From a virus, in IMG/VR virus record IMGVR_UViG_3300046449_000280, positions 1 to 33,141 of that record: a DNA stretch of 33,141 nucleotides. One strand, written 5' to 3'. The notes under the pieces are model-generated. The model worked only from the letters and a program-made list of their open reading frames with translations, was not told where the DNA came from and did no database searches. Positions 1 through 33,141 of this stretch are shown piece after piece. The translations under genes were made by a program, and so were the position numbers. The stretch's first letter is position 1; every line of letters begins with the position of its first letter.

Positions 1-382
1 CATCGTATCGGATCGCCCATTTACCCCATGCTTGATCTTGATCTATCACAGGCCGATTGCCGACGACGCCGCGCGCATCCTCAACCGATGTGTCGACAGG
101 CACGCGAATAACAAGACCACCTTCAAGCTCAACAAAACCCACAAGGCCGCTAAAAGTACAGCGCACCTTGATCATCGAACCTTCCAAGATGATCCGGTCT
201 ATTTCGACCACTTGACTGAACACCTTCACATCTTTGAAAGGGGTGACGCCCTGATAGTCTCGATAGAACCTGCTCTCTTTGAAGTCTCGCCATTTTGGTT
301 CGCAGAATATGAATCCGGCCACAAGAAGCAGGGCCATCAAATCCCAACGACGGTTGCGTTTGTATTCAGCTTTTCTTGTCAT
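1..382 (-). CDS. Partial membrane-anchored protein, end of late operon
   Basis: An open frame starts at ATG 382-380 and runs off the left edge without a stop (127 codons visible). It begins inside the 3' end of the preceding membrane-protein gene (17-base overlap), as translationally coupled late genes do. Residues 1-13 are basic (MTRKAEYKRNRRW). They are followed by one hydrophobic segment (about residues 15-28, DLMALLLVAGFIFC) and then a polar, beta-rich stretch, so the protein is predicted to be inner-membrane anchored with most of its mass in the periplasm. I do not recognise the family. Its place after the fibre genes and beside other small membrane proteins suits a lysis-associated (spanin-like) or host-envelope function, but that is inference from position only. 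Confidence 0.6.
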   Translation of the reverse strand, partial: MTRKAEYKRNRRWDLMALLLVAGFIFCEPKWRDFKESRFYRDYQGVTPFKDVKVFSQVVEIDRIILEGSMIKVRCTFSGLVGFVELEGGLVIRVPVDTSVEDARGVVGNRPVIDQDQAWGKWAIRYD

Positions 383-689
383 GGTTGCCCTCCAAGCCTA
401 AGCGCTTGCGCACCCATTCCTGTGTGGTCCGTTTGAGAAATTCCTCGTCGCCACCAACATTGAAAATCAGGCCCAAAAGTAGCGGGCCTAAAACCATTAT
501 AAAGATCGCCGCGGCCATTTCGCTATCACGAGTGAATGGCGCGAGTTCGGCTGACAGCGCATAGGCAAGCCCTGCCGAAACCGCCACGCTCGCTAAGCGC
601 TCCCAAATCCGAAGACTTGAACTACGCACGAAAAGGTAAAGAGACAGCACCCCCACAAGGAGGATCCACTCCATTGGTTTATTCAGCAA
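366..689 (-). CDS. Small multi-span membrane protein, holin-like candidate
   Basis: This 107-residue protein has three hydrophobic stretches (about residues 7-20, 31-47 and 58-78) and a strongly charged C-terminus ending in HDKKS. That size, span number and basic tail are typical of phage holins, which form the cytoplasmic-membrane lesion at lysis. No holin signature can be proven by eye, and no endolysin gene is in the window. The start is TTG at 689-687, chosen because a full AGGAGG Shine-Dalgarno (700-695) sits five bases upstream. A small hairpin (703-722) lies immediately upstream of that ribosome site. The gene follows the tail fibre genes at the end of the late operon, where lysis genes are often found. 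Confidence 0.55.
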   Translation of the reverse strand: MLNKPMEWILLVGVLSLYLFVRSSSLRIWERLASVAVSAGLAYALSAELAPFTRDSEMAAAIFIMVLGPLLLGLIFNVGGDEEFLKRTTQEWVRKRLGLEGNHDKKS

Positions 690-762
690 TATAACCTCCT
701 GTTGGGTGATATTTTACACCCAGCCCGCCGCCCATTTGATCTATGATTTCTGTACAGTTCAT
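679..762 (-). CDS. Possible 27-residue peptide
   Basis: A very short frame (starting MNCTEIIDQ, ending GGYIAE) lies between the 40-residue membrane protein and the holin-like gene. Its ATG is one base from the upstream stop, and its own end overlaps the TTG start of the next gene. Packing with coupled starts and stops is the only support. It could instead be a leader peptide whose translation opens the 703-722 hairpin, or simply spacer. Confidence 0.25.
   Translation of the reverse strand: MNCTEIIDQMGGGLGVKYHPTGGYIAE
703..722 (-). promoter_or_regulatory. Hairpin just upstream of the holin-like gene's ribosome site
   Basis: On the minus strand TGGGTG and CACCCA form a perfect 6-bp stem around an 8-base A/T loop. 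The stem ends two bases before the AGGAGG at 700-695. Its position suggests control of translation of the holin-like TTG-started gene. Seen in sequence; the function is inferred. Confidence 0.4.
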
Positions 763-885
763 TTAATTGACTGCCTCTTCTCGCCACGAGAAATCAAGAG
801 CGACGATCACCAAGGGTACGAGGACGCCTAGCAGTGTGCCAAGCCCCCTTAGTATCCATGTGTTTATGCTTTCATTTTCTAACAT
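763..885 (-). CDS. 40-residue single-span membrane protein
   Basis: The start ATG (885-883) shares a base with the TAA of the upstream fibre gene (TAATG arrangement) and the frame ends in TAA at 763-765. The product has a short polar N-terminus (MLENESINTW), one hydrophobic segment of about 19 residues (GLGTLLGVLVPLVIVALDF) and a charged tail (WREEAVN). Phage small membrane proteins of this type next to a holin-like gene often act in lysis timing, as antiholin or second holin. The family is not recognised, so this is positional inference. Confidence 0.55.
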   Translation of the reverse strand: MLENESINTWILRGLGTLLGVLVPLVIVALDFSWREEAVN

Positions 886-1646
886 TATACAGTCACCCCA
901 AGCTCATTTAAGGCGAGGTTTCGTAGTGCCGATTCAACAGTTGTCCGACTGTCTGCTGATAAAACACTTGGGAAACGCAACACTGCCGCAATGTCGCGCT
1001 CACCGTAATAATTGGAATAGTTTGAGCCGATGCGGACTGTATTTGTGTTTCGTGTTTCGCGGACATTTGAGCCAAATGATCCTACCGTACTTGAAGCTCC
1101 AGCGGTCAGGTCATGAAGCTGCATTGTCTTTGCTACAGCGTCAACGTCACAGCGGATCAGACGCCAAGGTGCGTCAACACCTGTATCAGAATATCCGCCA
1201 ATAGCCTGTTCTACCCGCGTTCCCGTACTTACCTCATCCCACGTCCCTACCCAGAGCTTAAGCGTTGTTCCATCCATGAATAGGTCTACGCCGTAAGGCG
1301 ATGAGACGGCATCAGCACCAAAGTATGACGAACGAAACGAGCTTTCTTGCGCACCGAAACGTGCAAGGACGTAGTGTGTTGAGCTTGCAACATCATCCTG
1401 TAAAGTGTCGATGTATTCAGCGTCACCAAGAACCAATGAACGGTCATCTAGTGCTACAGTCAAAGGATCGCTCGCAGAAAAGTTTGGCAAGTATTGATCC
1501 GCAAAGTTTTTCACGCACCAACCAGCACTGACACCACCGATAAAAATTAAGTCAGCCCCGTTTGCGCCCGTTACAAGCTTAGTTTTGTCTAGGTAAGTAA
1601 GCAGGGCCGCCTTGTCGTTAATGCCCTTCCATATCCGATCTGTCAT
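885..1646 (-). CDS. Lectin-like (concanavalin/LamG-type) tail fibre or receptor-binding protein
   Basis: A 253-residue protein, directly downstream (3 bases) of the large SGNH-type fibre gene. The C-terminal part (residues about 90-253) has the alternating beta pattern of a laminin-G/concanavalin jelly roll. It ends in the segment AVLRFPSVLSADSRTTVES, which resembles the conserved last strand and helix (VLIFNRVLSDEER-like) of such domains in bacterial and phage surface-binding proteins. A role in carbohydrate recognition at the tail tip is likely by context and fold resemblance. No catalytic motif is seen. Sequence similarity at family level should be high for the jelly roll and low for the first 80 residues. 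Confidence 0.5.
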   Translation of the reverse strand: MTDRIWKGINDKAALLTYLDKTKLVTGANGADLIFIGGVSAGWCVKNFADQYLPNFSASDPLTVALDDRSLVLGDAEYIDTLQDDVASSTHYVLARFGAQESSFRSSYFGADAVSSPYGVDLFMDGTTLKLWVGTWDEVSTGTRVEQAIGGYSDTGVDAPWRLIRCDVDAVAKTMQLHDLTAGASSTVGSFGSNVRETRNTNTVRIGSNYSNYYGERDIAAVLRFPSVLSADSRTTVESALRNLALNELGVTV

Positions 1647-1649
1647 GCT

Positions 1650-3932
1650 TTATACTCCTTTAATTTCAATGCGGAATTGCACGCAACGATTTGCGCCGCT
1701 GTATTTTTCCCCGACCAATTCAGGTATGTTTTCGCCGTTATTTCCGTTAACTACAGGTACAGTCTCCCACTCATACGGATGCAGCCAAGTGTCGCTATCA
1801 ACAAGGTTGCCAGCCCCGCCGTGCGAGGTGTCTCCGTACCAAAGGTAGGCGTTCCCATCTAACGGTGCTGCGGGAGTTATCTTAACTGACGTTTCGCCGT
1901 ATATTTCAACAGAGAGAATTTCCACTTCTCCTGAGCTGTCCGTTAGGGTGAAGCCCTTCGTTTCGTAGTCTGTAAGAACTGTTGGGTTCCCCACCCAAGT
2001 GTCCTGAAATTGCAGTGGCGCGCATGGCACAAGGAAGTCACAGAACACCGCGCCCTCCGTATACTCAGCCTGACGAGGCTCTAAGGGGTGCCACCCTTGT
2101 CCAAGAACCTGAGTGCGGTATCGCACTTTTGCGTTCTGCGCGGCGTACCAACGGTAGCTGTTGGCGTTCCAGTGTCCCGCGCCTTCACGTGGGTATCCAT
2201 ATTGAGGGCCAACAAGATAGACGCCCTGCATGTCTTGCACTGCGATGTGCGCCATGTGAACGCCAAAATCCCCCGCGTCTGACGTGTAGTTAGAGCCGGG
2301 CTGTAATAGGTAAATTGCTGGCGGTTCTGTCTGCCCAAATTCTGCCATCGCGTCAGCCTGCAAGTTTTCAATCATTGACCGCAACTTTGGCTCATAGGTT
2401 GAAAGGACTTCCCCATTTCCAGATTGTGACATCATCACCTGCATAGAGGTGAGGCAAGATGTGCCTCCCTCAGTTGTTGCGATAGATTTTAGCAGGGCAA
2501 TGGCGTCAAGATACTTGTTGTAGTAATCTGGGGTCGCCCCCTTGGATAGTTCGTCAATATTCTTACCGCCAACACCAGCCGCAAATGACACAATCGCTTG
2601 CGAAAGTTGGGGAGACATAAAGTAATTTGACATAAGTTTTTTGAAAGCATTCGCATCGCCCTCAAGAGCAGTCTCGCCATAGTAGGCGGTGTCCGTGGCG
2701 ACCATAGGCGTGAACACTGCAGTGCCACGCTGCACCCATGCCTCATCGGTTGTTGATAACGGCTTAACACTGTCACCCATCATCAAATTGCCAAGGACAG
2801 CAACCATACTGAGTTGTGCGCGACTCTCAGAGCCAATTGAAAAAGACTGTCCGTATGCCCCATGCCCGCAATAGTCGCACGTGTAACGCTGCACTTGCTG
2901 CGTCTGGCTCTTGATATAATTAGACGCCGCAATATTCGCATGATCTCGACCTACAGTTGCCGACGAAGTAGCTTGATCTGTGCTATAATCCAGCAAAAAC
3001 CCGTTGACATCCAAATCCTGTAGTTCGTTTGGGTTTCCCTCTCGAAACGCAAAGACCTCGTTCTCTAGGGTTGTTTTTGACAGCCCGCCAAAGATGAATT
3101 CAACGCCTTCGGTTGGGCTGATACTCCCCATTTTGAAGCCGTTCTTATCAAGCATATTCCCGCTAACTCCATCGCTAGGAATAATCATTTCAGCCACGGC
3201 GGATTTGTCTGCCTTGAGTGCGATCAAGCTTATTCCGGTATCCACCCATTCGGTTCCAGAATATTCCCAAATGTGCATAGTATTGCGGACAAGCGCAGTT
3301 TGACCCGCGACCATGCCCGTAATTGCAGCGAGCGCGGCTGCGTCATTAGGCTTGTAATCTGTCGCGATCTCGTCGATAACGGTATCGCGCGCAACGATAG
3401 TGTCAGCAAGCGCGGCCTCGGAGCCCGCTTGCGCGGTTTGAGCTGCTGAAATTGCGTCATCGACAGTGCCAAAATCCTCCGCAATACCTTCCACCGCGGC
3501 GCGATCATCCGCCGTTTGGAGTGACGCCGCTGTGGCCCCAGCTTGCGCCGCCAGAGCCAATGCAAGAACGTCGGGCGGCGTTGGTGTGGTGATGGGCTGC
3601 TGAACCAAGGAATTGAGCTTAACTGTGCCACCAGAAGGAATGCCAATCGGCCCAAAGTTGTCGGTCATGCTGACGGGTCCGGTTATGCCATCGACATTGT
3701 AGACCAGTGACACGTTGTAGGTGATGCCATTTTCACCCGCATCCGTTGGCGCTAAGTCGGCAGAAAAGTCGGCATTTTCATCGAGCGAGTATGACTTCGC
3801 GCCCTTAGAGATAACCGCAACGCCCGCCTGAACGTCAAAGTTGGAAGGCTGAAATACAACAACAGCACCCGCAGGCTTCGCGCCATCAGGCATGACAATG
3901 GGGCCGACAACGTTGGTCGTGGTGATAGCCAT
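1650..3932 (-). CDS. Tail fibre with probable SGNH-type carbohydrate esterase domain
   Basis: 760 residues. The N-terminus (about 1-115) is beta-rich and probably docks to the tail. Residues about 120-215 are Ala/Thr-rich with helical repeats, likely a trimeric coiled stalk. From about residue 350 a domain begins with GAYGQSFSIGSES; its GQS (361-363) matches the nucleophile block of SGNH/sialate-esterase-like enzymes. Candidate catalytic histidines follow in GDFGVHMAH (H559) and GAGHWNANSYRWY (H587), the latter resembling the terminal His block. The C-terminal 150 residues look like an additional beta domain. The predicted role is deacetylation of surface polysaccharide during adsorption. Esterase assignment rests on motifs only; the exact catalytic His and Asp are uncertain. 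Confidence 0.6.
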   Translation of the reverse strand: MAITTTNVVGPIVMPDGAKPAGAVVVFQPSNFDVQAGVAVISKGAKSYSLDENADFSADLAPTDAGENGITYNVSLVYNVDGITGPVSMTDNFGPIGIPSGGTVKLNSLVQQPITTPTPPDVLALALAAQAGATAASLQTADDRAAVEGIAEDFGTVDDAISAAQTAQAGSEAALADTIVARDTVIDEIATDYKPNDAAALAAITGMVAGQTALVRNTMHIWEYSGTEWVDTGISLIALKADKSAVAEMIIPSDGVSGNMLDKNGFKMGSISPTEGVEFIFGGLSKTTLENEVFAFREGNPNELQDLDVNGFLLDYSTDQATSSATVGRDHANIAASNYIKSQTQQVQRYTCDYCGHGAYGQSFSIGSESRAQLSMVAVLGNLMMGDSVKPLSTTDEAWVQRGTAVFTPMVATDTAYYGETALEGDANAFKKLMSNYFMSPQLSQAIVSFAAGVGGKNIDELSKGATPDYYNKYLDAIALLKSIATTEGGTSCLTSMQVMMSQSGNGEVLSTYEPKLRSMIENLQADAMAEFGQTEPPAIYLLQPGSNYTSDAGDFGVHMAHIAVQDMQGVYLVGPQYGYPREGAGHWNANSYRWYAAQNAKVRYRTQVLGQGWHPLEPRQAEYTEGAVFCDFLVPCAPLQFQDTWVGNPTVLTDYETKGFTLTDSSGEVEILSVEIYGETSVKITPAAPLDGNAYLWYGDTSHGGAGNLVDSDTWLHPYEWETVPVVNGNNGENIPELVGEKYSGANRCVQFRIEIKGV

Positions 3933-3950
3933 TGGATTGTTCTCCGAAAT

Positions 3951-6032
3951 TTAGGTGATTGTTTGCGTGACTGTGGCGGTCAAAACACTCGGAACGCTTG
4001 AAACGTTCAGCGCTTTGGCCGTGTAATCGTAAGTGCCCGCTCCTGGACTGTCGGTGAAGGAGAGCGGGACACTCGCCTCTGTGGTTTGATTGAATATTTC
4101 CACGCCGCCGCGATAGACAAATGTTTTCCAATTGCCCTCGGATGCAGACGAAGTCACCGAAACTGTCGCGGTTCCATCTGTATTGTCCACCACAGTCAAA
4201 CCTGTTGGAGCGTCAGGGGATCCCGAAAGAGCAAGAGCCACAACATTTGTTTCTGTGACAAACGACCCCTTGGTTCCTGCCAGCGTGACAAGGCACCCCC
4301 TGACGTCGTAGAAATTACCATCTATCAGGCCATCTATTAAAACAGTGGATTGGCTAGGTGTCGTTGAAGCTTCTGTCCACTCATCTTGACCCGCCGCTGA
4401 ATACTCAATGTATGGTGTTAGATAATCAACGGCAGGCTGATCCCAGGCGACACCGATCGCCGCCACCCAAGTGTTCTGTGCCGCTTGGATGCCGGCAGAA
4501 CCTGCATTGAAATTTGAAAGAGGCGCGATTGTTCCTGGGGTGTCAGCATCGGGTAAAACTTTGGGTGCGGGCTCCTCGGCTGTAGTCCAGCCATTTACCG
4601 CATCATCAAATTTTATCAAGCTGAAGGTGCACTCCAGTGTTAACGGATTAATGCTTGGTGGTTTTGCAATAAGATAAACACCAGAAACAGCGCCGTAGTC
4701 AATTGTCACAAGACGTTCATCTTTTGCGATGATAGCGCGCGGATGGCAAATGATTGTGACCATCATATCAGGATTTTCTAAAAAACTGTGCTGCTTGGCC
4801 ATTCTCATTGATTGCGTCGCAGAGGGTGAGCCTGTGTAATCCTGTTCAGCCCCAACGCGGGCGCCACCAATCTTGGTTTCGAGTGCGGCGTTTATGTAAG
4901 GAGCGCCGGCCGTTTCCAAATATCCGAGACTACGGTCAACATATCGGTAAGGCGCGCGCGTGAACTTTTTAAGAAGTCCTGGGCCGTTGTTGGTTTCAAC
5001 CAGTGCTTTGATGTGTCGTTTTGTTAGGGTGACGTTCGGCGGCGCGTATTTACTCGATCGAATTCCAAACGTTCCGTCAGGTAAAAGTTTTACATCTGCG
5101 CCACAAGCCGCAAGCATGCGCTTCAACACTTCACGCTTGTCTTCAGTCAGCGCATAGCTGAGGGATAGGCATCCGCGCGGCTCTGTTCCGCCTGCGGCCA
5201 GTGGGATCGCATCGTCATAATCGTCCGCCGCAGCAATGAGCCAATCTTCATTGACGGAACCCAGTCTATTCAGTCCGAGCGGGCTTTGAATGAACCAAGC
5301 GATGCACAAAGCTGGGTTGTCACTTGGGCCTGTTGTGTCGTTTCGCGGATCATAAATATCTTTTCGGCGCAAGATTACCGACAATTCGGGCGGATCAGGC
5401 GTGAACATCTCTTGATATTCTTCAGCCGGAACTTGCTCACGCCTTAGATATGTCGTGCACTGACCATCAAGTCGGTGCGAAGAATCCCAAGCAGGATAGG
5501 ACGCCTCAAGTTTTGAGTAGTACATTTCAGGGACTTGACCGGTGCGGACCTCTAGGTAAACGCGTGGCGTGCCGTTGCTAATATATCTATCAGGGTCAAA
5601 CACATCCTCAATGTTAATATTTTCGGCGGACGAAAATGCGCCAGACACAAAATTATTTTCATCGACTGCAACTTCTTCGTCGTTCAGCAACAGATTTACA
5701 ATTTCATAAGGTCCACCATGTCCATGCGTTGTAACTTGATGATAAAATCCATTTTTTGCGCGCCTGAAAACAACCTGACCACCTGTTTTAACTTGGCCAA
5801 TATGAACTATGCGCGCACCAATTGTCTGGACAAACACTTGCTGAACATCAGTGGCCGTAACACCTTTCGGCTTTGAAAAGCCGCCGGAAACGGCAGTCAA
5901 GATCGCCGCATTCACCAATGTCCCTGCAAGTGTCAGCCCGCCTGCCGCAGTGGTCAAACCAATGCCTGCGATGGTCAAACCACCTGTAAGACCCGTCACC
6001 GCTGTAAAAGCCCAAGAAATAGCCGCAACCAT
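3951..6032 (-). CDS. Tail tip / host specificity protein (J-like)
   Basis: About 693 residues using ATG 6032, which overlaps the stop of the upstream peptidase gene as TAATG. An ATG four codons earlier (6044) is possible but has its AAGG directly abutting the start. The N-terminus has a Gly/Ala-rich hydrophobic segment (about residues 5-50), as in tail-tip proteins of gene-transfer-agent and lambda-like phages. The middle region (about 95-480) carries the charged, WFIQSPLGL-containing body typical of phage tail components. The C-terminal 200 residues contain two fibronectin-III-like repeats (one around SPDAPTGLTVVDNTDGTATV). The protein caps the tail and contacts the receptor. It follows the peptidase gene, as J-like genes follow K/I-type genes. 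Confidence 0.75.
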   Translation of the reverse strand: MVAAISWAFTAVTGLTGGLTIAGIGLTTAAGGLTLAGTLVNAAILTAVSGGFSKPKGVTATDVQQVFVQTIGARIVHIGQVKTGGQVVFRRAKNGFYHQVTTHGHGGPYEIVNLLLNDEEVAVDENNFVSGAFSSAENINIEDVFDPDRYISNGTPRVYLEVRTGQVPEMYYSKLEASYPAWDSSHRLDGQCTTYLRREQVPAEEYQEMFTPDPPELSVILRRKDIYDPRNDTTGPSDNPALCIAWFIQSPLGLNRLGSVNEDWLIAAADDYDDAIPLAAGGTEPRGCLSLSYALTEDKREVLKRMLAACGADVKLLPDGTFGIRSSKYAPPNVTLTKRHIKALVETNNGPGLLKKFTRAPYRYVDRSLGYLETAGAPYINAALETKIGGARVGAEQDYTGSPSATQSMRMAKQHSFLENPDMMVTIICHPRAIIAKDERLVTIDYGAVSGVYLIAKPPSINPLTLECTFSLIKFDDAVNGWTTAEEPAPKVLPDADTPGTIAPLSNFNAGSAGIQAAQNTWVAAIGVAWDQPAVDYLTPYIEYSAAGQDEWTEASTTPSQSTVLIDGLIDGNFYDVRGCLVTLAGTKGSFVTETNVVALALSGSPDAPTGLTVVDNTDGTATVSVTSSASEGNWKTFVYRGGVEIFNQTTEASVPLSFTDSPGAGTYDYTAKALNVSSVPSVLTATVTQTIT

Positions 6033-6400
6033 TAAACGCCCCATCCTTCAAGAAGGTCAAACTCTGCAGGCACCAAAAGACCGCCTAGAGTTCGAATGTG
6101 TGCGATGCCATCAATCAAGATCGCGCCAACGATTTGAGTGCCGTCGCTGACAACGCCGATGCCGTTTTGTTTCTCGCCTGATCGTTCACCCGCCATGAGG
6201 GCTTGGCACAGCGGCAACAATCCACCCGCCCTACGCATGATGCGATTGCACCCCGCCAAACTTGTGTAAGTGCCCATCATGTTTGCGGCTGGGTTTCGCC
6301 CTGTCACCTGCTCCCAGCCCAAAGCGGGCCATAGGCAACAATCATTGTGGCCCCAGACCCAAGGATCGGAGCGTGTCGCCTCTACAAAATCTCTAAACAT
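6032..6400 (-). CDS. DUF6950 / NlpC-P60-like tail-associated peptidase
   Basis: A 122-residue protein beginning MFRDFVEATRSDPWVWGHNDCCLWPA. The N-terminal HNDCCLWPA segment (residues 19-27) matches the nucleophile-Cys block of compact NlpC/P60-related proteins (DUF6950 type) in phage tail modules. In gene-transfer agents and lambda-like phages the equivalent protein cleaves cell-wall peptides so that DNA can pass. The His of the dyad is probably in the C-terminal part (GIAHIRT, about residue 102). Its start overlaps the upstream gene's stop, and its own stop overlaps the tip protein's start. The specific family name is my recognition from motif and context. Confidence 0.7.
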   Translation of the reverse strand: MFRDFVEATRSDPWVWGHNDCCLWPALGWEQVTGRNPAANMMGTYTSLAGCNRIMRRAGGLLPLCQALMAGERSGEKQNGIGVVSDGTQIVGAILIDGIAHIRTLGGLLVPAEFDLLEGWGV

Positions 6401-7023
6401 CAGGCGTCAAACATCTTAATGACCGTATTCGCGGCCTCTTCAACGTAATTCATCCCGTTGTCACCAGGGTAAAGATACTGCTGGCTTGTGCTTTCGTTGT
6501 AGGCCTCAACGGGGAAACCCTCGCTGAAAAGACCGCCCTCAACTTGTAGCTTCAAGGTGGCACCTTGAATTGAATACGTTGCCGATACTTTCGACATCAC
6601 GCTGTAATCCATTGCAAACGGCACCCCCAATGGAACGCGCCGCCCATGAGTATCAAGATGATCAGGGTCAAAAATTTGCAGCCACAAACGCGCTGGACGA
6701 TTTACATATTCCTCCTCGTTCCCAAGTAGCGCGGGGATTTTCCCATCTGAGTACCCAGTCAAGGACCGCGGCAAACCAAGTTGATATTCGCGATACGGCG
6801 CAAGTCCGTCCTGACCGCCGATTTCGGACATGCCAACCAGATCGCCAAGGCCGCGCCACTCATGGCCCGCCACCTCAATGTCATGATTCCAGTTCGAAAC
6901 GTAGACCGTGCCGCTCGCAAATTGCAGTTCAAGCAACCAAGCGAAATCAATCCGCTCGCGATCAATGGCCAACTCAAGTGCGGCTGCATCGTTTTCGGTT
7001 TGGGTCGAGAGAAAAACGCTCAT
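6400..7023 (-). CDS. Minor tail / baseplate hub protein
   Basis: 207 residues using ATG 7023, which forms a 4-base ATGA overlap with the upstream distal tail gene (an in-frame ATG four codons earlier is less likely). The sequence (VSNWNHDIEVAGHEWRGLGDLVGMSEI, written here in part only) resembles the DUF2163-like group of hub proteins found between the distal tail protein and the NlpC/P60 peptidase in siphoviruses and gene-transfer agents. It probably forms part of the central hub connecting tube to tip. No enzymatic motif is seen. Assignment is mainly by gene order and size. Confidence 0.55.
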   Translation of the reverse strand: MSVFLSTQTENDAAALELAIDRERIDFAWLLELQFASGTVYVSNWNHDIEVAGHEWRGLGDLVGMSEIGGQDGLAPYREYQLGLPRSLTGYSDGKIPALLGNEEEYVNRPARLWLQIFDPDHLDTHGRRVPLGVPFAMDYSVMSKVSATYSIQGATLKLQVEGGLFSEGFPVEAYNESTSQQYLYPGDNGMNYVEEAANTVIKMFDA

Positions 7024-7622
7024 CGTTGGAAACACTCAACAGCACTAAAGGAAACGGGCTGCGCCGCCCGCATTCCTTGTGGATAGATGCGACCACCCTC
7101 ATCTTTTGCAAGCCTAAACAAAATCGTGGGACCTGAAATTTTAACCTCGGCGCCCTCTGAAACGGCCTCCCTCAACGGGGGGATAAATGTGACTGAACCC
7201 GCATCGTTATTGGAGACCTCATAAAGAAAGTCGTTGATAGAAAACAAACCACCGACAGAAATGTTTTCACCCGAATAGCCCGACAGGTCTATTATGGTTG
7301 AGCCAATCGGCGCAGCAGTCGACACAGTTGAAATCCCCCCATCAGGTATTGGCCCAGAGATTGGCAGGGCGAACGAATTCCACACTTGGAACCGAAAAGG
7401 GTTGGCGCGCCCTTGAAGTGAGTGAATAAACGATCGCCACTTGATCAAGTGGCGATGGTTCAGCTTTCCAACGGTGATGCGCATCACCCACTTGCGGTTT
7501 TCACCTGAAACGATTTGCTCAATTGCATCCATTCCAACGCCGCCGCTTTGGTTGGTCGTTTCCAAATACGGAAAAGCTTCGACCTTTCCTGTGGCCCACG
7601 CTGGCCAATCAATCACTGTCAT
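7020..7622 (-). CDS. Distal tail / minor tail protein
   Basis: 200 residues, immediately downstream of the tape measure gene with a 4-base overlap. This is the slot of the distal tail (Dit-like) or lambda M/gp12-type protein. It begins MTVIDWPAWATGKVEAFPYL; the segment HRHLIKWRSFIHSLQGRANPF followed by beta-rich sequence resembles phage proteins that build the ring at the tube end. It is predicted to form the first baseplate ring. No catalytic motif is seen; function is assigned from order in a conserved tail module. Confidence 0.55.
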   Translation of the reverse strand: MTVIDWPAWATGKVEAFPYLETTNQSGGVGMDAIEQIVSGENRKWVMRITVGKLNHRHLIKWRSFIHSLQGRANPFRFQVWNSFALPISGPIPDGGISTVSTAAPIGSTIIDLSGYSGENISVGGLFSINDFLYEVSNNDAGSVTFIPPLREAVSEGAEVKISGPTILFRLAKDEGGRIYPQGMRAAQPVSFSAVECFQR

Positions 7623-10129
7623 GGTCGCCCCTGCATATCGATCGATGTTTGATTGTTACGCTGGACAACTTGAACAGCAGCCATAGCGCCGCCCTCAGCA
7701 CCCGCTTGCTGCGCGATTACACCCAGAGCTCCGTCGTCTTCAACGTACACCTCAACCAAAACTTTGACCTGAGAAGCAGCGCCGCCTGACAGTGCTTTTT
7801 GTGCTTGAGGGACATTTAGGATCGCGCCGTTTTGAGATGGGACAAAAACCTCAGAATTAGCCGTATTTTCATTTACCAAGTACGGTGTGCCGGCAGAAAC
7901 TGGACCGCCATTTGCACGCGCGCCTCCCAAAAGTCCACCAATGATACCGCCCAAAAGTCCACCACCTTCACCACCTCCACCGCCTGATATGTTCGCAAAG
8001 GTACCTGTGCCAAAGAGCGCGTATTCAATAGCGGCGCGCTTGATGCTGTCCTTGAACGCGTCCATCGCATCCGCACTGCCCATGGCAGCATCGATGGTCG
8101 CCGATTTAAAATCTTGGATCGTAGAGTTCAGCGCTTCATGGCGCGACTTTGCCTCGTCGACCTTCTCGGATGCCAAAACGTACTGTTCTGCCAAGCTGGA
8201 AACAGACGCTTCAAGTTCAGGCGTAATTTTCTGCCCGTCTTGTTTTGCTTTATTGAGAAGGTCGGTTTTTTTCTTAGCGACAGCTATGGCAACGCCGTAT
8301 TGATCATACTCGAAAGTCAAATCATTGAGCGCTTTAGCTTCTGCAAGCATTTCATCAATTTGAGAACGAGTGTCCTTTAAGCCCATAGAGAACGACTGTC
8401 GCGACTTTCCATCGCCACTTGAACCGCCACCCGAAGTGGGCGCACGGGCGGCAGTTGATGAAATATTCCCTGCCGCGATCTCTGCTATTTGCTGATCAGT
8501 TAGCAGTGCGCCATCTTTCACCGCGTCTTTTCGCACGGATGATATTTCACGTTCTAGCGCGAGCTGATCTTTAGTGAGGCTTTGAAGCCTTTTTTGTTCA
8601 GAGATATAGGCGTCATTTGATGCGGCTTGATCCCCAAGAGCCTTGATCTCAGACAACAATGCCGATTGCTCGGGTGTTCCGGGGGATACCGTCGTTCCTG
8701 GCATCGCTGCCTTTAAGGCGTTGGCTTGACCCGTTGCGATGGAAAGGTCTTGTGTGAGACGCGAAACTTGGCCTCTAACTGATGACATGTCTGCGCCCGC
8801 GACACTTTCCAAAGATGCAAGTGCGTCGTCCGCTTCGAGGGCAGTGTCTTCAATGAACCCATTAAATTCATCAAGAGTGATCATTCCATTATCGATCTGA
8901 AATGCGAGGGAAGACATGTTGTGAGCGGATTGATCAAGCGTATCAGCGATATCTCCAAAGCCACGCCGTCGCGCACCTTCCGACAAGCTTTCAAGCGATG
9001 CTGAAAGATCGCCGTATTTAGATATTACTCCGTCAATGTTGTTTTTTAGGGCCTCTAAATCCGCAGATTGCTCTTTTGTCAGATCACCAGCGCCTTTGAG
9101 TTTGTCCATTGTTCCTTGGCCAAGGACGGCACCACCAAGACTATCGCTAAAGAAATCGTCAAACGTAGTGCGTGCAGCATCGTCAACAGCATCAGCCATA
9201 CCAACAGCCATCTGCTGCCAAGCCGCGGTGACCCTTAGGGCCAATTCATTGTAGCGACGCTCGATTTCGTCGGCTTTGTCGATCATTTCACTATCAAGCA
9301 CGGCGCCTACATCGTGGGCCTCTTGGATCAGCCCTGCAAGTTCACCGCGACCTTGACCAAGAAGTTCAACAAAGCGCTCACCAGCGGTGCCACCAAACAA
9401 TTCATCGGACACGCGAATTTGGGCCGCCTTGCTCAATCCCTCCATGCGATCAAGCATTTCAAGCATCAAGGCAGATGGGTCTTTGATCTTTTTTTTGAGT
9501 TCGTCACTGGTGTATCCAAGGCGGTTCAAAGCTTCTGCGGCGGGGCCCACGCCGGTGACGACAAACTCATCTACACGCAAATTGAGTTCTTTGAAGCCAT
9601 CAACCAACGAGTCGACACTGAGCCGGTTTTTATCAGCTACATATGACCACTCTTGGAATGTAGCCACATCAAGGCCAGACCGCTTTGCCTCGTTGCCAAT
9701 ATTGGCAACGCCGCGAACAGTAGATGATATGTTTCGGGTGATACCTGCAAACGCGGCTGTGATTGCACCACCGGCCAGTCCGAAGGCCAAATTTTTACCC
9801 ATCGACAGCGCGCCCTTGCCCAATTGGGAAACGCTGCCATTCATGGCGACAACTTTGCTTCGGGTTTGATTGAGCTTTGCCGCGGTAATATCGTATTCCC
9901 GCTGGGCAAGCTTCAATCCTTTAGCGTGCTTTGCCACATCGATCGTCCCAGCCTCAAGTGCTGCATTGAACCGCAGCTGCTGCTTTTCAAGTTTTGCCTC
10001 TGCCGCCGCCAAAGGACTAAACTTTCTTTCAAGACGATCAATCGCGGCACCCGCTGACTTTGCCTTTTTCTCAAACTCCTGCTGTTGAAGTTCAAGCAGG
10101 ATGGCAATGCGTTCGGTTGGTTCAGCCAT
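7619..10129 (-). CDS. Tail tape measure protein
   Basis: 836 residues, largely alpha-helical with long charged heptad-like stretches at both ends and a hydrophobic Gly/Ala segment near residues 108-135 (LGKGALSMGKNLAFGLAGGA). A Gly-rich low-complexity patch (NISGGGGGEGGGLLGGIIGG, around residue 715) precedes a short beta C-terminus. This pattern, and the position after the tail chaperone pair, identify the tape measure, which sets tail length and may form a membrane channel during DNA entry. The usual scaling of about 0.15 nm per residue would give a tail near 125 nm. The ATG at 10129 overlaps the end of the frameshifted chaperone frame, so translation is coupled. Confidence 0.85.
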   Translation of the reverse strand: MAEPTERIAILLELQQQEFEKKAKSAGAAIDRLERKFSPLAAAEAKLEKQQLRFNAALEAGTIDVAKHAKGLKLAQREYDITAAKLNQTRSKVVAMNGSVSQLGKGALSMGKNLAFGLAGGAITAAFAGITRNISSTVRGVANIGNEAKRSGLDVATFQEWSYVADKNRLSVDSLVDGFKELNLRVDEFVVTGVGPAAEALNRLGYTSDELKKKIKDPSALMLEMLDRMEGLSKAAQIRVSDELFGGTAGERFVELLGQGRGELAGLIQEAHDVGAVLDSEMIDKADEIERRYNELALRVTAAWQQMAVGMADAVDDAARTTFDDFFSDSLGGAVLGQGTMDKLKGAGDLTKEQSADLEALKNNIDGVISKYGDLSASLESLSEGARRRGFGDIADTLDQSAHNMSSLAFQIDNGMITLDEFNGFIEDTALEADDALASLESVAGADMSSVRGQVSRLTQDLSIATGQANALKAAMPGTTVSPGTPEQSALLSEIKALGDQAASNDAYISEQKRLQSLTKDQLALEREISSVRKDAVKDGALLTDQQIAEIAAGNISSTAARAPTSGGGSSGDGKSRQSFSMGLKDTRSQIDEMLAEAKALNDLTFEYDQYGVAIAVAKKKTDLLNKAKQDGQKITPELEASVSSLAEQYVLASEKVDEAKSRHEALNSTIQDFKSATIDAAMGSADAMDAFKDSIKRAAIEYALFGTGTFANISGGGGGEGGGLLGGIIGGLLGGARANGGPVSAGTPYLVNENTANSEVFVPSQNGAILNVPQAQKALSGGAASQVKVLVEVYVEDDGALGVIAQQAGAEGGAMAAVQVVQRNNQTSIDMQGRP

Positions 10130-10358
10130 ACTTCGCCTTCAATTCTTGGAATTCGTCCCACGTCGGGGGATTTGTCGTGTCGCCAGCATTGTCTTCATTC
10201 CACCCCTCAACAAAGAGGGACCAATCGGCAGGCGTCATGGCCCGCCAATCAGCAAAGCTCAATCCTGTGGATCTTGCGTTTTTGAGTTTGCTTGGCGCGT
10301 CGTAGGCTTCGGATCGATCGGCTTGGACGATCCAGCTATGTCGTCGGCTTTTTTTTTA
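10122..10358 (-). CDS. Tail assembly chaperone, -1 frame extension (GT-like)
   Basis: In the -1 frame relative to the upstream chaperone, reading from the nine-A run, there are 75 codons without a stop (beginning SRRHSWIVQ), ending at TGA 10124-10122 inside the start of the tape measure gene. The extension contains LSFADWRAMTPADWSLFVEG, which resembles the short tail chaperone that is a separate gene in gene-transfer agents. An in-frame ATG (10238) could give an independent 38-residue product, but the unbroken frame back to the slippery run suggests a fused product of about 188 residues, made at low level, as for lambda gpG/gpGT. A chaperone pair normally recruits tube subunits to the tape measure. 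Confidence 0.65.
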
Positions 10359-10687
10359 TCCCAATCGACTGGGGTAAATGCAGCCAAAACCAAGTCTTGG
10401 GCTATTGATCGAATGTGGTGATTTTCGCTTGGTGGAAGATCATCAACCAGCTTGTCAGCCGACTTATCATTGAGACCCCCACCAACGAGTCCCAGCGCCA
10501 CAAGATCACGGCAATGGCGCGCTTGTGGGGCTCCCTTGCCTAGGAGCTGATCAAGCATCACAAAGATACCCAGCCCGTGTTGGCGCTCAAAGCGTTCGAT
10601 TTCGCCGTTGCGCAAAATCAGCGGGCGACTTTCATCGCCCAACTGCTCAATGATACCGCCTGCGGGCGCTTCTGCTGTAATAGGCAT
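10259..10687 (-). CDS. Tail assembly chaperone (G-like; GTA TAC family)
   Basis: 142 residues between the tail tube and tape measure genes, the invariant position of the first tail chaperone. The body (about residues 20-107) is helical with RPLILRNGEIERFERQHGLG, similar to gene-transfer-agent chaperones (Phage_TAC_11-like). The last 30 residues are polar and disordered (SSKPIDPKPTTRQANSKTQ), as expected for the non-shifted product of a frameshifting gene. Codons 111-113 are three AAA lysines forming the nine-A slippery run. ATG 10687 abuts the stop of the tail tube gene. Confidence 0.75.
   Translation of the reverse strand: MPITAEAPAGGIIEQLGDESRPLILRNGEIERFERQHGLGIFVMLDQLLGKGAPQARHCRDLVALGLVGGGLNDKSADKLVDDLPPSENHHIRSIAQDLVLAAFTPVDWDKKKADDIAGSSKPIDPKPTTRQANSKTQDPQD
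10349..10357 (-). promoter_or_regulatory. Nine-A slippery site for -1 ribosomal frameshift
   Basis: The minus strand reads GAT AAA AAA AAA GCC in the chaperone frame. A-AAA-AAA permits tandem slippage by -1, and the resulting frame is open for 75 codons into a chaperone-like sequence. Position and outcome match the conserved frameshift in long-tailed phage chaperone genes. A downstream stimulatory structure was not identified. Confidence 0.7.
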
Positions 10688-11130
10688 TAGGCGGCAGTAA
10701 AGTCGATGTAGCCATTTGAGGCCAACGAGAAACTTTTTGTCACAGGGCCTGTCTGTTCACCCCCAAATTCAATGTTGTCGATGTGGAATGCACCTTCAAA
10801 AGTACCAAAATCAGGCACGATAATTTGAAAATTTCCGATCGCATCTGCGGTGTCATCTTCACCTGAGCCAAATGCAATCGCCTTGAACCGATCAAGAGAT
10901 GTACCGCCTTCAAAAATACCGTTTCCAGAGGTAGAGATAGCGCGCATCCCCGTCATAACTTCTTGCCAAAGCTGCCCGCCCGGCGCTGTGCATTTGGGGG
11001 TTGTCACATCAAAGTTTGAATTGTTCACAGTGATCGTTTTTGACTGAAGTCCGCAGAGTGTTGTGAAAGCTTCTGTCTCTGCGCCATCGCCGATTTTAAT
11101 CAGCAACAGTGTACCGTTTTGCTTTGCCAT
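10687..11130 (-). CDS. Major tail tube protein
   Basis: A 147-residue, beta-rich protein starting MAKQNGTLLLIKIGDGA. The segment FTTLCGLQSKTITVNNSNFDV followed by LWQEVMTGMRAISTSGNGIF is typical of siphovirus tail tube subunits (TP901-1/lambda V-like fold), which stack as hexameric rings around the tape measure. Its location between the tail terminator-like gene and the chaperones is the standard order. A 173-base spacer precedes it on the minus strand, larger than any other gap in the structural operon, so it may have its own promoter or processing site. Confidence 0.75.
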   Translation of the reverse strand: MAKQNGTLLLIKIGDGAETEAFTTLCGLQSKTITVNNSNFDVTTPKCTAPGGQLWQEVMTGMRAISTSGNGIFEGGTSLDRFKAIAFGSGEDDTADAIGNFQIIVPDFGTFEGAFHIDNIEFGGEQTGPVTKSFSLASNGYIDFTAA

Positions 11131-11265
11131 TGTTCAGGCTCCATATGTTTGAAGTTTTGGACGCCTATGCGGCTATCCATACGGCGCTTGCCCAAGGCGC
11201 GTGTATGGGCATACCTTTGCGAGACAATCACAAAGGAAATTCTGTGGGATAAATTGTGGCAGTTT

Positions 11266-11286
11266 TGTTGTCTCCGTCTGACAACA
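11266..11286. other. Hairpin in the spacer before the tail tube gene
   Basis: TGTTGTC and GACAACA form a perfect 7-bp inverted repeat around a 7-base loop, in the 173-base spacer 11131-11303. It is not followed by a T run on the minus strand, so it does not look like a simple terminator. RNA processing or transcript stabilisation ahead of the highly expressed tail tube gene is possible. No gene is seen in the spacer. Confidence 0.35.
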
Positions 11287-11303
11287 CTTAGAAACGAACG
11301 AAA

Positions 11304-11717
11304 TCAACCATCCAGCAGCGCGCTATACGCTGTCACAACCTCAAAATCCTTGCCATTTGCCGCGTCACCCGACGTTTCAGTCAGCCTTTGAAGTTGCACC
11401 AGCGTAAAGCCTGCAACGGCGAGTGCTGCATTGTCTAACGCGGAATTCACCGCCTCGGCGCAACGAGACGCCTCAACATCTGCCGCCGAAACATCACGGC
11501 TTACAGCCTCGACACCAAATGTCACAGTGGCCGCTTTGCTGCAATCGCTGCGCAAATCGCGCACAACGATGTTGTTTATCCAAACGTATGGCCGTTGTGC
11601 TGCATCAGGGACGCGGCGCCCGTACACCCGCGCACCTACAAGTGCCGAAAGGCCTGTGTCGCCCTTTAGCGCAGCCAAAATAGCCGCCTGCATTGCAAGA
11701 GCGTAACCATCAGCCAT
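11304..11717 (-). CDS. Tail terminator / completion protein (DUF3168-like)
   Basis: 137 residues starting MADGYALAMQAAILAALKGD. The helix, then LVGARVYGRRVPDAAQRPYVWI, then a beta strand, matches DUF3168-type tail terminator proteins (lambda gpU-like), which cap the tail tube and provide the joining surface to the head. Overlap of its start with the upstream stop as TAATG indicates coupling. Immediate neighbours (HK97 gp10-like upstream, tail tube downstream) are as in other HK97-type phages. Confidence 0.75.
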   Translation of the reverse strand: MADGYALAMQAAILAALKGDTGLSALVGARVYGRRVPDAAQRPYVWINNIVVRDLRSDCSKAATVTFGVEAVSRDVSAADVEASRCAEAVNSALDNAALAVAGFTLVQLQRLTETSGDAANGKDFEVVTAYSALLDG

Positions 11718-12055
11718 TATTTCACCGCCTTGATCGCTTTTTTGATTGCCTTGCGACTACGCTCCATGCGCTTCTTCTTTGTGGCGGCCATTGATGGGTT
11801 CACAAAAGGCCGTGGCCCCCGCTTACCCTCAATAACCTTCGCTTTCGGGCCGAAGTCGATTAACTGAGAACCGTCCTCGCCTGCGATGTTGCGGATCAAT
11901 GCTCGGTTTGTGCCTGTAGGTGATGGGATTAGCACTTGCGCCAAGTCTACTATCATTTCCGCGTTGTCTTTATTCGCTTCTGCAAACTGCGCCTCAATCT
12001 CCGGCGTGATTTTTTTCAGCATTCGCTTTGTTGCTTGAAACCCTGTTTTTTTCAC
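11717..12055 (-). CDS. HK97 gp10-like head-tail / tail completion protein
   Basis: 112 residues, rich in Lys at both ends and starting MKKTGFQATKRMLKKITPEI. The segment LAQVLIPSPTGTNRALIRNI followed by GPKAKVIEGKRGPRPFVNPSM contains the RPFV-P motif characteristic of HK97 gp10-family proteins in the neck region. The C-terminus is a basic helix. Position between the head-tail adaptor and the DUF3168-like gene fits. It overlaps the upstream gene by 4 bases (ATGA). Confidence 0.7.
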   Translation of the reverse strand: MKKTGFQATKRMLKKITPEIEAQFAEANKDNAEMIVDLAQVLIPSPTGTNRALIRNIAGEDGSQLIDFGPKAKVIEGKRGPRPFVNPSMAATKKKRMERSRKAIKKAIKAVK

Positions 12056-12387
12056 TGTGAACCGCCTGCCTCAACAAGCAAGTCCAGCATTGCGCCAACA
12101 TCGTCGGCATGCGCAATGCCCAGAATGTTCCAAGTTTCGCCACGGGCGACCACTTGGTCGCTCGCAGTGATGCCGCTCACCTGCTGTGTGTCATAAATTC
12201 GAATCGTCGCCGTCCTCACGTTCTCAACAGATCCTGCACGAACCCGCTCCCTGCCCGTTGTCTCGCGAACATTTCCCCAGACCGTGAAGAGTTTTTCAAA
12301 CTCGCCTTTGACATTTCCGTAGGCGTCGCCTCCTTCGCCTTGACGCTTAAATGTAATTTGATGGCGAAAACTACCAGCACCCATCAT
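12052..12387 (-). CDS. Head closure / head-tail adaptor protein (SPP1 gp16-like)
   Basis: 111 residues beginning MMGAGSFRHQITFKRQGEGGD. The pattern FRHQITFKRQ...G...FTVWGNVRETTGRERVRAG, then a central VSGITASDQVVARGETWNILGI, is the signature of the small beta-barrel head-tail joining proteins (SPP1 gp16/HK97-type adaptor). They close the portal channel after packaging. 4-base overlaps link it to both neighbours. Confidence 0.75.
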   Translation of the reverse strand: MMGAGSFRHQITFKRQGEGGDAYGNVKGEFEKLFTVWGNVRETTGRERVRAGSVENVRTATIRIYDTQQVSGITASDQVVARGETWNILGIAHADDVGAMLDLLVEAGGSQ

Positions 12388-12938
12388 AGTCGATGCCTAA
12401 AATATTTACTGACCAATGCCTCGTATGCGAAAGTAGGGCTGACATTTACAGCCTCCATTTCGCGGAAAATATACATAGAACCGACATGCAACTTTATGGC
12501 GTGCTTTAAGTCCTCTGGGCACTTCTCATACCCAGCAATAAATTCGACTACAGCGGGACCATTCGGCCAAGAAAAACCAGAATTTAGACGCAAAAAAGGC
12601 CCTCGTCCGTCGTTCAAAAGGCGATAGTCGGTGAATTCCACACTGCCAAAATAGACGCTAGAAACTGATATTACGGGCGAGAAAGGCAGTACCAAGTCGC
12701 CACGAGCGCATTCATATTCTTGAGACCAAGTTTGAGGCATCAGCGCTCGACCTAGAATGCCGGTGAACCCATCGATATGCTGAACGGCAGCGTTAATCAT
12801 ACTTTGGATTTCGGCACCAGTTAGCGTGTCGAGAACACTGTCACCATCACTCGTGGTTTCGCGCAAATGCGTTTTCGCTTCGTCAATTGTAATGGCATCC
12901 ACTGTTGGGCCGGTTACTAAAGTCGGGAAAAGCATCAA
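12384..12938 (-). CDS. Head-tail connector (HK97 gp6-like)
   Basis: 184 residues beginning MMLFPTLVTGPTVDAITIDEAKTHLR (abbreviated). The helical N-terminus, AVQHIDGFTGILGRALMPQTW and the following beta-rich C-terminal part with PEDLKHAIKLHVGSMYIFRE are typical of gp6-like connectors, which form a ring beneath the portal. First gene after the terminator that follows the capsid block, so it is expected to be made in smaller amounts than capsid. Confidence 0.75.
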   Translation of the reverse strand: MMLFPTLVTGPTVDAITIDEAKTHLRETTSDGDSVLDTLTGAEIQSMINAAVQHIDGFTGILGRALMPQTWSQEYECARGDLVLPFSPVISVSSVYFGSVEFTDYRLLNDGRGPFLRLNSGFSWPNGPAVVEFIAGYEKCPEDLKHAIKLHVGSMYIFREMEAVNVSPTFAYEALVSKYFRHRL

Positions 12939-12970
12939 GTTTCCTCACATACTAGGATTATCAACTTATT

Positions 12971-12993
12971 AAAGGGGGCAGCGGCCCGCCCCC
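12971..12993 (-). terminator. Internal terminator below the capsid genes
   Basis: On the minus strand GGGGGC and GCCCCC form a 6-bp G/C stem around an 8-base loop, followed by TTTAATAAG. It lies 13 bases after the stop of the capsid-adjacent gene and before the connector gene. The short T tract suggests partial termination, which would favour capsid over connector expression. Confidence 0.6.
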
Positions 12994-13005
12994 TCAGAAA
13001 GCCGA

Positions 13006-13392
13006 TTAGACTACAGGTGCATCGGATGCATGTCCGCGAACAACCATGATGCCGGCGGCAACAGACGTGCCGCTGTTCTTGGTTGTGACTGTGCGGATAT
13101 AACGCTTGGTGCCGACATAGCCGACCTTATAAACGCTATCGGCCTCAAGGCTGGCAGGGAACTCGCCTTGAAGGTCAGGCGCAGCAACATCAGCAAAGTC
13201 GCCGCTTGTGGTTGTGTCGCTCTCTTGCAGCTTGGTTGTGAAGTCACCAGATCCGGCGATCGTGCCAGTGTTAATTGCGACCAGTGCTGAATTGAACCCT
13301 TGAAGGTCAATCGGGCTCGAAGTTGCCGTTGCCGCGACAACAGCGGGGGCCAGTGCTTGCACCAGCCCAATTTTTGAATGCAGGTCTTTCAT
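13006..13392 (-). CDS. Small capsid-adjacent protein, possible decoration protein
   Basis: 128 residues, beta-rich, Thr/Ser/Ala-rich, no membrane segment. It starts MKDLHSKIGLVQALAPAVVAA and contains LQGFNSALVAINTGTIAGSG and YVGTKRYIRTVTT, which recur in small proteins next to the major capsid gene of alphaproteobacterial phages. Its position between capsid and terminator implies high expression. Capsid decoration or fibre attachment is plausible, but the family has no known function that I can name. Confidence 0.55.
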   Translation of the reverse strand: MKDLHSKIGLVQALAPAVVAATATSSPIDLQGFNSALVAINTGTIAGSGDFTTKLQESDTTTSGDFADVAAPDLQGEFPASLEADSVYKVGYVGTKRYIRTVTTKNSGTSVAAGIMVVRGHASDAPVV

Positions 13393-13450
13393 GAGACTGC
13401 CCTTTCATAAAATGAGAGAATTTCTGGGCGAACAAAGCCGCCCAGATAAA

Positions 13451-14728
13451 TTAGGCCGCGATCTTCATCAGTTTGATTGCTTCGAAGTTCACAACCCCGC
13501 CGCCGACGCGTTTGGTGGTGTAGAACAACACGTTAGGCTTACTGGTGAACGGGTCACGGAGGACGCGGATACCGACGCGATCCGCGATCAAATACCCACG
13601 ATTGAAGTCACCAAAAGCGATCGGCAGCGCGTTAGCCGCAACCGCTGGCATATTGTCGTCAGTGTAGACAGGCTTGCCCAAGATTGTTGCGACCTCGGCG
13701 GTGCCGGAAGGGGCTGCCCAGATGAACGCGCCTTCAGCATCCTTGAACTTGCGAACCTTGCCCATCGTGGCATCGGACATGAGCCAAGAAGCGTTAGAGC
13801 GATACCCCTGCTTCAAAGCGTAGTGCAGATCAATGAAGGCATCCGCAGGGGATACGGAGGGTGTCGCGGTAAGGAAGCCATCAGCCTTCCCAGAAGCCAT
13901 AAAGCCCAACTTACCCCACTCATAGGATTCGTTCGCAACAGTATCGTATCCAAGGATACCACGTGGCTTGTTCACGCCGTTACCGGTGACGAAAGCCGCG
14001 CCTTCTTGCTCTGCAAACTCGATTGAAACTTCGTCAGCAAGCCAAGACGCGATATTAATCGCCGCATCGTCCATCGCCTTTTGTGTAGAAGCCGGGTTTG
14101 CGTACAGCTCAGCTGTATTCACCACGATTTCGCGCAGTGTTGGCGTGTTAGTCTCAGGGCGGTCTTCAGTCTCACCAACCCAGCCTGAGCTTGCGCCACC
14201 AACATTGACCAGCTTTTTATAAGCATCAGTCGAAATGTTGATTTTGCGGGCCAAGCCGCGAACCGTCGAAACCGTACCAAGAACTCGATCAATGCCGGAT
14301 TCCATTTCGACCGGAACAAGATAGCCGCCATCTGGATCAGATTGTGTGTTGAGTTTTGCTTTGACTTCAAGTTCTGACAGGCCTGCTTCAACGCCCTTGC
14401 GGAAGAAATTGTTGAACGCCTGCGCATGTTCAGCCTGATCAGGGTCCAAATCAGAACCGGCGCCACCCAACTTGAGTGCAGCAATCTGCGCATTAAGTTT
14501 ATCAAATTCGCCGTTCATCTTTGAGATGTCAGCGTTGATCCGATCCACCTTTTCAGTCTGGACAACATCAGCCATGCCAGCCTTCACATCGGCCAGCTCT
14601 TTGGTATGTTCTTTCTTGAACTCCTCAAAAGACGCATTGATCTGACCCAAAAGTTCTTTGGGGTCTGACGCAGCCGCTTTGACAACGGCAGAAAGCCCGC
14701 GAAAGCGGGCGTGATTTACGTGGGTCAT
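13451..14728 (-). CDS. Major capsid protein (HK97 fold)
   Basis: 425 residues. The first about 105 residues are helical and charged (FEEFKKEHTKELADVKAGMA and onward), the scaffolding-like delta domain removed by the prohead protease. The mature part starts around residue 115-125. It includes LNTQSDPDGGYLVPVEMESG, a hallmark of HK97-type capsids, and ends with IADRVGIRVLRDPFTSKPNV followed by a GGGVVNFEAIKLMKIAA tail. It assembles the icosahedral shell. It lies directly after the protease gene (9-base gap). Confidence 0.92.
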   Translation of the reverse strand: MTHVNHARFRGLSAVVKAAASDPKELLGQINASFEEFKKEHTKELADVKAGMADVVQTEKVDRINADISKMNGEFDKLNAQIAALKLGGAGSDLDPDQAEHAQAFNNFFRKGVEAGLSELEVKAKLNTQSDPDGGYLVPVEMESGIDRVLGTVSTVRGLARKINISTDAYKKLVNVGGASSGWVGETEDRPETNTPTLREIVVNTAELYANPASTQKAMDDAAINIASWLADEVSIEFAEQEGAAFVTGNGVNKPRGILGYDTVANESYEWGKLGFMASGKADGFLTATPSVSPADAFIDLHYALKQGYRSNASWLMSDATMGKVRKFKDAEGAFIWAAPSGTAEVATILGKPVYTDDNMPAVAANALPIAFGDFNRGYLIADRVGIRVLRDPFTSKPNVLFYTTKRVGGGVVNFEAIKLMKIAA

Positions 14729-14737
14729 GATTTTCTC

Positions 14738-15574
14738 CTATGACCTGATTGTAGAAAGAAGCTGCTCAAGCGCAGCCGGATCTAGGTCAGCGTCATGCGT
14801 GACCGCTGGGGCAGCGTGATGCGTGCCCCCCGTAGCTTCGTTGATCATCTTGCGCCGCTCGACACGCGGGACACCTGTTTGAGCAAGAAGCACTTCTAAG
14901 CGCTTGCGCGCGTTGATTTCTGGCGATGTGCGCGTCTGCGCATCCACTTTAGGCGCGTCAAAAACTTCATCTGCGAAACCTTTCTCAACAGCATCCTTGG
15001 CTGTAAAAAAGGTTTCTGCGTCCATATATTTTTCAATTTGATCACGGGGCAAACCAGTGCGGGCCTCGAAAATATCCATTTGCGCAGCGTCGATCTTGCC
15101 CAGCGTCTCAATTGCTTCGGCCAAGTCGTTCCGGTTGCCGATTACGCCGCCCCATGCGTTGTGAACCATGATAAACGAGCCAAGGCCCATCTTGATTTCA
15201 TCCCCGGCCATTGCGATGTAAGCCGCAGCGCTTGCCGCAATGCCCATAACTTCAACCGTCACTTTGGCTTTGTGTTGGCGCAGTTCGTTGTAAATAGAGA
15301 ATCCTTCGAAGACTGAACCGCCAGGGCTGTTCATCTTCACCGTAACGTCCTTAGCGCCGATGGAGCGCAGCGCGGCATTCATACGCTTGGCAGTGAAACC
15401 GCCGCCCGTCCAAGAGTCCTCACCTATCACGTCATAGATTGTTATTGTTTGAGGATCGTCGCTCTCAGCAGCATCGATGTCAGACCAACGAGCGAGCGCA
15501 TCAGATGGAACGTCCCAACTATAGCCCTTTGGCTCGGAAAGTCCCTTAATCTCAGGAAGCTTTAGAAGGCTCAT
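14738..15574 (-). CDS. Prohead maturation protease (ClpP-like serine protease)
   Basis: 278 residues using ATG 15574, which has AAGGAG seven bases upstream and overlaps the portal gene by 23 bases; in-frame upstream codons lack such a site. The ClpP fold is marked by NSPGGSVFEG (oxyanion loop, about 82-91), nucleophile Ser115 in GIAASAAAYIAM, and catalytic His138 in FIMVHNAW. The C-terminal 80 residues are charged and proline-rich, possibly removed on maturation. It trims the capsid delta domain during prohead maturation; portal, protease and capsid genes are contiguous, as usual. Confidence 0.9.
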   Translation of the reverse strand: MSLLKLPEIKGLSEPKGYSWDVPSDALARWSDIDAAESDDPQTITIYDVIGEDSWTGGGFTAKRMNAALRSIGAKDVTVKMNSPGGSVFEGFSIYNELRQHKAKVTVEVMGIAASAAAYIAMAGDEIKMGLGSFIMVHNAWGGVIGNRNDLAEAIETLGKIDAAQMDIFEARTGLPRDQIEKYMDAETFFTAKDAVEKGFADEVFDAPKVDAQTRTSPEINARKRLEVLLAQTGVPRVERRKMINEATGGTHHAAPAVTHDADLDPAALEQLLSTIRS

Positions 15575-16838
15575 TGACCGTCTCCTTTTCTGTTCCGCCA
15601 GCAGTGTTAGGCGGGTCATAGTAGACCCCGCCGCCGCCATCTTCGCGTGGGTTCCAATCCTCTAGTGCGCGTTCCTCGTCAGGCGATGTAACACCCCACT
15701 GTAAGCGCTTGGTCATGGCCTCTGTTCGTGTTTTGATATCGCCGCGCGCCAATGCAGAACGGTTAAACCGGGCATACAAATCGGGGCTGTCCTCGCCGAT
15801 CAGGTCAAAGGCGATTGCCTCTTCCCACATGGTCAAATGATCTTCCAAACCATAGGCTACAAAGCCGTTAGATTTCTGCTCTAGGCCCGTCCCCCAATTG
15901 GAATCGCTGCCTGTGTTGTCGCCAATCATTGATGGCGGAACACCAAAAAACATCGCAATCTCAGAACGCGACATTTTGCGGCTTTCGATCCACTGCGCAT
16001 CCTGTGCCGTCATTGCCATTGGGGCAAAGTCCATACCTTCCTCAAGGATCATGGTCTTGGCTTCGTTGTCACCGCCCGCCCTGAATGCGTCTAAGCTGGC
16101 GCGCAAAACTGCTTGACCCTCAATTCCCAATTTTTCGGGATGTTTTAGGACGCTGGAAACCTGCGCTCCATTGCGGAATACATTTGCACCGTGGTTTTCC
16201 ATGCTCATTGCAAGGCCGATAGTCTCGCGGGCAAACGTGATGGGCGTTACTCCGTTCACACCGTCCAGTGTTAGGCCTACCAGATGAAACACCTCCGATT
16301 GCGCCAGCTCAACCCGACGCCCATTCTTTCGTGTGAACACATATGACAACGACATGTCGTCATTTTGCGTGCAAGTAACCCGGTCAGGATGCATCGGCAG
16401 CAAGGAAACAACCTCGCCACGGGAGCGCACAATCAGCGCGTAACCATTGCCCCTCAACAGCATGTGCGTCTGCATCATCCGGCGAAATACCGCAGGCTTT
16501 TGCCAGCTATTCGGCTTGCGCCGCAGAACTCGCCACAAACTTGAATCGGACGCATCCTCGCGGACCTGATCATTGACGCGGCGCTTGATATGCAGCGGCA
16601 TAGTAGCAACAGCGCCGGAGATAAGGCGGACGCAGGCATAAACCGTTGCCACCTTCATTGCATTGTTAGCCGTAACCACCGCACCGGAACGGCTCTCACC
16701 ACCCGCGATAGCATCCGCCAAGTCTTGGGGCGTGTTAATCACAACACCGCCGCCATTGCTTTGATAAGACGCTTTCGGCTGTTCTGGCGCACCCGACCCG
16801 CGCCGGAACATTCCTAAAAGGCCCATTAGTTTCCTCAC
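15552..16838 (-). CDS. Portal protein (HK97 family)
   Basis: 428 residues, a normal length for HK97-type portals. Recognisable parts are VYACVRLISGAVATMPLHI (about 70-88), MLLRGNGYALIVRSRGEVVSL, and ISRSEIAMFFGVPPSMIGD-like MSRSEIAMFFGVPPSMIGDN near residue 300, followed by the helical crown. It forms the dodecameric ring for DNA entry and exit and docks the terminase. Its start overlaps the stop of the large terminase gene by 4 bases (ATGA). Confidence 0.92.
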   Translation of the reverse strand: MRKLMGLLGMFRRGSGAPEQPKASYQSNGGGVVINTPQDLADAIAGGESRSGAVVTANNAMKVATVYACVRLISGAVATMPLHIKRRVNDQVREDASDSSLWRVLRRKPNSWQKPAVFRRMMQTHMLLRGNGYALIVRSRGEVVSLLPMHPDRVTCTQNDDMSLSYVFTRKNGRRVELAQSEVFHLVGLTLDGVNGVTPITFARETIGLAMSMENHGANVFRNGAQVSSVLKHPEKLGIEGQAVLRASLDAFRAGGDNEAKTMILEEGMDFAPMAMTAQDAQWIESRKMSRSEIAMFFGVPPSMIGDNTGSDSNWGTGLEQKSNGFVAYGLEDHLTMWEEAIAFDLIGEDSPDLYARFNRSALARGDIKTRTEAMTKRLQWGVTSPDEERALEDWNPREDGGGGVYYDPPNTAGGTEKETVNEPSKAS

Positions 16839-18628
16839 ATTACCAGAAGGCCGCGTTCTTCGTAAACAGAGCGGCCTTTATCTTCCATGTCGGAGGTCGC
16901 AGACCCCACAGCCATGGCAATCGTCACAAGTCCGTCAATTCGGCCTCGGCTTTTATTTTTGTCGTAAAACTTGTTTTTCTGTGCATCCGCCACAATCACC
17001 GCGTTGGACGCGCAAATGTCTGTCAGTCGGCTGCGGTCAATCTCAACCGTGCCTTTCAAAATGTGGTCCTCAAAGTGCCTGATCGAAACGGGCATACAAA
17101 GCTGCTTGCCCTCGAATAAAACACGCGGCCCCTGTGCATGTGCCACCAGCTTCAACCCAACACCAGCCGGTTCGTCCGGCCCAGCATAGCGCCACACGTC
17201 AAAGCCAATCTTGCCGCAAGCCTTTATAAAATCATCAATCTTTGTGATGTCAAAAACCAGCTGCGCCACGTCGTGCCGTGAACAAATATCCTGCACGCGC
17301 GCCGCGACAAACTCAAAGTCAATCGTTGGTGTTGGCGTGATAGTTATCTGGCCTGCCGCCTCAATCTCACGATATGGGATCTGATCCGCCGTTGACCTAT
17401 CCGCGATGTTCGTTTCTCGCGTCCAGTACCATGTTTTGACGGCCAGCTTGTCGCCCTCCCAGCACCCAGAAAGTGCCGTAAGGTCGTTTTTGTCTGCAAG
17501 GTCGAGCGACAAATGCAGTCGCCGACCTCGCATAGCCTCTTCATCAACGGTGCCTTGGATGTTTGCCCAGGCGCCTTCGTCAATCCAAAAGCCCGCCGTT
17601 CCGACCGGAATACCGAAAAACAGGCGTTTGGTCGTCAATGCGGTGGAAATCATATCCCTCGCGGTCTGGACTTCCTTGCGAATATTCTCAATCGGGTAGG
17701 TAATGCCCAAGGCTGGCAGAGATTTAATCCAGCAACTTTCGTCGTTGAACGGATCGTCGCCCTTATCTGTTCTTGCGATGTACGCAAATGCGCTATCATC
17801 GGTGTTTTCCCCGCGCAAAACACGTTGGAAATATTCGCTATATGTCGTTCCTACGTGCTGATCAACAGACGGCGTGTTTGTTCCCAATATCATCATCGGG
17901 TCGCCGCTCATTTTTGCAATTGCGGCCCGCCACGTTGAAATAGCCTTGTTAGTCTTCATTTCGTGAATTTCGTCAGCAACAATCAATCGTGGTTTTGGGC
18001 CGGATATCGCGTCGCCGTTTGCAACCGGTTGAAACTTTGAACTGCTGTCAGGGTGTTCAATTTTCCAAGCATTGTCGCCAAGTCCTCGAATGATAACTCG
18101 ACCCTTGCCGCTCGTATTTTCAAGCGTTTCACCACCTTTGCCAGGGATGCCAGAACGGCACATAGCAACAGCGTCATTGAACAGAACTTTGGCTGTACTT
18201 CTGTCCTCTGCGATTGCGTAGACCTCTGCGCGCTTGTGCTTCTGTCCAACTATTTCATATATCCCCAAACCACCCATCAATGGAGATTTGGCCTGCCCTT
18301 TTCCAGTCTCTAGCCAAATGAAGCGAAATCGTCTGTTACCATCACGGTCTCGCCAGCCGTAAATGCTACCCACAACGAACAAGTGCCATGGCAGTAAATG
18401 AAACGGCTGCCCCACCTTTGCCCCTTCGGTGATACTGAGAACAGCAGGGAAAAAATCGATTGCTCGATCCGCTGATGCTTGATCCCAAGAAATCCCGCGA
18501 TCTATACCATTCCTAAGGTCGCGCAAGTGACGCGCTGCAGCGAGCCGGACGAACTCACCAGCGACAATATTGCCCCTGTCAACGTCCTTTGCGTATTTGG
18601 TAGTTCGACACTCATCCAAGGTAAGCAT
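16835..18628 (-). CDS. terL: Terminase large subunit (HK97-type, Terminase_1)
   Basis: 597 residues using ATG 18628 (MLTLDECRTTKYAKDV). The frame is open 15 codons further upstream, but that would deepen the overlap with the small terminase. Walker A-like LETGKGQAKSPL is at about residues 107-117 and Walker B LIVADEIHEM at about 215-224, giving the packaging ATPase. The nuclease part starts near SLDLADKNDLTALSG, with further acidic residues in QLVFDITKIDDFI and RIDGLVTIAMA near the C-terminus. It cuts and translocates DNA into the prohead. Family resemblance is to the cos-cutting HK97 group. Confidence 0.93.
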   Translation of the reverse strand: MLTLDECRTTKYAKDVDRGNIVAGEFVRLAAARHLRDLRNGIDRGISWDQASADRAIDFFPAVLSITEGAKVGQPFHLLPWHLFVVGSIYGWRDRDGNRRFRFIWLETGKGQAKSPLMGGLGIYEIVGQKHKRAEVYAIAEDRSTAKVLFNDAVAMCRSGIPGKGGETLENTSGKGRVIIRGLGDNAWKIEHPDSSSKFQPVANGDAISGPKPRLIVADEIHEMKTNKAISTWRAAIAKMSGDPMMILGTNTPSVDQHVGTTYSEYFQRVLRGENTDDSAFAYIARTDKGDDPFNDESCWIKSLPALGITYPIENIRKEVQTARDMISTALTTKRLFFGIPVGTAGFWIDEGAWANIQGTVDEEAMRGRRLHLSLDLADKNDLTALSGCWEGDKLAVKTWYWTRETNIADRSTADQIPYREIEAAGQITITPTPTIDFEFVAARVQDICSRHDVAQLVFDITKIDDFIKACGKIGFDVWRYAGPDEPAGVGLKLVAHAQGPRVLFEGKQLCMPVSIRHFEDHILKGTVEIDRSRLTDICASNAVIVADAQKNKFYDKNKSRGRIDGLVTIAMAVGSATSDMEDKGRSVYEERGLLVM

Positions 18629-19013
18629 CAGCAGCTGTCTTGGGCGTCTCCGGTGGGCGCTCCACTGATCCATCTGCCGGATCGATCTTCAACTTAGCCT
18701 CCAATTTTGAAAGTCGTTCGTTCAATTTTTCAACCGTTGACCAGTTGAAATTGAAAACATCTCCGCCATTAGGGCCTTTTTTTACTGGACCCTCTTTGAC
18801 CGCAATCGGGTAAAGGTATTCATATTCGGCATATGCGCGGGCGTATCTGTCAGCAACAGCAATTCGTCCAGCCGTGATCCAATCGTTTTTTCTTAGATGC
18901 TCGATGACTTCCGACCACTTTGTCACAGCAGTTTTGCACATCGCATCTGATTTTTCAGAGTCTTCAGGGTCACAAAATATCTGTGCGTATCGCGGCTGTC
19001 TGGGCTTGATCAT
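18612..19013 (-). CDS. terS: Terminase small subunit (P27-like)
   Basis: 133 residues, starting MIKPRQPRYAQIFCDPED. A helical core (MCKTAVTKWSEVIEHLRKND, AGRIAVADRYARAYAEYEYL) matches P27-type small terminases. The C-terminal part contains VFNFNWSTVEKLNERLSKLEAK, a helical oligomerisation segment, and ends in the usual ETPKTAADAYLG. It recognises the packaging site and presents DNA to TerL. It is preceded by a spacer and the HNH gene, as in HK97-like phages. Confidence 0.85.
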   Translation of the reverse strand: MIKPRQPRYAQIFCDPEDSEKSDAMCKTAVTKWSEVIEHLRKNDWITAGRIAVADRYARAYAEYEYLYPIAVKEGPVKKGPNGGDVFNFNWSTVEKLNERLSKLEAKLKIDPADGSVERPPETPKTAADAYLG

Positions 19014-19034
19014 TGTTTATCTCAACCCCTACCC

Positions 19035-19121
19035 TTATTTTCTCTAGCTCTCAGTGCGCACGAAGGACAGGCATACGGTCCTGAGGCCACCCCCTCCAAA
19101 GTTTCGAATACCCCCCCTTTC
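19035..19121 (-). other. Possible cos region between HNH nuclease and small terminase
   Basis: The spacer between the HNH gene and terS has short G-rich runs on the minus strand (seven G, then five G), and small palindromes such as CCTAGG. cos sites of HK97-type phages lie here, beside HNH and terS. The assignment is purely positional. A 38-codon frame with a CPSC motif also crosses the spacer (19022-19138) but has no other support. Confidence 0.3.
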
Positions 19122-19460
19122 CTAGGGTTTCCAACCATCTGCGCGCTGTAAGCGGTCAGTCCTTGGGGCTTTATCTTCTTCCGTCTTGATCTCATGGCAT
19201 GGGGCACAAAGGCTTTGCAGATTGCTATGTTCGTCTGTGCCGCCCTTTGCCTTAGGCACTATGTGGTCAACGGCGTGGTCATATGGCCTGACCTTGAGCG
19301 CCGTCACCCTGTCCCGCGCCAGACAGCGTTGGCACAGATAGTTGTCGCGTCTCAGGATAACTTCACGCAATTTGTCCCACTTGGAACCATAGCCGCGCTC
19401 ATGCCGTGATTTGTCGCCCCAGTTGCCCGCTCGCCTGTGCTGCTGCGGTGCCTTGGCCAT
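19122..19460 (-). CDS. HNH homing-type endonuclease of the packaging module
   Basis: 112 residues. Zinc-binding pairs C43-x2-C46 (YLCQRCLARD) and C85-x2-C88 (SLCAPCHE) flank the HNH core: D65-H66 (AVDHIVPKAKGG), N80 and H89. The basic N-terminus (QQHRRAGNWGDKSRHERGYG) is typical of phage HNH proteins encoded next to terminase. HK97 gp74-like relatives nick DNA and are needed together with TerL/TerS for specific cos cleavage. It is the first gene of the late operon, right after a terminator. Confidence 0.88.
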   Translation of the reverse strand: MAKAPQQHRRAGNWGDKSRHERGYGSKWDKLREVILRRDNYLCQRCLARDRVTALKVRPYDHAVDHIVPKAKGGTDEHSNLQSLCAPCHEIKTEEDKAPRTDRLQRADGWKP

Positions 19461-19506
19461 CGCCTAAGTCTCACTATGTGTCGTTGGGGATAGGATCATG
19501 TCGCAT

Positions 19507-19536
19507 AAAAAAAGCGCCCAACTGTGTGTTGGACGC
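19507..19536 (-). terminator. Rho-independent terminator of the replication operon
   Basis: On the minus strand GCGTCCAAC and GTTGGGCGC pair (one G-T wobble) around a 5-base loop, followed by TTTTTTT. It lies downstream of the last early minus-strand gene and 46 bases before the HNH start, so it separates early from late transcription. The late operon then needs its own promoter or antitermination. Confidence 0.85.
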
Positions 19537-19579
19537 GATAGATGCCTTGGCAGTATACTAATCTGTTCCCGTCACCAGA

Positions 19580-20209
19580 TCAAGTGTTGTGTTCGACAGC
19601 GTGCGCAAGGGCTTGTGCTGCCTTTGCAAAGGTGAGCCCCAATGCCGTGGGCTTGCCTTGATCCATCAACGCCTTCCCTGACTGTGCTAGGTTTATGGCC
19701 GCTCTATCCAAGCCAGATAGTGATTGCATGTGAGTATCCCACATAAGCCACGCTGACTTGGCAGCCTCGTCTTTCTCTTCACCGGTGCGAAGATCAGTAG
19801 AATCCCCAGGCATCGTCTCAAGAACATCTGGCATCATCTCATGCTTTGATCCCTTGGCGTGCGGCGTTGTGCCCAGAACGCGCTTCAAATAACGATCATG
19901 CGCCACCACCATGCCCGTGTAAGCCTCTACAGCCTTGATCGCTTCTTGTTGGTTATCCACCACCGACCTGATCACGCAGCCTGCCTCTGTCGCATATGTT
20001 TGATGGGCCATAGCTTCACGATCCTGCCTTGAGTGTGGGTCTTTCCCCGCCATACGCGCACGGTTTGCGAGGTTGAGCTTACGCGGATCAATCTCATTCA
20101 TTCGCTCACGCCCTCTCGCTTTCTTCACTTTGGTTGCCCCAAGTTTAGGTAAGCCGTTGCTGAGCCCTTTTTTACGCCTGCGGCGTTCGCCCTTACTGAC
20201 TGCGACCAT
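19580..20209 (-). CDS. Unrecognised 209-residue protein, last gene of the replication operon
   Basis: Very basic N-terminus (about residues 1-40, with KGERRRRKK and KKARGRERM), then a mainly helical body. No membrane segment, signal peptide or enzyme motif is visible. A helix near the C-terminus (GLTFAKAAQALAHAVEHN) is amphipathic. The gene follows the upstream 69-codon gene without a gap (stop 20210, start 20209) and ends just before the operon terminator. Nucleic-acid binding or a regulator at the early/late junction is possible given the charge, but this is a guess. Confidence 0.6.
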   Translation of the reverse strand: MVAVSKGERRRRKKGLSNGLPKLGATKVKKARGRERMNEIDPRKLNLANRARMAGKDPHSRQDREAMAHQTYATEAGCVIRSVVDNQQEAIKAVEAYTGMVVAHDRYLKRVLGTTPHAKGSKHEMMPDVLETMPGDSTDLRTGEEKDEAAKSAWLMWDTHMQSLSGLDRAAINLAQSGKALMDQGKPTALGLTFAKAAQALAHAVEHNT

Positions 20210-20419
20210 CTAACGGGTCTCCCTTTTGCCATGCTGCTTTTCTGCCTCGTTGATGAACGCCTGACGCGTCCAGTCGTCTGTGATGTCTTCCGGCCTCACG
20301 ATGATCAAGCCCATGCTCTGCCACGCCTTGGCAAACACTTCACGATTGCGCCGCTCTGCCTCTGATCCGGTGGGCGGCTCTGCGTTGGCCATGCCGTATA
20401 TGCGAGACACACCCGTCAC
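20210..20419 (-). CDS. Unrecognised 69-residue protein
   Basis: GTG start at 20419 makes a 4-base GTGA overlap with the DnaA-like gene; an ATG nine codons later (MANAEPPTG) is an alternative. The protein is charged and soluble, with REVFAKAWQSMGLIIVRPED as its most ordered-looking part and a basic C-terminus. I do not know the family. It is coupled to both neighbours, which suggests a role in replication or its control. Confidence 0.5.
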   Translation of the reverse strand: MTGVSRIYGMANAEPPTGSEAERRNREVFAKAWQSMGLIIVRPEDITDDWTRQAFINEAEKQHGKRETR

Positions 20420-20745
20420 GCTTGCAACCTCAACAAATGATCTACCCTATCGCATAGACCTCTACGCCTCACAGCTGCAACACCGTGCAACACCGTCGTG
20501 TGATCCCTGTTGAAAAAGCGGCCTATCTTTGAAGATGATATATGAGGCAACAAATCCTTGATCCGTGCCATCGCCTCTTGGCGCGGGTAAGTGATATTGC
20601 GTGCGCGCCCTTTGCCTTTCAGATCCACCACAGTGACCCCGAACGCGTCTGCTACGATCTGTGCTACATGGCCCATTGTGCGCACCTCTCTCGCGCCTGC
20701 TTGCCAATTAAGGTCGGCCTGTGTGGGTAGTGGTGTAAATCTCAC
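20416..20745 (-). CDS. Stand-alone DnaA domain IV-like DNA-binding protein
   Basis: 109 residues from GTG 20745, chosen because it forms a 4-base GTGA overlap with the methyltransferase stop; an ATG at 20802 would overlap it by 61 bases. The C-terminal 75 residues reproduce DnaA domain IV: QIVADAFGVTVVDLKGKGR, then ITYPRQEAMARIKDLLPHIS, then the DnaA-box reading motif RDHTTVLHG. No ATPase or domain I is present. In bacteria this domain binds 9-mer DnaA boxes. As an isolated domain it could mark the phage origin, or compete with host DnaA. No perfect DnaA box was noticed in the window. Confidence 0.85.
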   Translation of the reverse strand: MRFTPLPTQADLNWQAGAREVRTMGHVAQIVADAFGVTVVDLKGKGRARNITYPRQEAMARIKDLLPHISSSKIGRFFNRDHTTVLHGVAAVRRRGLCDRVDHLLRLQA

Positions 20746-21437
20746 AATAGCACCGCCTGACGCGTGTCTGGCGCGTCCTTGTACAGTCGTTTGCGCAACC
20801 ATCCACCACCGCCCAGCGCGGGCCTATTGGTATCCCAAACAAACCATGAGTTGCGTTGAGGAGGTGACCCAAGGCCGCGAAAGTCGATCTTCCAACAACA
20901 AAGATATTCAACAGACGGTGGATGCTCGTCAAAGAACCGATCCATACTGTTGATGCGAGCAGCTGGCCAATCCGCATTGAGCAACATTGCTGTGTAATTG
21001 ATCCCGCCCAGCGCGAACGTGTGCCATAGCCATCGGCAGTGGCCGTCGCGGGCGCTTACTTCGCAATAGGGCGGATTGGTGAACTGTATAGGTGCGCGTG
21101 CCTCTGTGCAGTCTAGGAAAGACTTAAGCTCAACCCCCGGCCATAGGCGATCGACAACATCGTTACCGTATACAGTGAACCCCTCACCTGTAAGCACCTT
21201 TGCTATATGCCCTGCGCCTACGGCAGTTTCCCACACATCTGTGCCATGCTTAAGCATATGTGGCAGTTCTTCACGCAAGAGTGCCTTTGTCGCGCTGGGC
21301 GGCGTTGGGTCATAGTCCAAAGTATCACGGGTGACTTGTGTATCCTCTACGACAGGGAAACCCATCACACCTTGGGAAGCATCAGGCGCAACCTTCTTTT
21401 TGATTGCTTGGAACAAAGGCTTTACACTTGCCGCCAT
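20742..21437 (-). CDS. Adenine-specific DNA methyltransferase-like protein
   Basis: 231 residues from ATG 21437, which directly follows the RusA stop (TGAC-ATG). The SAM-binding loop is suggested by DVWETAVGAGHIAKVLTGEG (about 67-86) and the catalytic motif by FTNPPY (NPPY at 121-124). The N-terminal DYDPTPPSATKALLREELPH is a common phage methyltransferase entry motif. It probably makes N6-methyladenine in phage DNA, protecting it from restriction or marking it. The target sequence cannot be read from the protein. The family also includes inactive paralogues; the NPPY motif argues for activity. Confidence 0.75.
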   Translation of the reverse strand: MAASVKPLFQAIKKKVAPDASQGVMGFPVVEDTQVTRDTLDYDPTPPSATKALLREELPHMLKHGTDVWETAVGAGHIAKVLTGEGFTVYGNDVVDRLWPGVELKSFLDCTEARAPIQFTNPPYCEVSARDGHCRWLWHTFALGGINYTAMLLNADWPAARINSMDRFFDEHPPSVEYLCCWKIDFRGLGSPPQRNSWFVWDTNRPALGGGGWLRKRLYKDAPDTRQAVLL

Positions 21438-21438
21438 G

Positions 21439-21807
21439 TCATTGCTCCTGCTCTGGGGCTTGGCTGATCTTAACGATGATTTCTCCGCCCTTTTTGGACT
21501 CTGAAAAGCGCGTTGGGTATTGCACTGTGAATTTCCGATCATCCACGCCCATCGCTTCTGCTATCCCGTCGATATAGGCCTTGAGCCCCGATGCTACGTT
21601 GTGAACGTCGCCGCGCTGACTTGGCGGGTGATATGTGAATTCAAGACTGGCGCTGGGCCAAGGTGACACTTTGGCCTCTTTGGCAACCCAATACGCATAA
21701 CCGCGCGCCTCTTTGACCTTTCGTGCCTTTTTGTAGCGGTTGGCGCGACCATTTGAGGAAATCACCCGATCGGGCCAAGGCAGTGACAAGGTGATTGCAT
21801 CAGTCAT
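21439..21807 (-). CDS. rusA: RusA-type Holliday junction resolvase
   Basis: 122 residues, normal RusA length. After an N-terminal strand ending in LPWPDRVISSNGR, the catalytic half contains GDVHNVASGLKAYIDGIAEA and GVDDRKF. Acidic residues at about 67, 80, 89 and 90 correspond to the metal-binding aspartates of RusA. It resolves four-way junctions during phage recombination and replication, before packaging. It follows a 315-base stretch holding a probable broken gene and precedes the methyltransferase gene directly. Confidence 0.85.
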   Translation of the reverse strand: MTDAITLSLPWPDRVISSNGRANRYKKARKVKEARGYAYWVAKEAKVSPWPSASLEFTYHPPSQRGDVHNVASGLKAYIDGIAEAMGVDDRKFTVQYPTRFSESKKGGEIIVKISQAPEQEQ

Positions 21808-21841
21808 TTTTGGAGGCCTTCTTTCGGTTCGTTTTAAATGG

Positions 21842-21984
21842 TTAAGGGCGCAGGCTCATCTCACTCCCCACATACGGGGCGCTATCTCTCAAGTCCTTTT
21901 CCGTTCCCTTGCCTGCTTCTGCATGTCGGCCCTACGTTCTTTCGGTTCTAAGGTTGTGCGGGGCTTCCACCCGCCGCGATCCCC
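21842..21984 (-). pseudogene. Probable frameshifted remnant of a small gene in the 21808-22122 gap
   Basis: The 315 bases between the GapR/FtsK-like gene and rusA have no intact gene. One minus frame reads GGWKPRTTLEPKERRADMQK and ends at TGA (21891-21889). The next frame continues with EKDLRDSAPYVGSEMSLRP to TAA (21844-21842). The two halves join smoothly if one A is added to the four-A run around 21896-21899. Both halves look protein-like in composition (charged helix, then a tail). This suggests a recent single-base deletion, a sequencing error, or frameshifting. No start codon is clear, and the family is not recognised. Confidence 0.35.
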
Positions 21985-22122
21985 TCAAGCAATATTCTGC
22001 TCTTTTAGGTTTCTCTGTTGGCCTAGCTGCGCTCGCATTGCGGCATGTCCGCGCTCACACGTCCAACTCCTGCTTTCGGCGCGTCCGCTCGCCCAATAAC
22101 GACAACAGGTTTTGCCGATCCC

Positions 22123-23208
22123 TTACGCCATCCCCAGCGCTTCTTTGTACATCTCAAGCACGGCTTCTTCTTCGGCGATCTCGTCTGTGGACTTCTTGCG
22201 CAGAGCGATCACTTTGCGCAAAACTTTGGTGTCATACCCACGCCCCTTGGCCTCAGCCATCACTTCTTTTTGCTGATCCGCGATGTCTTTCTTTTCCACC
22301 TCTAAACGCTCATAGCGCTCTACGAATTGGCGCAATTCATCTGCGGTGACACGGTACGTGGCGTCATTCGCCGCGCTGAATTCTGGATCGTCTTTCATGG
22401 GGGCGCGTCCCTTTCGGGCTGTGGCTTCCATTTTGCTGCGCGACTGAGTGGCGCCAGCCTCAAATGGGTCTGGACGGTCACCGAGTGCGTCTTGATAGGC
22501 CAACGCCACACCTTGCAAGACGGCCGCCATCAAATCATCGCCAGCGGCGGCGATCATATCCGGTGGAATTTTCAGAGTTTCTGCGAACACCTCGATCGTA
22601 ACAACGTCGCGTCCGCCTTCTGGATTCACCCTCGAAACCAAACCAATTGATTGCATCAACTCTACCAAACGCGCCGCCTTGTTGTAACCAATCGACAATT
22701 TGCGCTGGATGTATGAGGTTGAACATTTCTGTTCACGAAAAACCAACTCACAGGCGGTTTTAAACTGCTGAACGGCTTGATCCGCAGGCTGTTGGTTTGT
22801 TCGACCTGTGGTCTCAACCTTGCCTTTGAAGGTGATAGGCCCAGATCGCACGGCTGCAATCGCTGAGATGCGGTGGTGGCTGGGGTCCAACTCTTCGATC
22901 GGCATAACCACGTTTTTGATCAGCTTGGTTTGTTCTTCATTGCCCAGTGCGGCAATCTCTGCCCAACGTGGAACCAACGCGGCCCAGTATGCGTTCACGT
23001 CCACCATTTGGGGGAAAATCAGACGCAGACTTGGCACAGCGTCCAAAAGCGCCTCACAGCGCCCAAAGTCGCCACCATCATGCGGGTAGTCACCGTTTTG
23101 GGTGTCATGCCCTGCCAGATGCGCCGCGATAGACTTTGCCGATGCACCCTTGGCACCACTGGCAATCCATTCGTCCAAACCTTCCGGTGTTTTGTCTTGA
23201 TCAAGCAT
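22123..23208 (-). CDS. Three-module chimera: phage N-domain, FtsK gamma-like winged helix, GapR (DUF2312)-like domain
   Basis: 361 residues. Residues about 10-115 are a domain found in alphaproteobacterial prophages (motifs [31 protein letters not shown]), function unknown to me. Residues about 145-205 ([32 protein letters not shown]) closely match the FtsK gamma winged helix, which reads the KOPS polarity sequence and activates XerD. Residues about 284-360 ([38 protein letters not shown]) match GapR, a nucleoid protein that holds overtwisted DNA ahead of replication forks. The FtsK motor is absent. It probably binds phage or host DNA in replication or segregation. RBS AAAGGA precedes ATG 23208. 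Confidence 0.85.
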
Positions 23209-23209
23209 T

Positions 23210-23476
23210 TTAAAAGTCCTTTTCGCTCAATTGCTGTGCTGCGAATTTCAGGGCGCGCACCATTGATGGGTCTGATTTTGCCGGATTTCCGATCTGCGAT
23301 TGCAGCGATGCTTGTACCTGGTCGCCGCTGTGCAGCCGGATTTTGCGCTTGGAAAACCCGACATCGCTAGGCGGACTGACGTGCAACATGCAATCGCGCA
23401 AGCTGCTGTCGATGGTCACAACCACGTTGCCGAACGGCACGCCGTGGACCTCTGGGGCCGCATGGATCTTGCTCAT
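23210..23476 (-). CDS. Unrecognised 88-residue protein
   Basis: ATG 23476 is chosen because it makes a 4-base ATGA overlap with the upstream winged-helix replication protein. A longer reading upstream exists only as the shadow of that gene. The protein starts [20 protein letters not shown] and has a beta-rich first half, then a helical end ([17 protein letters not shown]). No motif is recognised. It sits between the replication protein and the chimera, with one base to the latter, so it is part of the same translational unit. Confidence 0.55.
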
Positions 23477-24390
23477 ATCGAAATCCCCGCGGCTTCGCAG
23501 TCGCGGCGCGTGACCAAATCGACGGCCCGTGCCTGCTGGAACGTCACATGGCCCGCTTTGACCAACGCCACGGCCAAGCTGTGTGGGATCGCCTTGCAAA
23601 GATATTGCTTACCGGACTTGATCGCCTCTATCGCCGCCTCTGCCTCAGATTTGCCCGCGATATCCTGCGCCGCCTGCAAACGGCTATCCAACGATGCAAC
23701 CTCTTCGGCTGTGACCGCCGTCCAACGTTTCTCCCCCAACCACGTCTCAGCCGAGGCGACGTACATCCGATCATTGCCCAGCTGCTGCACGCCGTAGACG
23801 CGGGCCGCATCGATCAGCGCTCGCGCCGCGACCCCAGTGGCCAAAGCCCTCTCGAAAGCGCGCTTTGCCGTGTTCTCGGATTTCAACTTTGGAAAGGCTG
23901 CTTTGAATTCCTCAAAATCATCCAAATCCGATTCTTGATTGGAAGGCGGATTTTCCGCCGCACTTAGTTCTTTGATGGTTCTATGACTGTTCGGGTGAAC
24001 TGGGGTTCGGGGTAATCCGTCATTTTGTTCGGGGTTTATGTCACAGTGTTCGGGGTTTTCGCCCCCAATACCCTGAACAGAGTTCGGTGTACGGCGTTCG
24101 GGGTTGTTGTGCTTAAGATGTTCACCAATACCATTTGTGGTAATTTGGTAGGCGTTGGTTTTTTTGTATCCGCCCCCAACTTTGACCAAAATCAAGCCTG
24201 ATTCCACCAGTTTTGCGATACACTTTTGAGCCCCACGTTCAGTCATTGCGGCCTTGCGGGCGATGGTCGAAATAGACGGCCAAGCATAGCCTTTTTCATC
24301 CGCATTATCTGCGATTGCGAGAAGGCAAAGTAGGTCGCCGCCCTTACATGGGGGCGCACGCCACACAGATGTTAGAACATCAAGGCTCAT
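23473..24390 (-). CDS. Winged-helix replication initiator-like protein
   Basis: 305 residues. The N-terminal 85 residues form a winged helix: GGDLLCLLAIADNADEKGYA, then WPSISTIARKAAMTERGAQK, then CIAKLVESGLILVKVGGGYK. This is the arrangement of phage replication proteins of the helix-turn-helix/DnaD-like kind. Residues 85-150 are low-complexity and Asn/Pro-rich. The C-terminal half is helical with no helicase motif. It is the second gene of the replication operon, so it most likely binds the phage origin and recruits host helicase. The origin itself was not identified (it often lies within such genes, in the low-complexity stretch). Confidence 0.7.
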   Translation of the reverse strand: MSLDVLTSVWRAPPCKGGDLLCLLAIADNADEKGYAWPSISTIARKAAMTERGAQKCIAKLVESGLILVKVGGGYKKTNAYQITTNGIGEHLKHNNPERRTPNSVQGIGGENPEHCDINPEQNDGLPRTPVHPNSHRTIKELSAAENPPSNQESDLDDFEEFKAAFPKLKSENTAKRAFERALATGVAARALIDAARVYGVQQLGNDRMYVASAETWLGEKRWTAVTAEEVASLDSRLQAAQDIAGKSEAEAAIEAIKSGKQYLCKAIPHSLAVALVKAGHVTFQQARAVDLVTRRDCEAAGISI

Positions 24391-24632
24391 AGATCACCCC
24401 GCATATTCCGGTGCGCCGCGTGCAATTGAGTGGTCAATCCCTCTGCCTGCTCAATCCCCGCAAGGGCCGCAGCTGTGGTAAATGTAAACGCCGTTGTGGT
24501 GTCACTGCTGTCCGTAAGGCCCGCAGCCTCAGCGATAAGGCCCAGTGCAACCATAGCGCCGCGCAGGTGGTCCAGAACCAGATCAAGGTCGTCTGTGATG
24601 GAATTTAGATGTGAGGTATCGTTCGCTGACAT
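24387..24632 (-). CDS. Unrecognised 81-residue acidic protein, first gene after the antisense-RNA-like leader
   Basis: ATG 24632 (MSANDTSHLNSITDDLDLVL) gives an 81-residue helical, acidic protein with an Ala/Thr-rich centre. GGAG (minus, around 24642) lies upstream. The frame stays open upstream for more than 300 codons, but that part is mostly antisense to the BRCT gene. The leader part alone (from MTRRTRNG at about 24826) resembles the Icd/Ash-like reading frames that overlap P1/P4-type immunity RNA. The ATGA overlap with the replication gene shows that it belongs to that operon. In P1 the equivalent early gene follows c4. Confidence 0.6.
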   Translation of the reverse strand: MSANDTSHLNSITDDLDLVLDHLRGAMVALGLIAEAAGLTDSSDTTTAFTFTTAAALAGIEQAEGLTTQLHAAHRNMRGDL

Positions 24633-24645
24633 GAGCGGTCTCCTA

Positions 24646-24853
24646 GGTTCAAATGAACCCGACCTCACACGATGCCAATCATGTTGGGTGGTCGGGCTAA
24701 CAACGAGTTGGCATACCGTTGAACCCAAGGGAAGACGGCGCTCCGAAGAGCCACGCTGCGCCCGACCATAGTTTCCAGACGTGCTGGAATGCAAAACGCC
24801 GCATCCATTTCTGGTGCGGCGCGTCATGCGCCCTGAATTCAACGGAATGCCAA
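24646..24853 (-). ncRNA. c4/P4-CI-like antisense RNA immunity leader with two-copy targets
   Basis: Minus-strand order: a1 TTGGCATTCCGTTGAA (24853-24838), b1 GGTCGGGC (24767-24760), antisense a' TTCAACGGTATGCCAA (24723-24708), b' GCCCGACC (24697-24690), a2 TTGGCAT (24678-24672), b2 GGTCGGG (24664-24658), and TTGAACC (24652-24646), complementary to the start of a'. a' pairs with a1 at 15 of 16 positions and with a2 at 7 of 7; b' pairs with b1 over 8 and b2 over 7. So one antisense core can pair with either flank. This is the seqA-seqB-seqC design of phage P4 and the c4 design of P1/P7, which block early genes by an RNA processed from the leader. A UUCG-capped hairpin (24740-24751) separates b1 and a'. 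The RNA ends are unknown. Confidence 0.65.
24793..24821 (-). terminator. Premature terminator-like hairpin in the immunity leader
   Basis: On the minus strand CGCCGCA and TGCGGCG form a 7-bp stem with an 11-base loop, followed by TTTT. It lies between the a1 and b1 segments, so it could attenuate transcription before the replication genes. P4 immunity acts by premature termination in the leader. Only four T, so termination is probably conditional. Confidence 0.45.
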
Positions 24854-24882
24854 TCCCGACGACAGTTTTTTGCTGCCGCGGG

Positions 24883-24911
24883 TTGACGCTACCCAAATGA
24901 GGCGCTGAAAT
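24883..24911 (+). promoter_or_regulatory. Probable promoter of the BRCT gene
   Basis: TTGACG (24883-24888) and TGAAAT (24906-24911) with a 17-base spacer lie 28 bases upstream of the BRCT gene's ATG, with GAGGAA (24928-24933) as its ribosome site. The -10 is weak. It is divergent from the leftward replication leader. Confidence 0.4.
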
Positions 24912-24939
24912 CAAGAAATTAGATAATGAGGAATTTGAA

Positions 24940-25551
24940 ATGACTGATTCTGCACGAAATGGCCTATTTCTAGGGGCCGCAATTGCCGACCGGCAAGTCA
25001 CACAATTGATCGGAATTGCCCAAGGCCTAATCGCCGATTCATCGCTCAATGATGCCGAAGTGAATTTTTTGCACAAATGGCTCGTGGCAAACGATGCTGC
25101 GCAATCCAACCCCTTTATAGCAACTCTTCTGCGGCGCATTGAGGAGGTTCTCGAAGACGGCGTTATAGACGATGATGAACGCACAGACCTGCATGACACC
25201 ATTGTCGCCCTAACCGCATCCGACTTTGAGCTTGGCGAGATAGCTAAATCTACGACACTCCCACTGTGCGACCCTGCGCCCGATTTACAATTTGACGGGT
25301 TGCGATATTGTTTCACCGGCACGTTCAACTTTGGTAAGCGCGCGGACTGCGAAGCCGCCGTGACAGAACATGGCGCTATCGCTGGATCATTGACCAAGAA
25401 AACCAACGTTTTAGTGATCGGCGAATATGCCACCAAAGCATGGAAGCAAGAGGCCTTTGGTCGCAAAATTGAAAAAGCCGCTGCCATGCGTGATGAGGGA
25501 ACACCAATTTCAATCGTGTCGGAAGTGCATTGGAAAACATTCATATCCTGA
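24940..25551 (+). CDS. BRCT-domain protein with helical N-terminal domain
   Basis: 203 residues. Residues about 118-203 form a BRCT domain like that of NAD-dependent DNA ligase: RYCFTGTFNFGKRADCEAAV, then TKKTNVLVIGEYATKAWKQE, ending in a VHWKTFIS strand/helix. The N-terminal 110 residues are helical with acidic turns (NDAEVNFLHKWL, LEDGVIDDDERTDLHDTIVA), reminiscent of TerB-like folds. BRCT domains bind DNA ends, nicks or phosphopeptides. Ligase activity is absent. It is the only rightward gene between two leftward operons, so it is probably expressed separately, for instance in the lysogen. A role in phage exclusion or in DNA-damage handling is speculative. Confidence 0.75.
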   Translation: MTDSARNGLFLGAAIADRQVTQLIGIAQGLIADSSLNDAEVNFLHKWLVANDAAQSNPFIATLLRRIEEVLEDGVIDDDERTDLHDTIVALTASDFELGEIAKSTTLPLCDPAPDLQFDGLRYCFTGTFNFGKRADCEAAVTEHGAIAGSLTKKTNVLVIGEYATKAWKQEAFGRKIEKAAAMRDEGTPISIVSEVHWKTFIS

Positions 25552-25561
25552 ACCTGCTCCA

Positions 25562-25945
25562 TCATTGCTCACCCCACGCCTTCAGGGCCGCCAAGCCCTT
25601 TGGTGTGATCATGTATAAATAGCGCGCACCGGTGCGAGAAATTGGCTTTCGGTCCAGCATCTTTTTTCTATGCAGTCCGTGAAATGTCGTTGACCATTTC
25701 GAATTGGATACATTGTCAGGCTTAGTATCGCCCGGCGTTTGTTCGCCCATGGCGCAAACGGTCAAAACTCGAAACTCAACCGTGTCGCGGCCATGAAGTC
25801 GGCGACCCCCTCCATGCGGCTCCGACTTTGGCATCCTTGACTTGTGGCCAGCCTCACTATCGTGATCATGCATCGCCCGCGCGATCTGCGCTTCATGCGC
25901 CGTGGCGACGGCTGCTGTGGTTGAAAAAGCTGGAACTATCACCAA
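25562..25945 (-). CDS. Winged-helix-like small protein
   Basis: 127 residues if the TTG at 25945 or the GTG one codon later is the start; the first 45 residues are low-complexity with His/Gly-rich stretches, so a later start is possible. The C-terminal part (FRVLTVCAMGE, FHGLHRKKMLDRKPISRTGA, RYLYMITPKGLAALKAWGEQ) has the helix-helix-wing pattern of phage-size transcription regulators. It is last in the leftward early operon, 10 bases from the convergent BRCT gene. Probably a DNA-binding regulator; the partner is unknown. Confidence 0.55.
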   Translation of the reverse strand: MVIVPAFSTTAAVATAHEAQIARAMHDHDSEAGHKSRMPKSEPHGGGRRLHGRDTVEFRVLTVCAMGEQTPGDTKPDNVSNSKWSTTFHGLHRKKMLDRKPISRTGARYLYMITPKGLAALKAWGEQ

Positions 25946-26142
25946 TACAACTCCTGTTCGAAATCTGCCGGATCATGGTCTCGATCAGCCTCAATCACAC
26001 GATCAGTGCGCGTGCGGACGTTTCCCGATGCGACTCTCGTTTCACGCGCAATTTGGGCAAAAGGTTGCCCCGCCGCCCGTCTCTGCAACAGGTCAAGGGT
26101 CTGATCATCGGTTGAGCGAGGAACAAAGCGCGCCCCCTTCAT
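25939..26142 (-). CDS. Small HTH protein (sigma-70 region 4/GcrA-like fold)
   Basis: 67 residues. The core STDDQTLDLLQRRAAGQPFA followed by QIARETRVASGNVRTRTDRV is a helix-turn-helix of the trihelical type (sigma region 4/GcrA-like) that recurs in short phage proteins. The start overlaps the CII-like gene stop by 4 bases and its end overlaps the next gene's start by 7. It probably binds DNA as a small early regulator. Confidence 0.6.
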   Translation of the reverse strand: MKGARFVPRSTDDQTLDLLQRRAAGQPFAQIARETRVASGNVRTRTDRVIEADRDHDPADFEQELYW

Positions 26143-26612
26143 GACGCCACCTCGGATTTTGCAACCAGCACGGCGCGAAAGCGCGTGAGCGCACTCAACA
26201 ATTCATCGGCCTCCTTCAAGGCCTCCAACGCCTCTTTGGGCGTGTAGTCATGCGGGTTGTCAGAAGCCTCAGAATGCGCCCGTGCATCCAGCGCCATCAC
26301 ATCCGAAAATTCGCGCATCACCGTGGCCAAGTCCGCCGCCGTTGGTCCGTCACCCACCAAGGGCATAAACACACCGCCCGCATGGATCGCGTAATGCTCT
26401 GCAAATGGCACCGCGCATTCAGGGCGGGCGCGCACCAAGTGTTCAAGGTGATTGACACCCAAGCCACCGGGGCGCGCATCATCAAGGGACAGCCCATAAG
26501 AAGCCGTCGCGGGCGAAACCTGCATATCAATCGCTGAATTCTGGATTCCCCCATTGGCATCATACGCACGTTGAATAATCGCCTGAATGGAACCCGCTCT
26601 AGTTGCACGCAT
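26139..26612 (-). CDS. Phage CII-like regulatory protein
   Basis: 157 residues. The N-terminal half (SIQAIIQRAYDANGGIQNSA, then PATASYGLSLDDARPGGLGV, then NHLEHLVRARPECAVPFAEH) matches phage CII-type regulators, known in alphaproteobacteria as short proteins encoded next to the cro/repressor switch. The C-terminal 60 residues are acidic and helical (coiled-coil oligomerisation likely). It would act on an early promoter to decide between lysis and lysogeny, but the target here is not identified. ATG at 26612. Confidence 0.6.
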   Translation of the reverse strand: MRATRAGSIQAIIQRAYDANGGIQNSAIDMQVSPATASYGLSLDDARPGGLGVNHLEHLVRARPECAVPFAEHYAIHAGGVFMPLVGDGPTAADLATVMREFSDVMALDARAHSEASDNPHDYTPKEALEALKEADELLSALTRFRAVLVAKSEVAS

Positions 26613-26691
26613 GTGAAAAACCCCGATTAGGTCTCACAAGACAACCCGCGCCGCCCATGAGATAAGTTGAACAAGAAAGGGGATGCGTCAT
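26599..26691 (-). CDS. Possible 30-residue peptide
   Basis: An open frame starts at ATG 26691 (four-base overlap with the previous stop, ATGA) and ends at TAG (26601-26599) within the CII-like gene start. The product MTHPLSCSTYLMGGAGCLVR plus ten residues has no recognised motif. Only the coupled arrangement supports it. Confidence 0.22.
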   Translation of the reverse strand: MTHPLSCSTYLMGGAGCLVRPNRGFSHACN

Positions 26692-26840
26692 GAACCACGC
26701 CTCTCGTTTTTTGAAACAGAATTCGCGAAATCATCCGCAGGAGGAACATGAATGGTGACCTTGGGTCCGCGCCTTGCCAGCCACGCAAGGCAGACAATCG
26801 CACCCCATTGGGCGGATTCATTGAAAATGTGCAGGGTCAT
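26688..26840 (-). CDS. 50-residue early protein downstream of cro
   Basis: ATG 26840 makes a 4-base ATGA overlap with the cro-like stop, and the frame ends at TGA 26690-26688. The product begins MTLHIFNESAQWGAIVCLAW and contains RRGPKVTIHVPPADD, so it is a small soluble protein. It belongs to the leftward early operon between cro and the CII-like gene. The family is not recognised. Confidence 0.55.
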   Translation of the reverse strand: MTLHIFNESAQWGAIVCLAWLARRGPKVTIHVPPADDFANSVSKNERRGS

Positions 26841-27043
26841 TGGTCTGCCCCCGCTGTTCGATTAGCTTCGATATATGCGGCAAGCCTTTTTGCGGTTTTC
26901 AATGTGCAACCACCGCCAGCCTTAAGGCGCAAATACAGACGACTGTTGCCAACCGCCCGCTCGCAGATTGTTGCAGTGGACAGTTTCAGGCGCTCAGAAG
27001 CCCCTTCAATCTGTGTGATAAGGTTTGTTTCATCTTGGCTCAT
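26837..27043 (-). CDS. cro: Cro-like regulator
   Basis: 68 residues from ATG 27043, preceded by a strong AAGGAGG six to seven bases upstream; an ORF reading further upstream would start inside the operators. The sequence (LITQIEGASERLKLSTATIC, ERAVGNSRLYLRLKAGGGCT) is a compact helix-turn-helix of the kind found in alphaproteobacterial phages, with the recognition helix around residues 32-42. It is divergent from the repressor gene across the operator region, exactly where lambda has cro. It should oppose the repressor in the lysis-lysogeny decision. Confidence 0.75.
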   Translation of the reverse strand: MSQDETNLITQIEGASERLKLSTATICERAVGNSRLYLRLKAGGGCTLKTAKRLAAYIEANRTAGADQ

Positions 27044-27055
27044 GCCCTCCTTGAT

Positions 27056-27067
27056 GGACTTTTGTCC
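27056..27067. promoter_or_regulatory. Operator 1 of the repressor-cro region
   Basis: GGACTTTTGTCC, a perfect GGAC-N4-GTCC palindrome (flanked by T and A to TGGAC...GTCCA), lies between the cro ribosome site and the cro -35. Identical cores recur at 27081, 29135 and 29163, which makes this a convincing repressor/Cro site. Confidence 0.8.
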
Positions 27068-27073
27068 ACTTGC

Positions 27074-27079
27074 TGTCAA
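27074..27079 (-). promoter_or_regulatory. -35 element of the leftward cro promoter
   Basis: The minus strand carries TTGACA between the two operators, upstream of cro. The matching -10 would lie over operator 1 and is poorly conserved (around CATCAA). Binding of repressor to operator 1 would directly cover it. Confidence 0.5.
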
Positions 27080-27080
27080 T

Positions 27081-27092
27081 GGACTTTTGTCC
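27081..27092. promoter_or_regulatory. Operator 2 of the repressor-cro region
   Basis: A second GGACTTTTGTCC, 25 bases centre-to-centre from the first, lies on the repressor side. About 20 bases downstream is TAGATA (27114-27119), a candidate -10 for the repressor promoter, so this operator could control both promoters. Confidence 0.8.
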
Positions 27093-27123
27093 GCTACCCA
27101 CAAAAGGGGTTGTTAGATATAAA

Positions 27124-27768
27124 ATGCCCATGACACATACCTTCAGATCATCACTTTTGAGTGCCATTGAGCGTGAACAAATCACCATTGCAGAAGTTGC
27201 GCGCCGATCAGGTGTTTCACAAGATCAACTGAACAAACTAAGACAGCGTGAAAGCGCTAAAACCAACGTGGACGACGCCCACAAGATCGCTAAATCTTTC
27301 GGGAAAACCCTTGATGACTTCCTTGAGGGGAACCTTGAACCTGCAAATCCAACAATATCCGTCGCGGCGCGCGTAGGCGCTGGGGCAAAAGTTCAAATGT
27401 CTGACCCATACGCAAAGGGCGACGGCCTGTACCATGTCGTCTGCCCGCCACAATTGAGCCCTCATGGCATTGTCGCGGTTGAGGTCGAAGGCAACTCTAT
27501 GGAACCGGCTTACGAGCAAGGCGATGTGCTGTTCTACACCCGCGACACCGTTGGCGTGCCCAGTGACGCCATAGGGCGCAGATGTGTGGTCGAGGACGCA
27601 GACGGCATGGTCTGGGTTAAACTCCTGCGCCGCCGCGATGATCAGCCAGAATGCCTGTTTGATCTCATATCATTCCACACAGACAGCCCACCCATGTACG
27701 ACACGGCCATAAAATGGGCTGCCCCCATCACGATGCACCTTGGTCGGGACTTGGTGGTGAAGATTTGA
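27124..27768 (+). CDS. cI: CI/LexA-type phage repressor with S24 autoproteolysis domain
   Basis: 214 residues from ATG 27124 (a second ATG lies two codons later). The N-terminal HTH (about 9-46) includes IAEVARRSGVSQDQLNKLRQ. A linker holds the Ala-Gly cleavage site at about residues 86-87 (RVGAGAKV). The C-terminal S24 domain has the serine at about 125 (GNSMEPAYEQGD) and the lysine at about 166 (VWVKLLRR). Such repressors bind paired operators as dimers, and cleave themselves upon RecA activation. The candidate -10 (27114-27119) is so close to the start that the transcript may be nearly leaderless, like lambda cI from its maintenance promoter. No clear ribosome site is seen. The cleavage and regulation are inferred from family. 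Confidence 0.9.
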   Translation: MPMTHTFRSSLLSAIEREQITIAEVARRSGVSQDQLNKLRQRESAKTNVDDAHKIAKSFGKTLDDFLEGNLEPANPTISVAARVGAGAKVQMSDPYAKGDGLYHVVCPPQLSPHGIVAVEVEGNSMEPAYEQGDVLFYTRDTVGVPSDAIGRRCVVEDADGMVWVKLLRRRDDQPECLFDLISFHTDSPPMYDTAIKWAAPITMHLGRDLVVKI

Positions 27769-27858
27769 AACTGAACAACAACCTACGATTGATGCTCTAA
27801 GCAAGAACAAATACCGAACGTCGATAGACACGATACAGCATTGGTGATAATAAAGTTC

Positions 27859-27895
27859 GAGGCGGTCAGGTCACAACACCTGCCGCCTCTATTTT
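27859..27895 (+). terminator. Terminator downstream of the repressor
   Basis: GAGGCGG-T-CAGGT pairs with ACCTG-CCGCCTC (12 bp with one bulge) around a 6-base loop, followed by TATTTT. It lies 90 bases after the repressor stop. The rest of 27769-28000 shows no gene. Confidence 0.75.
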
Positions 27896-28000
27896 ACCTC
27901 AGTCGGCTAGGACTGGGTTGTGTGATCACCCGCACTCAATGCAGGAAACGCGGTCTCACGTCAAGTCTTAGTCGGCCAACGTCCAGAAAGGACGCGCCAT

Positions 28001-28255
28001 ATGACACAGCTCACTGCAGCCATTGTAAAAGAACAGAACGTCACATTTGCCGTGGCAATAATGAAAGATCACGTCCTCAACAGTCCATCGACTTCGGATC
28101 GCCAGATACAAGCCGTAGCTTCGGCCCTGCGGTGCCCTCTTGTTGTTTTGATGGGTGAGACAAATCAAAAACTGCGCGGCAATCGGAAAGATGTTGTGGA
28201 TTTTGTATCAAAGGTTCACCCATCTCGCTTACCGTGGAAAACGTATCATATTTAG
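28001..28255 (+). CDS. Small conserved protein of roseobacter type (function unknown)
   Basis: 84 residues with ATG 28001 and a good AAAGGA ribosome site. The pattern (EQNVTFAVAIMKDHVLNSPS, ALRCPLVVLMGETNQKLRGN, VVDFVSKVHPSRLPWKTYHI) resembles a short uncharacterised family seen in Rhodobacteraceae genomes and prophages, in which PWK-aromatic ends the protein; this recognition is from memory. The 3' part overlaps the convergent minus-strand gene by 179 bases, which is unusual. It is transcribed rightward, ahead of the second immunity region. Confidence 0.6.
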   Translation: MTQLTAAIVKEQNVTFAVAIMKDHVLNSPSTSDRQIQAVASALRCPLVVLMGETNQKLRGNRKDVVDFVSKVHPSRLPWKTYHI

Positions 28256-28415
28256 GTATAGTTTCATCCAGCAACGCGAGCGCATCCAAAAGAACCTTTC
28301 TGCACTGGGTGCGCTCATCCGACGCCATTGGAACCTGGACCAGATCATTAAATCCAACCCAAAGCACAAGCCCGTCTGAATTTTCAATTTTCAACTCCAT
28401 GCGCCCCTCTTTCAT
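28077..28415 (-). CDS. Unrecognised 112-residue protein, co-transcribed after the HD hydrolase
   Basis: ATG 28415 lies 4 bases after the HD gene's stop, typical of operon spacing; a second ATG (28400, MELKIENSDG) could be the start. The first 75 residues (LVLWVGFNDLVQVPMASDER, CRKVLLDALALLDETIPKYD) look like a folded alpha/beta domain. The C-terminal 40 overlap the convergent rightward gene. Unknown function; if real, it is a partner of the alarmone-hydrolase-like protein. Confidence 0.5.
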   Translation of the reverse strand: MKEGRMELKIENSDGLVLWVGFNDLVQVPMASDERTQCRKVLLDALALLDETIPKYDTFSTVSEMGEPLIQNPQHLSDCRAVFDLSHPSKQQEGTAGPKLRLVSGDPKSMDC

Positions 28416-28419
28416 CCAA

Positions 28420-29049
28420 CTAGCCCATCCTCAAGGGGACTATGATTGGCCGATTATTGAGGCAACATGTAGTTCTGCAGTGGCAGCATGATCCGCAAAT
28501 GGTTTCTGATGATTGAAGCACTGGTCCGTTAAAAGCTTCACCCACGTGATAGCTACCATATAAGGTCGCATAGGCCTGCATACGCGCCTCTGGGTTTGAC
28601 TTTGTCATCACTGCAAGCAACTGTCTTTTTTCCTCTAAATAAACCTTGGCAAAACTTGGGTCATGGGCAGGAATCGACGCGGTGTTTGAAATCAAATCAC
28701 AACACTTGATTGTTTGCGCTGCGGCCGGCGCTTCTGCGAGATGATCGCGATCTATCGCCTTGCGCGCTGCCCTGTTGCCATCCTCGGGCTTAGAGGTATC
28801 GGTCAACCATGAAACCAGATCGGCGACAACGGGGCCAAACACCTTTTCGATATCATTCAAAGAGATTTGAGTATCCTCGACAACGTCGTGAAGGTGCGCC
28901 GCCGCTATCATTTCCTCAGAGCCCCCAAATTTTGCCACAAGGTCCGCGACCTCCACTGTGTGTTTGGTGTAGCATTCACCGGTGTATTTTCGCTTTTGTC
29001 CGACAGCGCGGTGCGCCGCCTGTGCGTATATCTTTGCCAATTCTATCAT
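28420..29049 (-). CDS. HD-domain alarmone hydrolase-like protein (small SpoT/MESH1-type)
   Basis: 209 residues from ATG 29049, GGAGGG seven bases upstream. The order matches the RelA/SpoT hydrolase domain: H30 (YTKHTVEVADLVAK), the H54-D55 pair in AAHLHDVVEDTQIS, and D118/N122 in KCCDLISNTASIPA. There is no synthetase domain, so it would be a small alarmone hydrolase removing pyrophosphate from (p)ppGpp. The last 35 residues (with CGSCCHCRTTCC) are cysteine-rich and unlike the family, so they are probably a phage-specific extension. Its promoter (29097-29126) is next to operator 3, so it may be under repressor control. Confidence 0.8.
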   Translation of the reverse strand: MIELAKIYAQAAHRAVGQKRKYTGECYTKHTVEVADLVAKFGGSEEMIAAAHLHDVVEDTQISLNDIEKVFGPVVADLVSWLTDTSKPEDGNRAARKAIDRDHLAEAPAAAQTIKCCDLISNTASIPAHDPSFAKVYLEEKRQLLAVMTKSNPEARMQAYATLYGSYHVGEAFNGPVLQSSETICGSCCHCRTTCCLNNRPIIVPLRMG

Positions 29050-29068
29050 CGCACACCCTCCAAATCAC

Positions 29069-29093
29069 CCCGCCCAGCGCGGGTTTTTCTTTT
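29069..29093 (+). terminator. Rightward terminator before the second immunity region
   Basis: CCCGC and GCGGG pair around a 5-base loop, followed by TTTTTCTTTT. It stops rightward transcription from the 28001 gene before the operators at 29134-29176. Confidence 0.55.
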
Positions 29094-29096
29094 GCC

Positions 29097-29126
29097 TGTA
29101 TAGCAGGGCAGAATCAGGTTTGACAA
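29097..29126 (-). promoter_or_regulatory. Leftward promoter of the HD hydrolase gene
   Basis: On the minus strand TTGTCA (29126-29121) and TATACA (29102-29097) with 18-base spacing form a good sigma-70 promoter. Operator 3 (29134-29147) begins eight bases upstream of the -35. Confidence 0.65.
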
Positions 29127-29133
29127 ATTATTA

Positions 29134-29147
29134 TGGACTTTTGTCCA
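29134..29147. promoter_or_regulatory. Operator 3, second immunity region
   Basis: TGGACTTTTGTCCA, a 14-base perfect palindrome with the same core as the two operators between repressor and cro. It follows a rightward TTGACA (29120-29125) and adjoins the HD gene promoter. Confidence 0.8.
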
Positions 29148-29155
29148 CTAATTGA

Positions 29156-29184
29156 TTGACGTGGACTTTTGTCCACATTACGGT
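29156..29184 (+). promoter_or_regulatory. Rightward early promoter of the accessory operon
   Basis: TTGACG (29156-29161) and TACGGT (29179-29184) with 17-base spacing. Operator 4 occupies the spacer, so bound repressor would block RNA polymerase directly. Confidence 0.55.
29161..29176. promoter_or_regulatory. Operator 4, second immunity region
   Basis: GTGGACTTTTGTCCAC, a 16-base perfect palindrome, 28 bases centre-to-centre from operator 3. It is the best-conserved of the four sites and overlaps the accessory operon promoter. Confidence 0.85.
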
Positions 29185-29247
29185 AATCCCATCAACACCG
29201 CAGAAGACGCCACGGCAGATCGCGGATTTCAGATGGAGATTATCAAC

Positions 29248-29457
29248 ATGGCTGCACACGCCCCTCATTCGTTTTTACAGTTTACTGCCACCGCGCCTGC
29301 ACAGCCTAAGTGCGCAATCCTCGGCGCGGCACCTTCCATCGGCGAACCATCCTCCCTGTTCGCCGATGGCTTTTCTTCCGACATGCACATGATTGCAGAC
29401 TTCGACGCCCAGCGCGCCCTAGCATCGCTTGAAGCATTCAAGGGAGAGTTGTCATGA
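29248..29457 (+). CDS. Unrecognised 69-residue protein, first gene of the accessory operon
   Basis: ATG 29248 is chosen because GGAG lies nine bases upstream and earlier in-frame codons lie within or near the operators. The protein is soluble (MAAHAPHSFLQFTATAPAQP, ending AQRALASLEAFKGELS) and helical at its C-terminus. Function unknown. 4-base overlap (ATGA) with the next gene. Confidence 0.55.
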   Translation: MAAHAPHSFLQFTATAPAQPKCAILGAAPSIGEPSSLFADGFSSDMHMIADFDAQRALASLEAFKGELS

Positions 29458-29642
29458 CATTCATCACGCCACAGCAACACATCAACACCACACCACGCGA
29501 GAGCTGCACAGATCAAACGCACCAGGTGTTAACCGGTTGCCTGATTGCTGTTGTGATGCTCGGCACTCTCGTCGGGGCCAATGCTCTTTGGACTGGCCCA
29601 GTGCAAAGCTACATCGCGCATAAGGTGGCGGCCCATGAATGA
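29454..29642 (+). CDS. Single-span membrane protein, 62 residues
   Basis: The first 24 residues are polar (MTFITPQQHINTTPRESCTD), followed by one hydrophobic segment (VLTGCLIAVVMLGTLVGANA, about 25-44) and a short tail WTGPVQSYIAHKVAAHE. It is probably an inner-membrane peptide, N-terminus cytoplasmic. It is coupled by ATGA overlap to both neighbours. Superinfection exclusion is a common role for such early phage membrane peptides, but nothing specific supports it here. Confidence 0.55.
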   Translation: MTFITPQQHINTTPRESCTDQTHQVLTGCLIAVVMLGTLVGANALWTGPVQSYIAHKVAAHE

Positions 29643-29910
29643 CCTCATAGAAAGCCGCTTGGCACGATTTGTTGAGGCTTTGGATAATATGCGCCCTGAC
29701 GACTGGTTCGATGCATTTGCAAACGAGACGCGCGAAAACGGTGGTTCGTTTGACATTCCCCACGGCGAAAACTGGCCAGCCTCACACATGGCCGAAATTT
29801 CACTGCACGAGGTCAGCGGATGGGGCAACACCCCAGCAGACGTGATGCTCAACTGGCACGATGCAGCCCGCGAAACCCTCAAAGGCCTATCCGCCCAGCG
29901 CGCCGCCTAA
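29635..29910 (+). CDS. Unrecognised 91-residue protein
   Basis: ATG 29635 overlaps the end of the membrane-peptide gene (ATGAATGA), with GGTGGCGG upstream. The protein is acidic and helical (LIESRLARFVEALDNMRPDD, WFDAFANETRENGGSFDIPH) with a Trp/Gly-containing centre. No motif recognised. It directly precedes the tRNA gene by seven bases. Confidence 0.5.
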   Translation: MNDLIESRLARFVEALDNMRPDDWFDAFANETRENGGSFDIPHGENWPASHMAEISLHEVSGWGNTPADVMLNWHDAARETLKGLSAQRAA

Positions 29911-29917
29911 ACCCTAT

Positions 29918-29992
29918 CTGCGCGTAGCTCAGCGGTAGAGCGGGGCACTCATAATGCTTTGGTCGCGGGTTCGATCCCCGCCGCGCAGTCCA
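29918..29992 (+). tRNA. tRNA with CAT anticodon (elongator Met or Ile2)
   Basis: A complete cloverleaf: acceptor CTGCGCG/CGCGCAG, D-arm GCTC-AGCGGTA-GAGC, anticodon stem GGGCA/TGCTT (two G-T pairs) with loop CTCATAA, T-arm GCGGG-TTCGATC-CCCGC, T discriminator and encoded CCA. The paired C1-G72 and a stem without the three G-C pairs rule out an initiator. CAT can be Met, or Ile2 if C34 is lysidinylated by host TilS. It lies within the rightward early operon. Possible uses are decoding AUA/AUG at high demand, or replacing host tRNA cut by defence nucleases. Confidence 0.9.
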
Positions 29993-30022
29993 AAAACTAA
30001 AATCAACCAAAGGAAAAACACC

Positions 30023-30244
30023 ATGACAGACGCGACACAAGGTGATGCGGCTCCGCAAGAGGACATTTTGCAGTTCTTTGCCTATGAGCACCTGCCCAAG
30101 TTTTTGCAGGACGTGAGCAAGCCCTTTTGCACCATGGCCTATGGCATCGCAAATACGGTGCCGCGCAACCCAGAGCGCACGGTTGCTTTGCGCAAGTTGC
30201 TTGAGGCCAAAGACGCCGCCGTTCGTGCGGTCGTTGCCAAGTAG
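30023..30244 (+). CDS. Acb2/Tad1-like helical hairpin protein, candidate cyclic-nucleotide sponge
   Basis: 73 residues from ATG 30023 with AAAGGA upstream. The body (ILQFFAYEHLPKFLQDVSKP, FCTMAYGIANTVPRNPERTV, ALRKLLEAKDAAVRAVVAK) contains the NPERTVALRKLLEAKDAAVR motif recurrent in small phage proteins now grouped with Acb2/Tad1 (DUF7681). Known Acb2 and Tad1 members bind cyclic nucleotides from CBASS or Thoeris, which prevents the abortive response. Length (about 70-100) and helical-hairpin pattern agree. It lies just after the tRNA in the repressor-controlled accessory operon. Activity in this subgroup is inferred; sequence similarity to tested members is moderate. Confidence 0.7.
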   Translation: MTDATQGDAAPQEDILQFFAYEHLPKFLQDVSKPFCTMAYGIANTVPRNPERTVALRKLLEAKDAAVRAVVAK

Positions 30245-30285
30245 AGCCGTGAATTTACCCCCCCCCTAAAGAACAGGAAAACACT

Positions 30286-31086
30286 ATGAAATATATAAAA
30301 TATCTATGTTCGGGACTTTTGGGATTGATGCTCTGCGCATCAATCGCGGTCGCGGACCCTCTCACCATTTATGCAGGCGGCAAGGGGGGCGGTTATGATG
30401 CTGCGGCCCAATCCATTGCGGCGCGGCTTAATCAACGCGGCATCGATGCTGTGGTGGAAAACCGTGGCGGTTCCGACGACATCACCCTGCAAGCGTGCCG
30501 CAATCCGAATTCGGTTTGGATCGCGCAGATCGATGCCCTCTATACGCGGGAATTCAAGGACGGGTGTTATCTGCCTGTGATCGCCAACTACGGCGATGAG
30601 GTTGCCGTTTTGATGTTTGCACCAGGCGCAAAGCTTGATGAACTGTCAGACCTTGACGCAAAGCATACGGTGTTTGTCGATAAAATCGGCTCAGGATCAG
30701 AACTGACATGGCGCACTATGGTTGCGATCGAAAAAGAGCACGGCAAAAGCAATGCATGGACCCAAGCAACACTGGAAACATCCGACCTGCGCCGCGCGAC
30801 GGCACTTGCAGGGCGCGGGCTGGTACATGCGGCACTCTTGGTGCGCAAGCCTAATTCGCCAGATATTAAGCGCCTGCTTGATCAGGGATGGGAACTTGGC
30901 GAACTCTATGATCGCGACATCAATGATCTGAAATTTGGGGCGAAGCCGCTTTACAAAGCAACCAAGGTCAAAATCGGCAAGCAGCGCGGTGATGGGTATA
31001 TCGTCCCGTCCTTTGTCGGAACCACTGAGGCCATTGAACGCGACAGCCTCGATATCTTTGATGCGCTTCTTGGGGCACTCGAATGA
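30286..31086 (+). CDS. Secreted TAXI-like periplasmic solute-binding protein
   Basis: 266 residues. A classic signal peptide (residues 1-23, hydrophobic YLCSGLLGLMLCASIAVA) is followed by the likely cut AVA-D. The mature protein begins PLTIYAGGKGGGYDAAAQSI, then RLNQRGIDAVVENRGGSDDI and IAQIDALYT, the order of TAXI-type binding proteins, which normally deliver substrate to TRAP transporters. No transporter is encoded nearby, so this stand-alone cargo protein may act at the envelope (exclusion or decoy) or as metabolic cargo. The next gene, a membrane peptide, is coupled by 4 bases. Ribosome site AGGA in front of ATG 30286. Confidence 0.7.
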   Translation: MKYIKYLCSGLLGLMLCASIAVADPLTIYAGGKGGGYDAAAQSIAARLNQRGIDAVVENRGGSDDITLQACRNPNSVWIAQIDALYTREFKDGCYLPVIANYGDEVAVLMFAPGAKLDELSDLDAKHTVFVDKIGSGSELTWRTMVAIEKEHGKSNAWTQATLETSDLRRATALAGRGLVHAALLVRKPNSPDIKRLLDQGWELGELYDRDINDLKFGAKPLYKATKVKIGKQRGDGYIVPSFVGTTEAIERDSLDIFDALLGALE

Positions 31087-31259
31087 CGCTTGCTCTGCGC
31101 GTCTGGATTGCCCGCGGCTTGATCGGGATGGCGGCAACGATTGTCGGCTTGGATTGGGCGCTACCATCCAATGTCACCCTGTTTTTCGATGAACTCGCCA
31201 TGTTCGCGATCGTTTGCGCAATGCGGTGGCTGTTCAAACCACGCAGCAAAAACAGCTGA
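31083..31259 (+). CDS. 58-residue membrane protein coupled to the binding protein
   Basis: ATG 31083 overlaps the TGA of the binding-protein gene by 4 bases; stop at 31257-31259. Two hydrophobic stretches (about residues 11-24, ARGLIGMAATIVGLDWAL, and 35-50, LFFDELAMFAIVCAMRWLF) suggest a two-span inner-membrane peptide with a basic tail (KPRSKNS). Overlap with its secreted neighbour suggests a functional pair: binding protein plus membrane partner. Family not recognised; no TRAP permease similarity is visible. Confidence 0.6.
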   Translation: MTLALRVWIARGLIGMAATIVGLDWALPSNVTLFFDELAMFAIVCAMRWLFKPRSKNS

Positions 31260-31335
31260 CACACCGGTGCGGGCCGCCGCAGCGCGGCCCCATCCCGTGC
31301 GCCAGCACTTGAGACAACACAAAAAGGAATTTCAC

Positions 31336-31878
31336 ATGACAAAAACAGCAGCATTTCTCGACGGCTCGAACGTCTTCGCCACTGCCAAAGCCCTTGGGTT
31401 TGATATCGACTACAATCTTTTGCGCAAACACCTCGCAGCCACCAACGCTATGCAGCGCATTTCATATTACACGGCCATTCTTGAAAACGATGAATACAGC
31501 CCAATCAAGCCGCTGATCGATTACCTTGGCTATAACGGTTTCAACATGGTGACCAAACCCGCCAAAGAGTTCACGGACGGCATAGGGCGCCGCAAGATCA
31601 AGGGCAACATGGACGTGGATATGGCCGTAGACATGATGGAAGTCGGCCCACATGTTGATCACGTTATGCTGTTCTCAGGTGATGGTGACTTTGTGCCTGT
31701 CGTCAAAAGCCTGCAACGCCAAGGCGTGCGCGTCACTGTCGTGTCTACGATCAAGAGCCAGCCGCCTATGTGTGCCGACGAGTTGCGCCGCGCGGCTGAT
31801 GTGTTTCTCGATCTGGACGAATTGCGCGACATCATCGCGCGCCCTGCCCGCGAGCATTTCGCCACGGCTGCTGAGTGA
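31336..31878 (+). CDS. NYN-domain (LabA/PIN-like) ribonuclease
   Basis: 180 residues from ATG 31336, AAAAGGAA upstream. The domain starts TAAFLDGSNVFATAKALGFD (D9, N12). It continues with KGNMDVDMAVDMMEVGPHVD (acidic D93, D95, D99), then LFSGDGDFVPVVKSLQRQGV (SGDGDF, D116 and D118). These acidic positions form the PIN-like metal site of NYN/LabA proteins, which cleave RNA. In a phage it could process phage RNA, or shut off host messages. No antitoxin gene is beside it, so it is unlikely to be a toxin-antitoxin module. Confidence 0.8.
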   Translation: MTKTAAFLDGSNVFATAKALGFDIDYNLLRKHLAATNAMQRISYYTAILENDEYSPIKPLIDYLGYNGFNMVTKPAKEFTDGIGRRKIKGNMDVDMAVDMMEVGPHVDHVMLFSGDGDFVPVVKSLQRQGVRVTVVSTIKSQPPMCADELRRAADVFLDLDELRDIIARPAREHFATAAE

Positions 31879-31888
31879 GGGCGGGAAT

Positions 31889-32668
31889 ATGAACAAACAG
31901 ATTCCCATGCTTTTCAGCCCCGCCATGATCGAGGCGCTGCTATCCGGCACCAAAACCGAAACGCGTCGGATATTCAAGGCTGCGCCAAATGGGACCAGTG
32001 AATTCTGGCGTAGCGATGATGAAAATGGGTTTTGGAATTGCACGCTTGAGGGTGGTAAATATCACCCACATCATTTTGGCACCCGCACACAAGCCGGTGA
32101 TCTTATTTGGGTGCGCGAAAATTGGCGGGTCGGCGCGTGGCACTACAACAACTCAGAAATCGCAATCGATTACTGCGACGGACCGCGCAAAGAATGGCTG
32201 CACGTCGATGATCCAGACTTGCTGCACCGCCTAATTGATCAATCGCGCGCGGATGCTGCAAAAACAGATACAAAGCTGCATGATGGATATTTCGAATATT
32301 CATGGCCCGCCGGACAAGGGCCAACGCGCTGGCGCCCATCAATCCACATGCCGAAATTTGCAAGCCGCCTAACTCTACGCGTCATATCCTACAGCATAGA
32401 GCGCCTGCACGACATCACAGAACAGGGGGCTATCGACGAAGGGTCACGGCCATTCTTCGACGACAAAGACCCAATAAGCATGCCCTATCCAAATGGTAGC
32501 AGTCTAAAAATGAGCCCATTGAAAGGGCCAAGGGAAGCTTACGCAGTCCTTTGGGACAAAATTAACGGCTCCGGCGCTTGGGATAAAAACCCGTGGGTCA
32601 GCGCGACCAAGTTCGAAGTGATCCATCAAAATGTTTGGGACGTCGAAAATCTTGAGGCCACATCATGA
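31889..32668 (+). CDS. ASCH/PUA-like domain protein
   Basis: 259 residues from ATG 31889; the reading frame upstream is only the shadow of the NYN gene. The N-terminal IPMLFSPAMIEALLSGTKTE plus TRRIFK has the GTKTxTRR motif typical of ASCH-like proteins in phages. GDLIWVRENWRVGAW and RWRPSIHMPKFASRLTLRVI resemble the conserved middle of these proteins. ASCH domains bind RNA or modified nucleosides (YqfB is an N4-acetylcytidine amidohydrolase). An RNA-related or nucleotide-related role fits the neighbours, but the substrate is unknown. Confidence 0.65.
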   Translation: MNKQIPMLFSPAMIEALLSGTKTETRRIFKAAPNGTSEFWRSDDENGFWNCTLEGGKYHPHHFGTRTQAGDLIWVRENWRVGAWHYNNSEIAIDYCDGPRKEWLHVDDPDLLHRLIDQSRADAAKTDTKLHDGYFEYSWPAGQGPTRWRPSIHMPKFASRLTLRVISYSIERLHDITEQGAIDEGSRPFFDDKDPISMPYPNGSSLKMSPLKGPREAYAVLWDKINGSGAWDKNPWVSATKFEVIHQNVWDVENLEATS

Positions 32669-32964
32669 ACACGCAAGCCCCAATTCTGCGCCCCATCCGC
32701 CTGCACATGAAAAACGAAGTGATGATGGAAAACACGGCATTCATCGGCCCCAAGTCTGAATGGTGGCCCAAACAGATCGACGAGGGCGGCACGCCTGAAT
32801 ATCGCCGCGAACTGTACCGCCAAACACTCATGGCCCCGCGAAAATGGAAAGACCGCCAAAAAATCCGCCGCCTCTTGCGCGGCAAAGACATCGCCAGCGC
32901 CTGCCCCCTCGATCAAGCAAGCTTCGTCGACGTCCTACTCGAAATCGCCAACGGAACGGAGTGA
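32665..32964 (+). CDS. DUF4326-like protein
   Basis: 99 residues, ATG 32665 overlapping the previous stop (ATGA). The C-terminal LLRGKDIASACPLDQASFVD plus VLLEIAN corresponds to the DUF4326 signature (LRGKDLxCWC...CHxDVLLELAN in the family), and NTAFIGPKSEWWPKQIDEGG to its entry. The usual CWC and CH positions are changed here (ASAC and ASF), so the cysteine cluster looks incomplete. Function unknown; phages often carry the family. Confidence 0.6.
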   Translation: MNTQAPILRPIRLHMKNEVMMENTAFIGPKSEWWPKQIDEGGTPEYRRELYRQTLMAPRKWKDRQKIRRLLRGKDIASACPLDQASFVDVLLEIANGTE

Positions 32965-32968
32965 TAAT

Positions 32969-33141
32969 ATGAGCAATTCACTTTCAGAACTGAACACACA
33001 TCTTTTTGCGCAAATTGACCGTCTTGCCATTGATGGCTTAACCCCAGAGCAGATCGAAACCGAAGTCAAACGCGCCAGCGCAATTGTATCTGTATCGGAC
33101 ACGATTATCGACAACGCCAAAACGCAACTTGTCGCAGCCAA
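32969..33141 (+). CDS. Partial unrecognised protein at the right edge
   Basis: ATG 32969 follows the DUF4326-like stop by four bases and the frame stays open to the window end (57 codons). The visible part (SNSLSELNTHLFAQIDRLAI, TPEQIETEVKRASAIVSVSD) is helical and acidic. It is similar in style to short phage early proteins of unknown function, and belongs to the accessory operon. Confidence 0.6.
   Translation, partial: MSNSLSELNTHLFAQIDRLAIDGLTPEQIETEVKRASAIVSVSDTIIDNAKTQLVAA

Follow-up and report, generated by a model that had tools for sequence, protein, structure and literature searches.

The question raised by this locus is whether the leader ahead of the replication genes of a phage encodes an antisense-RNA immunity module of the P4/P1 type, as had been proposed from the sequence alone. 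The DNA analysed, here called the window, is the whole 33-kb IMG/VR virus contig IMGVR_UViG_3300046449_000280 (33,141 nucleotides). It carries terminase, portal, capsid, tape-measure and tail-fibre genes and looks like a complete tailed phage equipped with structural genes of its own. The relatives of the BRCT-domain protein, which is encoded divergently to the leader, and a GapR domain in a second protein suggest an alphaproteobacterial host. Relatives of the BRCT-domain protein with 45-65% identity were present in about 38 alphaproteobacterial genomes.

The features of the locus are listed in Table 1. The 81-aa ORF and the replication initiator gene overlap by four bases. The 360-aa protein with FtsK gamma and GapR domains adjoins the replication initiator and lacks the FtsK motor; it belongs to PHROG 4212 and has full-length relatives in several viral contigs. 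Towards the right-hand side of the contig lies a tRNA gene (29918-29989, plus strand, Rfam 64.7 bits), which may encode a phage tRNA or indicate a site of integration.

Table 1. Features of the replication leader and of the surrounding genes, in window coordinates (GA, curated Rfam cutoff)
Feature	Position	Strand	Evidence or remark
Promoter-like TTGATT-17-TAGCGT, ahead of a1	24886-24914	minus	consensus match only
c4-a1b1 (RF03163) match	24839-24892	minus	end to end; 32.4 bits, below GA 46.7
a1 target	24838-24853	minus	core TTGGCAT 24853-24847; 15/16 with 24708-24723
b1 target	about 24831-24845	minus	12 Watson-Crick and 3 G-U pairs with 24716-24730
Terminator-like hairpin, then TTTTG	24792-24822	minus	RNA fold
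C4 antisense RNA (RF01695)	24684-24773	minus	54.7 bits, GA 45; model positions 1-87 of 87
Basal stem of C4, 5' strand	24760-24768	minus	C4 model alignment
UUCG-capped hairpin of C4	24740-24751	minus	C4 model alignment
Canonical b', loop of second C4 hairpin	24719-24729	minus	pairs with b1 and Shine-Dalgarno
Canonical a', ATGCCAA	24708-24714	minus	7/7 with a1, 7/7 with a2
c', basal stem of C4, 3' strand	24690-24698	minus	pairs with 5' strand and with c2
a2 target, TTGGCAT	24672-24678	minus	7/7 with a' core 24708-24714
c2, third target element, GGTCGGGTT	24656-24664	minus	8 Watson-Crick and 1 G-U of 9 with c'
b2 target over Shine-Dalgarno AGGAG (24644-24640)	24640-24652	minus	9 Watson-Crick and 2 G-U of 11 with b'
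81-aa ORF	24387-24632	minus	ATG at 24632; family search without match
Replication initiation protein, 305 aa	23473-24390	minus	PHROG 270 (E 6e-30), HTH_36
FtsK gamma and GapR protein, 360 aa	22123-23208	minus	PF09397, residues 147-202; PF10073, residues 287-358
BRCT-domain protein, 203 aa	24940-25551	plus	PHROG 3989; divergent to C4 leader
CI-like repressor	27070-27768	plus	PHROG 4 transcriptional repressor, E 4e-16
Two pairs of 17-bp near-palindrome ATGGACTTTTGTCCACT	27054-27095 and 29133-29177		beside CI-like gene and about 2 kb away

The C4 RNA and its targets

In a search of the whole window with the Rfam models, the C4 antisense RNA model RF01695 was matched over its full length and above its curated cutoff (E = 4.4e-8). 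The same model recovered the C4/CI RNAs of P1, P7, P4 and N15, which bears out the proposed P4/P1-type module: it is a member of the C4 family, a kind of element already known and well described. A match to the Glutamine-II riboswitch model (15.4 bits, GA 33) was dismissed as chance. The sequence GGU where the basal stem starts (24767-24765) fits the GGW motif at which RNase P cuts C4 from a longer RNA (PMC5320573). On the transcript the elements follow each other in the order promoter-like sequence, a1, b1, terminator-like hairpin, C4, a2, c2, b2 with the Shine-Dalgarno sequence, and ATG of the 81-aa ORF, which would be the first gene controlled by C4.

The segment names used here were fixed by comparison with the C4 RNAs of P1, P7, P4 and N15. 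All complementary segments listed in the sequence-only reading are present on the minus strand, as is its UUCG-capped hairpin (24751-24740), but the comparison assigned some of them to other roles. The segment 24690-24697, which had been named b', does pair 8/8 with 24760-24767; it is, however, the 3' strand of the C4 basal stem and is therefore termed c'. The candidate upstream b target, 24760-24767, was ruled out as it is the 5' strand of this stem; the true b1 follows a1. Likewise, the 7-base match said to enclose the downstream set exists, and is actually the canonical b'/b2 pairing between 24719-24729 and 24642-24652. In C4 RNAs, the specificity comes from a', and b' covers part of the ribosome-binding site (PMC5320573). 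In the window, b2 (24652-24642) overlaps the AGGAG ahead of the ATG. A palindrome at 24646 (GGTTCAAATGAACC) was considered as an operator; a second site within two mismatches was not found, and it is read as b2 sequence.

Upstream of C4, the 15/16 pairing between 24708-24723 and 24838-24853 was confirmed, and the complementarity of this flank to C4 exceeded that in all 1000 dinucleotide shuffles. The c4-a1b1 model did not reach its cutoff, yet the a1 and b1 complementarity is present. The isrK model (RF01394) also aligned end to end below its cutoff (24879-24792; 40.2 bits, GA 50), and the end of this isrK-like match is the terminator-like hairpin, which had been predicted and was found at 24822-24792 on the minus strand. 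A stricter promoter and terminator scanner detected neither element at the predicted sites; it missed the terminator because the hairpin loop is longer than it allows. The proposed promoter comes from a less strict pattern common to relatives; this pattern precedes C4 in 15 of 53 loci, as compared to a mean of 1.1 in shuffled upstream sequences. Downstream of C4, the 7/7 pairing of 24708-24714 with 24672-24678 held as well. Since 57 of 1000 shuffles gave downstream matches as good as those in the window, these matches alone are unremarkable in a single sequence, and the proof rests on the Rfam match and on the relatives.

Covariation and a third pairing

The relatives comprised, together with the window, 53 C4 loci: 17 from alphaproteobacterial genomes, two from viral contigs, those of P1, P7, P4 and N15, and 29 from across the phylum. 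For each locus, the pairing of a', b' and c' with the flanks of that locus was compared with their pairing with the flanks of every other locus in 20,000 permutations, and the analysis was repeated with a divergent subset of 40 loci whose similarity was below 70%. For a' and b', upstream as well as downstream, none of the 20,000 permutations was as good as the pairing with the own flanks. In the divergent loci, z reached 12.3 downstream and 12.4 upstream for a', and 14.9 and 10.0, respectively, for b', and a coding-region control gave no signal. The compensatory changes that had been suggested as a check thus exist on both sides of C4.

The c' segment revealed a further partner. The sequence-only reading had paired 24690-24697 with 24657-24664 downstream, and these segments do pair (7 Watson-Crick and 1 G-U of 8), but the partner is c2 and not b2. 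Covariation of c' with the downstream leader was pronounced (z 10.9 in all loci and 9.6 in the 40 divergent loci; 0 of 20,000 permutations), and the upstream flank (z -0.4) and coding sequence (z 0.3) gave no signal. Permutation tests may overstate significance with related sequences; this is argued against here because the upstream and coding controls were negative and the divergent subset was still positive. In 42 of 43 loci c2 was flanked by a2 and b2, at a median of 5 nt past a2, and a c'-c2 helix of at least 7 pairs was possible in 39 of 53 leaders versus 8 of 53 coding controls. P4 (GCGATAGC) and N15 (GTGGTAGC) contain a perfect 8-nt c2, and weaker versions are present in P1 and P7. The P1 record annotates a1, b1, a2 and b2, the last beside the icd start codon, and carries no annotation of c2. 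No description of c2 was found in the literature searched, which did not extend to the original P1, P7 and P4 papers. By its sequence, c2 is a conserved third target element through much of the C4 family, with a putative function.

The c'-c2 pairing competes with the fold of C4 itself because c' sits inside the C4 stem. In cis, a'-a2 and c'-c2 cross each other in the order typical of an H-type pseudoknot. The pairing probably stabilises either the complex with the repressed target or an inactive fold in which the long mRNA pairs with itself. As the partner of c2 is one strand of the C4 basal stem, we tentatively consider that C4 systems in general, among them those of P4 and N15, may use c2 in one of two ways: C4 could unfold its basal stem in order to hold the target; alternatively, the long mRNA could choose between C4 and a pseudoknotted, self-repressed leader with a'-a2 and c'-c2. 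If true, an undescribed checkpoint would lie between the synthesis of the antisense RNA and that of the mRNA. The c'-c2 pairing also offers a cheap and specific mutational handle on C4 target recognition in the classical phages, and c2 is the part of the locus most worth an experiment.

Proposed mechanism

The window very probably carries a C4-family antisense-RNA immunity module that is encoded on the minus strand and acts on the replication operon. RNA-based immunity on replication is the likely role because the window has the GGU, the terminator-like hairpin, a b2 on the Shine-Dalgarno sequence and a replication gene downstream. Transcription would start from the promoter at about 24914-24886, and the leader transcript would either stop at the terminator-like hairpin, giving a short a1b1 RNA, or read through into C4 and the replication operon. 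Cleavage of the read-through RNA by RNase P at GGU 24767 would help to release C4. Its a' and b' would then pair with a1b1 on nascent leaders and favour termination ahead of the operon. In P4, pairing of the CI RNA with seqA and seqC causes transcription to end early, before the replication genes are reached (PMC4825925). On mRNAs that escape, C4 would pair with a2b2 and cover the Shine-Dalgarno sequence of the 81-aa ORF, and the block of this ORF would silence the replication initiator by translational coupling. The predicted outcome is that phage replication is off in the lysogen, including that of an incoming phage of the same specificity.

The same elements may also be arranged as a switch in cis. 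A true C4 member could work mainly like IsrK, with the leader itself holding the long mRNA inactive through pairing of C4 with a2, c2 and b2, and with the short a1b1 RNA activating it in trans. IsrK of Gifsy-1 behaves in this way by experiment (PMC4825925), the isrK model covers the leader end to end, if below threshold, and the competition of c'-c2 with the C4 fold and the pseudoknot order of a'-a2 and c'-c2 would suit such a switch. The conserved RNase P site and the C4 fold, on the other hand, point to a separately released C4, and published work describes the RNAs of P1, P7 and P4 as trans-acting, which makes a mainly cis-acting role unlikely.

Distribution and comparison with known systems

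BLASTN of the region against a phage collection gave no match, and the search for close relatives through the replication initiator yielded none in viral contigs. Viral relatives obtained through the FtsK-gamma/GapR protein share the initiator, and a C4 was found in none of them; the phages L003, L010 and L012 contain the same replication module without C4. The C4 module is therefore probably exchanged between phages. The idea that the BRCT gene travels with C4 was rejected, as four viral BRCT loci and seven genomes contained no C4.

The two viral contigs among the 53 loci were retrieved with a degenerate pattern of the a1/a'/a2 layout; in one (L078) C4 lies ahead of an antirepressor-like gene, and in the other (L079) it is followed by a replication initiator of PHROG 270. 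In two alphaproteobacterial loci (L127 and L128) C4 leads to a primase of PHROG 1139. The next genes at alphaproteobacterial C4 loci are often antirepressors (AntA, Bro-N, Rha, P22_AR_N), and the window would be another case of C4 guarding replication and not an antirepressor. In Rfam model searches, C4 exceeded the cutoff in at least 4 of 385 Alphaproteobacteria genomes versus at least 60 of 398 Pseudomonadota genomes, and in two alphaproteobacterial families in at least 4 of 40 and at least 4 of 395 genomes; these counts are lower bounds because the large searches scored few candidates per genome with strict filters. By sequence, P1/P4-type RNA immunity modules thus occur in alphaproteobacterial phages and are rarer there than phylum-wide. 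Among the orders with C4 that PMC5320573 lists from a 2010 survey, alphaproteobacteria are absent. The locus gains some interest from its replication target and from a host group in which C4 is rarer.

Seven Pseudomonadota genomes (G931, G1025, G1070, G1091, G944, G899 and G1083) each contain at least ten C4 RNAs, ten being the number of candidates scored per genome, and the a' and b' loops differ in such genomes where they were read. One contig (C28 of genome G745) carries two C4 modules (L152 and L158) 20 kb apart in opposite orientation, with similar Bro-N-type genes downstream and different a' loops (TTCGCCAA and TCTGTCAA).

Since the replication module also occurs in phages that lack C4, C4 is dispensable, and two of the three Rfam models remained below threshold in the window, as might be expected of a decayed or inactive relic travelling with the replication genes. 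Such a relic is nevertheless very improbable: C4 is full-length and above threshold, all target segments are intact and complementary, and pairings of 15/16 and 11/11 would not persist in a relic. Chance complementarity or an unrelated structured leader, to which the short downstream matches taken alone would conform, is refuted by the Rfam E-value, the upstream complementarity beyond 1000 shuffles and the covariation across the family.

The C4 module of the window invites comparison with four known systems. IsrK of Gifsy-1 (RF01394) resembles the window in its short terminated leader, its read-through into a processed RNA and its coupled small ORF (PMC4825925); the window scores below the curated isrK cutoff, and the target gene differs. 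The C4 RNAs of P1 and P7 share with the window the fold, the full-length match, the a' and b' loops, a1b1 upstream, a2b2 downstream and a b2 at the ribosome-binding site, and in P1, too, a small ORF (icd) is coupled to the gene that follows it (ant). Their targets are icd and the antirepressor, whereas that of the window would be the 81-aa ORF and the replication initiator, and the specificity of the window should differ from that of P1 and P7 because the a' and b' sequences differ.

The four 17-bp palindromes are probably CI operators. With the CI-like gene and these operator-like sequences present, it is plausible that the CI-like repressor provides a second immunity layer, by analogy with the two layers of P1 and N15. 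Unlike Oc4 of P1, no CI operator was found near the C4 promoter within three mismatches. The immA region of N15, in which C4 is likewise combined with a protein repressor and its operators, is a precedent for two layers; its C4 precedes small ORFs and an antirepressor, that of the window a replication initiator. The P4 CI RNA is matched by the same Rfam model, guards replication genes, has a c2 and is separated from seqA (a1) by a terminator-like hairpin, as in the window. P4, however, is a satellite with a primase of another family, whereas the window is a complete-looking tailed phage.
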